Shown here in pieces: positions 1-64,000 of a DNA stretch of 64,000 nt. Origin of the DNA: Calditrichia bacterium (GTDB lineage Bacteria > Calditrichota > Calditrichia > Calditrichales > Calditrichaceae). The notes beneath the pieces were generated by a model. The model was not told the DNA's origin. It saw only the letters and a list, made by a program, of their open reading frames with translations, and made no database searches. Within the stretch, counting starts at the first letter, position 1. The number at the start of each line of letters is the position of its first letter. The stretch spans positions 62,001 through 126,000 of the forward strand of contig JALSTK010000117.1 of NCBI GenBank assembly GCA_026983775.1, written 5' to 3'. The translations under genes were made by a program, and so were the position numbers.

Positions 1-2276
1 GAAATGTCTGGGATATTTTGCCCTTAAATGAAAAAGACATGTGGTTGGGTACCTCCAAGGGATTAATTCATTTATACAATAATCAAATTGATGTTTTTAC
101 CCGTAAAATCGGATTCGCCAGTACAGAATTTAATATCGGTTCCTTTTATCGGGATAGGTATGATACTCTATGGTTCGGAGGTGTTTCCGGTATTGTTTCC
201 TATCAAGCACGGAAGAAACTGCGTAAAGAGAAAAGACCATTGATTATCACCTCCATTCAGGCCGGTGATTCCCTGTTATTTTTTCCCTATCCGGATGTAA
301 TCGGTTTGGCATCGAATGAGAATAATGTAAGCTTCAACTATAGCCTGATTTCTTACCGACAGGCCATTCCCTTCAGGTATCGGTATTTTTTGGAAGGATT
401 TGATTCAGATACATCCAAAATGACCACCAAAGTCAATGCGGATTATACTAACCTTGGGCCGGGGGAATATACGTTTCATGTAATCGCCTATAATATTCTC
501 GATAAGCCTATATCTACCGAAAGTACGGTGACCTTCACGATTGCAACCCCCTGGTGGTTGGCCTGGTATGCCTGGCTTATATATATTTTGATAACCGTAT
601 TTCTTATCTATTTGATTGTACGCTGGAGAGAAAGAATATTACGTAAAAGAAATTTGATGTTGGAAAAATTAATTAATGAGAGGACCTCGGATTTACAAGC
701 ATCGAATGCACGTCTGGCAAAAGAAATAAAAGATCGGTTACAAGCTCAGGAAGAACTTCATAAAGAAAAAGATCAGCTTGCTATAACGTTAGCAGCCGTC
801 ACCGACGGAGTCATCCGGGTAGGTACCAATCGGCAAGTCATATTAATGAATAAAGTTGCGAAGACTTTAACCGGCTTCGGTTCCGCCACGGATTCAACAA
901 TATTTATTGACGATGTTTTTAACATTATTGACGAAAAAACGTTTAATCCGGTTAAACTATCCTTAAAGGAAATGTTTCAGGATGAAAGTCAATCTATTAT
1001 CTCCGCTACAGCTATTCTGGTTAACCTCTCCGATCATAGTGAAAAAATGATCGCCTATAGTATTGCTCCGATTTTTGACAGAGATAGACAACTAACCGGA
1101 TATATTTTTGTTTTTCGTGATATTTCCCTTGAAAAGAAAATGGAAGAGGAAACGGTTAAAGCGCAGAAACTGGAGTCAATCGGTTTGCTGGCGGGGGGTC
1201 TGGCTCATGATTTCAACAATATACTTTCCGGAATTCTCGGGAATGCCCAGTTGGCCCGCCTGGTTCATAAAAAAGGTCAGTCAATCGATAAGTATTTAAA
1301 TGGGATCGAATCCGCAACTCAGGCTGCGACTAACCTTACTCATCAACTTCTGACCTTTGCCAAGGGGGGCGAACCCGTTAAAAAAGTTTTTAATATTAAT
1401 GATCAATTAATCGAATCGGTTCACTTTTCTTTGCGGGGTTCCAATGTAAAAAGTGCTTTTTTCAGTGATGATGATATCTGGCCTGTTTCGGCAGATCCCG
1501 GACAGATTAATCAGGTTATTAATAATCTGACAATTAACGCGGATCAGGCCATGCCCAATGGCGGTATTTTTAAAATTCAGACGAAAAATGAGATCATTAA
1601 AGAAAATAATAAAAACTTAAAACTGGCGGCTGGGAAGTATGTAAAAATTATTTTTACGGACCAGGGAGTGGGTATTCCCAAAGAAAATTTGTCTAAAATA
1701 TTCGATCCCTACTTTACGACCAAACATAAAGGAAGCGGCCTCGGTCTGGCATCCTGCTATTCCATTATGGAAAAGCATGGTGGTACCATAACGGTACAAT
1801 CTACTCTGGGCAAGGGGACAACCTTTACGGTATATCTACCGGCTTATGACGGCACGCTCGAAGAAAGCTATGAAGCCGAACCCGAATTGAAAGAGGGTCA
1901 GGGCAAGATACTGGTCATGGATGACGAGCCCTATATCCTGGATTTAATGGCCAATTTTTTACATGTGTTGGGTTATGAACCGGAATTGGTCAAAGATGGG
2001 AAAGAGGCTGTTACTTTATATAAAAAATCCCTGGAATCGGGAAATAAATATGCAGCCGTAATAACCGATTTAACGGTCCCAGGCGGGATGGGGGGTAAAG
2101 AGGTAATTCGGGAGTTACTAAAACTGGACTCCGAAGTGATTGGAATTGTAGCCAGCGGTTATTCAACCGATAGTGTCCTGGCCAATTTCCAGGAATATGG
2201 ATTCAAAGGGATTCTTCAAAAACCTTTCAAATTGGAACAGGTGAGTCAAATTCTTCATCATGTATTATCTTCATAG
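1..2276 (+). CDS. Hybrid sensor histidine kinase, 5'-truncated by window edge
   Basis: This is the C-terminal part of a large membrane hybrid histidine kinase. The frame is open from base 3 (it reads NVWDILPLNEKDMWLGTSKGL-like propeller sequence, with WLGTSKGL a typical two-component regulator propeller repeat), so the real start lies upstream. Numbering from the TTG at 18, the order is: last propeller blade, a Y_Y_Y-type beta-sandwich (about 90-170), one membrane helix (about 177-205), a coiled coil, a PAS domain (about 255-365), HisKA with phosphoacceptor His397 in GGLAHDFNN, HATPase_c with DQGVGIP and GSGLGL boxes, and a C-terminal receiver with Asp684 in ITDLTVPGG. Extracytoplasmic sensing and autophosphorylation follow from the family; the ligand is unknown. 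No response regulator lies next to it; the fused receiver may be the first acceptor. Confidence 0.93.
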   Translation, partial: NVWDILPLNEKDMWLGTSKGLIHLYNNQIDVFTRKIGFASTEFNIGSFYRDRYDTLWFGGVSGIVSYQARKKLRKEKRPLIITSIQAGDSLLFFPYPDVIGLASNENNVSFNYSLISYRQAIPFRYRYFLEGFDSDTSKMTTKVNADYTNLGPGEYTFHVIAYNILDKPISTESTVTFTIATPWWLAWYAWLIYILITVFLIYLIVRWRERILRKRNLMLEKLINERTSDLQASNARLAKEIKDRLQAQEELHKEKDQLAITLAAVTDGVIRVGTNRQVILMNKVAKTLTGFGSATDSTIFIDDVFNIIDEKTFNPVKLSLKEMFQDESQSIISATAILVNLSDHSEKMIAYSIAPIFDRDRQLTGYIFVFRDISLEKKMEEETVKAQKLESIGLLAGGLAHDFNNILSGILGNAQLARLVHKKGQSIDKYLNGIESATQAATNLTHQLLTFAKGGEPVKKVFNINDQLIESVHFSLRGSNVKSAFFSDDDIWPVSADPGQINQVINNLTINADQAMPNGGIFKIQTKNEIIKENNKNLKLAAGKYVKIIFTDQGVGIPKENLSKIFDPYFTTKHKGSGLGLASCYSIMEKHGGTITVQSTLGKGTTFTVYLPAYDGTLEESYEAEPELKEGQGKILVMDDEPYILDLMANFLHVLGYEPELVKDGKEAVTLYKKSLESGNKYAAVITDLTVPGGMGGKEVIRELLKLDSEVIGIVASGYSTDSVLANFQEYGFKGILQKPFKLEQVSQILHHVLSS

Positions 2277-2478
2277 CAGAAAATTCTACCTGCCTTGCAA
2301 TTTAAATATCCAGATTGTAAACTTATTTTTTGTTATTAACAGGGAATGTACCCTGGTGACTGCCGGTTTTGTATTAAAGAAAGTATGGTGCGATTCTTGA
2401 TTTTGTACACGGTTTTTATGGCAGTACCGGGTCATTCGGACGATCTAATCATAAAAATGAAATAGTTCAAAACATCTT

Positions 2479-3969
2479 ATGTCGATTAACATCCCTAAAA
2501 AAGTATGGTTTTTCCTGCTTACGTTGACTGCTTTGCGATTGATCTATGTTTATTTTTTGCCGATTACGCCTCAGGAAGCTTATTACTGGTACTATGCCCA
2601 GCATCCGGCCATATCTTATTTTGATCACCCGCCTGTGGCCGCCTATTCCATCTGGATAAGTACTCATCTCTTTGGGGATACGGTTTTTGGGGTAAAATTC
2701 ATGGCCCTGCTCTGGTCGTTGGCAACCAATATCTTCTTATATCTAACGGTAAAGCGCGCTACGAGATGTTCGAATGCGGAAACCAATAGCGAGCATTTGG
2801 CCATTTCGGCAATCGCATTGTATAATCTAACTCTATTTGCTCATCTGTATGCTCTGTTGATAGTGCCCGATACGCCTTTGATTTTTTTCTGGATGCTGAG
2901 TATTTACTTCTTCCAGGAAATCATAAATACCGGGCGGAGGCGCTACTGGATATATAGCGGGCTGGCTGTTGGTTTTGGTCTATTAAGTAAATATACGATG
3001 ATGGGCATCTTACCGGCTTTTTTTACGGTTATGCTTGTCGATCCGGGTATGCGGAAATGGTTTCGCACGATTTACCCCTATCTGGCCATAGTGCTGATGA
3101 TAATTGTTTTTGCTCCGGTTCTTATTTGGAACGACCGGCATAACTGGGTATCGTTCGGTTTTCAATTCACTGAACGGGCTTCGCATGTACGGCATGTGCA
3201 AAGTAAATATCTGGGCCAGTTGTTGGCCAGCCAGTTATTAATGCTTACTCCTTTGGTACTGGTCTATTTCGTAAAAATTCAATTTAAATTGAAAACGATC
3301 TGGCGCGAACGAAAATCAAATAATCTATATTATTATCTGACCGGTTTGTTTTTAATCGGTGGTTTTACGCTTGTCAGCCTGCGTTCTCTGGTAAAGATGA
3401 ATTGGTTGCTACCGGCTTATATGGGTTGGCTGGCATTGGCGGTAAGCCTTTTTTATCGTAAATCCATACTGCGTTCTCTATGGTTCAGAACAGGGTTGTA
3501 TTTTTCCTTGTTCTTAGTTCTTTTATTGTATTCCATTCAGCTGATTCCGAATATTCCGCTGGGTGAGGGTAATACATGGAGTGGCTGGAAGTCGGCCGCG
3601 CAGGGTATTTATAAATTGCAGAAGGAAAAAGGCGGTAAAAATAAATGCTTCCTCTTTGCCAATTCTTACAAGAGTGCCTCGCTTTTAAAGTTTTATATCC
3701 CCGATCAGCAAGAGACGTATGCTCAGAACATTTACGGTCGACCGGCCCTGCAGTTTGATATCTGGGGTAAGCCGGATTCTCTTTCCGGAAAAGATGCTTT
3801 GTATGTATTTACCGACCGCCGGGAATATAAAAACGACCTGAAGTATGTGTGGGCTTGTTTCGATACGCTTATGCTCTTAAAAAAGTTTGAATATACGTTT
3901 ACCAAAAATATTCATGTAAGAACCATTTATTGTTATTATGCTCAAAACTATCATCCTCCTCAAAAATAA
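2479..3969 (+). CDS. GT39/ArnT-like membrane glycosyltransferase
   Basis: A 496-residue multi-spanning membrane protein of the PMT_2/GT39 type. These enzymes move a sugar from a polyprenyl-phosphate donor to a lipid, glycan or protein on the outer face of the inner membrane. The signature is the first extracytoplasmic loop at residues 33-53, with paired acidic and aromatic residues and the block SYFDHPP. About ten hydrophobic helices follow, then a soluble C-terminal tail. No strong Shine-Dalgarno precedes the ATG. The gene overlaps the next one, a GtrA-like protein, by 32 bp; such a protein typically supplies or flips the undecaprenyl-phosphate-sugar donor, so the pair probably acts together. 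The acceptor cannot be read from the sequence. Confidence 0.85.
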   Translation: MSINIPKKVWFFLLTLTALRLIYVYFLPITPQEAYYWYYAQHPAISYFDHPPVAAYSIWISTHLFGDTVFGVKFMALLWSLATNIFLYLTVKRATRCSNAETNSEHLAISAIALYNLTLFAHLYALLIVPDTPLIFFWMLSIYFFQEIINTGRRRYWIYSGLAVGFGLLSKYTMMGILPAFFTVMLVDPGMRKWFRTIYPYLAIVLMIIVFAPVLIWNDRHNWVSFGFQFTERASHVRHVQSKYLGQLLASQLLMLTPLVLVYFVKIQFKLKTIWRERKSNNLYYYLTGLFLIGGFTLVSLRSLVKMNWLLPAYMGWLALAVSLFYRKSILRSLWFRTGLYFSLFLVLLLYSIQLIPNIPLGEGNTWSGWKSAAQGIYKLQKEKGGKNKCFLFANSYKSASLLKFYIPDQQETYAQNIYGRPALQFDIWGKPDSLSGKDALYVFTDRREYKNDLKYVWACFDTLMLLKKFEYTFTKNIHVRTIYCYYAQNYHPPQK

Positions 3970-4366
3970 AAAGTTTCTTGTCCGTTTTCTGAAATTCGGT
4001 CTGATCGGTGCGTCGGGTATCGTGGTTAACTCTGTTGTACTTTGGTTAGCTCATAAGGAATTGAGTTTACCGTTGACGATTGCTTCTCCCATGGCTATTG
4101 TCGTTGCCATTTTTAATAATTTTAGCTGGAACGATCGCTTCACGTGGAGCGAGAACAGAAACAACCGCAAATATACCTATTTACAGCGCCTTTGGAAATA
4201 TTATGTATCCGCTTCGTTGGGAGGATTAATTAATTATCTGGTATTGCTGGGCGTAACTGCATTTCTGGGAATCGATTACCTGATCGGTAATTTAATGGGT
4301 ATACTGGCCGGAATGGTCTCCAATTTTTTACTAAGTGAACTTTGGGTATTCCGTTCGGATTCCTGA
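3938..4366 (+). CDS. GtrA-like membrane protein
   Basis: A 142-residue protein with four predicted membrane helices and the GtrA-family N-terminal pattern (RFLKFGLIGASGIVVN, then a basic-aromatic block around NNFSWNDRFTW). GtrA-family proteins are thought to help translocate undecaprenyl-phosphate-linked sugars. The gene starts inside the 3' end of the GT39-like glycosyltransferase (32-bp overlap, different frame), indicating translational coupling. Length is normal for the family. The 120 bp downstream show no clear terminator. Confidence 0.85.
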   Translation: MLKTIILLKNKKFLVRFLKFGLIGASGIVVNSVVLWLAHKELSLPLTIASPMAIVVAIFNNFSWNDRFTWSENRNNRKYTYLQRLWKYYVSASLGGLINYLVLLGVTAFLGIDYLIGNLMGILAGMVSNFLLSELWVFRSDS

Positions 4367-4486
4367 ATAGGGACTGACTCCATTTCGGATTTTTGATCTT
4401 TTTGTGATCCTTCTGTTAGAAAAAAATGTTATTTTATTCCGCTTTCTTCGTATCTTAGTTAGCGAATAATGCCACTGGAGGGTAAA

Positions 4487-5176
4487 ATGGCCAATGAGAT
4501 AAAGCTCTGGCATCTTCAAAATATCAATCTTTTTAAAAAACTTAAAAAACCGGTTCTGGAAAGGATCAATAAAAACAGTAAAATGACCGCAATCCCCGGG
4601 AAACAGGTTATCTACTTTAACGACGATCCTTCCCGCACGATTTATTTTCTGAAGAAAGGAAAGGTAAAGCTGGTCCGCATTGCCGAGGATGGGCAGGAAA
4701 TGATTATGGATATTGTAAATGCCGGTGAACCTTTTGGAGAAAATGCTTTGTTTGATGAAGAGCGTCGCGGAGATATTGCAGTGAGTATGGATGATTGTTT
4801 GCTCTGTGCGATTGATAAAGATCGCTTCGAAGAAATTGCCCGCAATAGTCCGGGACTCAATATCGGGCTGGTCAAATTTGTAGGTTTTCGGCTGCGAAAA
4901 TTCCGCCATCGCCTGGAAATGTTAACCTTTAAAGACGCCCGGCAACGAGTGATGGAGCTAATCAAGGAACTGAGTGAACAATATGGTCGACGAGTGGGGA
5001 ACGAACTATTGATTCGCAACTTCCTTACGCATGAGGAGATGGGAGAGTTGACCGGACTGAAACGACAAACGGTTTCCACTATATTAAATGAATTAAAAAA
5101 GGAGGGCGTTGTCGATTTTAACCGAAAACATATTATTCTTCCCGATCCGGAAAAATTTTTCAAATTGTCTAAGTAA
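4487..5176 (+). CDS. Crp/Fnr-family transcriptional regulator
   Basis: A 229-residue cytoplasmic regulator with an N-terminal cyclic-nucleotide-binding-type beta-barrel (about 10-125), a long dimerisation helix and a C-terminal winged helix-turn-helix (about 150-220; recognition segment GLKRQTVSTILNELKKEG). I chose the ATG at 4487 because GGAGGG lies at 4477-4482; an in-frame ATG at 4469 would add six residues but has no ribosome-binding site. There is no N-terminal cysteine cluster like that of Fnr, so oxygen sensing through an iron-sulfur centre is unlikely. The effector is unknown. It stands alone between the GtrA-like gene and a secreted protein gene, and I saw no convincing Crp/Fnr box in front of either neighbour. 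Confidence 0.9.
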   Translation: MANEIKLWHLQNINLFKKLKKPVLERINKNSKMTAIPGKQVIYFNDDPSRTIYFLKKGKVKLVRIAEDGQEMIMDIVNAGEPFGENALFDEERRGDIAVSMDDCLLCAIDKDRFEEIARNSPGLNIGLVKFVGFRLRKFRHRLEMLTFKDARQRVMELIKELSEQYGRRVGNELLIRNFLTHEEMGELTGLKRQTVSTILNELKKEGVVDFNRKHIILPDPEKFFKLSK

Positions 5177-5315
5177 AAGGCGAAGAGGTAGCTAATCGGT
5201 TTTTAAATTGTTCCTGTCGATCCGCATAAGCTCTCGCACCATAGTCGATCAAATAGTTGATAATTTTATATAAGCTCTCTTCTTTTTCCAATTATTTTTA
5301 AAAAAACGCAAAACT

Positions 5316-5329
5316 GTCAGCGAGCTGAC
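5316..5329. repeat. Short palindrome upstream of the secreted-protein gene
   Basis: Perfect inverted repeat GTCAGC-GA-GCTGAC in the 230-bp gap between the Crp/Fnr gene and the secreted protein. It could be an operator or a 5' leader hairpin for the gene starting at 5407. Nothing in the sequence decides between these. Confidence 0.35.
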
Positions 5330-5406
5330 GGATTCCCTCATTAGCAGGACCTATTTTGGGCTGAAGTTAAAAACCAATTCAATTCATTCACCCAAAGGAG
5401 GTTTCT

Positions 5407-7608
5407 ATGAAGCATCTATCACAATTTTTTCTCATCTTAACCCTGTTGGCCTCGGTGGCCTTGTCGCAGGTACAAATCACCAATACATCGGTGTACTATA
5501 CCGCAGAACAAATGCTGTTGGCCAATGAAATTAACGAAAGCGGCGAGCCATATGCCGAGGCGCTGGGTTACAATCTGGATGATCTGGACCCCATGGTTGC
5601 CAATCAACCCGATTCCATTGCCTATACCCTGGGGATCGATAACTACGAGTATTCACGTTATCAGTTAGGCACAATTATCTCCCGTTCCGGTATGGGTCTG
5701 CATATGATGTGGGCGCCGATCGTCCGTAAAATGGCAGCGATGGAAGGTGATGATTTTGACGGCAAATTTACCATGGCGCCTAATGGATTTAAAGAAGATG
5801 ATGAATTGATGAAAACCATCATGCATTTTTCCATGCTTTCCAACCATACTCCGCCGGGAAATCCCTGGCCGCAGTTTGCCGAATTTATTTCCGGTGATCC
5901 GCATTTGCCTCAGGCCGTGGACGCCGACCATTTTGCATGGGAAGATTTTTCAACCCTTCGTTGGGATCGGACTAAAATGGATAAAACGCTCAATCCCGCT
6001 GCCATGGGACAGGCCTTGATGAAACAATACCTGTGGGCTCAGGATATGCTAAGTGCTTTCCATGATGGTCAGGATAACGGTATTGATGCGGATGGTACCG
6101 TTTCACCGGACTATGCGGATAATCCCCATTTCGATCCCAACAACGATGTATACTTCGGAGGCGATGCTTTGGACGGCTTCATCGGTCAGGTGCTCACGGC
6201 CGAGGCCATTAACAAAGTCGCCTTTCTGCTCAATGCCCTGGCATTCGACGGTTCTTCACTCGGTGCCGTGAACCCCATGACCTATAATCCCTTCGAGGGA
6301 GTGAAATATTTTCCGCATAAAATAGCCGTTAGCGAAGGTGCGGTGGCTCCCATGTTGCCGCCTCGTTTAAACGGTATGTCCGTAACCGATGCCGGCAGTG
6401 ATCTGTTCGATCAGTTTTCCATTCTATGGGGAACTTTGAATTTCAAGAATATGATGGATCCGGATAATAGTTCGGATGCGGCTCATTTGGCCTACAAAGA
6501 GGTCTTCGACGGCGATCCCTTTCCTCCGGCCATGTCGGTAAGCGGGACACCCGGACCTTATGATTTGATGAAAGGCGCCAGTAAGGTGATTTTACAGAAT
6601 GTATTGTATATGCACTATAATCGTCGTGGCCGTACCTTCGTGGATCGAGTCGAGGTCGATAACGGAACGGTAGAGCAGGGCAGGCATATATCCACAATTA
6701 ATGCCGCATATACTATCGTGGGTTTAGAAAAATTCATCGAAGAATTTGCCGGAAGTGATTTGGCCGATCTGGCGCGCAAGGCCGTATTTAGCCAGGCTAA
6801 TTTTATCTTGCGTAAATTGAGGGACCGGAATGGCACCTATTTTAACGGATATACACTCGGTCATGGTGTCGATCGATCGGAAAAATCCGTTGCCTCCCAG
6901 GCCGGTGCGGTTCGCGGATTGTATGCTGCTTATCAGGTTACCGGAAGACGAATTTATTTACGCGCTGCTAATCAGGCGTATCAAATTTTGAAAAGGAAGT
7001 ATTATGTAGCTTCTGCGCAGGGATTTCGCACTACCCTCGGGGAAAAGGTTGCAACTTATACGCCGTTTAACTTTGCGGTTTTAGCCGGCGCCTTGCGTGA
7101 AGCTAATTTGGTGGGCGGTCAGCCGGATGCCCCTGCGATTTACGTTCGTTTTTTTACCAGAGTGGGTAATAGTATGCAGCTTTCCGAAGCCCAGGCTACC
7201 GGGGAAACCGGCGGTGATTCGGATGGTGACGGTATCCCCTACATTCCCGAACAAAAAGACCAGCTGCCTCCGGTTTTTGCCACCAGCGCCAACTATGATT
7301 TAGGAGAGAGCCAGAGTTCCGATGTTAGAGTTCCTTTTGCTGGTAGAGCTTTTGCCGGACTACGGAATTTCCCGAATCCGTTCAATCCCAGTACTCAAAT
7401 CAGTTTTAAGATAAATAAAGCCGGGAATTATAAACTGAGAATCTATGATGTATTGGGACAGGAAGTACACGTACTTCTAAATAAATACCTGGAAAAAGGG
7501 GATTATCAAGTAAAATTTAATGCGTCCCATTTATCGGGTGGCATCTATTTCTACCAGTTAAAAGGCAGTGGAATAACTCAGGTTCGCAAACTCTTTTTGC
7601 TCAAGTAA
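5407..7608 (+). CDS. Secreted protein of unknown function with T9SS type-A-like C-terminal domain
   Basis: A 733-residue exported protein with a clear signal peptide (residues 1-20, ending ASVALSQ) and a strong ribosome-binding site (AAAGGAGG) before the ATG. The central 550 residues match no family I recognise. They are rich in helices; the segment about 460-590 alternates amphipathic helices as in alpha/alpha-toroid proteins (a weak impression). At about 605-615 there is an Asp/Gly-rich, EF-hand/thrombospondin-3-like calcium loop (DSDGDGIPYIPEQ). The last 80 residues form a sorting domain starting NFPNPFNPST and ending in a short basic/hydrophobic tail, as in T9SS cargo and Calditrichota/Ignavibacteria secreted proteins. 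I infer outer-membrane secretion with processing of this tail. There are no CxxCH haem motifs. Confidence 0.85.
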   Translation: MKHLSQFFLILTLLASVALSQVQITNTSVYYTAEQMLLANEINESGEPYAEALGYNLDDLDPMVANQPDSIAYTLGIDNYEYSRYQLGTIISRSGMGLHMMWAPIVRKMAAMEGDDFDGKFTMAPNGFKEDDELMKTIMHFSMLSNHTPPGNPWPQFAEFISGDPHLPQAVDADHFAWEDFSTLRWDRTKMDKTLNPAAMGQALMKQYLWAQDMLSAFHDGQDNGIDADGTVSPDYADNPHFDPNNDVYFGGDALDGFIGQVLTAEAINKVAFLLNALAFDGSSLGAVNPMTYNPFEGVKYFPHKIAVSEGAVAPMLPPRLNGMSVTDAGSDLFDQFSILWGTLNFKNMMDPDNSSDAAHLAYKEVFDGDPFPPAMSVSGTPGPYDLMKGASKVILQNVLYMHYNRRGRTFVDRVEVDNGTVEQGRHISTINAAYTIVGLEKFIEEFAGSDLADLARKAVFSQANFILRKLRDRNGTYFNGYTLGHGVDRSEKSVASQAGAVRGLYAAYQVTGRRIYLRAANQAYQILKRKYYVASAQGFRTTLGEKVATYTPFNFAVLAGALREANLVGGQPDAPAIYVRFFTRVGNSMQLSEAQATGETGGDSDGDGIPYIPEQKDQLPPVFATSANYDLGESQSSDVRVPFAGRAFAGLRNFPNPFNPSTQISFKINKAGNYKLRIYDVLGQEVHVLLNKYLEKGDYQVKFNASHLSGGIYFYQLKGSGITQVRKLFLLK

Positions 7609-7648
7609 GGAAATTATTTCTACGTGTCATTCATTCCCCGGTTGTAAA

Positions 7649-7681
7649 CAAAAGGCGAAGTCATTCCGACCTCGCCTTTTG
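7649..7681. terminator. Bidirectional intrinsic terminator
   Basis: A hairpin with a 10-bp stem (CAAAAGGCGA at 7649-7658 pairing with 7672-7681), flanked by A-rich and T-rich arms so that it can stop transcription from both sides. It lies between the convergent secreted-protein gene and methyltransferase gene; the methyltransferase stop codon starts at the next base. Confidence 0.8.
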
Positions 7682-8251
7682 TTATTTACGGAAAACCAAA
7701 ACATATTTTCCCTTATACATAGAGGAAGCCTGGTAAAATTTAAAGCCGTTATCTTCAAATTCGGTAATAACGGTCTCACGATCCAAGCGGTGATCTAAAG
7801 GCGGCCCGAAATCCATTGCCATCCTTTCCCAGTCGATAATAAACACGGAGCCGCCGGGTCTCAGAAGGCGAAAAAGCTCGTGCACTACGGCCGGCCGATC
7901 ATCGAATTCGTGAAAGACGTCGGATAGTAGGGCCTTATGAACGGATTCCTTCTCTATATTTAAACGGGTACCATCGGATTGCAAATATTTAATAGTATGG
8001 ATAGATTTTCCTTCGGCCCGTGAACGGCAGACAGCCAGCATTTCCTTACTGATATCCACGGCGAAGATCTGTGCGACTCTGTGAGCCAGGGGCAAGGTAA
8101 AATAGCCGGGACCACATCCCAGATCCAGCCAGATTTCATGGGAGTCCGGTTCAGCTAATTGAAAAAACAATTGAATCGCCTGACGATTTTCCCGTTCTGT
8201 AGAAAGCAATCGCTGCCAGTTTTCGGAGGGATAAATTTTATTTGAAGTCAA
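7682..8251 (-). CDS. Class I SAM-dependent methyltransferase
   Basis: A 189-residue cytoplasmic methyltransferase of the UbiE/Methyltransf_11 type. Motif I is WLDLGCGPGYF (about 42-52), followed by the acidic end of strand 2 (FAVDISKEM) and the motif LLRPGGSVFIIDW near 128-140. The substrate is unknown. It is transcribed divergently from the arsenic operon, but it lacks the conserved cysteine set and length (about 280 residues) of ArsM arsenite methyltransferases, so I do not assign an arsenic role. Confidence 0.82.
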   Translation of the reverse strand: MTSNKIYPSENWQRLLSTERENRQAIQLFFQLAEPDSHEIWLDLGCGPGYFTLPLAHRVAQIFAVDISKEMLAVCRSRAEGKSIHTIKYLQSDGTRLNIEKESVHKALLSDVFHEFDDRPAVVHELFRLLRPGGSVFIIDWERMAMDFGPPLDHRLDRETVITEFEDNGFKFYQASSMYKGKYVLVFRK

Positions 8252-8511
8252 TTTGTTTATCTGCCTTTCTCAATAAATAATCTCATACCGTTGTTCGTCA
8301 AGATAAATAATTTTCAGGTAAAGCAAAAGGATAAGTGCCACATATGGATAAGAACTTTAAGTACTTAAAAATATCGCGTAGATGTTTTGCTCTCGAAATA
8401 TTCCCATCCGACCGTTGAAGTGAAATAGCGGTAGCGTGAGAATGCGGCCTTATTTTTCGGCTCCCGGTGTTTTTGACAAATTAATTATCGGGCCATCTCT
8501 TATTAAAAAAG

Positions 8512-8557
8512 TTGACTTGTTTTTGATTCGCTTTTATATTTCGTCAATTAACGAAAT
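8512..8557 (+). promoter_or_regulatory. arsR promoter and putative ArsR operator
   Basis: A near-consensus promoter (TTGACT at 8512-8517, 17-bp spacer, TATATT at 8535-8540) is followed by a perfect 7-bp inverted repeat ATTTCGT-N6-ACGAAAT at 8538-8557. The repeat overlaps the -10 box and ends just before the preferred arsR start. This is where an autoregulating ArsR repressor would bind: occupied operator blocks polymerase, and arsenite binding releases it. The promoter is seen directly; operator function is inferred from position and symmetry. Confidence 0.65.
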
Positions 8558-8567
8558 GAGGAAGTAT

Positions 8568-8912
8568 ATGAAAGAGTTCATTAAAGCATTCAAAGCTCTA
8601 TCCGATCCGAACCGGCTGCGAATTGTGAAGATGCTTGAGATTCGTCCCCTCTGTGTTTGTGAGATTACGTCGGTATTGAAATTAGCCAGTTCCACCGTGT
8701 CCAAACACTTATCACTCTTACATGATGCCGGTTTAATAGAGAATGAGAAACGCGGCAAATGGGTCTTTTATGCGCTGAACCATTCTCCCGATAAAAGGTA
8801 TTTGGATCAGCTTTTAAGTTTACTGGCCAAATCTCTTCCCGAAGAACCGCTAATCAAATCGGATGCGGCCACGGTAGAGCAGATTGACACCAGTGCTGTT
8901 TGCGGTATCTAA
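8568..8912 (+). CDS. arsR: ArsR-family arsenite-responsive repressor
   Basis: A 114-residue winged-helix repressor. The block SDPNRLRIVKMLEIRPLCVCEI carries the Cys29-Val-Cys31 pair of the ELCVC-type As(III) site in the DNA-binding helix region, as in classical E. coli-type ArsR. The recognition helix is around SSTVSKHLSLLHDAGLI. A further cysteine lies near the C-terminus (SAVCGI). I chose the ATG at 8568 because GAGGAAG lies just upstream and the family rarely has a long N-terminus; the frame stays open to 8436. It is the first gene of an operon with arsC, arsP and acr3, which supports arsenite as inducer. An operator-like palindrome lies immediately upstream. Confidence 0.92.
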   Translation: MKEFIKAFKALSDPNRLRIVKMLEIRPLCVCEITSVLKLASSTVSKHLSLLHDAGLIENEKRGKWVFYALNHSPDKRYLDQLLSLLAKSLPEEPLIKSDAATVEQIDTSAVCGI

Positions 8913-8983
8913 ATTTATAGAAAGCGGTTCGTTCGAACAGTCTGGATTCATTTTTATTGACGATCAAAACAAAAGGGCAAATA

Positions 8984-9406
8984 ATGAGCCGGATCTTAAT
9001 TTTATGCACGGGAAATTCATGTCGCAGCCAGATGGCGGAAGCCTATTTGAGATCGCTTGATCCGAATTTAGAAATCTATTCGGCCGGTACCCAACCTGCC
9101 GCTACGATTCATCCCCGGGCGGTTCAGGTCATGAAGGAGATAGGAATCGATATTTCCAACAGCCGGCCAAAGAGGGTGGATCAATTCATACAAACGGCTT
9201 TTGATTATGTAATTACGGTCTGTGACAGTGCTAAAGAGGCTTGTCCTGTATTCACGGGTAACGTGCGGCACCGTCTGCATATCGGATTTGACGATCCGGC
9301 GGAGGCAAGGGGTACGGATGAACAAATTTTATTTGAATTCAGGCGGGTACGGGATGAGATACGGCGTGACTTTAAAAAATTTTATGAAGCTCATTTTTTA
9401 TCATAA
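8984..9406 (+). CDS. arsC: Thioredoxin-coupled arsenate reductase (LMW-phosphatase fold)
   Basis: A 140-residue enzyme that reduces arsenate to arsenite so that it can be exported. The P-loop is Cys8-X5-Arg14 (CTGNSCRS), and the redox relay cysteines are Cys80 and Cys87 in VCDSAKEACPVF. This is the three-cysteine arrangement of S. aureus-type ArsC (10/82/89), which uses thioredoxin as electron donor; a plain tyrosine phosphatase would lack the last two. The ATG at 8984 is preferred over the in-frame TTG at 8957 because it places the P-loop at the normal distance from the N-terminus and follows GGGCAA. A small thioredoxin-like gene lies just downstream. Confidence 0.93.
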   Translation: MSRILILCTGNSCRSQMAEAYLRSLDPNLEIYSAGTQPAATIHPRAVQVMKEIGIDISNSRPKRVDQFIQTAFDYVITVCDSAKEACPVFTGNVRHRLHIGFDDPAEARGTDEQILFEFRRVRDEIRRDFKKFYEAHFLS

Positions 9407-9531
9407 AAGATTGATTACCCGGAAATATTTTTTTGATTTAGACTGATATAAAGCGCCATCCTGGCTGGGAAGAGCCTTAAAAGAATATAAAAGATTCGTA
9501 AAGTAAAACCGATAATCAGATGGAGAGACCA

Positions 9532-9780
9532 ATGGTAAAATCAATACAGATTTACGGAACCGGTTGTGCAAGTTGCGAGAAACTTTATCAAGTAGCTTTA
9601 ACAGCTGTTAAAGAGATTGATCACGAAATCAGAGTGGAAAAGATTGAAGACCTGAACGCTTTATTGGAGGTCGGCGTGATGCGTACGCCCGGTTTGGGTT
9701 TTAACGGTAAATTAATTATGCAGGGTAAGCTGATGACTCCGGCTACTTTAAAAAATAGAATATCGGCTTTCTCGGAATAG
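9532..9780 (+). CDS. Small thioredoxin-like protein (Thioredoxin_3 type)
   Basis: An 82-residue mini-thioredoxin with Cys12-Ala-Ser-Cys15 near the N-terminus and the cis-proline region MRTPGLGFNGK around 50-60. Members of this family (redox-active disulfide protein 2) are often found next to ArsP/DUF318 permeases, as here. The start at 9532 is preferred because GGAGAG at 9522-9527 precedes it; an in-frame ATG at 9520 would overlap that site. It lies 125 bp after arsC and 98 bp before arsP. Plausible roles are electron donor to ArsC or thiol/arsenical handling for the permease; the sequence does not decide between them. Confidence 0.85.
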   Translation: MVKSIQIYGTGCASCEKLYQVALTAVKEIDHEIRVEKIEDLNALLEVGVMRTPGLGFNGKLIMQGKLMTPATLKNRISAFSE

Positions 9781-9878
9781 CTCTGTTTGGTTTTTTGGCG
9801 GCCCTTCTGAACCGAATCATCAAAAAAATATAATCCTAAAAAGATTAGCTGAAAAGAAGGATTAAGGAAGTACGTAAT

Positions 9879-11024
9879 ATGCAACGGGTATTAAAACTAC
9901 GCGAAGCCTGGAATGATGAATGGAAGAAATTTTTCCTGCTGGTTGTTCTCTTTTTAACGTTTTATTTTACGCCGGTGCATTCCGGTGTAGTGGCTCAGGC
10001 TCTTACCGCCGGGTTAGCCCTGCTTCAAGAATATGCCCGCCAACATGTGCTAACCTGTCTGGTTCCGGCCTTTTTTATTGCCGGGGCTATCGCCGTATTT
10101 GTAAAAAAGGATAGTATTTTACAGCTGCTTGGACCAACAGCCAAAAAATATATCGCTTATCCCATCGCATCGGTATCCGGTGGAATTTTAGCAGTCTGTT
10201 CCTGTACCATTCTGCCGTTGTTCGCCGGTATTTACAAGCGGGGAGCGGGAATCGGTCCGGCCGTAGCTTTTTTGTTCACCGGCCCGGCGATTAATGTTAC
10301 CGCTATTTTTCTTACCGGCAATGCCGTCGGATGGGATTTTGCCTTTGCCCGCCTGATTGCTTCCATTATCATTGCCATTATAGTCGGCCTGATGATGGGG
10401 GCTATTTTCCATGAACATGATGCCAAAAGTTCTAAGGGATTTGTAAGGAGTATGGAAGACGAAAAGCCCTATAGTAACGGGACAATTATTTTGTTCCTGA
10501 CATTACAATTAGCCATTCTAATAGTCCTGGGATTACATATTCCAACTGTGATTAAATGGGGTTTAAGCGGGGCTCTCTTGCTTCTTCTTCTGTATCAGGT
10601 GTTTTTTAAATATCAGAAAGAGGATAACTACCAATGGGTAGAGGAAACATGGGACCTGACTAAAAAGATATTGCCTTATTTATTTATAGGTATTTTTATC
10701 GCCGGGATGATCGATGTGATTATTCCGGACAGCTGGATTCAGGTTTCGGTCGGGGAAAATAATTTGGTTGGGAATGCCGTCGCTTCCGTTTCCGGTGCCC
10801 TGATGTATTTTGCCACTTTAACCGAAGTGCCCATCATTCAAACACTGATGAAAATGGGCATGGCCCGCGGTCCGGCTTTAACCTTGTTCCTCACCGGCAA
10901 TGCTCTGAGTTTGCCCAGTATGATCGTTATTTTTAAACTGATGGGTAAAAAGCAGGCCCTCACTTATATCATTTTGATTTGCGGCTTTTCAATCTTAGCC
11001 GGCCTGGTTTTCGGGGATATGTAG
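9879..11024 (+). CDS. arsP: ArsP-type permease (organoarsenical efflux family)
   Basis: A 381-residue polytopic membrane protein of the ArsP/DUF318 permease family. It has the conserved block SVSGGILAVCSC (Cys107 and Cys109), then LPLFAGIYKRGAGIGPA and FLFTGPAINVTA, and a second related half (about 285-345, ending LFLTGNALSLPS), which reflects the internal duplication of the family. Characterised ArsP proteins export trivalent methylated or aromatic arsenicals. The arsenic operon context supports that class, but substrate choice is inferred. Confidence 0.85.
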   Translation: MQRVLKLREAWNDEWKKFFLLVVLFLTFYFTPVHSGVVAQALTAGLALLQEYARQHVLTCLVPAFFIAGAIAVFVKKDSILQLLGPTAKKYIAYPIASVSGGILAVCSCTILPLFAGIYKRGAGIGPAVAFLFTGPAINVTAIFLTGNAVGWDFAFARLIASIIIAIIVGLMMGAIFHEHDAKSSKGFVRSMEDEKPYSNGTIILFLTLQLAILIVLGLHIPTVIKWGLSGALLLLLLYQVFFKYQKEDNYQWVEETWDLTKKILPYLFIGIFIAGMIDVIIPDSWIQVSVGENNLVGNAVASVSGALMYFATLTEVPIIQTLMKMGMARGPALTLFLTGNALSLPSMIVIFKLMGKKQALTYIILICGFSILAGLVFGDM

Positions 11025-11107
11025 GGCATGGTGTATAAAAGAAAATAACCCAAGTTTCATCCGAATCATTTTACTGTTAAAACATGTATTTGAGTAGTGA
11101 GGTATCT

Positions 11108-12148
11108 ATGGAGCGACAAGTTAGAAAGCGTTTATCTTTTTTTGACCGCTATCTTACATTGTGGATTTTTATCACCATGTTTACCGGGGTGTTGATCGGT
11201 TATATAATCCCGTCGATTTCCGGATTCTGGGATCGCTTCTCAGCAGGTACAACGAATCTTCCGATTGCCGTGGGTCTGATTTTGATGATGTATCCACCCC
11301 TCGCTAAAGTGCGTTACGAGAAATTACCGCTTGTTTTTAAAAATATGAAACTTTTAACGCTCTCTCTGGTACAGAACTGGATTGTGGGGCCGTTGGTCAT
11401 GTTTTTCCTGGCCATTCTGCTCTTACCGGACAGGCCGGCGATGATGGTAGGTGTTATCCTGGTCGGTTTGGCCCGGTGTATTGCTATGGTGCTGGTATGG
11501 AACGACCTGGCAAAAGGGGATTCCGAACTGGCGGCGGGTCTGGTTGCCTTCAATGCCGTTTTCCAGGTTTTTTTATATTCTGTTTATGCCTATGTATTTA
11601 TTGCCGTGCTGCCCACTTTCTTTGGTTTGAAGGGTATAGAAGTCAACGTTTCCATCGCAGAAATCGCCAAAACGGTACTCATTTATCTGGGCATTCCCTT
11701 TGCGGCTGGTTTGATTTCCAGCCTCGTTTTTCGCAAATGGCGGGGAGACCGCTGGTATTTCAAAAAATTTGTCCCCAAAATTTCTCTTTTAACTCCGTTT
11801 GCTTTATTGTTTACGATTTTTGTCATGTTTTCGCTAAAAGGTGAAAAAATAGTAGAATTACCCATGGATGTTCTGCGCGTAGCCCTTCCCTTTACTTTCT
11901 ATTTTGTTATTATGTTTTTCGCCACCTTCTTTCTGGCCAGACGCATGGGCGCCTCTTATGAGAGAACGACGACTATGGCTTTTACCGCTGGTAGCAATGA
12001 CTTCGAATTGGCTATTGCCGTGGCTGTGGCTGTGTTCGGGGTTAATTCATCGACTGCGCTGGCCACGGTAATCGGTCCCCTGGTTGAGGTGCCGGTTTTA
12101 ATTATTCTGGTCGATATTGCCCTGAAGTTCCGGAAGAAATATTTTTAA
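11108..12148 (+). CDS. acr3: Arsenite efflux carrier, Acr3/BART family
   Basis: A 346-residue inner-membrane carrier with ten predicted helices that exports As(OH)3. The conserved cysteine of the fourth helix is Cys124 in [13 protein letters not shown], and the helix-9 region has the PLVEVPVLI motif with its conserved glutamate. The start at 11108 follows GAGG (11099-11102) at normal spacing; the in-frame ATG at 11084 has no ribosome-binding site. It completes the reduce-and-export pathway with ArsC. Confidence 0.93.
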
Positions 12149-12243
12149 TTTCCAGACATGGAGGAAGATAAAGCGGCCGGATAAAGTCACCTGCCGAAGC
12201 GAAAGATTAATGAAGTATTCATATAAACCGGAGATAAATAATA

Positions 12244-12714
12244 ATGAAAAAATTAATACCGCTTATTTTTATCGGATTGTTTTTAGTTGAGATGGCCTGT
12301 CAAAAAAGGCCGAATAGGAATACAACTACCTATACCCGGAAATCGAATAAAAAGATGCAATCAAGGCTTTTCCGGCTCCCGAAGACTTCGCAGCAAGCAA
12401 AAAATGAAAAAGTAAAAATTACTTTTATTGAGCTGGGTTCGGTGAATTGTGTACCCTGCCGGATGATGCAACCCGTCATGCGTTCTCTAAAAACAAAATA
12501 CGGGGATCAAATTAACATTATCTTTTATGATGTCTGGCAAACCGATCAGAAGCGTTATGCTTCTGAATATAAGATACGTCTCATTCCCACACAGATTTTT
12601 TTGGATGAGCAGGGTCACGAACTTTTTAGGCATGAAGGATTTTTCCCGGAAGATGAAATAGACAAATTGCTTCAGGTTCGAGGGCTTACATTAAAAAACG
12701 GTGATAATTCATGA
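12244..12714 (+). CDS. Thioredoxin-fold lipoprotein
   Basis: A 156-residue exported thioredoxin-like protein. The N-terminus is a lipoprotein signal (hydrophobic core, then VEMAC with the lipid-accepting Cys19), followed by a basic linker and a thioredoxin domain with active site Cys69-Val-Pro-Cys72 and cis-proline block RLIPTQIF. It should be anchored outside the cytoplasmic membrane. Its stop overlaps the start of a CcdA-like gene (ATGA), so the two are translationally coupled. Known CcdA proteins pass electrons from cytoplasmic thioredoxin to extracytoplasmic thioredoxin-fold partners, which this protein would be. Confidence 0.88.
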   Translation: MKKLIPLIFIGLFLVEMACQKRPNRNTTTYTRKSNKKMQSRLFRLPKTSQQAKNEKVKITFIELGSVNCVPCRMMQPVMRSLKTKYGDQINIIFYDVWQTDQKRYASEYKIRLIPTQIFLDEQGHELFRHEGFFPEDEIDKLLQVRGLTLKNGDNS

Positions 12715-13409
12715 TACACCAGTTGTTTAATCAATTGACCCTGGCCATGAATGCTTCCTTCATAATAGCATTACTGGCCTCTTATTCCTGGGGAATTTTC
12801 AGTATTTTACTCAGTCCCTGTCATCTGACCAGTATACCCCTGATTATTGGTTACATCAGCGGGCAAAGAGTGAGTGGTGTAAAAAGGTCTTTTTTTTTAT
12901 CGACTGTATTTGCAGTTGGAATATTAATATCCGTCGCCCTTATCGGCCTGATTACCGCTTCCATGGGTCGATTGGTCGGTGATGTCGGGGGAGGGGGTAA
13001 TTATCTGGTGGCTGCCATCTTCTTTATTATGGGATTATATTTAATGGATTTGATTCCTCTGCAGTGGAACGAATTACAATTAAGAACAGGCACAAGCGGA
13101 GTAGCCGGTGCTCTTCTTCTCGGATTGATTTTTGGAGTCGGGCTGGGGCCGTGTACTTTTGCTTATATGGCTCCCGTGCTGGGAGTCGTTTTTACGATGG
13201 CTGTGGCGGCTTGGCTAAAAACTTTATTCCTTATTCTGGCCTTCGGTTTCGGACAGTGTACGGTGATCATCAGCGCAGGTACTTTAACTCAGGTTGTTCA
13301 AAAGTATCTGAAATGGACCAATTCAAGCAAAAAGATGATCGTTATACGTCGTTTTTCCGGGTTTTTGGTTGTTTTAGGCGGTGTATATTTTATAGCAATT
13401 ACATTTTAG
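12711..13409 (+). CDS. CcdA/DsbD-type transmembrane thiol electron carrier
   Basis: A 232-residue six-helix membrane protein of the CcdA/DsbD-beta family. The two redox cysteines are visible as Cys37 (LLSPCHLTSIP) and Cys148 (GLGPCTFAYM), one in each half. It overlaps the upstream thioredoxin lipoprotein by 4 bp. I infer transfer of reducing power across the membrane to that lipoprotein. Its place at the end of an arsenic operon, rather than beside cytochrome c maturation genes, suggests a dedicated redox role in arsenic handling. Confidence 0.88.
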   Translation: MIHQLFNQLTLAMNASFIIALLASYSWGIFSILLSPCHLTSIPLIIGYISGQRVSGVKRSFFLSTVFAVGILISVALIGLITASMGRLVGDVGGGGNYLVAAIFFIMGLYLMDLIPLQWNELQLRTGTSGVAGALLLGLIFGVGLGPCTFAYMAPVLGVVFTMAVAAWLKTLFLILAFGFGQCTVIISAGTLTQVVQKYLKWTNSSKKMIVIRRFSGFLVVLGGVYFIAITF

Positions 13410-13431
13410 TTTAAGGGGAGAAACGGGTATT

Positions 13432-13719
13432 ATGGCTTGTTCATGCCAAACACTTAAGCCGTTTAAAATAAAAATTTTTGATGATGAACGTATCGTTTTA
13501 GGGCTGGATAATGTTTTATTCACAGCGATTCTTGCCGATTTGAAGAATGATGCCGACGCAGAGGAAATTCTCTGGCGCCGTTTGCGTAATTATAACCCGG
13601 AAATAGCCGATGATGAGGAATTCGTCTTTAAACGCCATTTGATGCAACTCTATAAAAATGGTAAGAAAGCGTACGAAGCATACCAAAAAAATCAAAGACA
13701 GGCAATGCCTCAAAAATAA
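13432..13719 (+). CDS. Small hypothetical protein, N-terminal CxC, end of ars operon
   Basis: A 95-residue soluble protein I do not recognise. It starts MACSCQTLK (Cys3 and Cys5) and continues as a mostly helical, charged protein with no signal peptide or membrane segment. It follows ccdA by 22 bp after a purine-rich AGGGGAGAA stretch, so it is probably the last gene of the arsenic operon. The paired cysteines suggest metal(loid) or thiol chemistry, but this is only suggestive. A MITE-like element begins two bases after its stop codon. Confidence 0.7.
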   Translation: MACSCQTLKPFKIKIFDDERIVLGLDNVLFTAILADLKNDADAEEILWRRLRNYNPEIADDEEFVFKRHLMQLYKNGKKAYEAYQKNQRQAMPQK

Positions 13720-13721
13720 TA

Positions 13722-14116
13722 GGCTCTACCGGGATTCTTGTGGTTAAACGCCGCATCCTCAAATCATCGCGAAGTGATGCAATATGAGTAGCCACACCCG
13801 TCAGCCGCCGGGCAGGAGCGAAGCCTGCGGGCAAGATGCAACCGAATAGGGTTACCACAAAGCGGTAAAATAAACTAGGCCTTTCAATGTATAGGGTCAC
13901 CTATTTCGTTAGAACGCTCTGTGTTCCATATTCGACGCCTTCAGCGTCGCGCTCTCTTTTTCCGCTTTACCACAGGCCAAGCCTGTGGCTACTCATATTA
14001 GTATCCTTCGGATACTATTGTTTTTATATACAAGAATAATAAAACAATAAAAAATTGTTTAATTCCTTATATCAATCTTCATTAATATACGGCTTTACAA
14101 AAAACCCGGTAGAGCC
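13722..14116. mobile_element. MITE-like element with terminal inverted repeats (full-length copy)
   Basis: A 395-bp non-coding element bounded by a perfect 12-bp inverted repeat (GGCTCTACCGGG at 13722-13733, its complement at 14105-14116); similarity of the ends extends to about 20 bp. Inside are several strong hairpins: GCAGG/CCTGC around 13812-13828, GACGC/GCGTC around 13934, CCACAGGC-CAA-GCCTGTGG around 13970-13988, and an 8-bp stem with TTC loop around 13999-14017. No open reading frame fits. A related copy with the same right end lies at 35938-36138. I saw no certain target-site duplication. It is probably a non-autonomous transposable element or structured repeat. Confidence 0.75.
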
Positions 14117-14418
14117 ATTTTTCTTTTATCTTGGCATGGCCGGAATTTCATTATCCTTCGTTCCTTTCGAGGAATAAATGATTTCCATATTCAATAGGGA
14201 TAACCAACATTAATTAGCAAACAAAGAAAAAATGTTTTAAATTATAGATGACAAATTTTAAACACAGATGAAAATTAAAAGGATCGATGGGTTCTGTCAT
14301 TTGGGCCAATGAGCGGTCAATAATAGAGACAGCGCCGCTTTCATAAAAGGATAAGATAATACTCGATAGGAAAAGGTATTTATTGAAACATTGTAAAAAA
14401 TAGATTCAGGTATTTATT
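14117..14418. other. Non-coding gap upstream of the ZIP transporter
   Basis: About 300 bp, AT-rich, between the MITE-like element and the ZIP transporter. I see no gene, terminator or repeat I can support. It presumably holds the transporter promoter, but no box is convincing. Confidence 0.5.
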
Positions 14419-15147
14419 ATGGATACGCATCTTCAGACACTTATTATTTATTCGGTTTTTATTATTATCCTGGCCTGGGTCGGGGGATTGATACCCTTAT
14501 ATTTCAAAGAGAATAAGCATCTGATTCACCTCTTCATAAGTTTCGGAGCCGGTGTCTTGTTGGGCGCTTCTTTTTTACATATGATTCCGGACGCGGCGGG
14601 TATCCTCGGTTCCAGGCTGGGCCTACCCGTATTGGTGGGTTTTTTAACCTTATACATCCTGGAAAAGTTTGTAATGACCCATCCCTGTCCGCATGAGCAT
14701 TGCGAGTACCATACGGTGGGTACTTCTGCGTTTTTTGGATTATCCCTTCACAGCCTGATCACCGGTCTGGCTCTTGGTTCGGGTATTGTTGTGCCCAGGT
14801 TGGGAATTGTAATTTTTTTAGCGGTCGTATTGCACAAATTGCCGGCATCTTTATCCCTGGTAAGTATTTTGGTTAAAGAGCATTATTCAATCCAACGTAT
14901 ATTAATGTATCTGACTTTCTTTTCCGTGATGGTACCGATAGGCGCCTTTATTACTTATTATCTGGTCGAGCATACCAGTCGGATGGTAATCGGTTATTTA
15001 ATCGCTTTCTCCGCCGGAACATTTCTGCATGTGGCTGCAGACGATCTTTTGCCCGAGGTACATCAACGTTCCGGGGATCGAACTACGGGGTTGTTTATTT
15101 TTTTTCTGGGCCTGTTGGTTATCTGGTCCGTTACTTTGTTCCATTAG
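14419..15147 (+). CDS. ZIP-family metal transporter
   Basis: A 242-residue, eight-helix ZIP-family (zinc/iron permease) protein. The first helices read FGAGVLLGASFLHMIPDA, followed by a short variable loop rich in Cys/His (HPCPHEHCEYH, about 92-102) that could bind metal. The binuclear-site helices are represented by SLHSLITGLALGSG and VLHKLPASLSL, and the last signature by FLHVAADDLLPE. ZIP proteins usually import Zn, Fe, Mn or Co. It is a single-gene unit ended by the terminator at 15221. Confidence 0.9.
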   Translation: MDTHLQTLIIYSVFIIILAWVGGLIPLYFKENKHLIHLFISFGAGVLLGASFLHMIPDAAGILGSRLGLPVLVGFLTLYILEKFVMTHPCPHEHCEYHTVGTSAFFGLSLHSLITGLALGSGIVVPRLGIVIFLAVVLHKLPASLSLVSILVKEHYSIQRILMYLTFFSVMVPIGAFITYYLVEHTSRMVIGYLIAFSAGTFLHVAADDLLPEVHQRSGDRTTGLFIFFLGLLVIWSVTLFH

Positions 15148-15220
15148 AGAGAGTGTCCCGGGATAATTCAGTTTGTATTTATCAGGTGATGGGGTTCACC
15201 TTTAATGCCGTCTGGCTGAT

Positions 15221-15255
15221 AACTCCTGTTTTTTGCAAAAGCAGGAGTTTTTTTA
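15221..15255 (+). terminator. Intrinsic terminator after ZIP transporter
   Basis: An 8-bp stem (AACTCCTG at 15221-15228 with 15242-15249) followed by a run of eight T. It lies 73 bp after the ZIP stop and 17 bp before the GTPase start, so the GTPase gene needs its own promoter or read-through. Confidence 0.85.
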
Positions 15256-15271
15256 TTACAGGAATATATAC

Positions 15272-17041
15272 ATGAAAAACCATCTTCTTGAATCCAATGA
15301 AAAGGACAAGCAGCAGCTTATTCTGCTGGCCGATCAACTAAAGGCCATACAATCGGATCCGGAATCGATCGCCGCTCTGGAAAAAATTCAGAAGAATTTG
15401 CAAGATGAGCGCTTTCGTCTGGTTATATTGGGCCAGTTTAAAAGAGGAAAATCAACTTTCATCAATGCCCTGTTAGGGAAAGAAGTACTACCTACCGACG
15501 TCATTCCGGCCACGGCGGTAATTACCGAAATCCGATATGGGAGTCGCCCGGGTTGCCGGATCCATTTTCACGAAGGAGAATCCCGCGACGCAGCCTTGAA
15601 TGAATTATCCGGATTTGTTACTGAAAATGAAAATCCAGCCAACAGGAAGGGAGTAGACCGGGTACTGGTTTTTCATCCGGCATCCATTCTGCAGAAAGGT
15701 CTGATTCTGGTCGATACACCGGGAGTCGGTTCCATACATCAGCATAATACGCGCTTAACACAAGAGTATATTCCCAATGTGGATGCAGCTATCTTTTTGT
15801 TTTCGGCCGATCCTCCCTTAACGGAGCTGGAACAGGAATTTCTTAAAATTATTCTGCCGGTTGTGCCGAAGGTGTTCTTTATTCTGAACAAAAAAGATTA
15901 TCTGAATGCGGAAGAGGTACAACGGGTTTTAGATTTTAACCGTAAAATTCTCAATGACATATCCGACCATTCCGAGCAACAGATTACCCCTCTATCTGCG
16001 CTACAGGGTTTGCAGGCAAAGAAAACGCATTCAGAGAAGCAATTAAAGGAAAGCGGATTAGCCGGTTTTGAACAACAGCTGCACCATTTTTTGATTCATT
16101 ATCGGGGGCGGCTGCTGATTCTTAGTAATGCGGAGCGCATCATAAAATTTTGTGAGGAGTGGAAAAATTTATTACAGCTTAATCGTCAGGCTCAGACTCT
16201 TTCTCTGGAAGCTCTCGAAGAAAAACTGGACAAGTTCAAGACATACGCCTCGGATTTACAGCGTAAAGATCAACGTTTACGCTTTTTGCTGGATGGGTTG
16301 CGCAGCCAAATTATGGAGTACTATGACCGGCGGGTAAAAATATTTTTCAAAGAAAGTATACAGCGGATTCAGGATCAAATCGGATCCTTCCTGACAGCGA
16401 ATCAAAACATGAATCATAAAAAGCTGATCGATGCGGTTGAAGAGCAGATTAATCAGCTCATCATAGATCATTTCGAGCCGTTCCGTTTGATCATGGAAAA
16501 ACAGGTAAGAAAACGTTACGAAGATGAAATAGAACATCTGAATAATGAAGCCTGGACGATCATTAATGACCTTTATCAATATTCGGCTACCCTTTTTCAA
16601 CTAAGTCATTTGAAACATTTGCAGGAAAGCATCTGGCGTTACCAAAGCCGATTTTTCTACCGCACCTGGGAAGCGGAAGTTACCCTGGATCTGATCGAAA
16701 ACCGGGCGGCCGGATTTATTCCCGGTTCTCTTTTTATGAACTGGTTAAAGAAGAAGAGCAGTTATTTTATTCGTCAGAAACTGGAGCGCCAATGCGGGCG
16801 GCTACGGGCCGATATTTTATACCGCTTACAGGATAATAATCGTACCTTTTTGTATGAATATAAAAAGGTTCTCTCCGATACTGAAGATAAAATTGAGCAA
16901 CTCATAGAGAACGAAATCGACCTGAAGCGACAGGGTGAACAGGCTTTAGCACAGGTATTGCAGGAGCATCAGAAACAGGAAGCGGAAATCGATCGGATCT
17001 TGTCCCGGGCAGAACGGATTCGCACCCACTGGGCGAATTAG
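15272..17041 (+). CDS. Bacterial dynamin-like GTPase
   Basis: A 589-residue large GTPase of the dynamin superfamily. G1 is GQFKRGKST (about 53-61), G3 is DTPG (148-151), and G4 is NKKD (206-209). The remainder is long helices and coiled coil (about 290-589) with a hydrophobic stretch near 480-500 that could contact membrane. Bacterial dynamins remodel or protect membranes; this one stands alone rather than in the usual tandem pair. The ATG at 15272 is chosen because the longer frame would start inside the upstream terminator and AGGA sits at normal spacing. Its stop overlaps the stop of the convergent dehydrogenase by 4 bp. Confidence 0.88.
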   Translation: MKNHLLESNEKDKQQLILLADQLKAIQSDPESIAALEKIQKNLQDERFRLVILGQFKRGKSTFINALLGKEVLPTDVIPATAVITEIRYGSRPGCRIHFHEGESRDAALNELSGFVTENENPANRKGVDRVLVFHPASILQKGLILVDTPGVGSIHQHNTRLTQEYIPNVDAAIFLFSADPPLTELEQEFLKIILPVVPKVFFILNKKDYLNAEEVQRVLDFNRKILNDISDHSEQQITPLSALQGLQAKKTHSEKQLKESGLAGFEQQLHHFLIHYRGRLLILSNAERIIKFCEEWKNLLQLNRQAQTLSLEALEEKLDKFKTYASDLQRKDQRLRFLLDGLRSQIMEYYDRRVKIFFKESIQRIQDQIGSFLTANQNMNHKKLIDAVEEQINQLIIDHFEPFRLIMEKQVRKRYEDEIEHLNNEAWTIINDLYQYSATLFQLSHLKHLQESIWRYQSRFFYRTWEAEVTLDLIENRAAGFIPGSLFMNWLKKKSSYFIRQKLERQCGRLRADILYRLQDNNRTFLYEYKKVLSDTEDKIEQLIENEIDLKRQGEQALAQVLQEHQKQEAEIDRILSRAERIRTHWAN

Positions 17042-18072
17042 AAAAAATCGATGACTACCTTACCGAATTGTTCGCCCTCTTCCAAATAACGATGAGCCTC
17101 TTTGATATCTTCATAGGAGAAAACTTTACTGACGATCGGTTTGAACTGCTTTCTGTCCACCATCTTTAAGATTTGGAGTACATCATGGAGCGTACCCATA
17201 GTCGATCCGATAAGTTGTTGATGTTTGATGAACAGAGAACGGATGTCGATTTTTACCAGAGGGCCGGTAGTTGCTCCGCAGGTGACCAGTTTACCCCCTT
17301 TACGTAGGGCCCGTAGCGAATCATTCCACGTTTTAGCCCCCGGATGTTCGAAAACCACATCGACTCCCCTGCCTTGGGTTAGTTGGAGGACGCTCTTTCC
17401 CACCGGCTGTTTGTTGTAATTTATAATATAATCCGCTCCCAGTTGCCGGGCCACCTCTTGCTTTTGATCGGACCCTACGGTTGTAATAACCGTGGCACCC
17501 AGCGCTTTGGCCATCTGAATGGCTGCGCTGCCGATGCCGCTGGAAGCGCCGTATATCAAAATCCAATCGCCATATTTTAAACCTGCTTTGGGAATCAGCA
17601 TGTGATAGGCAGTCATGGCAGCAAGAGGCAAGGCTGCCGCCTGATGCCAGTCGAGAGACCCGGGTTTGGGCAGAACGTATTTGGCCGGTACGGAGATGTA
17701 CTCGGCCTGCACCCCCTGAACGCTTTCACCTGGGATATGGAACTCCCGGCACAAATTTTCCCGGCCGGATAAACAAAATGCACAATGTCCGCAGGAACGG
17801 ATGGGAACGGTAATAACCTCATCTCCCTTTTGAAAGGGATAGTCCCTTGCTGCGATACGACCCGCCTTCTGTACGATACCGGTCGCATCGCTACCCATGA
17901 TCATCGGTAATGAAACCCCGGGAATTCCTTCGCGAACCCAGAGATCGAGATGATTCAGGGCGGAAGATTTCACTTTGATGAGCACTTCATCGGCTGCTAT
18001 GCGCGGATAATCCATCTCATCGATTTGTAGTACCTGCCGGTTACCATGAGCGTGAATACGAATGGCTTTCAT
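17038..18072 (-). CDS. Zinc-binding MDR-family dehydrogenase/quinone oxidoreductase
   Basis: A 344-residue medium-chain dehydrogenase/reductase. The GroES-like domain holds the structural zinc cysteines 94, 97, 100 and 108 (CGHCAFCLSGRENLC). The catalytic-zinc cysteine position near residue 40 reads ALNHLDLW, as in zinc-independent quinone reductases, so the active site probably lacks catalytic zinc. The Rossmann domain has IYGASSGIGSAAIQMAKALGA. The substrate is unknown. It ends in a 4-bp convergent overlap with the dynamin-like GTPase, with no room for a terminator, so the two 3' ends probably affect each other. An MFS gene lies upstream on the same strand, 11 bp away. Confidence 0.88.
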   Translation of the reverse strand: MKAIRIHAHGNRQVLQIDEMDYPRIAADEVLIKVKSSALNHLDLWVREGIPGVSLPMIMGSDATGIVQKAGRIAARDYPFQKGDEVITVPIRSCGHCAFCLSGRENLCREFHIPGESVQGVQAEYISVPAKYVLPKPGSLDWHQAAALPLAAMTAYHMLIPKAGLKYGDWILIYGASSGIGSAAIQMAKALGATVITTVGSDQKQEVARQLGADYIINYNKQPVGKSVLQLTQGRGVDVVFEHPGAKTWNDSLRALRKGGKLVTCGATTGPLVKIDIRSLFIKHQQLIGSTMGTLHDVLQILKMVDRKQFKPIVSKVFSYEDIKEAHRYLEEGEQFGKVVIDFF

Positions 18073-18083
18073 GAGTTTTCCTC

Positions 18084-19346
18084 TTACGTGAATAAATGTT
18101 TATACGACAAATGGTCCTTTGAAACCGAGCGAGTACAATATAAGCGGGTGGCCAGAACAGACCCTGCACTGAGCATCAGACTGGTAAAAATAAAGACATA
18201 GGCATAGGAAATATAATTAACCAAAAATCCCCCGATTAGAGGGTAAAGGATACTGGGTAGCTGTAAAATGTTTTTTACTGCGACATACGACGGAACATCG
18301 CTTTTGGGAGCGATTTCCAACAGGTAATTGGAGATGCCCAGTGACAAACCTTTGTAAGTGATACCGATCAGAAAGAAGACCAAAATGTATAAATAGTGAT
18401 GAATCATCGGTAGTAACAGAGCGGCCAGAGGTGTGGCGGCGCTGAGCATACCGATCAGAAAAAGAACCAGACGGAAATTCTTCTTATCCCCTAATCGTCC
18501 CCAGCTTGGACCGGCCACAATTTCACCTATAATTTGAGCCGTTACAAAAAGGCCGATCAATGAAAGCGGTAGATTTAATTGACTCTTGGCGTAAATAACA
18601 TACAAAGGCAGAACGATTCCAATCCCCGAAAGTAAAATTTCTACCCAAATAAAACGCAGGAAGTTGGGATTATTTTTTAACAGGTTGAAATGGGCGTACC
18701 ATGAAGTCGATTGCCGTTTGTCGGCTCCGGGCAATTCTTTAACCGAAGCAAAACCGGCCCAGGCAATATACAGGGCCAGGCCGGAGAATAAATAGAGCAG
18801 AGCATAGTTTCGAGGAAAAACCATTGGGCCGGAAAGGATACGCTTGGTCAGGTAACCGGCTCCCAGTCCGAGTAATCCTCCCAGGAAGTAACGGTAACCA
18901 AAATTTTTACCCCGTTTTTTAGGATCAATGGTCTTGGAAAAAACGGCGAAATAACTGATATCGCCCATGCCTCCGGCCAGGAAAAAAATGAGCATAATGA
19001 AAAAAATAAGGGTTAAAATGAGTAAACTATGAGGCGAATGGACAAAGAACAGCAAGGCACCCATGGCGACCATACTCGTGCCGCGAATCAGAACCGCTGC
19101 AATTAAAAAGGGTTTTTTGATTTTGCTGCGCTGCACCCAGTTCACAAAAAAAATCTGCGGTACAATAGAACCTACACGGTTCGCTGAAAGAAGTAATCCC
19201 GAGAGCAGGGAAGAGCCGCTCAGTAGATAAATCAACGAAGTCTGAACGGTAGTGATCTGGGTAAAGGCATTGGCTACATATAAAAATACACCATGCCAGA
19301 CAAAAGCAAAGAAATTATAGGTATAGTATTTTTTCTGGGCATCCAT
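18084..19346 (-). CDS. MFS transporter
   Basis: A 420-residue membrane protein with about 12 hydrophobic helices and MFS-like loops (for example WGRLGDKKNFRLVLF around 280-295, the typical GxxxDKxxxR motif). The substrate is unknown. The start at 19346 (MDAQKKYY) is preferred because the 14 residues of the longer frame are not typical and lack a ribosome-binding site; this is uncertain. The gene runs into the MDR dehydrogenase 11 bp downstream, so they probably form a two-gene operon. Confidence 0.85.
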   Translation of the reverse strand: MDAQKKYYTYNFFAFVWHGVFLYVANAFTQITTVQTSLIYLLSGSSLLSGLLLSANRVGSIVPQIFFVNWVQRSKIKKPFLIAAVLIRGTSMVAMGALLFFVHSPHSLLILTLIFFIMLIFFLAGGMGDISYFAVFSKTIDPKKRGKNFGYRYFLGGLLGLGAGYLTKRILSGPMVFPRNYALLYLFSGLALYIAWAGFASVKELPGADKRQSTSWYAHFNLLKNNPNFLRFIWVEILLSGIGIVLPLYVIYAKSQLNLPLSLIGLFVTAQIIGEIVAGPSWGRLGDKKNFRLVLFLIGMLSAATPLAALLLPMIHHYLYILVFFLIGITYKGLSLGISNYLLEIAPKSDVPSYVAVKNILQLPSILYPLIGGFLVNYISYAYVFIFTSLMLSAGSVLATRLYCTRSVSKDHLSYKHLFT

Positions 19347-19618
19347 CGTTTTTATTTCCACTCTTCGAATGAAGCGGCAATGTATCAATTTTAGCGAATA
19401 GATTCAAATTTGAAGACTGGTAGTGATCGTTTTGTTTTGTCACCAGGCTATTGGGCGAGAGGGTGGATGAAAAGCGGTGAATCAGAAGCATCTTTTTCGT
19501 AGGACATAATCCGGTCAGAACTTTTCAGATTTAGTTTTTTTAAAATTTTTTATTGCAATCGGCATGGTTTCTTTATAAGATACGGATGAAAGTGGGTTTT
19601 ATTATGGAGGACTATCAA

Positions 19619-20149
19619 ATGAAAGTCACTTATTTCGTTTCAATCGTTTTACTTGTTTTTTTATTCAGTTGCCAAAAAAATTCCGAACCTCTTGTGCCCT
19701 GGGGAAAGGCGTCGAACGGTTTACAGCTTTCGTTAAAGATCAGTAAGAGCCAGCTTAAAAAAGAGGAACCGGTTATAGTTAACCTGTTTGTGAAAAATGT
19801 GAGTGATGAACGTATGGAGCATACCCTGTTGGCCACGTTAAGATTAGATGCTATGCAGCAGGGGCCGTCCTACGAATCCTATTTTGATCTGATGGCGGAT
19901 AATCAGGAGGCATTATACAAATCGTCTATGAATCATCCCAGCTCAAATTTTGTAATCGCACCCGGTGAACAGAAAAAGTATCAATTTGATATGACCCGGC
20001 TGGGTTGGGTTATGGCCGTAGATTCTCGTCCTCCTTATGCCGAATTCTATGATTTGGTTCAAAAAAATGAATATACGCTTAGCTTTGAACTGGAACTGGC
20101 TTCCGATCAGACGGTTCGTTCGAATTCGGTAAAAGTAAAGATTGAATAA
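19619..20149 (+). CDS. Lipoprotein with BsuPI-like beta-sandwich
   Basis: A 176-residue exported lipoprotein (signal with lipobox LFSC, then QKN). The mature part looks like one immunoglobulin-like beta-sandwich with alternating strands (LQLSLKISKSQ, EPVIVNLFVKNVS, PGEQKKYQFDMTRLGW), resembling the intracellular proteinase-inhibitor (BsuPI) fold family; this is a pattern impression only. The start at 19619 is set by GGAGG at 19606-19610. No functional link with its neighbours is evident. Confidence 0.75.
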   Translation: MKVTYFVSIVLLVFLFSCQKNSEPLVPWGKASNGLQLSLKISKSQLKKEEPVIVNLFVKNVSDERMEHTLLATLRLDAMQQGPSYESYFDLMADNQEALYKSSMNHPSSNFVIAPGEQKKYQFDMTRLGWVMAVDSRPPYAEFYDLVQKNEYTLSFELELASDQTVRSNSVKVKIE

Positions 20150-20344
20150 ACGATTTTCACGTAAACAAATTTACAGCTATCCTGACCAATTTCATTCGAA
20201 TATGACTTTATTCGCCGGGGAATTGAGGAAAAACAGTTTATTGGAAAACGTTCAATAGATTGCAAGGTTCCGAAATTTTAAAGACTCATCCGGGACAACC
20301 GATCATAGATACTACCGGTTAGTGCCGTATTCTCTCCTGTCATG

Positions 20345-20384
20345 CCTGCCCGTCCTTTGGCTGGCCTGTCCGTCCTTTGGCGGG
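20345..20384. repeat. Two tandem 20-bp repeats
   Basis: The unit CCTGCCCGTCCTTTGGCTGG at 20345-20364 is followed directly by a copy with two differences at 20365-20384. The function is unknown; such units often mark small expandable intergenic repeats. Confidence 0.6.
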
Positions 20385-20449
20385 CCCAACTTGATTGGGA
20401 ATCCATGCTCACACTCTGCCGGTACCATGTCGTTCCCAATCACCTCACC

Positions 20450-20536
20450 TTGTCATTCCCAACTTGATTGGGAATCCAGACCCGGATCCGAGTGGTGTGA
20501 TCGTTCCTGGATTCCCGTTTGCACGGGAATGACACG
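20450..20536. repeat. Imperfect palindromic intergenic repeat (TCATTCCC...GGGAATGA type)
   Basis: The left arm starts TGTCATTCCC and ends GGGAATCCAG; the right arm (20508-20536) is its approximate reverse complement, ending GGGAATGACAC. The two arms enclose about 30 bp. Repeats of this look are scattered through many bacterial genomes and can fold as a long hairpin. A partial copy lies just upstream (20388-20440). Confidence 0.65.
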
Positions 20537-20657
20537 GTTTGTACCGTTTCGGTCAGTTGTTCACCGGTTAACCGTGATCCCCAGTAGCGGGTATCGCAGG
20601 AGCTTAACAAAAGCGGGATAAGCAGCGGAATGAGTATTTGCGTGATTCTCATTTCTC

Positions 20658-23651
20658 TCATGATTCCCAATCGGGCTTTAGAATAATTCCCTGATTATTG
20701 CGTCCATTCATTTTTATGAGAATAGGTTTGTTTAAATGAATATGCTTCACATATTGCAAAGTTTCCTCTTCGGGCTGAGCGCGGAGCCAGTCCCAATCGA
20801 TAAAGCCCCGCTCTTTGAAGGAATTGACCGTAAAATAGCCGATCATAAAAGAAGTGAGATTCTGGAAAAAGTGTGAGCCCTGAGAAGGTTCCACCATAAA
20901 ATCCTTAAAACTGGTTTCAACGATCGCCTGGGCTCCGGAGATCTGGTCCCATTTCACAGGAATTCCCAACCAGGGATCCAGAGAACCCCACCGGCCCACT
21001 CCGATCAAAAGATAGGGCTTCCGGGCCGATTGCAATTTGGCATTCAATTGTCCCACCTCTCGGGCTACCTCATGGCTTTTGGACCGTTCGAAAGTCTGAA
21101 TATCTACATACACGATATCCTGAATATCCTTTATGATACCATGTCCCAGCACCTGCGGACTCTGGCAAATAAGGTGATTTTTATTGCTTACTTTAATATG
21201 CAAAACTTCTTCTTCACGTTTTAAAACCAGGGGACGCATCTGTAAGAAACCGAATTCCTTCGGTGTACCGGCAGGCACGGACAGGTTTACGGCAAACTCA
21301 ATTTCAACAGGGGTTCCCATACCCCATTTACCCAGATCAAGCAGTAATTCCAATATCTGAGATAAGGGAAAGATTTTATGTTTTAATACCGGGGCAAAGG
21401 TTACGATCCGTGCCCCGGGTCTGGAAATGCCGTCATAGATCGTATCATTCTCATGTGAATAGGTGGAACCAACATAAAACAAGGTGTTATCTTTTTCAGA
21501 TGCTTTCAGACTATACAGTTTTACACAGATATCATGAGTTACACAGCTTTTATCCGGGCTTGCTTCCAGGTCCAGAGCATAGAATTTATGCTGGGCATTG
21601 CGCAGGGCTTTCTGTGGAGAAGAGAACTGAATTAAGTGATTGGGATATTTCGGAGAGAACTTGACGGTATTGCCTCCGTCTACTACGGTTTTACCGAGAC
21701 CCAAAGCTACAGAAGCTATGCCGTCTTCGGAAGTCTGAGGGGGAATGGGATAAAAATTATAGGATTTGGCAACCCCGGAGAAGGTCGGGTAAAAACGGTT
21801 GTTGTGACGCTGACCCACCAACTTTTGAACGATGACCGCCATTTTCTCTTCTTCGAGACGATAGGAGGTTACTCTGATATAATCTTTCGTGCCATGGTAA
21901 AAGGTAGAAGCATACACACGCTTAATGGCATTGAGTAATTGTTCGAGACGAAGGTCCAAATCGGCTTGATGATTGGGAATCATATAGGTTTCGTACACTC
22001 CGGCAAAGGGATGGTATTGGGAATCTTCCAGCAAGCTGGAGGAACGTACGGCCAGGGGTTCTTTTACAATTTCCAGAAATTCTCGAAGCTGCCGGCGAAT
22101 ATCATCGGGAAATTTTTCAGCATCGAGAAAGCGCTGGGTGATTTGGGCATCATCATTGGTATTTAAGGCAAAATTACGTAAATCGTTCTCATCGATGAAA
22201 GTATCAAAGACATCTGTTCCGATAATAATACCCGGTGGGATGCGAATAAGAATTCCTTCGAAGCTGTTGTAAATATTGTAATTATTAATCAAGGTATTCA
22301 CAAAACTGAGGCCGCGTGCTTTTCCCCCCAATGAACCGCCGCCGATTCTGGCCAGATCATTTTGGGGATTAAAAGAATCTTTGTTAAAGTCTGTGATTTT
22401 TCCGCGTTGTCGCGCCTTACGATAGGCCCGCAGGGAAGAAACCAAATCGTCACGTAATTCCTGAATGGATTGATAATCCGATACCTTACGAGGTCGTAAC
22501 TTATCGGCCAGGGCAAACTCGGTTCTGGCCTTTAGCCAATTAGAGAAATGATTGTGCTCGGCATGGTATTGGATACATTCATCGGGAACGGTTTTCAGCA
22601 TCTTTTCAAAAGAGGGAAGGTCTCCGGCCCGACCGACCTCTTTGCCATCGGCCGTTGTAAAAACAAAATCTCCGAATCCGAATCTTGAGATCGTAAATTT
22701 TCGTAGTTCATGTAAAAGAGTCGGTGAGTTTTTTAATAAAAAGGAAGCACCCACCTTATAAGCCAACGGTTCGTTCTCGGCACGATTGGATTGAAGCAAA
22801 ATCGGAATATCGCTGTATCGCTTCTTCACAGCCCGGGCAAATTTCAGTCCTGCTTTGGGGTCGTGCTGACCCTTATGCCAAAAGTCGATATCGGAAATCA
22901 CTCCCAGGATCAGTTCTTTATATTTCTTAAAGTAATACCAGGCTTCTTCATAAGAGGTACAAAGCAAGACCTTGGGACGGGCCCGCATACGCAGATACCG
23001 ATCCGAAAGATTGATGCCTTCGATAATCAGACGCTGGGCCTGAATAAGGACTTCTGTATACAATAAGGGCAGATAAGCGGAGTAAAAACGGACACTGTCT
23101 TCAATTAAAATAATGGACTGCACGCCTACGGTTTTGGAATCGTGCTCCACATTCATCCGGTCTTCAAAATATTTAATAATGGCGATAATCAATCGAAAGT
23201 CACCGGTCCAGATAAAGACCCGGTCGAATACGGTCATATCCCAGTATGATTCCAATTGGGAAAGTTCACGGTTGTCATAAGCCAAAAGGACGATGGGTAT
23301 GGTATGGCCTTTTTCCCGAATGAGTCTGGCCAGTTTGGTTGGATGCATATCTTCGATATGCTGGGTCATAATGATCAGATCATAGCGTTTTTCATTTTTT
23401 GCCAGTTCCAGGGCCTCTTTTCCTGTGGAAACGCGGGTGATTTCCGGGGAATGGCTAAGGTTTAAACCCTTATATTCATCACGAATCAATTCATAAAGAC
23501 GACCGTCCTCTTCAAAAACATACAGGTCGTAAAGACTGGAAACGACAAGAAGGTCTCGGATGCGATAGCGCATGAGATTCTGAAAACTCTGGAATTGAGC
23601 ATTTATATCACGGCCTTTGAAAGATTTGATAAATTCGGATTTTGTTTTCAT
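20658..23651 (-). CDS. Tandem-receiver protein with PPDK/PEP-synthase-type ATP-binding domain
   Basis: A 997-residue cytoplasmic protein. N-terminal: two response-regulator-like domains. The first (about 30-150) is degenerate, with DLIIMTQHI where the phospho-Asp should be. The second (about 175-335) keeps ILIEDS, an Asp in GVISDIDFW and the Lys in FLLKNS. From about 430 to 860 it matches the ATP-grasp N-terminal domain of pyruvate phosphate dikinase/PEP synthase (GGGSLGGKARGL, AVRSSSLLEDSQYHPFAG). The last 110 residues form an unassigned module (GVGRWGSLDPWLG, then PSQGSHFFQN). The phospho-histidine and PEP-binding domains are absent, so it cannot be a complete PEP synthase. The start at 23651 follows GGA at normal spacing. 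It lies behind gdhA and a terminator. The acceptor and reaction are unknown. Confidence 0.85.
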   Translation of the reverse strand: MKTKSEFIKSFKGRDINAQFQSFQNLMRYRIRDLLVVSSLYDLYVFEEDGRLYELIRDEYKGLNLSHSPEITRVSTGKEALELAKNEKRYDLIIMTQHIEDMHPTKLARLIREKGHTIPIVLLAYDNRELSQLESYWDMTVFDRVFIWTGDFRLIIAIIKYFEDRMNVEHDSKTVGVQSIILIEDSVRFYSAYLPLLYTEVLIQAQRLIIEGINLSDRYLRMRARPKVLLCTSYEEAWYYFKKYKELILGVISDIDFWHKGQHDPKAGLKFARAVKKRYSDIPILLQSNRAENEPLAYKVGASFLLKNSPTLLHELRKFTISRFGFGDFVFTTADGKEVGRAGDLPSFEKMLKTVPDECIQYHAEHNHFSNWLKARTEFALADKLRPRKVSDYQSIQELRDDLVSSLRAYRKARQRGKITDFNKDSFNPQNDLARIGGGSLGGKARGLSFVNTLINNYNIYNSFEGILIRIPPGIIIGTDVFDTFIDENDLRNFALNTNDDAQITQRFLDAEKFPDDIRRQLREFLEIVKEPLAVRSSSLLEDSQYHPFAGVYETYMIPNHQADLDLRLEQLLNAIKRVYASTFYHGTKDYIRVTSYRLEEEKMAVIVQKLVGQRHNNRFYPTFSGVAKSYNFYPIPPQTSEDGIASVALGLGKTVVDGGNTVKFSPKYPNHLIQFSSPQKALRNAQHKFYALDLEASPDKSCVTHDICVKLYSLKASEKDNTLFYVGSTYSHENDTIYDGISRPGARIVTFAPVLKHKIFPLSQILELLLDLGKWGMGTPVEIEFAVNLSVPAGTPKEFGFLQMRPLVLKREEEVLHIKVSNKNHLICQSPQVLGHGIIKDIQDIVYVDIQTFERSKSHEVAREVGQLNAKLQSARKPYLLIGVGRWGSLDPWLGIPVKWDQISGAQAIVETSFKDFMVEPSQGSHFFQNLTSFMIGYFTVNSFKERGFIDWDWLRAQPEEETLQYVKHIHLNKPILIKMNGRNNQGIILKPDWES

Positions 23652-23721
23652 ATGAATTCCGTTTCTAAATTCTTTTTTGATAAAGATAGGAAGGATAGAA
23701 GTAATCCACAAGATATGCCAT

Positions 23722-23747
23722 AAAAAAAGCCCGGGTTTCCCCGGGCT
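23722..23747 (-). terminator. Intrinsic terminator after gdhA
   Basis: Perfect 8-bp GC-rich stem AGCCCGGG-TTTC-CCCGGGCT (23728-23747) with a seven-base U tract on the minus strand. It lies 32 bp downstream of the gdhA stop and upstream of the tandem-receiver ATP-grasp gene, so that gene is expressed by read-through or its own promoter in the 70 bp left. Confidence 0.9.
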
Positions 23748-23779
23748 GGTGGGTGTAAGTATGATTTAACGGGAGGACA

Positions 23780-25207
<1,428 letters not shown>

Positions 25208-25332
25208 TTACAAAAGGAGATATACAAAAAAAATAGTAGAATATATGAAATCTGTGTAATAAAAATTACTACAACCCAAGATTCAAAAGGGCTCTCCCTC
25301 ATGTGCGAAGCGTATTGCGGTTTGGATGGAGC

Positions 25333-25968
25333 CTAGACATCGATCAGTTTGTACTGCAGGGCATATCGGGTTAGTTCCACATTGGATTTTAAGTGCATTT
25401 TTTCCAGGATGCGATTGCGATAGGAATATACGGTATGAACGCTGATGGCCAGGGAAGCGGCGATTTTTTCAGCAGACAAACCGGAAGCGATCTGACACAT
25501 GATTTGGTACTCCCGGTCGGATAAGGCTTCATGCAAAAGTAAAGGCTCTTTGGCTTCCAGGGAATCGGCCAGGCGCTCGGCCAAAGAAGGACTGATATAG
25601 CGGTGCCCGCCGACGATTTTACGAATGGCATTGACCAGTTCATCCGGGGCACTTACTTTTTTCAGATAACCGGCCGCACCGGCCTTCAGGGCACGCATGC
25701 CATACTGTTCTTCGGCATACATACTGAGAATAAGGATGGGCGTCTGCGGATAATCCAGACGTAACTGTTTAAGGGCATCCAATCCGGAACGATCCGGCAT
25801 ATTTATGTCCAGGATAATGATATCCCAGCTTTCTTTTTTTAAAAGATCGAACAATGCGCCGATGGTCCCCGCTTCCCCCGTAACCTTCATATCCGATTCT
25901 TCGGCTACGATTTGTTTAAGTCCTTCGCGAACAATAGCATGGTCGTCTGCGATTAAGATGTGAATCAT
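25333..25968 (-). CDS. NarL/LuxR-type response regulator
   Basis: A 211-residue regulator with an N-terminal receiver (acidic pair Asp8-Asp9, phosphoacceptor Asp54 in IILDINMP, conserved Lys in GYLKKVS) and a C-terminal GerE/LuxR helix-turn-helix (about 148-205, LSDREYQIMCQIASGLSAEKIA). It starts 13 bp after the kinase gene, so the pair is cognate. Adjacent genes gdhA and the two ATP-grasp proteins are the natural candidate targets; no binding site can be identified by eye. Confidence 0.93.
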   Translation of the reverse strand: MIHILIADDHAIVREGLKQIVAEESDMKVTGEAGTIGALFDLLKKESWDIIILDINMPDRSGLDALKQLRLDYPQTPILILSMYAEEQYGMRALKAGAAGYLKKVSAPDELVNAIRKIVGGHRYISPSLAERLADSLEAKEPLLLHEALSDREYQIMCQIASGLSAEKIAASLAISVHTVYSYRNRILEKMHLKSNVELTRYALQYKLIDV

Positions 25969-25981
25969 TCCAAAACCTCTT

Positions 25982-27712
25982 TCAAGTTTCCAGGGGCATT
26001 TCCACTTTTACATTACTTCCTTTACCGGCAACGCCATGGATGCTGACTCTGCCGCCGAATATCAAAGCGCGTTCCTTCATTCCCAGAATGCCCAGTGAGC
26101 GGGGGTCTTCTATCTGAGAGCGGGTAATACCCCGGCCATTATCGGTCACCTCTAAAATCAAATGTTGATTTTCCCTTCGTAAAAATACGGATACCCGTTC
26201 GGCCTGAGCATGGCGAGCAACATTGGTTAGCGCTTCCTGAAAGATACGAAAAATCGCCGTTGCCTTTTCGGCATCGATCTGCATATCTTCTTTAAGCAAA
26301 GAGCATTTACAGACGATTCCGCTATTTTTGGAAAACTCCTGGGCTTGCCATTCGATGGCCGCCCCCAGACCTAATTCATCCAGAATACCGGGGCGTAACT
26401 TGGCGCTGATGCGCTGCACCGATTCCACGGTTTGATCAATAAAATCTGATATCTTACCTATGCGTTGATGAATATCTTCCGAAGAGGATTGCAGTTTATT
26501 GCCCAGTAGTGAAACCTGGATTTTTAATACGGTCAGCACCTGTCCTAATTCGTCATGGATCTCTCTGGCGATCACTGCCCGTTCTTCTTCCCGGATACGT
26601 TGAATGCGTGAAGCCAGATTCCTCAGTTGCCGGCTGCTCCTTTTTAATTGTTGTTCGGCCTGCTTGCGTTGGGTGATATCGCGGGCAATGGATAGAATGG
26701 TTGGTTTGTTTTTATATTCGAACAGCAGAGCACTTATTTCCACCGGAATGGCCCGGTTATCTTTCCGTAAGAATTCCATCTCGTAAATGGCATGGTGTTC
26801 TTTTTCCAGTTGATCCAGAATGTCCGAAAGACGATCATAATATTGATTGGGTATAATAGAATACGGGTTGAGAGATAAAAAATCTTCATGGGAATACAAC
26901 AGACGCTGGCAGGCCACTTTATTCACTTCGAGAAAGGGACCGAACTTGAGATTAGGCAGCAAATGGTTGACAAAGACGGCATCATTGGCATGATTAAAAA
27001 GTAGGCGAAAACGTTCTTCACTCTTCTGCAGATTGAGTTCCGCCTGTTTCCGATGGGTAATATCTTTAATGACGCTTAATAACAGGGGAGAGGAAGAGGG
27101 CATTTCCAGAAAAGAATTGGAAAATTCCAGCCAGACTTCCTGTCCGTTCCATAATCTCCGTTTTCCGTCCTGGTGAGGGAAAATCTGATCATCTCTCAAA
27201 TGCTTGTGATAATCTTGCATCATATTTTCCCGAATGGCCGATTCATACACGACGGTAAAAGGGTAGCCCTCCAATTGTTCACGGGGTAGTCCTACCATTT
27301 GGCAATACGAATCATTTACTTGCAGAATGGTTCCCTTGCTATCCATTAAGCGCATACCGTCGGGTGAAATTTGCCAGAACTGTTCCAACAATTTCTCGGT
27401 ACGCTTCAAGGCCAGTTCCACATCCTGGTGCACTTTAAGACGGTTGTTTAAGGCTCGTTCGGCGGCATTCAGTTTTTCCCTGTCGTGCCGGGCATTATTG
27501 TGCAGATTTTGCAGGTCGGAGCGAACAATTTTAATATAACGGATGACCAGGAGGATGGCCAGGATAGTGCAAAGAGCGGATAGAGTCAGGTACAAAGATC
27601 GGTTGTAAAAAGAGAACAGAACCAAAACTTCGGCCAGTACCAATAAACCGAAAGCCGGAATTATATTATATCTGAAAGCATGTTCCGATGTAAAGCTGTT
27701 TTGTTCGTGCAT
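25982..27712 (-). CDS. PAS-containing NarX/DegS-type sensor histidine kinase
   Basis: A 576-residue kinase with two N-terminal membrane helices (about 14-60), a short coiled coil, two PAS domains (about 110-225 and 230-350) and a HisKA_3/HATPase core (phosphoacceptor about His386 in AREIHDELGQ; ATP lid DNGRGI and LGILGMKERA). There is almost no periplasmic loop, so the signal is probably read in the cytoplasm or membrane through the PAS domains. It is two bases downstream of the GAF/ATP-grasp/nucleotidyltransferase gene and 13 bp upstream of its response regulator, so all three form one operon. Confidence 0.92.
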   Translation of the reverse strand: MHEQNSFTSEHAFRYNIIPAFGLLVLAEVLVLFSFYNRSLYLTLSALCTILAILLVIRYIKIVRSDLQNLHNNARHDREKLNAAERALNNRLKVHQDVELALKRTEKLLEQFWQISPDGMRLMDSKGTILQVNDSYCQMVGLPREQLEGYPFTVVYESAIRENMMQDYHKHLRDDQIFPHQDGKRRLWNGQEVWLEFSNSFLEMPSSSPLLLSVIKDITHRKQAELNLQKSEERFRLLFNHANDAVFVNHLLPNLKFGPFLEVNKVACQRLLYSHEDFLSLNPYSIIPNQYYDRLSDILDQLEKEHHAIYEMEFLRKDNRAIPVEISALLFEYKNKPTILSIARDITQRKQAEQQLKRSSRQLRNLASRIQRIREEERAVIAREIHDELGQVLTVLKIQVSLLGNKLQSSSEDIHQRIGKISDFIDQTVESVQRISAKLRPGILDELGLGAAIEWQAQEFSKNSGIVCKCSLLKEDMQIDAEKATAIFRIFQEALTNVARHAQAERVSVFLRRENQHLILEVTDNGRGITRSQIEDPRSLGILGMKERALIFGGRVSIHGVAGKGSNVKVEMPLET

Positions 27713-27714
27713 GA

Positions 27715-30700
27715 TCAGTTTGCAGTTCCAAGGGTTAGCGGAGATATTCGATCCGTTTTCAATTGACTCATAATTTGTCGGGCTTCTGCCGAAACGGCCA
27801 GCTCCTCTTCCGTAATGAAATGAACATCCAACAAGCCACCGGATTTAAATCCGGTTCGCAAATAGTTGATTTCGTCCAAAGCCAAACTCCAGCCCTCCAG
27901 CCAGATTTGCAGGGCTTCTTTTTTTTCCCCCCGGCCTTTCAAAACGATTAGCAGATCAATATCACTGCCGTTACCGGCTTTGGCTTTCCGGGTGCTTCCG
28001 GTTACATAGAATTCCTTCACCTGAAAACGATCGGCATCCAGTTGAGCAGCAATCTTTTCGGCCATTTGCATACGCCATTGCCATGGTTCCGAAGTAAGAG
28101 TAGAAGAGCTTTTTTTATCGGGTTCTCCGCTTAAGAGTTCACTGTCCGCCGGGGCCAGCAACCCGACGGCCCGATTCTCTTCGCCGTTCATCAGAATATG
28201 AAAAAGTAAACCGTTGCTTACGGTGGATACATCGATTAAATGCACAACTTTATTAAAACGGGCGTATTCCGGAAGCCATTTGTTTAGAAGATTCGGGGTT
28301 TGTTCGAAAAAAGAATCATTAAAAGAGACGCTGTTTTCATCCGGATAAAGCGGTAAATATTTAATAGAAGCTTCCACCAAATCCTGAAAAAAATGAGTTC
28401 CGAAAGATAGGTCCGGAACATAGTTGCCCTTTTTGCGGGCAATCTCGATTAAAGCGCCGGTATTGTTAATATCGGAATAGGTAACATTGACTCCCAGTTT
28501 AATATCTCCGCGGCTGCCCCACCGGCCCGGACCCATCAGGATAAATTTCCTTTTGGGCAGTTTTTTGTTCAATTGCCCCACGATCCTGCCGATCATACGC
28601 AGATCATCCAAATTGTCAATGGCCGTATATTGATCCGGTGAAATATAAACGATGTATTGAATATCCTTGATTAGACCGTTGGAAATGTAACGATTCGCGG
28701 TAAAGAGCAAACGTTCCTTGGGAAGGTTTGCAGGAATCGCTGCCGGAATATCCGATTTGGAATAACTCTGGGGACGACATTGCAGTAAGTACAAATTACG
28801 GCCGTCATGGGCAAATTCAATATCCACCGGAGTCGCCATTTTATTTTGCAGCTCTCTGATAATCAGGTAGATCTGTTTGATAAAATCCGTTTGCCTCAAC
28901 AGGCCTTCAAAAGTAAAGACTAAATCCGCCTCGGTAAAGTTTGTATTAAACCCCGGTTGACGAAAGTGATTATGGCCCACAATAGAGGTGAGTTTCTCAA
29001 TGAGCGGATACCGGTTGCCCACTTCATGCAGTAGATCCGAAATATTCATGGTTTCAAAACGACGGGTATTCAGATTTACCACATCAATTTTATGGGGAGA
29101 GTAGCGCATAATTTCGTCAGGGCTGACATTGGCCCTGAGTCCCGGCTGGCCGGGAGCCAGTAAAAGGGGATAATCATCACTCAATCGGTCGACTGCTCGT
29201 GTACCCAAACCCGGGACGAGGCGAATTAGGCCGTCTTCCCGCTTAATGCGGGGCGACCAGCGGAATTCGTTGTTACTAAAAGCTACCCCGGCAAAAGCCG
29301 GCAGAAAATAGGGCCCTATTTTTTGGCCGACTACCGATTGAATCATGATTCCCATCTCTTCATGAAAATCCAGCAAACCCCGTTCCGCCCGGTACTGGAT
29401 GGGATCCGGGGCAATAGTGGAAGCGTACACTTCGGCAATCGCATCCATTAAGGCTTCGAGACGTTCCGTTTTGCTACCCTGATTCGCAACGAAAAGGCTT
29501 TTGTATTTTCCGGAAAAAGCCGACCCTATGCGGTCTTCCAACAAACTGGAACTTCGTACAATGATCGGGTTATCACCCAAATCATCCAATGCCACCGAAA
29601 GGCCTTTAATAATTTCAGCCGGAAAATGTGAATTCTTGAATAGTTGCACCACATGCGGATATTCTCGTCTTACATCGTCTATGTTTTTATATTTTTGTTC
29701 CATGATCTCTTCCATATTGTTATAATGCATGAAGAGAATCATGGCATCGGAGGTCAGATACCAGGTTTTAGGAGTTTTAACGTTGCGGAACGTATCGTGA
29801 AAATGTTCAGAGGCGCGTAAGATACGGTAAGCCAGAAAAACCCCGGCGCTTTTACCACCCAATTTTCCATGGCTTCCGGTTGGGAAAATCATCCGTTTCA
29901 TAAGCTCGTAAAAATCGGCCACCCGGATATATTGCTTGGCGATGTCGATAAACTGTAATTGGTCGGTGAAAATTCGTCTGATTAAGGAGGCCCGCACGCC
30001 GATCTTCACAGAAGGAGCCAGTTCCATGCCGATGGGATTGATTTGATAATAACGACGTAACGCTTCGTAAATTTCGTCGAGAGAAGTGTCGAAATTAGCA
30101 GTAGCTCTGACCAGAAAGCTGGTTTTGTCTTCCTGCATCCATTTCTGAATACGGGTTAAAATATCCGCGTCACTAAAATGTTCCCTGGCCACATCGAATA
30201 TTTTCATACTCAATACATTAATATCGCCGAAAACCAGCTTTTCCAGAGGCATATTGGATTCTCCCAATACCTCATCTTCATTATAGCGGGCATAAGGATT
30301 GAATTGCTGAAGCAACTCTTCGGCTTCTTCCACTCCTTTCCAGATAAGCAGATTGAGCATTTTACGCGAAATGCGGATGAACAGGTCGGGATCGGTGCGA
30401 CGCAGCAGTTCCAGGATGACCTGCCATTCGCCGGACTTGGCCTGAGAAATACTTTTTTTGGCGGTTTCCCATTTGTTAAATACCTGCTTGAGTTTCAGAA
30501 AGAGCAGATGCTGTCCCAGACGGGTAGCGATCGACTCCAGTAGCTTGCGTTCTTCCGTTAGAAAGGGGCCTTCTTCCGATTCCTGTTGTTCGCTTGCATA
30601 GCACACCTGAATCCAACCGATCGTGCGTTCTTGGATGGTAATATCCACACTCAGACACCAGGGTGATTCCTGAAACCCCTCACTGGTGTATTCTTCGTCT

Positions 30701-30900
30701 CTGTAAACGATTTTAGCCTTACAAGCGTCTGCATGCTGGAAAGCCGGGGGAATGAGATTAACGATCTGGTTTAAGATTTCCTGTAAATCTTTATCCGGGT
30801 CATGCAGGACTTCTTCTACTTCATAGAGACAATTTAATTCCTTGACCCGTTCTTCCAGGGTTAGAATGAGCTTGTCTAAGGACTTGGTTGATTGGGTCAT
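27715..30900 (-). CDS. GAF / PPDK-type ATP-binding / nucleotidyltransferase fusion protein
   Basis: A 1061-residue cytoplasmic protein with an unusual domain order. About 15-150 is GAF-like (ends in LTEERKLLESIATRLGQHL). About 150-330 is helical. About 330-780 is the ATP-grasp N-terminal domain of pyruvate phosphate dikinase/PEP synthase (KLGGKSAGVFLAYR, IIVRSSSLLEDRIGSAFSG). About 785-850 is the same module as its neighbour at 20658 (GPGRWGSRGD, then SFGTHFFQD). About 935-1050 is a nucleotidyltransferase with GSTRKAKAGNGSDIDLLIVL (GS-x-SDxD metal site). The phospho-histidine and PEP domains are missing. AGGAG precedes the start. It is first in an operon with the kinase and response regulator. 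Sensing and modification of an unknown target is inferred. Confidence 0.85.
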   Translation of the reverse strand: MTQSTKSLDKLILTLEERVKELNCLYEVEEVLHDPDKDLQEILNQIVNLIPPAFQHADACKAKIVYRDEEYTSEGFQESPWCLSVDITIQERTIGWIQVCYASEQQESEEGPFLTEERKLLESIATRLGQHLLFLKLKQVFNKWETAKKSISQAKSGEWQVILELLRRTDPDLFIRISRKMLNLLIWKGVEEAEELLQQFNPYARYNEDEVLGESNMPLEKLVFGDINVLSMKIFDVAREHFSDADILTRIQKWMQEDKTSFLVRATANFDTSLDEIYEALRRYYQINPIGMELAPSVKIGVRASLIRRIFTDQLQFIDIAKQYIRVADFYELMKRMIFPTGSHGKLGGKSAGVFLAYRILRASEHFHDTFRNVKTPKTWYLTSDAMILFMHYNNMEEIMEQKYKNIDDVRREYPHVVQLFKNSHFPAEIIKGLSVALDDLGDNPIIVRSSSLLEDRIGSAFSGKYKSLFVANQGSKTERLEALMDAIAEVYASTIAPDPIQYRAERGLLDFHEEMGIMIQSVVGQKIGPYFLPAFAGVAFSNNEFRWSPRIKREDGLIRLVPGLGTRAVDRLSDDYPLLLAPGQPGLRANVSPDEIMRYSPHKIDVVNLNTRRFETMNISDLLHEVGNRYPLIEKLTSIVGHNHFRQPGFNTNFTEADLVFTFEGLLRQTDFIKQIYLIIRELQNKMATPVDIEFAHDGRNLYLLQCRPQSYSKSDIPAAIPANLPKERLLFTANRYISNGLIKDIQYIVYISPDQYTAIDNLDDLRMIGRIVGQLNKKLPKRKFILMGPGRWGSRGDIKLGVNVTYSDINNTGALIEIARKKGNYVPDLSFGTHFFQDLVEASIKYLPLYPDENSVSFNDSFFEQTPNLLNKWLPEYARFNKVVHLIDVSTVSNGLLFHILMNGEENRAVGLLAPADSELLSGEPDKKSSSTLTSEPWQWRMQMAEKIAAQLDADRFQVKEFYVTGSTRKAKAGNGSDIDLLIVLKGRGEKKEALQIWLEGWSLALDEINYLRTGFKSGGLLDVHFITEEELAVSAEARQIMSQLKTDRISPLTLGTAN

Positions 30901-30940
30901 TAAAAAACTCCTGAATAATTGAGTTCGTCGTATGGGGAAA

Positions 30941-30974
30941 TATAAAAAATCCGGCAGCCAATCGCTACCGGATT
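30941..30974 (-). terminator. Intrinsic terminator after second glutamate dehydrogenase
   Basis: An 11-bp stem with one mismatch (AATCCGGCAGC at 30948-30958 against 30964-30974, five-base loop) followed on the minus strand by a T-rich run. It separates the glutamate dehydrogenase from the ATP-grasp fusion gene, the same arrangement as at gdhA. Confidence 0.85.
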
Positions 30975-31035
30975 ACGATATTACCTGAAAAAGTACCAAG
31001 AATCATGAATATATTTCTTTGAGTTGAACAGCCGT

Positions 31036-32322
31036 TTAAATCCAACCCCGATCTTTACTGGCCTGAGCCACCCGTTCGATGGCGATCACATAAGCGGCGT
31101 CGCGCATGTACAGGTTGCGGTTCCTGGCCAGATTGGCCACATCCCAAAAGGCGGAAGTCATTTTTTGATCCAATTTTTCCAGGACTTCCTTTTTAGTCCA
31201 ATAATAGTTCATATTGCTTTGTACCTGTTCGAAATAGCTGCAGGTAACTCCGCCGGCATTGGCCAGAAAATCAGGAATAAGGAAAATACCCCGTTGCTGG
31301 ATAACAGCATCGGCTTCCGGGGTGGTCGGACCGTTGGCACCTTCGACGATAATTTTGACCCGTGCACCGATTTTATCCACTGTATCCGCGGTAATTTGGT
31401 TTTCAATAGCGGCAGGAATTAGAATATCCACATCCTGTTCAATCCAGTCGTTACCGTCAAGAACTTCATATCCCAGCTTTTTGGCCTGCGCTTTATCGAT
31501 GCCACCGAAACGGTCGGTTATTTTCAGCAATTCATCCAGATCAATACCCTGGCCCTTTGTATAGGTATAGGAGGTCTGATCCTTCTGATCCCAACAGGAT
31601 ACACAAAGCACCTTGCCGCCCAGCTCGGTATATTTACGGATTGCATATTGAGCTACATTACCGAAGCCCTGCACGCCGGCTGTGGTTTCTTCCGGATTTA
31701 TATTCAGATGTTTCAAAGCCTCACGAAGGGTATAGACCACACCAAAGCCGGTGGCCTCGGTGCGTCCCAACGAACCGCCCAGTCCTACCGGTTTGCCGGT
31801 AATCAGTCCCGGTTGTTTTTGTCCGGTAATCACTTCGTATTCGTCCAGCATCCAGATCATATGCTGCCCATTGGTCATTACATCGGGAGCCGGTACATCG
31901 GAATAGGGGCCGATGTTCTTATAGACCTGCCGTACCCAACCGCGACAAATCTGTTCCTGTTCACGCATGCTTAAATTATGAGGATCACAAATTACTCCGC
32001 CTTTACCGCCACCGAGAGGCAGATCGGCTACGGCTGTTTTCCAGGTCATCCACATGGAAAGGGCGCGTACCGTATCGATGGTCTCCTGAGGATGGAAACG
32101 AATGCCGCCTTTGGCCGGGCCGCGGGCGTCGTTGTGCTGGCAACGAAATCCACGAAAGACTTTCGTAGTCCCGTCGTCCATGTGAACCGGAATGCTAAAA
32201 TGGAATTCACGTAGCGGAAAGCGCAGCAAATCGCGGGAGGCCCGGTCCAGACCGATCATATCGGCCACTTTATCAAATTGAGTCTGAGCCATTTCAAAGG
32301 CGTTAAATGACTTCTCAGCCAT
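31036..32322 (-). CDS. Glu/Leu/Phe/Val-family (glutamate) dehydrogenase, catabolic type
   Basis: A 428-residue glutamate dehydrogenase of the shorter class often using NAD or both cofactors. Visible are RGFRCQHNDARGPAKGGIRFHP, DLPLGGGKGGVICDP, the catalytic-Asp block DVPAPDVMTNGQHMIWM and the Rossmann motif VQGFGNVAQYA. It differs strongly from gdhA at 23780, so this is not a recent duplication; one may run towards glutamate synthesis and the other towards breakdown. AGGA precedes the start. It is followed by a terminator and then a PPDK-type ATP-grasp gene. Confidence 0.92.
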   Translation of the reverse strand: MAEKSFNAFEMAQTQFDKVADMIGLDRASRDLLRFPLREFHFSIPVHMDDGTTKVFRGFRCQHNDARGPAKGGIRFHPQETIDTVRALSMWMTWKTAVADLPLGGGKGGVICDPHNLSMREQEQICRGWVRQVYKNIGPYSDVPAPDVMTNGQHMIWMLDEYEVITGQKQPGLITGKPVGLGGSLGRTEATGFGVVYTLREALKHLNINPEETTAGVQGFGNVAQYAIRKYTELGGKVLCVSCWDQKDQTSYTYTKGQGIDLDELLKITDRFGGIDKAQAKKLGYEVLDGNDWIEQDVDILIPAAIENQITADTVDKIGARVKIIVEGANGPTTPEADAVIQQRGIFLIPDFLANAGGVTCSYFEQVQSNMNYYWTKKEVLEKLDQKMTSAFWDVANLARNRNLYMRDAAYVIAIERVAQASKDRGWI

Positions 32323-32765
32323 GACGAGATCCTTTCTCTTATACTTAATGTACTTTTTACCGTTTTATAAAACAATTGTATAATTTAAGGAGAATAGGAA
32401 GAGAAAGAAACAATCTTTTTACAATTCCGGTCGGATCTACGGCTAAAGAAGCTAATTTATCCAGAATATTTCCAAATAAACAGACAATATCAAGTCTCAT
32501 AGGTCATTCCCGGCTTGAGTAACGGTCCGGAAAAATCGGCAGACGGGATGGACAGGTGATGCAGATCGCCTCGCATCTTTCTTTAGCATTAAATGATATT
32601 TTATAGTAGGTTCCTGTAGAGGTAGTATGAAAAATTAAGGTTGTGAATGGACCTTATTTATTAGGGATACAGAAGGGAACCGGGCCTCTTTTTGAAAGAA
32701 AGCGACTACCGCTGCGATAAGGTTCGGCATTCAGACAGTTTTTCATATCCGGGATATAGATACCT
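32323..32765. other. Non-coding gap between divergent GDH and TonB receptor genes
   Basis: About 440 bp holding the promoters of the divergent glutamate dehydrogenase and TonB-dependent receptor genes. I see no gene or recognised RNA. The part from 32606 to 32765 contains GGGAACCGGG and several short complementary segments; I considered and rejected a cobalamin riboswitch (see rejected items). Confidence 0.5.
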
Positions 32766-34943
32766 ATGTATTGTAAAATGAGAGTATCCGTTTTAATTCT
32801 TTTCCTGTTGCTCCTAGGACAATCTTTATTTGCCCAAAATCGTTTAAAAGTATCGGTTATAAACGCCGATGACCACCAGCCGCTGGTCGGCGCTAATGTC
32901 TATTTTGATTCCCTGCAAATCGGCGCCTCCACAGATGCCGACGGTTTGGCCCGAATCGAAGGTATTCCTGATGGCCGGTACAGATTGACGGTTTCTTATG
33001 TGGGTTATCGAACAAAAAACATACCGTTACACTTTCCGAATATAAAATATAAGCATCCGCTCACTGTGTTACTGGAACCGGCGCCCTTCAGTAGCGAACA
33101 AATTGTGGTTACTTCCACACGCAACAACAGTGTTCTGGCTAAAACGCCGGTACGCATCCAGGTGCTGGGCAAGGAAGAGGTACATGAAGAAATTGCCATC
33201 CAACCGGGTAATCTCTCTAAATTTCTCGGCGAATCGAGCAGCATTATTACCCGGCAGACTTCCGCCGTAAGCGGGGCCATAAGTTTTCGTCTGCAAGGCT
33301 TACCCGCGCGCTACACCCAATTACTTAAAGACGGTTTCCCCGATTTCAGTGGCCTGGTCTCCGGATTCAGTCTCCTGCAAATTCCACCGCTGGACTTACA
33401 GCAGATTGAGATTACCCGCGGATCCTACTCCACCCTGTTTGCTAACGGTGCCGTGGCCGGAATTGTCAATCTCGTTTCCCGAAAACCAGCCGTAAAGCCG
33501 CATTGGGATTTATTGTTTAACCGAACCAACCTCCGGGGTACGGATATCAGTTCTTTTTACAGTGCCGGATCCGGCCGGGCGGGATGGACCCTTCTATCCA
33601 GCCAGAGTCTGCAAAATGCGGTAGATGTAAACAATGACGGTTTCAGCGATATTCCGCAATTCCGCCAAACCACGCTCAATCCGCGTTTTATTTATGATTT
33701 TGACGAGAGTACCTCGCTGATGATTAGTCTGAAATCTTTCTTTGAGAATCGTCTCGGAGGCGATATGAAGGTTATAAACAGCGGCGCGGACAGTACCCAT
33801 ATCTATATTGAGAAATACCATACGGCAAGGCTGGGGCTGAATCTAAGCCTCAAAAAACAATTTACGGACAGTGCCTCGCTTGCCTTTAAAACTTCTTATC
33901 AAGACTTCAATCAAAATGCCGCCTTGCCCGGAACGTACTTTTCCGGTAAACAAAAATTCGGTTTTGCCGAACTAAGCTGTTTTAAGCCCGTGAAGAATCA
34001 TAAGTGGGTCGGTGGTATTTCTTTTATCCATAGAGAGTTTAAACAACAGAATAAAAAACTAAGCGCATGGTACGATAATCGGTTCACTACTTTTAGTCTA
34101 TTTGCCCAGGACGACTGGACTGTTACCTCTAAATGGACGGCCCATGGCGGCTTGCGCTGGGATTATCGTTCGGGGAAACGTTCATTTTTATTACCGCATG
34201 CCGCCCTGTTATTCAACGCCGGCCGAAATTTGAAATTGCGCCTTTCAGGCGGTTTTGGTTATAGTATGCCCGATTTGCATGATGTGGCACCTACTAAGGC
34301 CTACTACACTTATCATATTTCGCCCTTGTCGAAATTGCATGCAGAGCAATCCCGTGATATTTCTTTCGACGCCACCTATCACTATATTTACGGTGAAATG
34401 GCTTTAAGCCTGAATCAGGTTTTTTATGCCACCTGGATTGATCAGGCCCAGTTCCCGAGTTATCCTTCCGATGGTGCACCGCTCTATATTTTTAGCAATC
34501 CCTTGACCGCCAGAGGGGCCGAAACCCATCTGGTAACCAATTTTGACACATGGGAATTATTTATTGATTACAATTACGTCGATGTCTGGCGCAGTCTGAC
34601 GGGTAAAAGGGAAATATTGCCTTTCACGCCGAAACAAAAACTAAACATTACCGTCACATACGAGCAGGAAGGAAACTGGCGCACGGGATTAGAAGGATTC
34701 TACACCGGGCGGCAGTTTTTAGAAGACGGCCATAAAGGACGCGACTATTTTATTTTCGGTGTAATGTTTGAAAAAAAGTTAAGCAAATTTTCATTGATTC
34801 TAAATGTGGAAAATGTCTTGGATGAACGGCAAAGCAAATATGGGCCAATTGTTTCCGGGTCTTTGACGAATCCTGATTTTAAAAATCTTTACATGCCTAT
34901 TGAGGGTCGGGTGGCCAATTTAGTATTATGGTTGAAACTGTGA
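32766..34943 (+). CDS. TonB-dependent outer-membrane receptor
   Basis: A 725-residue outer-membrane protein. The signal peptide (ends SLFAQ near residue 24) is followed by a carboxypeptidase-regulatory-like beta-sandwich (about 27-110, with the typical GANVYFDS and GIPDGRYRLTVSYVGY), a plug domain (about 115-235, IEITRGSYSTLFANGAVAGIVN) and a beta-barrel to a terminal aromatic/hydrophobic strand (VANLVLWLKL). It should import a ligand using TonB energy. No periplasmic binding protein or ABC transporter lies beside it, so the ligand is unknown. An in-frame ATG at 32778 would give a more usual signal peptide start. No ribosome-binding site is strong. Confidence 0.9.
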   Translation: MYCKMRVSVLILFLLLLGQSLFAQNRLKVSVINADDHQPLVGANVYFDSLQIGASTDADGLARIEGIPDGRYRLTVSYVGYRTKNIPLHFPNIKYKHPLTVLLEPAPFSSEQIVVTSTRNNSVLAKTPVRIQVLGKEEVHEEIAIQPGNLSKFLGESSSIITRQTSAVSGAISFRLQGLPARYTQLLKDGFPDFSGLVSGFSLLQIPPLDLQQIEITRGSYSTLFANGAVAGIVNLVSRKPAVKPHWDLLFNRTNLRGTDISSFYSAGSGRAGWTLLSSQSLQNAVDVNNDGFSDIPQFRQTTLNPRFIYDFDESTSLMISLKSFFENRLGGDMKVINSGADSTHIYIEKYHTARLGLNLSLKKQFTDSASLAFKTSYQDFNQNAALPGTYFSGKQKFGFAELSCFKPVKNHKWVGGISFIHREFKQQNKKLSAWYDNRFTTFSLFAQDDWTVTSKWTAHGGLRWDYRSGKRSFLLPHAALLFNAGRNLKLRLSGGFGYSMPDLHDVAPTKAYYTYHISPLSKLHAEQSRDISFDATYHYIYGEMALSLNQVFYATWIDQAQFPSYPSDGAPLYIFSNPLTARGAETHLVTNFDTWELFIDYNYVDVWRSLTGKREILPFTPKQKLNITVTYEQEGNWRTGLEGFYTGRQFLEDGHKGRDYFIFGVMFEKKLSKFSLILNVENVLDERQSKYGPIVSGSLTNPDFKNLYMPIEGRVANLVLWLKL

Positions 34944-35280
34944 TCTCTTCTGAAAAATCGGATCGGATTTGAAGGATTAAAAAATTCAGGGTTCTATATC
35001 CTTTTGTGCGGGTAAGCTAATTATTAAAATTCACAATGATATCGATTTTTCAAATAAAAAATCCCGGCAGATATTCGGCTAAATTACCTGAATTTTTCAT
35101 TCGGCCCTAACGGGACGACCCAAAATACGCTCTTATCATTTCCAGCCAATAAATTGGCGGGCTAATCTCAGATTTTCCCTCCGGGAAAAGGAGTACACAA
35201 TCAAAAGATAACAGCCTTAAGTTGCCCCAGGATCGTTTAACCGTGAATTTAATACTTTTTTACATACCTTTACATTTAAC

Positions 35281-35430
35281 CTGAAATTTCAAAGTACAAA
35301 TAACAAAAATCAAATAAATCCCAAAAAACAATAACTCAAATATCAAACAACCCTTCATCCCTTGGGTGACTTATTAAATTTTGGATTTTGGCGCTTATTT
35401 GTTGATTGTTTTTTGTAATTTCCAAAATAT
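35281..35430. repeat. AT-rich interspersed repeat with inverted arms
   Basis: A strongly A-biased left half (35281-35349) and T-biased right half (35371-35430) share complementary segments, including an exact 11-bp pair CAAAAAACAAT (35322-35332) and ATTGTTTTTTG (35405-35415). The sequence looks like a widespread low-GC intergenic repeat found in environmental bacterial genomes. No coding potential. Confidence 0.55.
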
Positions 35431-35575
35431 CACTCTTGCAATTCGGTTTTAAACGGCTTTTAACCATCGCGTTCGTAGTAATCCACACGATTGGACATAG
35501 AACGTTATTTTCCCTGAGAGAATCCTGCCCACATTAAATGACCGAGCCCAAAGAATACAGATTGGTTAACAATAA

Positions 35576-35659
35576 ATCCCGTCAGGGATGTTTGCTATTA
35601 GCCCGGCGATTCATCGCCGGGAAAGGGTAGATAAAAAAGTAGCATGTCCCGTCAGGGAC
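35576..35659. repeat. Cluster of three REP-like palindromes
   Basis: ATCCC-GTCA-GGGAT (35576-35589), CCCGGCGA-TTCA-TCGCCGGG (35602-35621) and GTCCC-GTCA-GGGAC (35646-35659). The two outer ones share the GTCA loop and the following TTTG-like context, so they are variants of one unit flanking a stronger hairpin. These resemble REP/BIME-type units; no RAYT-like transposase is in the window. Confidence 0.6.
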
Positions 35660-35937
35660 ATTTGAATAAACCTCGGAGCCCGTCCGTTAACCGAGAAAGC
35701 CGTCTCCCCCACCGGGCGAGCCAAAAAACAGGTAATTTTAAAGATTTAATTTCCCGTTACATAGTGTTTTTTATTCAAATTTCGATCCATTCCGTTTTTT
35801 TCAAGAAGCGTGTTGCAAAATAATTTTTAAGTTAGAGAGTCTTTGGGAAAAAAGCCGAAGATGGAATGGATGAAGGATGCCCTTTACGAATATGCATGAG
35901 AGGAACAGAGGAATCATTACCCGAAATAGGAAATAGG

Positions 35938-36138
35938 ATGATTTATCCCGAAGTGGTATTATATAAATAGCCGCACCCGTCAGCCGCCGGGCAGGAGCGA
36001 AGCCTGTGGCTACTCATATGAGTAGCCTTCGGATACTATTGTTTTTAAATACAAGATAAACGAAACCATAAAAAATTGTTTCATTCCTTTTATTAGCCTT
36101 CCGTTAATATACGGCTTCACAAGAAACCCGGTAGAGCC
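35938..36138. mobile_element. Truncated, internally deleted copy of the 395-bp MITE-like element
   Basis: It shares with 13722-14116 the block ACCCGTCAGCCGCCGGGCAG, the hairpin around CCTTCGGATACTATTG, the A/T-rich tail and the exact right end CCCGGTAGAGCC (36127-36138). It lacks the left terminal repeat. Relative to the full copy, 158 bp between two AAGCCTG direct repeats (13821 and 13979 in the full copy) are missing, as expected from slippage or recombination. Confidence 0.7.
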
Positions 36139-36489
36139 AAGTAACGATTTATTTACAGTCCATGATTTCTGCATATTTTTCATTCAAGTCTAAGCGAATG
36201 AAAAGAATATCTGCTGCAGATCCTAATTCTTCTTTTATGTAGATTTGTAAATCCCAATATTTTGCCAATAAACATGGTTAACTCATACAGATCGACATAG
36301 AACCAATTCATTCCGTGCAAGCAGCAATAAAGTGGAAAATAATTTATGAAAGGTATTTTGAAGAACCGCACCGAAGATTTACCGTATAGAAATGAATGAT
36401 AAAATAAGCAATCCGGTCGGGCTTTCCCTCTAAAATTATAATATACTTTTTTCTTGTCTCTTTTTTTTAACAAAAAAACCTAAATATTC

Positions 36490-36564
36490 TTGATTTACTG
36501 CCGAAATAATATTATCATTGTGGTGGAAAATTCCTTATATTCCCATTAAATGGTTGAAAATCCC
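36490..36564 (+). promoter_or_regulatory. mraZ/dcw promoter with putative MraZ direct repeats
   Basis: The promoter TTGATT (36490-36495), 17-bp spacer and TATCAT (36513-36518) is followed by two near-identical 14-bp direct repeats, TGGTGGAAAATTCC (36521-36534) and TGGTTGAAAATCCC (36551-36564), exactly 30 bp apart. MraZ proteins repress dcw transcription by binding short TGG-containing direct repeats upstream of mraZ. The repeats fit that role, although their spacing differs from the 10-bp pitch in E. coli. Confidence 0.55.
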
Positions 36565-36578
36565 AAAAGAAGGAAACC

Positions 36579-37055
36579 ATGGCTGTTTTAGACTTTGCCG
36601 GCGAATATTATAGCACTTTGGATAGTAAAAATCGTGTGAATATCCCTTCCGCGGTACGGAAAATATTTGTACCCGAAGCAGAGAATACGATTGTATTCAC
36701 CCGCGGCTTCGAAATGGAGAACCTCTATGCCTATCCGTTGAATGAATGGAAACGGCTTACCAATAAATTACGCACTCTAAATCCCCTCGAAAAAAAGACA
36801 CGCGATTTTATACGTCTATTCGTTGGCGTAGCCCATGTAGTGACCCTGGACGGACAAGGGAGGGTAATCATTCCCGATCGCATCCTGAAAATGGGTCAAA
36901 TCGACAAGGAACTACTGATCATTGGCTCGTTAAACAAGCTGGAAATCTGGAATCCCAAAATTTATGAAGATTATCTGAAAAGAGAAAATATTAATTTAAC
37001 CGACTTGGCCGAACAAATCAGTTTTACGGATATGTTCTTTGAAAAAGGTGAATAA
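36579..37055 (+). CDS. mraZ: Transcriptional regulator MraZ
   Basis: A 158-residue AbrB-fold protein with the two MraZ half-domains: GEYYSTLDSKNRVNIPSAVR at 7-26 and VTLDGQGRVIIPDRIL around 89-104. It is the first gene of the dcw cluster and in other bacteria binds its own promoter. AGGA at 36571-36574 gives a good ribosome-binding site. Its stop lies inside the start region of rsmH. Confidence 0.95.
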   Translation: MAVLDFAGEYYSTLDSKNRVNIPSAVRKIFVPEAENTIVFTRGFEMENLYAYPLNEWKRLTNKLRTLNPLEKKTRDFIRLFVGVAHVVTLDGQGRVIIPDRILKMGQIDKELLIIGSLNKLEIWNPKIYEDYLKRENINLTDLAEQISFTDMFFEKGE

Positions 37056-37980
37056 ATTACCGTTTTACCATGAACCGGTACTTGCGCAGGAAGTTTTGCA
37101 CTATCTTTTAATAAATCCGGATGGTATCTATTATGATGGTACTCTGGGCGGAGGCGGTCATGCCCTGTTATTTTTACAAAAACTAACGTCACAGGCTTTG
37201 TACATTGGGGTGGATCGGGATGAGCAGGCCCTGGAATATGCAAGAAGGCGATTATCCGCCTTTCATAATGTGGTTTACTACCACGGCCTTTACAATGATA
37301 TCGGTTCCGCGCTACAAGCTGCAAATTGTAGCCGGCCGGATGTGATTTTTCTCGATCTGGGTGTTTCCTCGCACCAGATAAATAGCGATCAGCGCGGGTT
37401 TGCCTTTCGTCCACATATCGCTCTGGATATGCGGATGGATCGGGAACAAGCCTTAACTGCTGCGGATATTTTGGCTGAATATGAGGAGAAAGATTTAATT
37501 CGGATTTTCAAAGAATACGGTGAAGAACGCCATTCCCGGCGTATAGCCCGTGTCATTGTCAGGCAGCGCTCCGAAAAGCCGCTACGTTTCAGTGACGACC
37601 TGATTTCCGTGATCGAACGCTGTGTGCCGGGCAAACAAAAAATAAAAAGTTATGCCCGTATTTTTCAGGCCCTGCGTATAGAAGTCAACCGTGAGCTGGA
37701 TATTCTGAAAGAGGCTCTGGAGCAAGGTCTGAATTATTTGAAGCCCGGTGGTCGTATGGGAGTGATTTCCTATCATTCTCTGGAAGACCGTATGGTAAAG
37801 AATTTTTTCAAAGAGCAGGAAAATCCCTGCACCTGTCCGCCGGAATTGCCTGTTTGTGTTTGTGGGAAGCAGCCGCGACTGAAGCGTCTCCGGCCCTGGC
37901 TGATTATTCCGACGGAAGAAGAAATTAAAAAGAATCCCCGCGCCCGTAGCGCTAAGTTTCGTGTGGGAGAAAAATTATGA
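37039..37980 (+). CDS. rsmH: 16S rRNA (cytosine-1402-N4) methyltransferase RsmH
   Basis: A 313-residue methyltransferase with YHEPVLAQEVLHYL at the N-terminus, SAM motif DGTLGGGGHA (about 34-43), VIFLDLGVSSHQI and the C-terminal SYHSLEDRMVK. There is no ATG start: TTG at 37039 (GGA eight bases upstream) or GTG at 37048 are possible, both overlapping the mraZ 3' end. The last four bases overlap the ftsL ATG. Confidence 0.94.
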   Translation: MKKVNKLPFYHEPVLAQEVLHYLLINPDGIYYDGTLGGGGHALLFLQKLTSQALYIGVDRDEQALEYARRRLSAFHNVVYYHGLYNDIGSALQAANCSRPDVIFLDLGVSSHQINSDQRGFAFRPHIALDMRMDREQALTAADILAEYEEKDLIRIFKEYGEERHSRRIARVIVRQRSEKPLRFSDDLISVIERCVPGKQKIKSYARIFQALRIEVNRELDILKEALEQGLNYLKPGGRMGVISYHSLEDRMVKNFFKEQENPCTCPPELPVCVCGKQPRLKRLRPWLIIPTEEEIKKNPRARSAKFRVGEKL

Positions 37981-38375
37981 CCGGTGAGACAAGAAAACAT
38001 ACAAGAAACAAGAAGAAAAATTACAAGAAGAGTATCGGCGGTCTGACCATTTTGATGAGCATTGTGTTTATAGCTTTTCTAAAGATGTACCAGACTTTTA
38101 GTATCGATTTACTGATGCGCGATATCCATTCTCTGGAACAACAAAAAAAACAGTTGGTCAATCAGACCGAGCAATTACAGGCTGAAGTAGATCGTTTGAG
38201 TAATATTGATCGCGTATCCCGTCTGGCTGCAGAAAAATATCATTTGATGAATAATACGGACCCCATTCAAGTTCTGCAACTTAAGGACAGTCGGCGCCTG
38301 AACGGCATCCAGCAAAAATTTGCCGAACGATTCGAAAAGAAGAAAGATTCATTTAATCTGGCCGGAGTGCATTAA
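37977..38375 (+). CDS. ftsL: Cell-division protein FtsL
   Basis: A 132-residue bitopic protein with a basic cytoplasmic N-terminus (1-19), one membrane helix (about 20-40) and a periplasmic coiled coil (about 48-85) followed by the VSRLAAEKYHL-type motif. This is the usual FtsL layout, and it sits between rsmH and ftsI as expected. FtsL forms the FtsQLB subcomplex that activates septal wall synthesis. Confidence 0.88.
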   Translation: MTGETRKHTRNKKKNYKKSIGGLTILMSIVFIAFLKMYQTFSIDLLMRDIHSLEQQKKQLVNQTEQLQAEVDRLSNIDRVSRLAAEKYHLMNNTDPIQVLQLKDSRRLNGIQQKFAERFEKKKDSFNLAGVH

Positions 38376-38379
38376 CCTT

Positions 38380-40452
38380 ATGGCTAAGCAGACAGTTCTA
38401 AACAGGGCGCGTTTGATTTTTGTTGCCATCGGGATCATCTTATTATGGTTGCTCTTGGAGTTTAATCTTTTTCGTATCCAGGTTGTGGATCACCAGCTGT
38501 TTAGCTCAGTGGCCAGGCGCCAGTATCTAAAGAAAATTCCTTTGCCTGCCATGCGCGGCAATATTTTCGACCGTTACGGGAACAAGCTGGCCGGCAGTTC
38601 GATCCATTATGATCTGGCAGCAGATCCCACTCTGGTTCAAAAACCGCGGCAGATGGCTCGCCTCTGTTCAAAAATACTGAACCGACCTGAAAATTATTTT
38701 GCGGCCAAACTCAGCCGGAAGTCCCGTTTTCAGTATTTGGGACGAAAAGTGTCCGAAGACAAGGCGAAACAAATACTGGCTTTGCATGATCCGGGATTAA
38801 TTCATTTCCCCAATTTCCGGCGTCAATATCCCTACGGACGTTATGCAGCCCAGCTACTGGGCTTCACGGATCCGGATGATAAAGGATTGGGCGGTATCGA
38901 ATTGCAGTATGAAAAACAGCTTCGGGGGCAGGCGGGGGCCGCCGTTTTACAATATGACGGTCCGCGCCGGGTTTTTTACAATGCGGATAATCCCATGCGG
39001 CGCCCCAAAGACGGACTGGATGTATATCTGACTTTGGACAAGAATATCCAGACCGTAGCCGAACAAGAGCTTTTAAAAGGCGTTAAAAAAAGTAAGGCCA
39101 GGGCGGGTATGGTGGTTATCCTCGATCCCAATAGCGGAGCGGTTTTAGCCATGGCCAATTACCCCGGATTCGATCCCAATCGACAGCAGAAATTTTCGGC
39201 AGAGGAAAAACGGAATCGGGTCATTGCCGATTCTTACGAACCGGGTTCCACGATGAAGATTATGACTGCCGCCGCCTTGTTACAGGAGCAGATTCATAAA
39301 GCGGATGATATTGTGTTCTGCGAAAACGGGAGTTTTAAGTTATATAATAAACATTTTCATGACACAAAAAAACATGGCTGGCTGAGCTTTCGTAAGGTAA
39401 TCGAAAAATCATCGAATATCGGTATGATTAAGCTGAGTATGCCTCTGCCCGCTTCCACTTTTTTTCGTTATCTGAAAAGCTTCGGCTTCGGTACGGCAAC
39501 AGGAATCGGTTTGCAAGGTGAGTCATCCGGACGATTGGATAACCCGCAAACCTGGTCCGGACTGTCCAAAGCATCTATTTCCATCGGCTATGAAATAGGT
39601 GTCACGACTCTCCAAATGGCCACAGCCTATGCCGCGGCTATAAACGGAGGATATCTTTATCGCCCGTATGTGGTGGATCATTTACAGGATACTCAGGGAG
39701 ATATATACGATCAGAAGCGGCCACAGATCATTCGTCAGGTAATATCCAAAGAAGTCAGCGACCAACTCAGATCCTTTATGCGCGGTGTGGTTGATCGCGG
39801 TACAGGGATAAATGCAAAGTTGGATGAGATCATTGTCGGCGGTAAAACCGGCACGGCCCGGAAAATGGATATGAAGACAAAACGGTATGATCTGAACAGA
39901 TACACAGCTTCCTTTATCGGTTTTGCTCCTTTCGAGCATCCGCGATTCGTTTGTGCGGTAGTGATGGACGAACCTAAAAATGGGCATTTCGGGGGCAAAG
40001 CGGCGGCTCCGGTATTTCGTGAAATCATCAGACGCATTATTCATTTGGAGGCAGATAGCCGGCCCTCGCAACAAACTCAGCCGGCAAAGCAATTGATTTT
40101 TACCCGTACCCTGAAGGACTTACCGGACATCACCGGATTTCAATTACCTTCTGCCGTTGCTTTATTAAAGGCGAGGGGGATACGATACCGGGTTGAAGGC
40201 AAAGGATCCGTTGTAGATCAGATCGTTCTCAGGAAGAAAAAGATCATTTTGCATACAAAAGAGAAACTGTCCGTAGGGAAAAAAGTACCGAATTTAATCG
40301 GTTTAACTTTACGGGAAGCATTGGCTAAGGTTGATCTGTCCCGCTTTCGCGTACAATTGGACGGTACCCGAAGCGGCATTGTGCGCAGACAGTCACCGTC
40401 ACCCGGTACAGTCATTAAAAAGCGCAGTTCACTTTTATTAACCTGCCGCTAG
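38380..40452 (+). CDS. ftsI: Septal transpeptidase FtsI/PBP3 with two PASTA domains
   Basis: A 690-residue class B penicillin-binding protein: one N-terminal membrane helix (about 10-30), a dimerisation/pedestal domain, then a transpeptidase with Ser290-x-x-Lys293 (GSTMK), Ser344-Ser-Asn346 and Lys489-Thr-Gly491. The C-terminus carries two PASTA repeats (about 570-630 and 632-690; KVPNLIGLTLREALAKV). PASTA tails are typical of SpoVD/PBP2x-type enzymes of Gram-positives but also occur in FCB bacteria. The start at 38380 comes 4 bp after the ftsL stop; the open frame extends 20 codons upstream inside ftsL. Confidence 0.94.
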   Translation: MAKQTVLNRARLIFVAIGIILLWLLLEFNLFRIQVVDHQLFSSVARRQYLKKIPLPAMRGNIFDRYGNKLAGSSIHYDLAADPTLVQKPRQMARLCSKILNRPENYFAAKLSRKSRFQYLGRKVSEDKAKQILALHDPGLIHFPNFRRQYPYGRYAAQLLGFTDPDDKGLGGIELQYEKQLRGQAGAAVLQYDGPRRVFYNADNPMRRPKDGLDVYLTLDKNIQTVAEQELLKGVKKSKARAGMVVILDPNSGAVLAMANYPGFDPNRQQKFSAEEKRNRVIADSYEPGSTMKIMTAAALLQEQIHKADDIVFCENGSFKLYNKHFHDTKKHGWLSFRKVIEKSSNIGMIKLSMPLPASTFFRYLKSFGFGTATGIGLQGESSGRLDNPQTWSGLSKASISIGYEIGVTTLQMATAYAAAINGGYLYRPYVVDHLQDTQGDIYDQKRPQIIRQVISKEVSDQLRSFMRGVVDRGTGINAKLDEIIVGGKTGTARKMDMKTKRYDLNRYTASFIGFAPFEHPRFVCAVVMDEPKNGHFGGKAAAPVFREIIRRIIHLEADSRPSQQTQPAKQLIFTRTLKDLPDITGFQLPSAVALLKARGIRYRVEGKGSVVDQIVLRKKKIILHTKEKLSVGKKVPNLIGLTLREALAKVDLSRFRVQLDGTRSGIVRRQSPSPGTVIKKRSSLLLTCR

Positions 40453-40466
40453 GATAAGGTCAAAGG

Positions 40467-41933
40467 ATGAGCAAACAACGTTTAAAAAAGATAGATGAGG
40501 TTTTTCAGCATATGGCTCTGACCATTCCCCGGGAGCTGAATAATCAAATGATGAGTGGTATTGCCTATGATTCACGTCGTATACAGAAAAACAACTTGTT
40601 TATTGCCGTTCCAGGTTTTAAAAGGGACGGACATCAATACCTTCCTGTGGCCGCAGAAAGGGGAGCTCTGGCGGCAGTCGTGGAACGTAAAGTCAACCAG
40701 GTAGACCTGCCTCAGATACAGGTAAACGATTCACGGCAAGCCATGGCCGAAATAGCGGCCAACTTTTATCGTCCGGAAATAGATGCTTTACAATTAGTGG
40801 GTATTACGGGAACAAACGGTAAAACAACCACTTCGTATCTGATCCGATCCATTTTAGATACGGCTCACATAAATAGCGGATTAATCGGCACGGTTGCTTA
40901 TGAATATGGCGGAAAAAAGTTTCCGGCTCCCAATACCACTCCGGAAGCGCCCGATATCTGTCGTATGCTCTTTGAAATGCAGCAGGAAGATTACACAAGC
41001 TGTGTTCTGGAAGTATCTTCTCACGCCCTGGCTTTAAAACGGGTGGAAGGGCTTCGCTTCCGGGTCGGTCTGTTCACGAATTTAAGTCGCGATCATTTGG
41101 ATTTTCATCACACCGAAGAGGCCTATTTTCAGGCTAAAAAACATTTATTCGATCTTCTTACGGTGGAGGGGCAGACCGTGGTGAATGCCGATGATTCCTA
41201 TGGCCAGCGTTTGATTGCCGAAAGTGAACGGGCCTGTATTACGTACGGATTGAATAGTAAGGCGCTGATTTATCCCATAGCCAGTTCCATGGATATGGCA
41301 GGGATGCGGCTTACCATCAGCACCCCGCCCGGTGAACTTGAAATTCATTCCTCTTTAAGCGGACAATTTAATGTCTATAATATTTTAAGCGCGATTGGAG
41401 TGGCTCTGGCCATGCATATACCGCTTGAATCCGTCCGAAAAGGTATAGAGCGAGTGAAAGAGGTACCCGGTCGTTTGCAATCTTTGCAAATTAAAAAAGA
41501 TATATTTGCCGTAGTGGACTATGCTCACACCCCGGATGCTCTGGAAAAGGCATTACAGGCCTTGCGTCCTTTGGCCAAAAAGCGTTTAATTGTTGTCTTT
41601 GGAGCCGGTGGGGATCGCGATAAAGGGAAGCGTCCCTTAATGGGTCAGATAGCAGAACGTCTGGCCGATTATGCGATTGTCACCTCGGATAATCCGCGCA
41701 GCGAACCACCACGAGCCATTATCGAAGATATTCTGGCCGGAATGAATAAACCCGAAAAAAGAACGGTTATCGAAGATAGACATCAGGCCATTGCTCAGGC
41801 TGTGGCTCTGGCCGAACAAGGGGATCTGATTCTGATTGCCGGGAAGGGGCACGAAACCTATCAGGAAGTCAACGGCGTAAGGCATCCTTTTGACGACCGC
41901 CAAATCGTTCTGGAGGCAGCCCGAAGTGAATGA
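40467..41933 (+). CDS. murE: UDP-MurNAc-tripeptide synthetase MurE, diaminopimelate type
   Basis: A 488-residue Mur ligase adding the third stem-peptide residue. The ATP site is VGITGTNGKTTTSYL (about 111-125). The amino-acid selectivity motif is Asp408-Asn-Pro-Arg411 (SDNPRSEPP), diagnostic for meso-diaminopimelate rather than lysine. The start codon at 40467 is 14 bp after ftsI, with AAGG upstream. The 3' end overlaps the GTG start of murF. Confidence 0.95.
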   Translation: MSKQRLKKIDEVFQHMALTIPRELNNQMMSGIAYDSRRIQKNNLFIAVPGFKRDGHQYLPVAAERGALAAVVERKVNQVDLPQIQVNDSRQAMAEIAANFYRPEIDALQLVGITGTNGKTTTSYLIRSILDTAHINSGLIGTVAYEYGGKKFPAPNTTPEAPDICRMLFEMQQEDYTSCVLEVSSHALALKRVEGLRFRVGLFTNLSRDHLDFHHTEEAYFQAKKHLFDLLTVEGQTVVNADDSYGQRLIAESERACITYGLNSKALIYPIASSMDMAGMRLTISTPPGELEIHSSLSGQFNVYNILSAIGVALAMHIPLESVRKGIERVKEVPGRLQSLQIKKDIFAVVDYAHTPDALEKALQALRPLAKKRLIVVFGAGGDRDKGKRPLMGQIAERLADYAIVTSDNPRSEPPRAIIEDILAGMNKPEKRTVIEDRHQAIAQAVALAEQGDLILIAGKGHETYQEVNGVRHPFDDRQIVLEAARSE

Positions 41934-43287
41934 ATTGACCCTTCGGGATTTTAGCAGACTCTCATCGTCAGTCTGGATGAACCGCCCCTCATCATGGCAG
42001 GGCGATAGAGCGATTGCCGGGATCAGTACGGATACGAGGTCTTTGAAAAAAAATCAGGTATTTTTTGCATTGAGCGGGAATCGTTTCGACGGTCACCGCT
42101 TTGTGGACATTGCCTTTGAACGCGGTGCCCTGTTTTGTGTGGTACAAGAAGAGTTTTTGTCCGCAGGAAATACCGAAGCCAGACCACTCATGGTTGTTGA
42201 TAACACCTTAACGGCTTTACAGCAACTGGCTGCCATACATCGGCAGAAATTTAATATTCCCTTGCTGGCGCTGACCGGTTCGAATGGGAAAACCAGCACG
42301 AAGGAGATGGTTGCCCATATCTTAGGCGGGAAATATCGGGTTCTCAAAACGGAAGGTAATTTGAATAATCATATTGGTTGCCCCCTGACACTTTTAAATT
42401 TGAACGAGCATCACCAGGCTGCGGTTATTGAATTGGGAAGCAACCATCCGGGAGAAATCGGCTTATTGGCGGATATTTCACAGCCCAATATGGCTCTCAT
42501 TACCAATATAGGCCGGGTACATATGGCCTATTTTAAATCTCTGCAGGAGGTGGCCGAAGAAAAACTTTCCCTTTTTGAGCGGGTAAAAAAAGAAGGAACG
42601 ATCTATCAGAATCTGGATGATCCTATGGTGAGCGCATACCGCCTACAATCCGGTGTGAAACGGGTCACCTACGCATTGAATCGTGATGCGGATTTGCGTG
42701 GAAAGATCAGGCATGTAAATGTGTTTGGCCAGGCCTTACTGGAGATAAATGGTTATCGGATTGAGCTACAGGTACCGGGGATCCATATGGCTCAGAATGC
42801 GGTGGCTGCATCTGCCGTGGCTTTCTCCATGGGGTTTACACTCCCTGAGATTGCCGAAGCTTTACATGATTTCAGGGCCAGTCGGCAACGTATGGAAATT
42901 TCGGAACGCGATGGATTACGGATTATTAATGATGCTTACAATGCAAATCCGGTTTCGATGAAGGCGGCTTTTACCACGATCAGCAATATGAAACCGGCCG
43001 GAAGGATTTTTCTGGTATTGGGTGATATGTTGGAATTGGGAGAAAAGAGTGCACAATGGCACGGGCAGGTATTAAGAGAGGCGCTCGACATGAATCCTGA
43101 GGCCATCGTTCTGTTAGGTGATCAGATGAGACGGGCGGCAGAACAGGAATCGTCACCTAAAATAATTCCTTGCCGATCCCATCAGGAAGCTGCAAGCAGG
43201 CTGAAAGAAATGTTAAAACAGGGGGACCTGTTACTACTTAAAGGATCGCGGGGGATTGCAGTAGAAAAGATATTGGACTATTTGTAA
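41926..43287 (+). CDS. murF: UDP-MurNAc-pentapeptide synthetase MurF
   Basis: A 453-residue ligase that joins D-Ala-D-Ala to the UDP-MurNAc-tripeptide. The P-loop is ALTGSNGKTSTKEM (around residue 118), followed by the Mur-ligase blocks EGNLNNHIGCPLTLL and NDAYNANPVSM. The GTG at 41926 is the likely start: GGAGG lies at 41912-41916 and the overlap with the murE stop is 8 bp. Confidence 0.94.
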   Translation: MNELTLRDFSRLSSSVWMNRPSSWQGDRAIAGISTDTRSLKKNQVFFALSGNRFDGHRFVDIAFERGALFCVVQEEFLSAGNTEARPLMVVDNTLTALQQLAAIHRQKFNIPLLALTGSNGKTSTKEMVAHILGGKYRVLKTEGNLNNHIGCPLTLLNLNEHHQAAVIELGSNHPGEIGLLADISQPNMALITNIGRVHMAYFKSLQEVAEEKLSLFERVKKEGTIYQNLDDPMVSAYRLQSGVKRVTYALNRDADLRGKIRHVNVFGQALLEINGYRIELQVPGIHMAQNAVAASAVAFSMGFTLPEIAEALHDFRASRQRMEISERDGLRIINDAYNANPVSMKAAFTTISNMKPAGRIFLVLGDMLELGEKSAQWHGQVLREALDMNPEAIVLLGDQMRRAAEQESSPKIIPCRSHQEAASRLKEMLKQGDLLLLKGSRGIAVEKILDYL

Positions 43288-43322
43288 AAATTTAAAAAAG
43301 AGCAATCGGAAATCGGGGAAAA

Positions 43323-44426
43323 ATGTTAGCTGATTTTCTATATAAGTTTACGGATTATTTTATCGGATTTAATGTGTTCCGCTATATTACGGTACGGGCC
43401 GCCTTAGCCGCAATTACCGCCTTGTTCATTTCCTGGTGGATCGGACCCAAAATCATTGCGCTGATGAAAAAATATCAGATCGGGGAAGAGATCCGCAAGG
43501 AAGGACCGGCCTCTCATCAGGCCAAACGCGGCACACCGACCATGGGCGGATTGATTATCATTATTTCCGTATTGACTGCGGTTTTGCTCTGGTCGGATTT
43601 ATCCAATATGTATTTGCTGCTCATAGTAATCACCACCCTGGTTATGGGCCTGGTAGGTTTCATCGATGACTATCTGAAGGCCATTTTGAAATTTAAGCGG
43701 GGGTTAATCGGGCGCTATAAACTGATCGGCCAGATAAGTCTGGGGCTTCTGGTTGGATTGGTGATCTATTTTCATCCCAATTTTCAGGGTTTACATTCCA
43801 TAACCAGCGTTCCGTTCTTTAAAAACCTTGAAATCAATTTCGGTGTTTTTTACATCTTTGTAGTTGTATTTGTCATCACAGGTGCTTCGAATGCGGTAAA
43901 TTTAACGGATGGTTTGGATGGTCTGGCTACGGGTCTGGCCGCCATTGCTTTCATAGCTCTGGCCGGAGTGGCCTATGTATCCAGTAACGTGAAAATGAGC
44001 GATTATCTGAATATTATCTATCTGCCCGGAACTCAGGAGCTGGCTATCTACTGTCTGGCGGTTTTCGGAGCGGCCATCGGCTTTCTCTGGTTTAATGCCT
44101 ATCCGGCCCAGATTTTCATGGGGGATACGGGCTCACTGGCCCTGGGGAGCGCCATGGGCACGGCCGCGGTACTGCTCAAAAAGGAATTGCTGTTGATCCT
44201 GATTGCCGGTGTATTTATTGTCGAGGCCTTGTCAGTGATTATTCAAACCAGTTATTTTAAATATACAAAAAAGAAATTTGGTGAAGGGCACCGTGTGTTT
44301 CGTATGGCTCCCATTCATCACCATTTTGAATTAAAGGGCTGGCACGAAGCCAAGGTGGTGATCCGTTTTTGGATTATCGGTATTCTGCTGGCTTTACTCA
44401 GTCTGAGTACTTTTAAAACACAGTAA
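43323..44426 (+). CDS. mraY: Phospho-MurNAc-pentapeptide transferase MraY
   Basis: A 367-residue, ten-helix membrane enzyme making lipid I from UDP-MurNAc-pentapeptide and undecaprenyl phosphate. Signatures: KRGTPTMGGLIII, the Asp pair in GFIDDYLK, NAVNLTDGLDGLATG, and FMGDTGSLALG. Canonical place in dcw between murF and murD. Confidence 0.96.
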   Translation: MLADFLYKFTDYFIGFNVFRYITVRAALAAITALFISWWIGPKIIALMKKYQIGEEIRKEGPASHQAKRGTPTMGGLIIIISVLTAVLLWSDLSNMYLLLIVITTLVMGLVGFIDDYLKAILKFKRGLIGRYKLIGQISLGLLVGLVIYFHPNFQGLHSITSVPFFKNLEINFGVFYIFVVVFVITGASNAVNLTDGLDGLATGLAAIAFIALAGVAYVSSNVKMSDYLNIIYLPGTQELAIYCLAVFGAAIGFLWFNAYPAQIFMGDTGSLALGSAMGTAAVLLKKELLLILIAGVFIVEALSVIIQTSYFKYTKKKFGEGHRVFRMAPIHHHFELKGWHEAKVVIRFWIIGILLALLSLSTFKTQ

Positions 44427-44428
44427 GA

Positions 44429-45775
44429 ATGTGCATGGATGTGAAAAATTTAAAGAATAAAAAAGTGACGGTTCTGGGTGCGGCACGCAGTGGTCTGGCC
44501 GCGGCAAAATTATTGCGAAACGTCGGCGCCTTACCCTTTGTAAGCGATATTTCGACCCGGGATCAAAAAGCGGAGCAGGCGGAACAATTACAGGAGTGGT
44601 CCATACCCTTTGAATTCGGCCGCCATTCCCAACGGGTGTTCGATGCGGATTTTATGGTTTTAAGCCCGGGTATAGCGGTAAAATCGGATATCGTCCGCCG
44701 GTTTCTGCAGCAGCGGATTCCGGTTTATTCCGAAATTGAAGTGGCCTCATGGTTTTGTAAAGCACCGATTATCGCCGTAACCGGTTCCAACGGTAAAACC
44801 ACTACTACAACCTTAATCGGCGAGATGCTCCGTACCATCTATCCCGATGCCATCGTAGCCGGTAATATCGGTCAGCCGTTTTCATCCTTTGTACTCAACA
44901 GCCATGCGGATTCCTGGGCTGTAGTAGAAGTGTCCAGTTTTCAATTGGAGACCATTGAGCGTTTTCACCCCAGACAAGCCGTAATATTGAATTTTGCCCC
45001 CAATCACCTGGATCGCTATGACAGTTATCAGGACTATCTGCGGGCCAAATGGCGCATCACCGAGAATCTGAGCGTAGATGATCTTTTAATTTTCAACGCA
45101 GTCGATGCCGAACTTTTAAACTGGGTCGATAAACTGAATGTTAAAAAGATAGGATTTCATATCAATGGTTCGCCGCAAGAGGCGGCCTGGTTTGATGGGA
45201 AAAGTCTCTATCTTTATGGTACGAAATTAATGAATGTGGATGAGATGATCCTGCGCGGTAAACATAATTATATGAATGCCATGGCCGCGGCTTTGGCGGC
45301 CGGGAACGCCAAGGTGCCTGTGGAGGCAATTCGACGGACCTTGAAGACTTTCGCCGGTGTTGAACATCGTTTGGAATTCGTAACGGAGAAGGAGGGTGTG
45401 AAATATATTAATGATTCCAAGGCAACTACCGTGGAATCGCTTTCATTCGCTCTGCAAAGTTTCCGGGAACCGGTTGTACTCATCGCCGGAGGTAAGGACA
45501 AAGGCAGTGATTTTTCCCGTTTGAATCCATTGATAAAAGAGCATGTAAAAGAACTGATTTTGATCGGAGATGCAGCAGATAAGATGAGCAAAGCATGGCA
45601 GGGTCTAAAACCCATTCATCGTCCGCAGTCGTTTGAAGAGGCTATTCATACGGCAAAAGATGCAGCCCGGCCCGGTGAGGTGGTGCTGCTTTCCCCGGCT
45701 TGTGCCAGTTTTGATATGTTCAAAGATTTTGAAGACAGGGGCCGGCAGTTTAAAGAGCTGGTTAACCGATTATAG
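44429..45775 (+). CDS. murD: UDP-MurNAc-L-Ala:D-Glu ligase MurD
   Basis: A 448-residue Mur ligase adding D-glutamate. N-terminal UDP-binding Rossmann part (VTVLGAARSGLAAAKLL), ATP site AVTGSNGKTTTTTLIG (around 118), then NFAPNHLDRYDSYQDY and KYINDSKATTVES. Two nearby ATGs (44429 and 44435) are equally possible. It starts 2 bp after mraY. Confidence 0.95.
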   Translation: MCMDVKNLKNKKVTVLGAARSGLAAAKLLRNVGALPFVSDISTRDQKAEQAEQLQEWSIPFEFGRHSQRVFDADFMVLSPGIAVKSDIVRRFLQQRIPVYSEIEVASWFCKAPIIAVTGSNGKTTTTTLIGEMLRTIYPDAIVAGNIGQPFSSFVLNSHADSWAVVEVSSFQLETIERFHPRQAVILNFAPNHLDRYDSYQDYLRAKWRITENLSVDDLLIFNAVDAELLNWVDKLNVKKIGFHINGSPQEAAWFDGKSLYLYGTKLMNVDEMILRGKHNYMNAMAAALAAGNAKVPVEAIRRTLKTFAGVEHRLEFVTEKEGVKYINDSKATTVESLSFALQSFREPVVLIAGGKDKGSDFSRLNPLIKEHVKELILIGDAADKMSKAWQGLKPIHRPQSFEEAIHTAKDAARPGEVVLLSPACASFDMFKDFEDRGRQFKELVNRL

Positions 45776-45784
45776 GAAATTTTC

Positions 45785-46954
45785 ATGAAACGCGGTAAAG
45801 TAGACTTAAATATAGTAATCAGTGTAACTTTCCTGTTGTTTGTAGGCATGGTTATGGTTTTTAGTGCCAGTTCCATGATGGCCGATAAAAAATTCGGTTC
45901 GCTTACCTACTATCTTCGCAAACAGATGATGTGGGGTATTCTTTCCTTCGGACTGATGATCCTGATGTCGCGTTTCGATTATCGTCGTTTACAGCATCAT
46001 AAGCTGCCGCATATTTTGATTCTTCTCAGTTTTACCCTTTTGATCGGTCTGTTGGTTGGCGGAGTGCGTATTAACGGCGCGCGCCGCTGGTTCCATTTGG
46101 GCTTTATGAATTTCCAGCCCAGTGAACTGGCCAAGTTAAGTATAATTATTTACACGGCTTACTATTTATCTGTGAAAAAGGCCGAGATCGCTAAATTAAA
46201 ATCCGGTATTCTACCTCTCATGTTTGTCTTAAGTTTGATTATTTTACCGGTTATGTTACAACCGGATTTGAGTACTTCGCTCATGCTGGCCATCATATCC
46301 GGATTAATGCTTTTCGTCAGCAGAGCAAGACTGAAGCATCTCGTTGGAATGGGATTGTCCTTTATTCCCGCTGCCCTGTTTTTAATGAGCAGCAGATCGT
46401 ATCAGCAGGGACGAATTTCCCAGTGGATTCATGCCTGGGGAAATCCGCTCAATGCCGCTTATCAGATCCGTCAGTCCCTGATCGGTTTAGGGCGTGGAGG
46501 CTGGATGGGGCACGGGCTGGGCCAGAGTAAACAAAAATTCTTTTTTCTTCCCGATTCGCACACGGATTTCATCTTTTCTATTTTAGGTGAAGAGTGGGGA
46601 TTCATCGGTGTGACCATCATTTTACTGGTTTTTATGTTTCTTTTGTATCGGGGCCTGGTTATCACGCGCAGAGTACCGGATGCCTTCGGAAAGTTTCTTG
46701 CCCTGGGCTTTACCCTGAATATCGTTTTATATGGTTTGATCAATGCCGGCGTGGTTAGCATGCTCTTCCCGGCAACCGGTTTACCCATGCCGTTTATCAG
46801 TTACGGCGGATCCCACTTGATGTTTCTGGGATTTAGTGTGGGCTTATTGTTAAGTATTTCCCGGGTAGCCAACCGGGTTTCCACCAACGGAAATTGGACG
46901 GAGTTTCGTCAAAAGCGCGAACAGTTATATCAAACAGTCATTTCAACGGATTAA
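45785..46954 (+). CDS. ftsW: Septal peptidoglycan polymerase FtsW
   Basis: A 389-residue SEDS-family membrane glycosyltransferase with about ten helices. Conserved blocks: NGARRWFHLGFMNFQPSELAK, QPDLSTSL (with the catalytic-region Asp), GEEWGFIG and GLPMPFISYGGSHL. Works with FtsI. A second SEDS gene (rodA) lies at 54054 on the other strand; context separates the two roles. Confidence 0.94.
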   Translation: MKRGKVDLNIVISVTFLLFVGMVMVFSASSMMADKKFGSLTYYLRKQMMWGILSFGLMILMSRFDYRRLQHHKLPHILILLSFTLLIGLLVGGVRINGARRWFHLGFMNFQPSELAKLSIIIYTAYYLSVKKAEIAKLKSGILPLMFVLSLIILPVMLQPDLSTSLMLAIISGLMLFVSRARLKHLVGMGLSFIPAALFLMSSRSYQQGRISQWIHAWGNPLNAAYQIRQSLIGLGRGGWMGHGLGQSKQKFFFLPDSHTDFIFSILGEEWGFIGVTIILLVFMFLLYRGLVITRRVPDAFGKFLALGFTLNIVLYGLINAGVVSMLFPATGLPMPFISYGGSHLMFLGFSVGLLLSISRVANRVSTNGNWTEFRQKREQLYQTVISTD

Positions 46955-46958
46955 AAAT

Positions 46959-48086
46959 ATGAAAGAACGATTAAAAATAGTTTTTGCAGGAGGGGGAACC
47001 GGGGGCCACCTGTTTCCCGGTATCCAGTTAGCCAAAGCCATGCAAAAACGCTGGCAATGTGATATCCTATTTTTTGGAACTAAGAGAGGATTGGAACACC
47101 GGAAGGTCCCTGAGATGGGATTCAGGATTATATATATCCCTGTGAAAGGATTCAAACGAAGTTTCACCCTGGAAAATGTATCGTTTCTGGTAAGACTTTG
47201 GCGCAGCCTGCGTATTTCCAAAGAAGCTTTAAAAGTATATAGTCCGCATCTGGTAGTTGGAACCGGCGGATATGTGATGGGCCCCGTTTTAAAATCGGCG
47301 CAAAGATTGGGTATTCCCACTGTGGTTCAGGAACAAAACAGTTTTCCGGGAGCCACCACACGCTTATTGGCACCGAAGGCTAAATTCGTCTTTATCGCTT
47401 ATGAAGAAGCACGGGCGCATTTTAAAGATACACATAATATTGTCCTCACAGGCAATCCGCTGACCTATAATAAGAGCACGGAGGACCGTTCCTATATTTG
47501 TTCCGAATTCAACCTGAAGGAAGATTTACGCACCATTTTAGTAATCGGCGGTAGCCAGGGTGCGGCAAATATTAATACCGCCGTCTGGCAATTGATTACA
47601 CAGGGTATTATAGGAAAAGAATATCAATTATTGTGGCAAACCGGGGAACGGGAGTACATTACCTACCAGCAATTTTTGCAGGACACAGATTATTCAAACA
47701 TCCGTCTGTTACCATTCATCGATCGCATGGATTGGGCCTATAGTCTGGCGGATTTAGTAATTTGTCGTGCCGGGGCAATCACCCTTTCGGAATTGATGGC
47801 TGTCGGCATTCCCGCTATTTTAATCCCAAGACCGCATTCAACCGGAGACCACCAGTATAAAAATGCTCTGGCCTTGCAGGATAGAAAAGCGGCTATTTTA
47901 GTGCGTGATGATGCTAAACTCAGTAAAAATCTGCAGAAGACGGTAAAAGAGGTCTTACAAAACAAAGCAAAGTTAGAGGAGATGGCCAGAGAAATTAATA
48001 AATTACATATGCCCAATGCAACCGAGGATATCCTAATGCACATCCGAAATATGTTAAATGCTCAATATCATATGGATCTGGTTTGA
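46959..48086 (+). CDS. murG: Lipid II synthase MurG
   Basis: A 375-residue GT28 glycosyltransferase adding GlcNAc to lipid I at the inner membrane. The N-terminal glycine-rich loop is FAGGGTGGHLFPGIQLA, further blocks are VGTGGYVMGP, VVQEQNSFPG and the C-terminal donor-site region CRAGAITLSEL. Starts 4 bp after ftsW. Confidence 0.95.
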   Translation: MKERLKIVFAGGGTGGHLFPGIQLAKAMQKRWQCDILFFGTKRGLEHRKVPEMGFRIIYIPVKGFKRSFTLENVSFLVRLWRSLRISKEALKVYSPHLVVGTGGYVMGPVLKSAQRLGIPTVVQEQNSFPGATTRLLAPKAKFVFIAYEEARAHFKDTHNIVLTGNPLTYNKSTEDRSYICSEFNLKEDLRTILVIGGSQGAANINTAVWQLITQGIIGKEYQLLWQTGEREYITYQQFLQDTDYSNIRLLPFIDRMDWAYSLADLVICRAGAITLSELMAVGIPAILIPRPHSTGDHQYKNALALQDRKAAILVRDDAKLSKNLQKTVKEVLQNKAKLEEMAREINKLHMPNATEDILMHIRNMLNAQYHMDLV

Positions 48087-48087
48087 T

Positions 48088-49455
48088 ATGAAGAATCAAT
48101 TCAGGGCGAAAAAGTTCTATTTTATCGGAATCGGGGGGATCGGCATGAGCGGTCTGGCCGAGATCCTGTTGCGTATGGGCCACAAGGTGAGCGGGTCGGA
48201 TCGTCAATTATCCGAGGTGACGGAATATCTTGTTAAAATCGGAGCGTTGATCCATGAGGGTCATCGTGCAGAACAGGTTAAGGAGACGGATTTTGTGGTA
48301 TATACAGCGGCAGTTCATGAAAATAATCCGGAACTGCAGGAAGCCAAGAAGCGCCGCATTCCCGTCATGCGCCGTGCCGAACTTTTAGGTCAGTTATTCA
48401 ACCGGAAATTCGGAATTGCAGTAGCCGGCACACACGGTAAAACCACAACGACTTCTATGATCGGGCAGCTTCTGATCAGTACCGCAATGGACCCTACGAT
48501 TATCGTCGGTGGCCGATTGATGAATTTAAGAACCAATGCCCGCCTGGGCTTCGGTGATCTCCTGGTTGCGGAAGCGGACGAATATGACCGCTCTTTCCTG
48601 ACTATGATGCCCCGTATTGCGGTACTGACTTCTCTGGAAATGGATCATCAGGATATTTATCGTGATTTGGATGATCTGGAACAGACCTTTTTGCAATTTA
48701 CTCGTCAGGTAGCTTTTGACGGGGTAACCATTCTGAATGATGACGATCCTAATCTGCAGGGAATCGTAGATAAGATACCCGGAACGGTAGTTCGCTTTTC
48801 AACGGAACATACAACCGATTTCAGCGCCGGAGGGATTGAATGTAAGAACGGTGTGACTCATTTCGAATTATTCGATCGGCAAGGTTCTCAGGGTATCTTC
48901 TACCTTAATGTGCCCGGAAAGCATAATGTTAAAAATGCCCTGGCCACGATTGCCGTCGCTCGTGAATTACAAATTCCTTTTGAACAGATCCGAGATGCTC
49001 TGGTTCAGTTTAAAGGGGTGGAAAGGCGTTTTCAAATTATCGGCGAAGGGAAGGGTATCATTATAGTGGACGACTATGCGCATCACCCTACGGAAGTAGA
49101 AGCAACACTGGAAAGCGCAAAGACAGGTTGGCCCGAGAGGCGCATTGTGGCCGTATTTCAGCCTCATCTCTATTCGCGTACGCAATCATTCCACCAAGAC
49201 TTTGCGCGGGTTTTGTCCCGGGCCGATTTAACCGTGGTAACCGATGTGTATCCGGCCCGTGAAAGGCCCGTGCCGGGAGTGAACGGCCAATTAATTGTGG
49301 AAGGTTTAACCAATGAAGGCTACTATGTTGCGGATAAGCACCGACTGGCCGATTTTCTTCTAAGCCGCCTGCATCCGAATGATATGGTTTTGTTCTTGGG
49401 GGCTGGAGATATCACGAATGAATCGAAAACCCTTCTAAAAAGGATCACGGAATAA
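48088..49455 (+). CDS. murC: UDP-MurNAc:L-Ala ligase MurC
   Basis: A 455-residue ligase with FIGIGGIGMSGLAEIL (UDP site), VAGTHGKTTTTSMIG (ATP site around 112-126), EADEYDRSFL, and DDYAHHPTEV. I prefer the ATG at 48088, one base after the murG stop, over the in-frame ATG at 48058 inside murG because MurC proteins begin just before the Rossmann strand. Confidence 0.95.
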   Translation: MKNQFRAKKFYFIGIGGIGMSGLAEILLRMGHKVSGSDRQLSEVTEYLVKIGALIHEGHRAEQVKETDFVVYTAAVHENNPELQEAKKRRIPVMRRAELLGQLFNRKFGIAVAGTHGKTTTTSMIGQLLISTAMDPTIIVGGRLMNLRTNARLGFGDLLVAEADEYDRSFLTMMPRIAVLTSLEMDHQDIYRDLDDLEQTFLQFTRQVAFDGVTILNDDDPNLQGIVDKIPGTVVRFSTEHTTDFSAGGIECKNGVTHFELFDRQGSQGIFYLNVPGKHNVKNALATIAVARELQIPFEQIRDALVQFKGVERRFQIIGEGKGIIIVDDYAHHPTEVEATLESAKTGWPERRIVAVFQPHLYSRTQSFHQDFARVLSRADLTVVTDVYPARERPVPGVNGQLIVEGLTNEGYYVADKHRLADFLLSRLHPNDMVLFLGAGDITNESKTLLKRITE

Positions 49456-49456
49456 A

Positions 49457-50239
49457 ATGACAAGAAGAAATTCGAAACGCCGTCGCTCAAGAAGGATAAC
49501 TTTAATCTACCTGACGGTTATTATAGTGCTTTCCGGGATCGCTTTTACCTATCAGCAAGCGGATAAATATCTTCAGCGCCAATTAACCCGTTTCAAGCTG
49601 GATAACATTCATATTACGGGTAATCATATATTAAGCCGGCAGGATATTTTAGACCTCTGTGGTTTGCCGCCGGGGAAAAAATCTTTGATGCATGTTAATC
49701 CGATTACGGTAGCACGCCAACTCAGGCAATCTCCGTTCGTCAAGAATGCCAGTGTAGTTCGAAGCTTACCGGCCACCTTGCGCATCCGAATAGAAGAGAG
49801 AAAACCGGTGGCATTTATCTATGGACGTGGTTTGAATCTGATTGATGATCAGGGGTATCTCTTGCCTGTTCCGCAAAAAGAAAGACGCTGGAATCTGCCT
49901 CTGATCAGCGGAATTAAAGAATCTTTGGGTATGCTCGGCGAAAGAACCACATCGGCAAAAGCCCTGAAAGGTGTTGAAATACTTTCCTATTTACACTTTA
50001 TGCATTCTCCGTTATACGAGCTGGTGTCTGAGATTAATATGAAGAAATGGCGTCGGCCGATTTTAAGACTTACGCGTGGAGGAGCCGTCGTAAAAATTTC
50101 GCCGGATAATTACCAGGAAAATCTATTTATCCTGGACGGTTATGTTACAAAATATTTAAACTGGAGCGAGCTGGCAACAATTGAATATATTGATATTCGA
50201 TTTAAGGATCAGTTAATTGTAAAAGAAAAACGCGGATAA
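49457..50239 (+). CDS. ftsQ: Cell-division protein FtsQ/DivIB
   Basis: A 260-residue bitopic protein: basic N-terminus (RRNSKRRRSRR), one membrane helix (about 14-33), then a POTRA domain (DNIHITGNHILSRQDILDLCG, about 45-120) and the FtsQ beta domain (IEERKPVAFIYG, NLIDDQGYLLP). Partner of FtsL/FtsB in divisome activation. Located between murC and ftsA as usual. Confidence 0.9.
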   Translation: MTRRNSKRRRSRRITLIYLTVIIVLSGIAFTYQQADKYLQRQLTRFKLDNIHITGNHILSRQDILDLCGLPPGKKSLMHVNPITVARQLRQSPFVKNASVVRSLPATLRIRIEERKPVAFIYGRGLNLIDDQGYLLPVPQKERRWNLPLISGIKESLGMLGERTTSAKALKGVEILSYLHFMHSPLYELVSEINMKKWRRPILRLTRGGAVVKISPDNYQENLFILDGYVTKYLNWSELATIEYIDIRFKDQLIVKEKRG

Positions 50240-50260
50240 TTTTGTCTTAGAGGATTTAAA

Positions 50261-51490
50261 ATGGACAACGATGAAATTTTGGTTGGCCTGGATATTGGCA
50301 CAACAAAAATTGCTGCGGTAGTCGGTAAAAAAGATGAGTATGGAAATCTGAATATAGTCGGCGTAGGCCATGCCCCGTCGCAGGGATTACGTCGTGGAGT
50401 GGTGATCAATATAGAAAAGACGGTTCAGTCCATCCAAAGTGCGGTGGAACAAGCGGAACTCATGTGCGGGCATAAAGTCAGTACGGTTTATGCGGGAATT
50501 GCCGGAGACCATATCCGTTCCATGGACAGTAAGGGGGTTATTGCCGTAAGCGGCAAGGATCATATCATCAGCGAAGAGGATGTGAAGCGGGTGATCAATG
50601 CGGCCAGAGCGATTGCCCTGCCGATGGACCGGGAAATTTTGCACGTTCTGCATCAGGAATTTATTGTGGATGATCAGGACGGTATTAAGAATCCGGTTCA
50701 AATGGCAGGTGTACGCCTCGAAGCGGAGGTCCATATTATTACTGCGGCCGCTGCTTCTGCTCAGAACATCGTTAATTGCATCGATGCCGCCGGATACGAT
50801 GTAGCGGACATCGTGTTGGAACCGTATGCTTCCAGCCTGGCTGTACTGGATGACGATGAACGGGATTTGGGTGTAGCAATCATGGATATCGGCGGGGGTA
50901 CTACCGATATCGCCATATTTTTTGATGGCAGCATTCGTCACACATCAGTGATCGGTTTAGGGGGACAACATGTAACCAACGACTTATCCCAGGGATTACG
51001 CACTTCCATGGATCAAGCCGAGGATATCAAAAAGAAGTATGGTATCGCCATGCAGTCGCTTCTGGAAAAGGATGAATTGATCAAAGTCCCGGGAGTAGGA
51101 GGGCGTGCCCCGCGGGAAATTTCCCGTAGTGTGATATCTGCGATTATTCAGCCGCGGATGGAAGAGATGTTTCAGCTTTCCTTGCGGGAAATGGAAAGGT
51201 GCAATGTGTTCGACACCCTGGCTGCTGGTATCGTGTTAACCGGCGGAGCTTCCTTGTTGGTTGGCACGGCCGAACTGGCTGAACAAGTGATGGGGATGCC
51301 CGTTAAAATCGGTTTACCTCTGGTGAGCGGTGGATTGGTGGAGACGGTACGCAGCCCGATTTATGCCACCGGAGTGGGGTTGCTGTATTATGCACTAAAA
51401 CACGGGCCTAAAGATCGATCCGGCCATAAAGGAAATTTTGAATGGATATTGGAACGCTTGCGAGATATTTTCGATAATTTATTTGGATAA
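50261..51490 (+). CDS. ftsA: Cell-division actin homologue FtsA
   Basis: A 409-residue actin-fold ATPase that tethers FtsZ to the membrane. Phosphate-1 block VGLDIGTTKIAAVVG at 8-22, phosphate-2 block AIMDIGGGTTDIAIF (about 206-220), adenosine block GIVLTGGASLLVG. The amphipathic C-terminal helix (WILERLRDIFDNLFG) is the membrane-targeting sequence. Confidence 0.96.
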   Translation: MDNDEILVGLDIGTTKIAAVVGKKDEYGNLNIVGVGHAPSQGLRRGVVINIEKTVQSIQSAVEQAELMCGHKVSTVYAGIAGDHIRSMDSKGVIAVSGKDHIISEEDVKRVINAARAIALPMDREILHVLHQEFIVDDQDGIKNPVQMAGVRLEAEVHIITAAAASAQNIVNCIDAAGYDVADIVLEPYASSLAVLDDDERDLGVAIMDIGGGTTDIAIFFDGSIRHTSVIGLGGQHVTNDLSQGLRTSMDQAEDIKKKYGIAMQSLLEKDELIKVPGVGGRAPREISRSVISAIIQPRMEEMFQLSLREMERCNVFDTLAAGIVLTGGASLLVGTAELAEQVMGMPVKIGLPLVSGGLVETVRSPIYATGVGLLYYALKHGPKDRSGHKGNFEWILERLRDIFDNLFG

Positions 51491-51518
51491 AATCAAGGAA
51501 TAAAAACGGGAGAAGAGT

Positions 51519-52706
51519 ATGATTCAGTTTGATTCGGCTGCCGATCAGGCGGCAAAAATTAAAGTGATAGGCGTAGGAGGCGCCGGTGGTAATGCCCTGA
51601 ATGGAATGATCGAAACAGGATTATCCGGTGTAGAGTTTATTGCCATTAATACGGATGCTCAGGATTTGGAAATGAACAAAGCTTCGAGCCGAATTCAGAT
51701 CGGTAGAAATTTAACCAAAGGTTTGGGAGCCGGGGCCAATCCGGAAGTGGGTCTAAAAGCGATCGAGGAGGACAAAGATCGGGTGATAGAAATGCTCAAC
51801 GGGGTCGATATGGTATTCGTAACCTGCGGAATGGGTGGCGGCACCGGTACGGGGGCTGCGCCGATCGTGGCGGAAGTAGCCAAAGATATGGGAGCTTTAA
51901 CCGTGGGTATTACAACCATGCCCTTTGCTTTCGAAGGTCCGGTGCGGCGCAGAAATGCAGAAAAAGGAATTGAAGCCCTGCGCGAACGGGTGGACACCAT
52001 GTTGGTAATACCCAATGATCGCATCTTTAGTATTATTGAAAAAAATACACCGATTGTTTCAGCTTTTAAGGTGGCCGATTCCATTCTGTTGGAAGCTACC
52101 CGAAGTATCTCGGATCTGATCAATGTCCATGGGTATATAAATCTTGATTTTGCAGATATTCGCACGGTCATGGCCGGAATGGGCGACGCCTTGATGGGTT
52201 CCGGTGTGGGCATCGGAGAAAATCGGGCCATAGCTGCCGCCGAGCAAGCTATCTCCAGTCCGCTTTTGGATGGGGCCGATATCAGTGGCGCCCGCGGTGT
52301 TCTTATCAATATCACCGGTGGAAATACTCTCTCTATGTTTGAGGTCGGAGAGGCCAGTAACCTGATTCATGAGAAAGTCGGGGAAGATGCCAATGTCATT
52401 TTTGGGATGGTAATTGACGAAGAACTTACGGAAGAATTACGGGTTACCGTTATTGCCACCGGTTTTAATCGTGCGGCGGAACAATCGGAGGTGCTTCGAC
52501 AGCCGAAAGAAATAAAACGGGGTCCGTTTGGCGCTACGGATTTCAAAGAGTTGGATAAACCTACTTTTAAAAGGGAAAATAAAAAAGTGGACGAGAAATT
52601 TCCCGGCAGTCCACGACCTAATATCTTTAGTTTGCCTCCGGAAGATGTTCCGGAAGGTCTGGAGGATCTGGATATCCCGGCCTTTTTGCGTAAGCAGGTT
52701 GATTAA
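51519..52706 (+). CDS. ftsZ: Cell-division tubulin homologue FtsZ
   Basis: A 395-residue GTPase forming the Z-ring. Glycine-rich loop GVGGAGGNALNGM near the N-terminus, tubulin signature CGMGGGTGTGAAP (about 105-117), FNRAA-type T7 region. A charged linker precedes the conserved C-terminal peptide DIPAFLRKQ that binds FtsA. GGGAGAAG precedes the start. Last gene of dcw before a terminator. Confidence 0.97.
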   Translation: MIQFDSAADQAAKIKVIGVGGAGGNALNGMIETGLSGVEFIAINTDAQDLEMNKASSRIQIGRNLTKGLGAGANPEVGLKAIEEDKDRVIEMLNGVDMVFVTCGMGGGTGTGAAPIVAEVAKDMGALTVGITTMPFAFEGPVRRRNAEKGIEALRERVDTMLVIPNDRIFSIIEKNTPIVSAFKVADSILLEATRSISDLINVHGYINLDFADIRTVMAGMGDALMGSGVGIGENRAIAAAEQAISSPLLDGADISGARGVLINITGGNTLSMFEVGEASNLIHEKVGEDANVIFGMVIDEELTEELRVTVIATGFNRAAEQSEVLRQPKEIKRGPFGATDFKELDKPTFKRENKKVDEKFPGSPRPNIFSLPPEDVPEGLEDLDIPAFLRKQVD

Positions 52707-52712
52707 CTCTAA

Positions 52713-52761
52713 AACAGGGACCGATGGTCTCTCCCGTCCGTTGGCCCCTGTTCTGTTTTTT
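52713..52761 (+). terminator. Terminator closing the dcw operon
   Basis: AACAGGG (52713-52719) pairs with CCCTGTT (52746-52752) around a GC-rich inner part, followed by CTG and six T. It lies 7 bp after the ftsZ stop and is the only clear intrinsic terminator I see in the 16-kb cluster. Confidence 0.8.
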
Positions 52762-52872
52762 CGTGGAAAAATTATTTAAAGAAATAGAATAGCTATCCGA
52801 ATTAGTTATATAGATCAATCCAAATGAAACCATTAGGATTGGTTTATATCTGATATTTTTTCGGAGGGACAA

Positions 52873-53100
52873 ATGCATCAAGCCAATTTGTATCCTTTAC
52901 AGGAAGCCGCCAAAAATCTTGGGATCAGTGAATCATTGATTGAAAAGTTCATAAAAAAAGGCCTCGTTATCCCTATTAGAGATAAGAAGGCCAGAAAATT
53001 AACCCCTTACGGTTTACGCCAATTACGTCGGGTTATAAATTTGTACGAGCAGTCCTATTCCCTGGATCTGATCGAGCGCCTTATTAATAATGGATCATAA
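52873..53100 (+). CDS. Small MerR-like helix-turn-helix protein
   Basis: A 75-residue protein that is almost only a MerR-type winged helix (LYPLQEAAKNLGISESLIEKFIKKGLV..., then RKLTPYGLRQLRRVINLY). It lacks the long dimerisation helix and effector domain of full MerR proteins, resembling the DNA-binding part alone or CbpM-like modulators. GGAGGG precedes the ATG. It follows the ftsZ terminator and overlaps the convergent CpoB-like gene by 6 bp. A role in wall-gene control is only suggested by position. Confidence 0.75.
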   Translation: MHQANLYPLQEAAKNLGISESLIEKFIKKGLVIPIRDKKARKLTPYGLRQLRRVINLYEQSYSLDLIERLINNGS

Positions 53101-53946
53101 TTTAGCCATAATAGCCCGGGCCCTGGTCGTATAGGGACTATTTGGGAAATCCTCTTGTAAACGATTAAATTCTTCAATCGCCTTATCTTTTTGCCCTTTT
53201 CGAATATAACACAATCCCAGTTTAAACTGCGCGTCCGCCTTTTTATTGGAACGAGGAAAAGTTAGCACCTTTTCAAAATCAATAATGGCCGCATCATATT
53301 GGCGCAGCGCATAGTGACATTCACCGATCCAATATTGGGCATTATCGGAAAGAGAGTTGGTAGTACTGGTTGCCAACAAAGCCTGAAATGTCTGGAGGGC
53401 CGTTTGGTAATCTCGTGCTTCGAAGGCAGCGCGGGCCTGGTCGTACTGGTTTTTATAGTCATCCTGAGAAATAGCGCCGACAGCGGAATAAGAAGGAGCC
53501 GGTCTGGATGTGCTCAGTTTGTTGATTTCGGCATTTTGTTCGTCAACCAGGGCATTTAGCTGGGCAATTTGTTTGTCCTTTTGCTGAAGCTGCTTTTTTA
53601 ACTTTTGGACCTGTTGCTCGTATTTTTTAGCATTGTCCTCTTTCTGAATTTGCTGCCTGGCCATGGCAGTTGAGGCCGAAGAATTACTCTGCTTTTGATT
53701 GATTTCATTGGTGTCCAGCAATTTTAATTTTTCCTGATTGGCGCGTGGAGCCGGTTTCGGTTTGGCTGTTTGCTGACTTTCAGCCGGAGATATTCCTAAA
53801 AGTGCTTCGATGTCATCGAGATCTTTTTGCTGATCCTTTTTGCTGGTAGAACCGGGTTCTGCGGATTTCTTTTTGGTACCGGCACAATGTAACACAAAAA
53901 ACATCGAAAAAATGAAAATAAGAAAGATAAAAGTTTTACTACGCAT
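53095..53946 (-). CDS. CpoB/YbgF-like TPR lipoprotein
   Basis: A 283-residue exported lipoprotein (lipobox FVLHC at about Cys21). A charged linker leads to a coiled coil (about 95-145, KYEQQVQKLKKQLQQKDKQI), then three TPR units (about 165-283; AFEARDYQTALQTFQAL, YWIGECHYALRQYDAA, FKLGLCYIRKGQKDKA). This is the layout of YbgF/CpoB, which in proteobacteria links Tol-Pal with wall synthesis during division. No tol or pal gene is in the window. It lies downstream of rodA on the same strand, 107 bp apart. Confidence 0.82.
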   Translation of the reverse strand: MRSKTFIFLIFIFSMFFVLHCAGTKKKSAEPGSTSKKDQQKDLDDIEALLGISPAESQQTAKPKPAPRANQEKLKLLDTNEINQKQSNSSASTAMARQQIQKEDNAKKYEQQVQKLKKQLQQKDKQIAQLNALVDEQNAEINKLSTSRPAPSYSAVGAISQDDYKNQYDQARAAFEARDYQTALQTFQALLATSTTNSLSDNAQYWIGECHYALRQYDAAIIDFEKVLTFPRSNKKADAQFKLGLCYIRKGQKDKAIEEFNRLQEDFPNSPYTTRARAIMAKL

Positions 53947-54053
53947 CTGAACCTCCTGATAAATAGGCTGAGGTATTTTAGCTATAATTAACTCAATATA
54001 TTAATAGTCAAGAAATATGTCAATTAAATTGTTATAAAATAACAACCTGTCCT

Positions 54054-55274
54054 TTAATTATTGAAGCGATTCATGGAAAAATTCAGAACACAGCCCATCA
54101 TCGTAAGGGTAGAAATAAGAAAAGACCCGCCATAACTGATGAAAGGAAGGGGAAGTCCGGTTACCGGGGCCAGACCTATGGTCATTCCTATATTGACTAC
54201 AACGTGAAAAAACAAGACCGTTAGAATGCCAATAAGGGCCACGCTGCTAAAAACGGATTTTACGAGAACCGCTAAATATAATAGATAAAAAAGCAGGGCA
54301 AGAAAAAGTGCCAGTACAATCATAACACCCATAAAGCCCCACTCTTCTCCGATGACGGAAAAGATAAAATCCGTGTGCTGTGCAGGCAGGAATCTTAATT
54401 GGGTTTGGGTACCGTTTAAATAGCCCTTGCCCCACAGACCGCCGGAGCCGATTGCCACTTTGCTCTGGATAATTTGATACCCGCTGCCCTTGGGATCCTT
54501 TTCAGGATTAGCAAATGTAAGAATGCGTTGTTGCTGATAAGGACGAAGATGGGCCCACATGGCCGGTGTTGCCAGGCCTACCGTGATATGCAGGATAAAA
54601 ATGATTGCCATAATACTGACGGCTTTTCGTGAAAATATTAAGATAAGAACTACTATGAACATCCAAATGAGAAAGGCATAAAAATTAAAAGCAAACAGAG
54701 CGGTGAAAAAGGGGGAGATCAGAATAAAAAGAATGAACCAATTTAGTCCGGCCCAATACAGTAGTGGAATGAGTAAAGCCAGAAAAACAAGAGACGTTCC
54801 CAGATCCGGTTGTTTGGCAATCAATAGAAAGGGTAAAAATATAAGCACGGCAGTCACTAAAAGATGCTTGAATTTATTAATATCCACTTCAGGAGAGGAA
54901 AGATAACGGGCAACAGCCAATATGGTGGCCAATTTTGCCAGTTCGGAGGGTTGCAATTTAAAGGATCCGAATGCCAGCCAGCGCTCCGCACCGTAGCCCT
55001 TCACACCCAAAAAGAAAACAAGAATCAAAAGTAAGATGCTTAGACCGTAGAAGGGATAGGCCAGACGTTGAATGAGCTTCAAAGGAGTGAAGGCTACGAC
55101 CAACATGGAAATCAGCCCGATGGCAACGAAGATGAGCTGGCGGTTAAAATACAGTTGAGATTGAGCGTGGCCGGTATACGTTGCACTATAGACCGTGAAC
55201 AGACCGATTGTCAACAACAGAAGGATGGCACTCAGTAAGATCAAATCTATTTTAGCTGAAAAGTCTTTTGTCAT
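54054..55274 (-). CDS. rodA: Rod-shape SEDS peptidoglycan polymerase RodA
   Basis: A 406-residue SEDS-family protein with about ten helices: GYGAERWLAFGSFKLQPSEL, KQPDLGTSLVFLALL, GEEWGFMG, GLPLPFISYGGSFL. Assigned as RodA rather than FtsW because it follows mrdA (PBP2) and the mre genes, and FtsW is already in dcw. Polymerises glycan strands during elongation with PBP2. Confidence 0.93.
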   Translation of the reverse strand: MTKDFSAKIDLILLSAILLLLTIGLFTVYSATYTGHAQSQLYFNRQLIFVAIGLISMLVVAFTPLKLIQRLAYPFYGLSILLLILVFFLGVKGYGAERWLAFGSFKLQPSELAKLATILAVARYLSSPEVDINKFKHLLVTAVLIFLPFLLIAKQPDLGTSLVFLALLIPLLYWAGLNWFILFILISPFFTALFAFNFYAFLIWMFIVVLILIFSRKAVSIMAIIFILHITVGLATPAMWAHLRPYQQQRILTFANPEKDPKGSGYQIIQSKVAIGSGGLWGKGYLNGTQTQLRFLPAQHTDFIFSVIGEEWGFMGVMIVLALFLALLFYLLYLAVLVKSVFSSVALIGILTVLFFHVVVNIGMTIGLAPVTGLPLPFISYGGSFLISTLTMMGCVLNFSMNRFNN

Positions 55275-55279
55275 GGCGG

Positions 55280-57142
55280 TTATAAACTATCTATTGGTAC
55301 GGTGATAGGGATGGGGTTAAAATTATCCAGCTTTAACGGTTCGGTTTCTTCAACGGCCTGTGTGGAATCTCTTTTAACGATAGGCCTGGGAAGTAACTTG
55401 CCGTAAAAATATTTTTCCAGGAACTGTCGGGCAATCGGTGCGGCGACTCCTCCTCCACTACCCGCATTCTCAACAATAACGGCGATAGCCACTTCGGGTT
55501 TGTCAAAGGGCGCGAAGCCGATAAACCAGGCATGGGGTTCGCCGTGAGGATTTTGGGAAGTTCCGGTTTTACCCCCCATTTCGATACCCCGGACTTTTGC
55601 CTGCCAACCGGTACCCCCATTGACTACTTCCCGCATTCCCTCCCGAACCACGTCATAATTTTTTTCGGAAACCCCCTGAATATATTTGACGGCTGCCGGA
55701 AAGTGAATCATTTTTTTATCCACATAATCGTAAACATGGTCAACAAGATGCGGCTTGTAGTAGATGCCCCTGTTGGCAAGAATCATGGCAAATTGGGCCA
55801 TTTGTAAAGGGGTTACCAAAAGTTCGCCCTGTCCGATCGCGAGGTTGGCAAGATTTCCCCTTGTCCAGCCATGTTCCCCGTATAGTTTGTTAAAATAGTC
55901 GATGGAGGGAACCAGTCCCGGTTTCTCGTTTGGGATATCGATACCGGTCAGACTACCGAATCCGAATTTTTTGCTGTAACGGGTCCACACATCCAGGCCG
56001 ATTTTCAAGCCAAGCTGGTAAAAATAAACATTACAGGAGCCTTTTATGGCTTGCAGAAGATCAATATTTCCATGCCCTTTAACTTTCCAGCAATGGATAA
56101 TGCGTCGTCCTAATTTATAATAACCGGGACAATAGGCATGCCAATGAGGCGTAATAATTTTTTCCTGAAGTGCAGCGAGAGCGGCTACGAGTTTGTAAGT
56201 ACTTCCGGGGGGGTAAGTGGATTGAATCGCCCGGCTATATAAAGGATGGTGGGGATCGTTGATGAGTTTACTCCAAATTTCAGGATTGATCCGTCCGCTG
56301 AGTGAGCGGGGATCGAAATCCGGTTTGCTAACTAAGGCCAGAACACCGCCGTTTCGTGTGTCGAGAGCAACAAGGGCCCCCTGTCTTCCCGTAAAAAGCG
56401 ATTCCGCAAAACATTGCATTTTATAGTCCATATACAGGTAAAGGTCGTTTCCGTGAATGGGAGGAATATTACGATTCTCATCATAATACCCCAAATCTTT
56501 ACCGGAAGCATCGATACGTTTGTATTCCAGACCCTTTGTACCGCGAAGACTCAAATCATATTTCTTTTCAAGACCGGATTTACCGACAATGTCCCCCTGT
56601 TTGTAAATAGGACTTAATAATTGTTCGACCTGGGTCACTTCCCCGATGGATCCGAAAATATGAGGAGAATTAACACCGGGCATATAGTATCGCTTCGGTT
56701 CGACGATGGTTAAAACACCCGGAAATTCGAGACGGCGTTCTTCGAAATCAACCACATCCCGGGGAAGAAGATCGCGGGCAATGATCACCGGTCTGAAACC
56801 GAAATTTTGGTTAATTCGTTTGTACACCGTTGCGGAATCCAAATCCAGATGGTGTATAACGTAAGAAAGTGTTTGTGTGCTGACCGTTTTTGGAATGACG
56901 CTCAAAGCGAATGAAGGACGGTTATCAACCAAAATATTGCCGTTGCGATCTTTTATCAGACCACGTACCGGATAAATCTCAATAGAACGGATCGAATTGT
57001 TAATGGATTTCTGTAAATAAAATTCGGTGTTGTACAATTGTAACTTAGTAAACCCGCCGAGGAGGAATAAAAAGGATAAGAACAGGAGAGCTATGAATAC
57101 ATATTTTCTTCTCTCCAATAAACGACGCGGTAGTTCACGCAT
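55280..57142 (-). CDS. mrdA: Elongasome transpeptidase PBP2 (MrdA)
   Basis: A 620-residue class B penicillin-binding protein with an N-terminal membrane helix (about 14-34), pedestal domain (VRGLIKDRNGNILVDN), and transpeptidase motifs: STYPPGSTYKLVAAL (Ser-x-x-Lys), GSCNVYFYQLG (Ser-x-Asn) and GGKTGTSQNPHG (Lys-Thr-Gly). Partner of RodA, 5 bp upstream of it. Overlaps the mreD stop by 8 bp. Confidence 0.94.
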   Translation of the reverse strand: MRELPRRLLERRKYVFIALLFLSFLFLLGGFTKLQLYNTEFYLQKSINNSIRSIEIYPVRGLIKDRNGNILVDNRPSFALSVIPKTVSTQTLSYVIHHLDLDSATVYKRINQNFGFRPVIIARDLLPRDVVDFEERRLEFPGVLTIVEPKRYYMPGVNSPHIFGSIGEVTQVEQLLSPIYKQGDIVGKSGLEKKYDLSLRGTKGLEYKRIDASGKDLGYYDENRNIPPIHGNDLYLYMDYKMQCFAESLFTGRQGALVALDTRNGGVLALVSKPDFDPRSLSGRINPEIWSKLINDPHHPLYSRAIQSTYPPGSTYKLVAALAALQEKIITPHWHAYCPGYYKLGRRIIHCWKVKGHGNIDLLQAIKGSCNVYFYQLGLKIGLDVWTRYSKKFGFGSLTGIDIPNEKPGLVPSIDYFNKLYGEHGWTRGNLANLAIGQGELLVTPLQMAQFAMILANRGIYYKPHLVDHVYDYVDKKMIHFPAAVKYIQGVSEKNYDVVREGMREVVNGGTGWQAKVRGIEMGGKTGTSQNPHGEPHAWFIGFAPFDKPEVAIAVIVENAGSGGGVAAPIARQFLEKYFYGKLLPRPIVKRDSTQAVEETEPLKLDNFNPIPITVPIDSL

Positions 57143-57632
57143 GATATTCTTCGTTTAAATATTTGTATGTGAAAACCTGAATAAACAAAAGCATAATCAG
57201 GGTATAAATCGTATTGGGAAAAGCTCGGGTATAAACCAACACCCCGTAGGAGAGATTGGTTTTAAACTGGAAAAAAGCATAGAGCAGTAATTCATGTAAA
57301 AAGATTAATAAAATAAACCATAAATAGGCCATGGAACCGGCAACCTTATGGGTGTGCATTTTTCCGGCTCCATAACCGACAATGGCCTTCGGCAGGGCGG
57401 TGATTCCCACGGGCATGCCGGTGAGCGAGTCCTGGATGATACCGAGGAAAAATCCGGCACTGCTTCCTTTTAAAGAACCGAAGCGGTTTCCCAAAAGGAT
57501 AACCAGCGCCAGAATCAGATCGGGTCTCCACAGGCGAATTTCAATTAAGGGAACGACCAGAGTCTGCAATAATAAAACGATGATTCCCAAAAAAAGAATT
57601 ACATATAAAAAATATTTTGTTTCATGATCCAT
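57135..57632 (-). CDS. mreD: Rod-shape-determining membrane protein MreD
   Basis: A 165-residue protein with five hydrophobic helices and the family-typical RPDLILALVILLGNRFGSLKGSSAGFFLGIIQDSLTG region shortened here to its core GFFLGIIQDSL. I chose the ATG at 57632 (MDHETKYF), which overlaps the mreC stop by 11 bp; the open frame upstream lies inside mreC and is a shadow. Confidence 0.88.
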   Translation of the reverse strand: MDHETKYFLYVILFLGIIVLLLQTLVVPLIEIRLWRPDLILALVILLGNRFGSLKGSSAGFFLGIIQDSLTGMPVGITALPKAIVGYGAGKMHTHKVAGSMAYLWFILLIFLHELLLYAFFQFKTNLSYGVLVYTRAFPNTIYTLIMLLFIQVFTYKYLNEEYHA

Positions 57633-58422
57633 TGTTCGGCTTTTCCAGCATAATGGCAACTTCCTCCAGCCGATTGATCTGCACGGCCGGTTTAACATGT
57701 ATAGTCTGAAACAGGTTTTGAATGTTCTTTTTGATAGAAATGACATAGCCCACTTTAACATTGGGCGGGAAAATACGGCTCATTCCGGAAGTAAACAGCA
57801 CATCTCCCACCCGAACCTCTATCGTATTAGGGATATTTTCCAGCAGTAGACCGTTGCCTCCATCCCAAACCACAATACCCAGCTCCCGATTTCTTTGTAT
57901 CCGTACACTCACCCTGCTATTGGGGTCAAACAGATTCTGACAAATAGCATAGTCATGACTTACCTTAACAATTTTACCTACCAACCCGTCGTCTGTTAAG
58001 ACGGCAGCATCTTTTCTTATGGTGCCGGAATCTCTGATGGCAATGAGAAATCCGGTAACAAAATCCTGAGGAGCAAATCCGATAATTTTAGCCGGTACCA
58101 GTTTATAATCTAAGATATTTTTAAACTGCAACATTTTTTTAAGACGAAGATTTTCCAATAAAGCGTCTTGAAGTTGATAGTTCTCGTAGGCCAGTTGGAT
58201 ATTTTGAAGACGCAGTTGCTGATTCTCTTGGCGTAAATGGAAGTAGTTGCTTAAAGAAGTTGCCGAACTGTTTAAGAATCCGAATGTACTTAATGTTGTC
58301 GATCGTAATCCTTCCACAATTTTCGAATCGGAAGAAACCATGAGTAAAAACGACAGCGTTATATAAATAAGGAGTACGAACAGGTCACGAAAACGATTTA
58401 TATAGTATGTTAAAAACTTCAC
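57622..58422 (-). CDS. mreC: Rod-shape-determining protein MreC
   Basis: A 266-residue bitopic protein: membrane helix (about 12-30), coiled coil (about 60-95, LRQENQQLRLQNIQLAYENY) and the beta-barrel core (IGFAPQDFVTGFLIAIRDSG, VVWDGGNGLLLENIP, FTSGMSRIFPPNVKVGYV). Scaffold between MreB and PBP2/RodA. The 196-bp gap to mreB holds a 7-bp inverted repeat (58439-58459) but no gene. Confidence 0.92.
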   Translation of the reverse strand: MKFLTYYINRFRDLFVLLIYITLSFLLMVSSDSKIVEGLRSTTLSTFGFLNSSATSLSNYFHLRQENQQLRLQNIQLAYENYQLQDALLENLRLKKMLQFKNILDYKLVPAKIIGFAPQDFVTGFLIAIRDSGTIRKDAAVLTDDGLVGKIVKVSHDYAICQNLFDPNSRVSVRIQRNRELGIVVWDGGNGLLLENIPNTIEVRVGDVLFTSGMSRIFPPNVKVGYVISIKKNIQNLFQTIHVKPAVQINRLEEVAIMLEKPNNGS

Positions 58423-58618
58423 TGCTCAAAAGATGTATTAATGATGAGAGTTATCATTAGTTAATAATCCTAATTTACATCGGAATACAGGATATATATG
58501 GCACGACGATCGGCTTGCACAGAAGGCCCCCATCGTTTTGGGATGAGATCGATTCCTTCCTTATTAAATCATTTGCTTTACGGTAAAAAATGCCACGAAT
58601 AGTTGTTGCCCTTCGATA

Positions 58619-59653
58619 TTAAACCGATCGTCGTTGTTTCAGCAGTACCTTGTCATATTTTTCCGGTTCGTCCAGTATTTTTCCGCAACCGCGGGCTACA
58701 CAGGTCAGAGGATCGTCCGCCACATGGATGGCCATAGAAGTCTCTTCCCTGAGGCGTACATCCAGATTATTCAAAAGAGCTCCACCGCCTGTCAAGATAA
58801 TACCGCGATCCAATATATCGGAGGCTAACTCCGGGGGCGTCCGTTCCAGAGAAAGCTTTACGGCTTCCACAATCGACTGGATGCTGTCATCGAGTGCTTC
58901 TCGGATTTCTGCGGAAGAGATCTCTATCGTCTTTGGGATACCATCGATTAAATCCCGTCCTTTTACTTCGGCCTTCTTTTCTTCTTCCAGAGTCGTTGCA
59001 GAACCAATATTGCATTTGATATCTTCGGCGGTTTTTTCACCGATCAAAAGATTGAAATTTTTCTTGAAAAACTGAATGATAGCCAAATTCATCTCATCCC
59101 CACCGATGCGGATGGAGGTATGATTGACAATCCCGTTTAATGAAATGACGGCAATTTCCGATGTGCCTCCGCCGATATCGACAATCATGTTGCCAACAGG
59201 TTCATCTATCTGTAAACCGACTCCAATAGCCGAAGCCATGGCTTCGGCCACCAGTTCCACTTCTCTGGCGCCGGCCCGTTCGGCCGAATCTCTAACGGCT
59301 CTTTTTTCGACTTCGGTGATGCCGGAGGGTACACAAACCAAAATTTTGCCGATCATCATACGATTCACATTGGCGGCTTTAATCATCTCACGAATCATTA
59401 TTTCGGTTGCTTCAAAATCGGCAATAACACCGTCTTTTAAAGGTCGAATGGTAGAAATACCCTGATGGGTTCTACCTAACATTTGCCGCGCTTCACTGCC
59501 GACCGCCACAACCTTTTCCGAATTGTCTTCAAGAGCAATAATCGAAGGTTCATTTACCACAATGCCTTTTCCCTTAATATAGATCAGCGTATTGGCTGTT
59601 CCTAAATCAATCCCTATATCCGATGAGAAAAAATTAAAAAAAGATAAACCCAT
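58619..59653 (-). CDS. mreB: Bacterial actin MreB
   Basis: A 344-residue actin homologue directing lateral wall synthesis. IGIDLGTANTLIYIKGKGIV at the N-terminus, VCVPSGITEVEKRAVRDSAE, VDIGGGTSEIAVISL and GIILTGGGALLNNLD. First gene of the mre/rod set; an LD-carboxypeptidase gene lies 61 bp upstream on the same strand and may share its transcript. Confidence 0.97.
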   Translation of the reverse strand: MGLSFFNFFSSDIGIDLGTANTLIYIKGKGIVVNEPSIIALEDNSEKVVAVGSEARQMLGRTHQGISTIRPLKDGVIADFEATEIMIREMIKAANVNRMMIGKILVCVPSGITEVEKRAVRDSAERAGAREVELVAEAMASAIGVGLQIDEPVGNMIVDIGGGTSEIAVISLNGIVNHTSIRIGGDEMNLAIIQFFKKNFNLLIGEKTAEDIKCNIGSATTLEEEKKAEVKGRDLIDGIPKTIEISSAEIREALDDSIQSIVEAVKLSLERTPPELASDILDRGIILTGGGALLNNLDVRLREETSMAIHVADDPLTCVARGCGKILDEPEKYDKVLLKQRRSV

Positions 59654-59714
59654 TGGGCACTCCCTGCCAAATAATTAATTTTTGATGGTCACACAAAGCA
59701 CCGAATTTAAACAA

Positions 59715-60665
59715 TCAAGTGTTATGAGTCAATTTATTGCTGTTTTCATAAAAAAGACTCTGCCACTCTATTTGCCCGGCGAAAGTATCGATTTTTGCCG
59801 TAACACCGATCGGCATGGACAGTTTAAAATCGCCATGTCCGTAAGGGAAATTATAGAGAACCGGATAAGGCCTGTTTCCAAAATATTCCTTTAAAACCTC
59901 TTGCACCGAGAAAGAATGGCGATCGGGATTATCATCGCTGCAATCAATATAATTTCCAAGAATCAATCCCTCGATCTGGTCGAACAGCCCGGCCTGCCTC
60001 AGATGCGCCAGGTAGCGGTCCACTTTATAAGGTTCTTCTCCCACCTCTTCAAGAAAAAGAATAGCACCCCGATAGTCCGGAGAGTAAGGAGTTCCCAATT
60101 GATGAGAAACCATGGACAGGCAACCTCCCAAAAGCAAGCCGTGCGCTGTGCCCTGTTGCCAGATTTCTGTGTCCGTATCGGCAAAATTAAAAGAAAAGGT
60201 TTTAGAAGGATCGATGACCTGATCCCAGAAATGCCGCTCTGTAAAAGGTAGAATTTGATTGCCCATTTCCACGGCCACCATCGGTCCGGAAAGAGTTGGA
60301 ACGGAAGCTTGCTGCCAGATAGCCAGTTGTAACGTGGTAATATCCGAATAGCCGACCAGAAGCTTTGGATGGTTTTGAATCAATAGATAATCGATTTGAT
60401 CCAATAAGCGCAGGGTGCCCCAGCCTCCCCGGGCGCAGAGAATAGCCTGTACTTCCGGGTCTGTGTACATGTCATGTAGATCCTCAACACGTACTCGATC
60501 TTTGCCGGCAAAATAACCATAGCGTTCGGAAAGGCTATGCCCTCGTTTGATTTTGAAGCCCCTCTTCTTTAAATAATCGATACCTCGTTCAAGACGAGTG
60601 GCATTGGGAACAAAGGCAGGGGCAATAATACCGATCGTTCCATTCGGTTCTAATTTTTGTAACAT
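59715..60665 (-). CDS. LD-carboxypeptidase (peptidase S66)
   Basis: A 316-residue cytoplasmic serine peptidase of family S66, which trims the terminal D-Ala from recycled muropeptide tetrapeptides. Nucleophile Ser107 in LVGYSDITT, CARGGWGTLRLL before it, then the catalytic Glu in LFLEEVGEEPY and His in FPYGHGDFKLS. Placement beside mreB fits a wall-recycling role. Some S66 members are MccF-like immunity proteins, but nothing here suggests that. Confidence 0.9.
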   Translation of the reverse strand: MLQKLEPNGTIGIIAPAFVPNATRLERGIDYLKKRGFKIKRGHSLSERYGYFAGKDRVRVEDLHDMYTDPEVQAILCARGGWGTLRLLDQIDYLLIQNHPKLLVGYSDITTLQLAIWQQASVPTLSGPMVAVEMGNQILPFTERHFWDQVIDPSKTFSFNFADTDTEIWQQGTAHGLLLGGCLSMVSHQLGTPYSPDYRGAILFLEEVGEEPYKVDRYLAHLRQAGLFDQIEGLILGNYIDCSDDNPDRHSFSVQEVLKEYFGNRPYPVLYNFPYGHGDFKLSMPIGVTAKIDTFAGQIEWQSLFYENSNKLTHNT

Positions 60666-60827
60666 AGCGAAAATCCTTTTCGTTTTAAGCAGAATAGGTT
60701 AAATTTAAAAAGAAATCGAACGGTTTAAAAATTAATTAATGACGGGTCCTATTTTGTAACAATTTTTTATGAACGAGAAAAGAATTCTAAACGGTCAGAT
60801 TGTAATTTCAGAAAAAGGGTAAGAAAC

Positions 60828-61478
60828 ATGCAAGATAAAAATAGGTTTGGGTTCGATGCAATAGAAGTGGGGCAACCCTTTGTGGAAATTCCGAAACGCA
60901 AGGCCTTCCCGCTCAGAATGCTTATTCGTATAACGGAAATAGTGATGAAAAAAGAATTACTGCCTGCCCGGATTCTGCTCTGTTATCCGAAGACTCTATT
61001 GGCCTCGGGGGTAATGGAAAGTCTTGTGGCGCATAATGAAAAATCCTTGGGAAAACGTCTTCTTAAATTAGTACGTATGCAAACTTCATTTGCCGTCTCC
61101 TGTCCTTTTTGCATCGATATGAATAGTTTCCGTCATGAACAGTTTAAGATTACCGAACAAGAAATTTATGCCTTACAGGGAAAATTATCGTTAAGTGAGG
61201 TATCTACTTTCAGTCTGCGGGAAAAGTTGGCCTTGGAATATGCAAGCAGTGCTTCAGGAGCTCCGCTCTCATTCTCTGTAGAATTGATTAGGCAATTAAA
61301 GGAAAACTTTACCGACAGGGATATGGTGATTCTGGCTTCGACCATTGCCCAGGTAAATTATTGGGGCCGATTAATTCAGGCTTTGGGCGTTCCTCCGGCA
61401 GGATTTTCAAAGGAATGTTCCTATTTGTATCTAAACCGCTACATCACTTTAAAGAGCGCTCATGAACCGGAAAAATAG
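60828..61478 (+). CDS. Carboxymuconolactone decarboxylase/AhpD-like protein
   Basis: A 216-residue all-helical protein with SFAVSCPFCIDMNSFRH (Cys92, Cys95, His103), the redox-type CxxC of the CMD/AhpD family, and a C-terminal IAQVNYWGRLIQALGVP that is typical of the family. It may act as a small peroxidase or thiol-redox enzyme; the substrate is unknown. Purine-rich AAAAAGGG precedes the ATG. Unrelated to its neighbours, and convergent with mlaD with only 8 bp between stops. Confidence 0.8.
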   Translation: MQDKNRFGFDAIEVGQPFVEIPKRKAFPLRMLIRITEIVMKKELLPARILLCYPKTLLASGVMESLVAHNEKSLGKRLLKLVRMQTSFAVSCPFCIDMNSFRHEQFKITEQEIYALQGKLSLSEVSTFSLREKLALEYASSASGAPLSFSVELIRQLKENFTDRDMVILASTIAQVNYWGRLIQALGVPPAGFSKECSYLYLNRYITLKSAHEPEK

Positions 61479-61486
61479 AGCGACGA

Positions 61487-62350
61487 TTAAAGAACTTTTA
61501 CCTGAAAATAGCGTTTGGGGTTTTTCTTGATATCTTTCAATAGAGAATCCATACGGATGATGGTGCGGTTTAAATTGTGATATAAAGAATCATTGGTTAT
61601 TAACTGACCAAGGGAACCCCGCCCCCGGCGCAGTTCATTCATCGTGGAATCCAGCCTGGCAGATGCGTTTTTCGATTGGTGAATTGTTTTGGCTAAATCG
61701 TCCGTTTTCGAACTTAATGTATGGATCAATTTATTCAACGGCTTTTTGTTTTGGGCCGAAATCTGGTTAAGATTGGAAAGAGTGTTAGTAAGATCGCCGT
61801 TGATTAGGGTATTTAAATCTTTTACGGAACGGTGTAAATCGTTTATTAAAAGATGAATATCCGTAATGGTTTTCCTGCCGGACAGGCTATCGACATTGGA
61901 GAGAATTTGATCGATTTTTTGACGAAGAGCTCCGCTGTTAGCAGTAAGAGAAGAAAGACTGCCGGCAATTTCGCCATGAACCGTAGCGCCAAATTCAAGA
62001 AATTGCTTTGCGGTACCGGGATAAATTTCCACCGCCTTTTCACCCAATAAACTAATCTCTTTGATTACAAAACGGGAGTCCACCGGTAAGTGGGACGGTT
62101 TTTCGATTTTTAAAGCGATACGGATTCCGCGATCGGTCACATCCGTGGATTGCACCGTACCCACCACTAATCCGCGATAAAGGACTTCATCTCCCACGGT
62201 CAGGCCGTTGGCATTTTCCACCAGCATCTTTATGTGTAAACCTTTCACCAAAAAATTGGATTTGCCCAGCCAGAGAATACCCAGAACAACAATCAGTGTT
62301 GCAATGGTAACCGTAAGACCGATGGTAAATTCATTATGTTTTGTTTTCAT
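61487..62350 (-). CDS. mlaD: MCE-domain lipid-binding protein MlaD
   Basis: A 287-residue protein anchored by one N-terminal helix (about 10-28), with an MCE/MlaD domain (about 38-115; VENANGLTVGDEVLYRGLVVG) and a long helical tail (about 130-287). The longer tail is as in non-proteobacterial MlaD. Binds lipids in transit between membranes as part of the MlaFED complex. Overlaps mlaF by 4 bp. Confidence 0.9.
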   Translation of the reverse strand: MKTKHNEFTIGLTVTIATLIVVLGILWLGKSNFLVKGLHIKMLVENANGLTVGDEVLYRGLVVGTVQSTDVTDRGIRIALKIEKPSHLPVDSRFVIKEISLLGEKAVEIYPGTAKQFLEFGATVHGEIAGSLSSLTANSGALRQKIDQILSNVDSLSGRKTITDIHLLINDLHRSVKDLNTLINGDLTNTLSNLNQISAQNKKPLNKLIHTLSSKTDDLAKTIHQSKNASARLDSTMNELRRGRGSLGQLITNDSLYHNLNRTIIRMDSLLKDIKKNPKRYFQVKVL

Positions 62351-63129
62351 TTAAAATACACCTTACCTTGAATGAAGTTATTGAATATTTCATTATCCTG
62401 CCGTCTCATATCTTTCGCATCACAGGTGAGAACAATTTTACCGCGATGAAGCATAGCCACCCGATTGGAAATTCTTTCGACACCCTCAATATCGTGGCTC
62501 ACGACCAGAGAGGTAGTCCCTAATTCGGAATTGAGCCTCATAATCAATTCGTTGATCATGTTGGATAAAACGGGGTCCAGACCGGTAGTCGGCTCGTCAT
62601 AGAGCAGATATTTAGGTCGGGTAGCAATGGCCCGGGCGATCGCTACCCGTTTCATCATGCCGCCGCTTAACTCTTCCGGATATTCATCATGAATCGGTGG
62701 AAGACCAACCATTTTCAGACTTTCCGTGATCCGTTTCCGGCGCTCTTCCTCTGAAAGATGCTTCTGAAATTTTAAAGCCAGATCAATATTTTGGCCGACT
62801 GTCATAGAATCCCACAAGGCTCCTTCCTGGAAGATCATACTCATATTGGGCCTTACAAATTGATTAAATTCCTGTTCTGTAAAATCGGTGATATCCGTTC
62901 CGTCCAGAATAATTTGACCGCCGTCTGCCGAAAGTAAGCCGATAATGGTTTTGAGCAGCACGGATTTTCCTGTACCGCTCATGCCAATGACACTAACGAT
63001 CTCTCCGTCACTAACCTTTAGATTAACTTCGTTTAAGATTTTTCTTGTCCCGAATTCTTTTGTAAGGTTTATGAGTTCTAGCATAGGATTCGAATTAGAC
63101 CCTTTATATCTGTTTGTCAAAATTACCAT
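62347..63129 (-). CDS. mlaF: ABC transporter ATPase MlaF
   Basis: A 260-residue ATPase energising phospholipid transport. Walker A GMSGTGKSVLLKT, signature LSGGMMKRVAIARA, Walker B YLLYDEPTTGLDP and the switch His in VVSHDIEG. The ATG at 63129 overlaps the mlaE stop; MLELINLTKEFG at 63084 is the more typical N-terminus but has no ribosome-binding site, so the first 15 residues are uncertain. Confidence 0.92.
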   Translation of the reverse strand: MVILTNRYKGSNSNPMLELINLTKEFGTRKILNEVNLKVSDGEIVSVIGMSGTGKSVLLKTIIGLLSADGGQIILDGTDITDFTEQEFNQFVRPNMSMIFQEGALWDSMTVGQNIDLALKFQKHLSEEERRKRITESLKMVGLPPIHDEYPEELSGGMMKRVAIARAIATRPKYLLYDEPTTGLDPVLSNMINELIMRLNSELGTTSLVVSHDIEGVERISNRVAMLHRGKIVLTCDAKDMRRQDNEIFNNFIQGKVYFK

Positions 63130-63902
63130 ATAAAAAACAAAGCAGCTGAAATGATATAGTCAAGTGCTAAAATTTCAACGGAAGACCAGACTACGGCCAG
63201 AGTCGTAGCATGTCCTACTCCTTTGGCTCCCCGCTTGGAATTTAATCCAAAAAAGGATCCGAAAGTAATGATGACAATGCTAAAAATTAAGGCTTTGATT
63301 AAACTGGTATATACATCTCTTTGATCAAAAACATGGCGCATGCCTTTAATGAATCCTTCCCAGGTGAGATGAATGGTGAAATGAGAAGAAATGTAACCGG
63401 CAAAAATACCGGTCACATCGGAAAAGACCAGTAAAACCGGGACGGCAATCATGGCGGCTACCAATCTGGGCATGACCAGATATTCAATCGGATCGATGGC
63501 CAGTACTCTCAAGGCATCGATTTGCTCGGTTACTTTCATGGCTCCCATTTCGGAAGCAATTCCCGAAGCCACCCGCCCGGAAAGAATTAAACCGATAATG
63601 ATCGGTCCCATCTCGAGTAAGATAGAACGCAGAATTAATCCCCCTTCCACCCAGGGGGGCGTTGAAGGGCTCATCTGGGTGCCGATCTGAACCCCTAAAG
63701 CCAAACCTACAAAAATGGAAGTGATGGCTACAATGGGAAGAGAACGACGACCGATATAGATAAACTGATCGACAATTTGCTGGGTATACTGGTGAATTTT
63801 CCGCATATTCCAGAAGGCCTGGGCGGCCATAATGGTTAATTCGCCGTATGCGATTAAAAAAGCGATGGTCAGTTTACCGACTCTATCGATAAAATTTTTC
63901 AT
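63123..63902 (-). CDS. mlaE: ABC transporter permease MlaE
   Basis: A 259-residue permease with five to six membrane helices and the MlaE-family blocks GLALGVQIGTQ, GPIIIGLILSGRVASGIASEMGAMKVTEQIDALRVL shortened to its core SGRVASGIASEMG, and DPIEYLVMPRL. Starts directly after the stop of the upstream gene with no gap (TAG then ATG). Forms the channel of MlaFED. Confidence 0.93.
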   Translation of the reverse strand: MKNFIDRVGKLTIAFLIAYGELTIMAAQAFWNMRKIHQYTQQIVDQFIYIGRRSLPIVAITSIFVGLALGVQIGTQMSPSTPPWVEGGLILRSILLEMGPIIIGLILSGRVASGIASEMGAMKVTEQIDALRVLAIDPIEYLVMPRLVAAMIAVPVLLVFSDVTGIFAGYISSHFTIHLTWEGFIKGMRHVFDQRDVYTSLIKALIFSIVIITFGSFFGLNSKRGAKGVGHATTLAVVWSSVEILALDYIISAALFFIW

Positions 63903-64000
63903 CTATTTTTTGCTCTGATTTACAATTTCCCGAACCTCATCACCGCTGATGACTTCTTCCTCTTCCAAACGCCGGGCCAATGCATCCAACACAGCACGAT
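63903..64000 (-). CDS. ftsH: Probable C-terminus of FtsH protease (cut by window edge)
   Basis: Only the last 31 codons are visible on the minus strand, reading RAVLDALARRLEEEEVISGD then EVREIVNQSKK and a TAG stop. A helical end of the form LDALAxxLxExExISGxEV is typical of the ATP-dependent membrane zinc protease FtsH. The assignment rests on this short tail alone. The stop directly abuts the mlaE start. Confidence 0.5.
   Translation of the reverse strand, partial: RAVLDALARRLEEEEVISGDEVREIVNQSKK

Follow-up and report, generated by a model that had tools for sequence, protein, structure and literature searches.

A multicopy MITE with ISL3-type ends behind an ars gene cluster in a Calditrichota-like genome

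The hairpin-rich unit that follows the last ars-cluster gene in the 64,000-base stretch of DNA analyzed here (the window) is a genuine mobile element of an ordinary kind. It is short, encodes no transposase, carries ends that are conserved in many copies, and leaves target duplications, and an autonomous element with such ends occurs in relatives. It shares the 8-bp duplication with the ISL3 family; having no ISL3-type DDE transposase of its own, it is not itself an ISL3 insertion sequence (IS). Copy number, conserved ends, 8-bp duplications, and the ISL3 elements with nearly the same ends in a related genome (G005) argue together for a MITE whose 21-bp ends very probably are, or once were, recognized in trans by an ISL3-family DDE transposase (probability about 0.9). 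Mobilization in trans had been put forward as a possibility from the window alone (hereafter the sequence-only reading), and this same set of observations, including the autonomous ISL3 elements in relatives, now supports it well.

Architecture and genomic setting

The 12-mer GGCTCTACCGGG occurs at 13722–13733 on the + strand and at 14105–14116 on the − strand without a mismatch, in agreement with the 12-bp perfect terminal inverted repeats first ascribed to this 395-bp unit. When up to one mismatch was allowed, the 64,000-base window held a third match at 36127–36138 only; shuffles of the window contained 0.17 matches on average, and none of 100 shuffles reached three. The inverted repeat of the element continues imperfectly to 21 bp, with three mismatches between the arms (Table 1). 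Across the whole window we found 11 overlapping perfect 12-mer inverted pairs spaced 100–600 bp apart, six of which lie within the 395-bp unit. The unit is also non-coding, as had been described: no transposase appears in its list of open reading frames (ORFs), and the sole ORF of at least 80 aa that touches it is a 90-aa frame on the opposite strand, overlapping the upstream gene.

Insertion just past an ars-cluster gene is likewise borne out, the TAA of the upstream 95-aa ORF lying at 13717–13719 and the element starting two bases after it, at 13722. This gene has no Pfam match. Its homologues in two other genomes (G012 and G013) align through residues 89–91, so the insertion spared the conserved part of the gene. 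The cluster further includes genes for ArsR, a low-molecular-weight phosphatase-type protein, thioredoxins, an ArsP-like permease, an SBF-family transporter, and a DsbD-like membrane protein; the permease has matches of 74–75% in Calditrichota MAGs and of 76–78% in MAGs labelled otherwise, hence the guarded term Calditrichota-like. On contig JAGHBR010000004.1, labelled Caldisericaceae, the 95-aa homologue has coordinates identical to those on contig C467 of G012, a member of the window's own family, and the public Caldisericaceae label of this contig may be wrong. Farther along the window, a fluoride riboswitch (Rfam RF01734, 45 bits) lies at 15176–15235, between a ZIP-type transporter gene and a dynamin-family GTPase gene; the gene downstream of it is no obvious fluoride exporter.

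Table 1. Coordinates of the element, its internal features, and associated repeats (window numbering)
Feature	Position	Strand	Basis or remark
MITE, 395 bp, full-length copy of family A	13722–14116	+	40 scored places among the 105 candidates of its own genome
Left terminal inverted repeat, 21 bp, first 12 perfect	13722–13742	+	105 own-genome matches with ≤3 mismatches, control 0
Right terminal inverted repeat, 21 bp	14096–14116	−	Comparison of arms
95-aa conserved gene ending the ars cluster	13432–13719	+	Homologue alignment
Short hairpin, CATCGCGAAGTGATG in the window	13765–13779	+	Consensus pairs columns 98–112
Internal 16-bp perfect inverted repeat, 5′ arm	13781–13796	+	Partner 13984–13999
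Internal 16-bp inverted repeat, 3′ arm	13984–13999	+	
Hairpin CGACGCCTTCAGCGTCG	13933–13949	+	Consensus fold
Hairpin CCACAGGC-NNN-GCCTGTGG, near-invariant stem, hypervariable loop	13970–13988	+	
Terminator-like hairpin TAGTATCCTTCGGATACTA, then T-rich tail	13999–14017	+	Consensus match only
Second window copy, internally deleted, right end intact, left end missing	35945–36138 (about)	+	
Mosaic repeat around the truncated second MITE copy; ends ISL3-like, of a second type (GGTTCTATRTC...)	34990–36304	+	

Copies, target duplications, and nesting

The genome to which the window belongs (4.03 Mb in 179 contigs, 99.5% complete; hereafter the home genome) contains dozens of copies with conserved ends; neither an absence of further copies nor variability of their ends, the two outcomes held to speak against a MITE, was observed. 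The exact 12-mer end occurs 54 times (27 per strand), against one occurrence of its reversed control (1 and 0). Within three mismatches, the 21-mer is found 105 times (49 + 56), and its reversed control not at all (0 and 0). A copy search in which 40 of 105 candidates were scored returned at least 50 matching pieces, the long ones mostly 80–92% identical to the window copy. Counting copies of 100 bp or more, we delimited at least 44 MITE copies of 143–450 bp in 43 stretches of the home genome. Alignment of 32 full copies (457 columns) separated subfamilies with and without an extra ~45–54 bp near position 33, and the right-hand A+T-rich part takes two forms among them. No homologue of the MITE body was found in 59 other genomes, none of the same genus. 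The second, shorter copy reported 22 kb away in the window is present, and it keeps the right end only, without the left end and the middle.

Target duplication is a property of the family. Across 32 of the 40 fetched copies (eight were left out for want of a recognized end), identity between the 8-bp flanks was 0.648, compared with 0.398 when right flanks were shuffled, and the duplication is a perfect 8-mer in 7 of the 32. Among duplication lengths of 4–11 bp, an excess appeared at 8 only, with none comparable at 4–7 or 9–11. Six of these copies (L010, L012, L014, L015, L016, and L020) share flanks on one or both sides with a second element, B, described below; without them, 8-bp identity is 146 of 208 bases (summed by hand). 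Six additional perfect 8-mers flank L056, L058, L065, L067, L068, and L095. The targets are A+T-rich. No target duplication flanks the window copy, where 2 of 8 bases match; this copy is therefore old, rearranged, or chimeric.

Element B is a second non-autonomous ISL3-like element, with ends GGTTCTATGTC...TGTATGGGTTA. Several B copies, such as L190 on contig C7 and L191 on C18, contain the MITE (family A) at one and the same position, whereas L189 on C45 is a B copy without it. Because the MITE lies within B, the copies on C7, C18, C73, C121, and C120 share their outer flanks and are not independent insertions; in these the MITE seems to have been amplified together with B. As judged by eye, both flanks of the C7 composite read AAAAATAT (8 of 8), and those of the C18 composite match at 7 of 8 bases; movement of the composite as a B unit is therefore probable. 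The ~1.3-kb mosaic repeat around the truncated window copy has B-like ends, and its first 800 bases recur at 82–86% identity on contigs C133, C42, C68, and C136. A clean empty site was not found, the one B copy seen without A carrying ~75 bp of other sequence at that place.

Hairpins, gene neighborhoods, and a possible RNA role

The early description of the unit as full of strong hairpins was accurate: compared with shuffles, folding gave z scores of −8.2 for RNA and −8.2 for DNA of the + strand and −9.1 for RNA of the − strand. A consensus fold over 32 copies comprises 50 pairs at −50.15 kcal/mol. Very strong folding, a terminator-like hairpin with a T-rich tail, a window copy that begins two bases past a stop codon, and some stems that are near invariant over 32 copies all suit the proposal of an RNA-level element at operon ends (a terminator, stabilizer, or attenuator), selected and with its copies kept for that function, yet we consider this very unlikely from the way the family is distributed and varies. 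Tandem gene pairs flank 21 of the 44 delimited copies, divergent pairs 14, and convergent pairs 5, with four lacking an assignable neighbor; the copies occur on either strand and have no preference for operon ends. The covariation term contributes only −0.37 kcal/mol to the consensus fold, and two-sided change is seen in only 4 of its 50 pairs. No RNA role is needed for conserved ends and 8-bp duplications, and at Rfam gathering scores the window yields only the fluoride riboswitch, with no family matching the element. The operon-end role raised by the sequence-only reading is therefore unsupported on two counts, copies being found in every gene arrangement and the fold having almost no covariation. 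For the trans-mobilized MITE that we favor, the hairpins would be secondary to the transposon role. A local effect on transcription after insertion, via the terminator-like hairpin, is possible.

By definition, hairpin repeats of the REP/RAYT or IS200/IS605 type have no terminal inverted repeat and produce no target duplication. We rejected this class for the present unit, which has terminal inverted repeats and a family-wide target duplication.

Genes are largely spared by the insertions. With the flanks joined across 39 of the 44 copies (L163, L166, L174, L179, and L186 were dropped as partial or at a contig edge), 5 of the 39 sites fell inside an open frame of at least 120 codons, compared with 828 of 975 random nearby points; each of the five lies 20–50 codons from the edge of its frame. 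Insertions in genes are thus rare or purged. Gene calls for these counts, and for the arrangement counts above, were mechanical and ORF-based.

One hairpin pairs a constant stem with a variable loop. In CCACAGGC-NNN-GCCTGTGG, the three loop columns have the three highest entropies of the 372 columns scored (1.73, 1.42, and 1.34 bits, against a mean of 0.29), and the 16 stem columns stay at 0–0.2 over the 32 copies; the loops of the other consensus-fold hairpins are nearly constant, as judged by eye in the alignment. The exact stem pattern occurs at 48 places in the home genome and at none in 39 relatives, with a reversed control of 0. That this is a maintained site, under a process that preserves the stem and scrambles the loop, strikes us as very unlikely. 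If it were, selection on the DNA or RNA hairpin, or hairpin-templated repair, would be acting on one palindrome, and the process would give each mobile-element copy a different tag.

ISL3 partners in relatives and comparison with known systems

We searched 40 genomes of the class for a partner: 10 of them encode ISL3 transposase domains, and 6 contain the 21-mer. G005 belongs to the same family and is assembled as a single contig. Its 16 ISL3 transposase hits all fall within 16 TIR pairs that span 1288 bp, and the 32 matches to the 21-mer (≤3 mismatches) are all ends of these 16 copies; the reversed control there is 0. A perfect AT-rich 8-bp duplication borders 10 of the 10 copies whose flanks were checked (10 of 16). 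The transposase carries the Pfam domains DDE_Tnp_ISL3, Zn_ribbon_ISL3, and HTH_Tnp_ISL3. G036 has one 1288-bp element with one end that is an exact match to the 21-mer pattern, and its transposase is 74% identical to that of G005. Single 21-mer matches in G003, G010, and G011 do not exceed the reversed control, itself matched once in each of four other genomes. Similarity between the MITE and the IS of G005 and G036 is confined to the terminal 15–25 bp, so the MITE body is no simple deletion product of that element.

These comparisons bear on two further explanations. Although ISL3 relics are present in the home genome, it is extremely unlikely that the unit decayed from an insertion sequence that was once complete instead of being a miniature element that amplified: dozens of copies have the same 360–450-bp body and both ends, and outside those ends neither the G005 nor the G036 element matches it. 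IS1595-like families also make 8-bp duplications, and the home assembly has no autonomous partner from which the enzyme could be directly identified, but an origin of the ends in such a family, with an accidental resemblance to ISL3 ends, is scarcely credible when all 32 occurrences of the 21-mer in G005 fall at ISL3 ends and its reversed control is 0.

A transposase with matching ends, which the sequence-only reading had named as something to look for, is thus present in relatives (G005 and G036) and absent from the home assembly. No transposase of the G005/G036 type was found there, the best matches being 29–39% identical (30%, 29%, 29%, 39%, and 33%), nor was any ISL3 element with MITE-type ends. 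The closest ISL3 relatives are one on C139 (30%, with two stops), two copies on C154 (29%), and a fragment on C179 (39%). As candidate sources, we rejected the C154 pair, the ends of which differ (about GGTTCTCTTGG...ATGGGTAA), and the C179 fragment, the end of which (GGCTCTATGTCGAATAGTGTGGGTAA) is B-like, nearer to the second element type. A 3.35-kb span of C139 between two TIR-like sequences was rejected as a full element; it contains unrelated-looking ORFs and a MITE copy. We found no further TIR-bounded transposase gene in 20 stretches that surround single TIRs or other loci of interest; ORFs were listed for four of them (L089, L090, L097, and L102), and the remainder were scanned for ends and MITE only. 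The two ISL3 copies on C154 (14500–21500; L103, L049, and L050) are apparently identical and stand in direct tandem 1440 bp apart, an arrangement that could be either a real tandem or an assembly artefact.

Lacking a matching partner in the assembly, the family has probably been orphaned. That no partner turns up in a draft 99.5% complete, and that the copies have diverged, favors an old, orphaned family; a multi-copy IS collapsed at contig ends is possible. In the mechanism that we envisage, an ISL3-family DDE transposase would act in trans at the GGCTCT... ends and insert the MITE into AT-rich sites, duplicating 8 bp. Weighing on the other side are the missing G005/G036-type transposase in the home assembly, the window copy without a target duplication, the lack of a clean empty site, and the absence of the MITE body from the 59 other genomes. 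The transposase of a G005/G036-type element would have moved the family in its own lineage, and the partner's own copy would since have been lost from the genome or missed in the draft or among unassembled repeats.

The family is a clear example, open to checking, of an ISL3-type MITE from a Calditrichota-like lineage: relatives have the autonomous element intact, and the MITE's own assembly lacks it. With such a case one could ask whether a MITE family, once amplified, is able to persist after its transposase is gone. There is a caution as well: hairpin-rich units beside operon ends can be mobile-element copies, not regulators.

Among the closest known systems, the ISL3 IS of G005 and G036 (1288 bp, with a 413-aa open frame) has the same 21-bp ends with 0–3 mismatches and, in G005, the same 8-bp AT-rich duplications. 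It differs in encoding a transposase, and past the ends it has nothing in common with the MITE. TIMEs, the Tn3-derived miniature elements, resemble the family in being small, non-autonomous, and mobilized by a transposase that acts in trans on matching ends; as characterized in PMC4133298, they differ in their ~38-bp Tn3-type ends, 5–6-bp duplications, and usual single copy. The ISL3 row for ISPpu12a in the same paper gives an 8-bp duplication (PMC4133298).

A further close counterpart is a 187-bp MITE of Microcystis aeruginosa PCC 7806 that is attributed to ISL3-family transposases in PMC11448079. As presented there, it too is non-coding, multicopy, and mainly intergenic, with 8-bp direct repeats, an RNA stem-loop, and GGCTCTTCG ends in common with an ISL3-family element (PMC11448079). 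The ends of the Microcystis MITE are imperfect and 9 bp long, its copies are identical and number 33 in one genome, and its partner resides in that same genome (PMC11448079), whereas the present element is 395 bp long with 21-bp ends, its copies are mostly 80–92% identical to the window copy, and its assembly holds no partner; the two are likened by ends and description, not by body sequence. Our literature search found no paper on a Calditrichota MITE, although one outside its coverage is possible. Because an ISL3-linked MITE has already been described in Microcystis (PMC11448079), the kind is known, and the Calditrichota-like family is a new instance of it.

Follow-up and report, generated by a model that had tools for sequence, protein, structure and literature searches.

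The PPDK_N ATP-binding domain (PF01326) occurs in PPDK, PEP synthase and rifampin phosphotransferase. PPDK and PEP synthase are defined by two further domains, a swivelling phosphohistidine domain (PF00391) and a PEP/pyruvate-binding domain (PF02896). PPDK_N is also found outside of a full PEP synthase, in HpeI (9goj) and in phenylphosphate synthase, where it is carried by a subunit of a split enzyme. Minimal nucleotidyltransferases, e.g. MntA (the antitoxin of a type VII toxin–antitoxin system), AadA and the protein of structure 2rff, have a common fold and a GS-x-DxD…D active site. GlnE and GlnD contain a Pol-beta-type nucleotidyltransferase (NTase) that is tied to nitrogen assimilation. Glutamate dehydrogenase (GDH) is a main carbon/nitrogen junction, and its control in most bacterial phyla is unknown.

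The locus described here is from a Calditrichia bacterium (assembly GCA_026983775.1, contig JALSTK010000117.1, positions 62,001–126,000). This stretch of 64,000 nt is termed the window, and coordinates are those within it. The 1061 aa protein encoded at this locus shares the ATP-binding domain, its fold and the invariant ATP-site residues with PPDK, PEP synthase and rifampin phosphotransferase. Unlike these, it has no PF00391 swivel and no PEP or rifampin domain; in their place are an undescribed domain with an invariant histidine, a GAF-like domain and an NTase. It also differs from phenylphosphate synthase and HpeI in its partner domains and in its GDH context. The NTase shares fold and active site with MntA, AadA and 2rff, but is fused to a PPDK-like core and, in relatives, is paired with a metallophosphoesterase. 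With GlnE and GlnD the protein has in common the Pol-beta-type NTase, the tie to nitrogen assimilation and possibly a reversible nucleotidylation, but its architecture is different and the linked enzyme is GDH, not GS or PII. The main interest of the locus lies in a near one-to-one tie between the PPDK-like protein and GDH, with a separate version for each GDH clade, rather than in the fusion itself.

Domain architecture of the 1061 amino acid protein

An open reading frame with an ATG start fills positions 27715–30900 exactly and is read from 30900 to 27715. The initial annotation had listed these positions without a strand; they are correct, and the gene is on the minus strand. The plus-strand reading of the same segment is rich in stop codons. 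Table 1 lists the features of the gene and of its surroundings.

Table 1. Features of the 1061 aa gene and its neighbors (positions within the window)
Feature	Position	Strand	Basis or content
Whole gene, 1061 aa	27715..30900	-	GAF + helical + PPDK_N + undescribed C-terminal domain + NTase
GAF-like sensor domain, residues 1–150	30451..30900	-	Sub-threshold Pfam GAF, Foldseek, likeness to histidine-kinase GAFs
All-helical linker region, residues 157–335, unassigned	29896..30432	-	AlphaFold2 secondary structure
PPDK-type ATP-grasp domain, residues 346–723	28732..29865	-	Pfam, conservation, Foldseek
Undescribed C-terminal domain, residues 724–924	28129..28731	-	Alignment, model; GPGRWGS and SFGTHFF motifs
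Minimal nucleotidyltransferase domain, residues 938–1061	27718..28089	-	Pfam NTP_transf_2, PDB 2rff and MNT folds, conservation
GDHa, archaeal-type glutamate dehydrogenase, conserved partner	31036..32322	-	NCBIfam; synteny, co-occurrence
PAS-PAS-HisKA_3 histidine kinase, local companion	25982..27712	-	Profile match; not conserved
LuxR-type response regulator, local companion	25333..25968	-	
GDHn, NADP-type glutamate dehydrogenase	23780..25156	-	NCBIfam
RECPP, receiver-like domains + PPDK_N + undescribed domain; partner of GDHn	20658..23711	-	
Terminator-like hairpin between GDHa and 1061 aa gene, 11 pairs + T run	30948..30974	-	
Terminator-like hairpin between GDHn and RECPP, 8 pairs (7 GC) + T run	23728..23747	-	

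The first 150 residues are GAF-like, as had been proposed. The Pfam GAF match is below the cut-off (gathering score) with an E-value of 0.05, and the assignment is backed by the length of the region, by its fold and by a strong similarity to the GAF domains of histidine kinases (locus L188, see below). A Foldseek search with the front domain finds the GAF domain of NifA (8jrc), and also 3K2N (6oei). The AlphaFold2 model (mean pLDDT 81) has a GAF fold at the front.

PPDK_N matches residues 346–723 with an E-value of 1e-58. Positions K350, R449, E695, Q707 and R709, which correspond to catalytic residues of PPDK/RPH, are invariant in 94 of 94 aligned relatives. Neither PF00391 nor PF02896 gives a match anywhere in the protein at E-values up to 1, and since these domains define PPDK and PEP synthase, the protein is termed PPDK-like rather than PPDK.

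The domain that follows has an invariant GRWGS…HFF motif and is compact in the model (pLDDT 92.8). No match was found for residues 724–924 among Pfam and PDB sequences, or by Foldseek for residues 716–924 among PDB folds, where the best E-value is 0.085; the matches to CD38 and to the other structures returned lack significance, with E-values of at least 0.085 and probabilities up to about 0.5. R793 and H836 are invariant across the 94 relatives. The domain and its invariant histidine are common to two paralogue families, RECPP and PPS, a short PPDK-like protein of about 580 aa, and the alignment shows H836, R793, E819 and S832 to be invariant in the paralogues as well. The invariance of H836 makes it a candidate phospho-acceptor.

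Pfam NTP_transf_2 (PF01909) matches residues 957–1004 with an E-value of 1e-7, which is over the curated cut-off. Thus two nucleotide-using domains, PPDK_N and NTP_transf_2, are present in a single chain, as the initial annotation had stated. Its reading of intact metal aspartates is also correct, with the motif, first written as GS-x10-SDIDLLIVL, here spelled GST-x8-SDIDLLIVL (GS at positions 968–969) and a third acid, D1025, within LLDVHFI. The models PF08335 (GlnD_UR_UTase) and PF03710 (GlnE) give no match in the protein, and an MntA model gives a sub-threshold score for the NTase. A search for a HEPN toxin partner gave no HEPN model match within the chain, and no small gene recurs beside it. 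Weak phmmer matches to phage virion proteins (domain E-values 0.09–0.13) were set aside.

The protein has at least 323 relatives, and its complete domain order is found again in many phyla. This recurrence of the full-length architecture excludes an assembly artefact or a chance match. The fusion of GAF, PPDK_N and NTase is therefore confirmed and is not a local oddity.

Association with glutamate dehydrogenase

The order of genes on the minus strand is GDHa, the 1061 aa gene, the histidine kinase, the LuxR-type regulator, GDHn and RECPP. The start of RECPP may be an ATG 20 codons further in, and its residues 362–435 show a weak match to DUF5752. A histidine kinase had been placed two bases downstream of the 1061 aa gene, and it does start at position 27712 on the same strand; it adjoins the core gene in only a few relatives, however, and was therefore rejected as a conserved component.

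GDHa is the conserved neighbor. Synteny was analyzed in 80 GTDB loci from about ten phyla. In the 65 loci where the upstream sequence is longer than 2.8 kb, it contains GDHa in 60, and on the same strand as the core gene in 58. A PPS gene is situated directly before the core gene, after GDHa, in 45 of the 80 loci, usually with an overlap of 4 bp or a few more.

Similar proteins are over-represented in this set of the best 80, and 119 Acidobacteriota genomes were therefore sampled evenly. GDHa (≥66% identity) is present in 26 of the 119, and 25 of these 26 also have the PPDK-like core (≥44% identity); the other 93 have neither at these identities (Fisher 8e-25, a value that is optimistic owing to the relatedness of the genomes, with the pattern also holding across phyla). 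According to our own tally in Acidobacteriota, 23 of 27 core genes are within 3.2 kb of GDHa, and three of the four exceptions come from split contigs. In G189 the core is present twice, and each copy is accompanied by a GDHa of its own. RECPP shows the corresponding association with the other clade: by the same tally, 32 of 39 copies have a GDHn-type gene no more than 4 kb away.

In Chloroflexota the association is weaker. Here all 11 genomes with the core also encode a GDHa-like enzyme, but 5 of 16 genomes with a GDHa-like enzyme have no core, and the two genes are either separated by 4–28 kb or located on different contigs. The genes around and between them are unrelated, and those in between gave no clue to function.

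GDH had been named among possible targets of the protein. The link between the PPDK-like core and GDHa is well supported, and is far stronger than could be known from the window. By itself, such linkage would be seen for a regulator of GDH and for another enzyme of its pathway alike.

G148 is the only genome of the Acidobacteriota sample with GDHa and no core. Its GDHa is adjoined instead by a GAF histidine kinase and a LuxR regulator (L188, 732–5012). The GAF type and the GDH clade are the same as those of the window protein, but the output is a kinase with a LuxR regulator and not PPDK/NTase.

The nucleotidyltransferase module and the metallophosphoesterase

The metal-binding acids of the NTase are highly conserved: among 94 aligned relatives D980 is retained in 92, D982 in 88 and D1025 in 90, and G968 and S969 are likewise kept in nearly all. 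Replacement of these acids in close homologues, which had been named as evidence against the assignment, is thus confined to a few sequences. Exceptions to the conservation of the active site are L014, L017, L030, L032 and L110, and the domain is absent altogether from L031 and L115.

Absence of the domain from most orthologues had been named in the same way, and here the outcome depends on the group. Nearly all proteins of the window's own class and of the best 80 relatives have the NTase, but of the 26 Acidobacteriota cores with ≥44% identity that could be scored only 11 have it, and it is missing from almost all Chloroflexota cores. A tree rooted with PPS and RECPP shows one gain of the NTase and two later losses. 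The NTase is a separate module that joined the GDH-linked core in a single fusion, and most descendants have kept it.

A calcineurin-type metallophosphoesterase (PF00149) is encoded in 36 of 67 testable loci, and in 34 of these 36 it is no more than 300 bp from the 3′ end of the core gene. Its orientation is usually convergent and is co-directional in a few (e.g. L189). Among 80 genomes it is found in 19 of 37 that are NTase-positive and in 0 of 43 that are NTase-negative (Fisher 1.5e-8); the negative group includes all 16 genomes with an NTase-less core, and a weak match of 33% identity in the NTase-positive G022 was left out of the count. Such co-occurrence would be expected if the two acted as writer and eraser, the activities predicted for them. 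The initial annotation had suggested reversible modification of a target by the two chemistries of the chain; a better candidate for the reversal is the separate metallophosphoesterase, which tracks the NTase.

It should be noted that a GAF-NTase is found without PPDK in G001, and that locus L113 (3014–3868) encodes a 284 aa GAF-NTase protein without any PPDK part, adjoining a metallophosphoesterase.

Proposed function and alternatives

The presence of GAF or receiver sensor domains on the catalytic core suggests regulation. We propose that the 1061 aa protein is a dedicated regulatory partner of the GDHa clade, and give a probability of about 0.45 to this reading with the mechanism as follows. 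The GAF domain would sense a signal, perhaps 2-oxoglutarate or another nitrogen or energy cue. The ATP-grasp domain would use ATP in the way that dikinases do and pass the phosphoryl group to its own H836 or directly onward, and the core would modify or allosterically switch GDHa in response to the GAF signal. The NTase, gained by one fusion, would transfer NMP to a protein of its own complex, the candidate acceptors being GDHa, the short PPS subunit and the 1061 aa protein. The linked metallophosphoesterase would remove the NMP. It is missing in the lineage of the window, where the second cycle may be irreversible, reversed by another enzyme or decaying. Extended to both clades, the proposal would have protein-directed PPDK-type dikinases, sensing through GAF or receiver domains, switch the two GDH clades, with reversible nucleotidylation by a grafted NTase/metallophosphoesterase pair; we regard this wider form as somewhat unlikely.

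A somewhat unlikely alternative is that the PPDK-like proteins are metabolic enzymes in the pathway of GDH, i.e. small-molecule dikinases or ligases whose activity is tuned by GAF or receiver domains. They would resemble rifampin phosphotransferase, PigC or phenylphosphate synthase and consume glutamate, 2-oxoglutarate or a keto acid. Consistent with this, every catalytic residue of the ATP-grasp domain is invariant and its nearest folds are small-molecule phosphotransferases (Foldseek matches the ATP domain of rifampin phosphotransferase, 5hv6, and also HpeI); moreover, conserved operons arise from metabolic neighbors too. The lack of PF00391 and PF02896 argues against it, and the existence of two GDH clades, each with its own version and its own sensor, fits regulation better than a shared metabolic step.

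The NTase and phosphoesterase could also have a target other than GDH, e.g. PII, a small molecule or the protein itself, with only the GAF input and the promoter being shared. The two travel together away from GDH in five genomes (G001, G007, G100, G112 and G134), where the NTase is a separate gene and the metallophosphoesterase adjoins it. The window genome has a PII-like protein (L198, G000:C86:2831–3148) and no match to PF08335 (GlnD/GlnE-type), although such a match is lacking in 11 of 14 control genomes as well. However, standalone copies of the NTase occur in just those five genomes, three of which are near relatives, whereas the fusion to the GDH-linked core took place once and was retained by most descendants. 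On balance this alternative seems unlikely.

It is less likely still that the NTase in the lineage of the window is a structural or decaying remnant and that only the PPDK-like core is functional. No metallophosphoesterase was found in the window genome, and the conserved tail of the NTase (SYAxKIxAVTDAAR) is lost or diverged in the family of the window protein; L014 and L017, among other relatives, have lost metal acids, and L031 has lost the domain. The window protein and most of its family nevertheless keep GS, D980, D982 and D1025.

That an ordinary PEP synthase or PPDK has been misread as a fusion is highly improbable in spite of the PPDK_N match, as NCBIfam PEP synthase models, with cut-offs near 740–880 bits, score no more than about 50, the catalytic histidine and PEP domains are absent, and a separate PPDK-family gene of PEP-synthase length (an 833 aa open frame) is located elsewhere in the genome (G000:C33).

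If the protein does act as a regulator of GDH, nitrogen would be controlled in a new way in Acidobacteriota, Calditrichota, Ignavibacteriota and others, the NTase and phosphoesterase would form a new writer–eraser pair, and the PPDK-like proteins would be, to our knowledge, the first enzymes of dikinase type to have a protein as their target. A literature search for GDH with PPDK/PPDK_N, NTase and GAF yielded no relevant paper, but most subscription journals were outside the search, so that novelty is unproven. A search on phenylphosphate synthase likewise yielded no relevant paper.

A WDQ insertion in the cofactor domain (residues 244–246) is conserved among the GDHa proteins of the linked clade, in which H115 and H154 are also invariant; these features are absent or rare in 20 unlinked GDHs. 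As modification sites these are leads only, since any comparison of clades yields such residues.

Terminator-like hairpins are present in both gaps between a GDH gene and its PPDK-like partner, a weak signal in that the total for the region in the hairpin scan is not above that of shuffled sequences. Their positions suggest that more GDH than partner protein may be produced.
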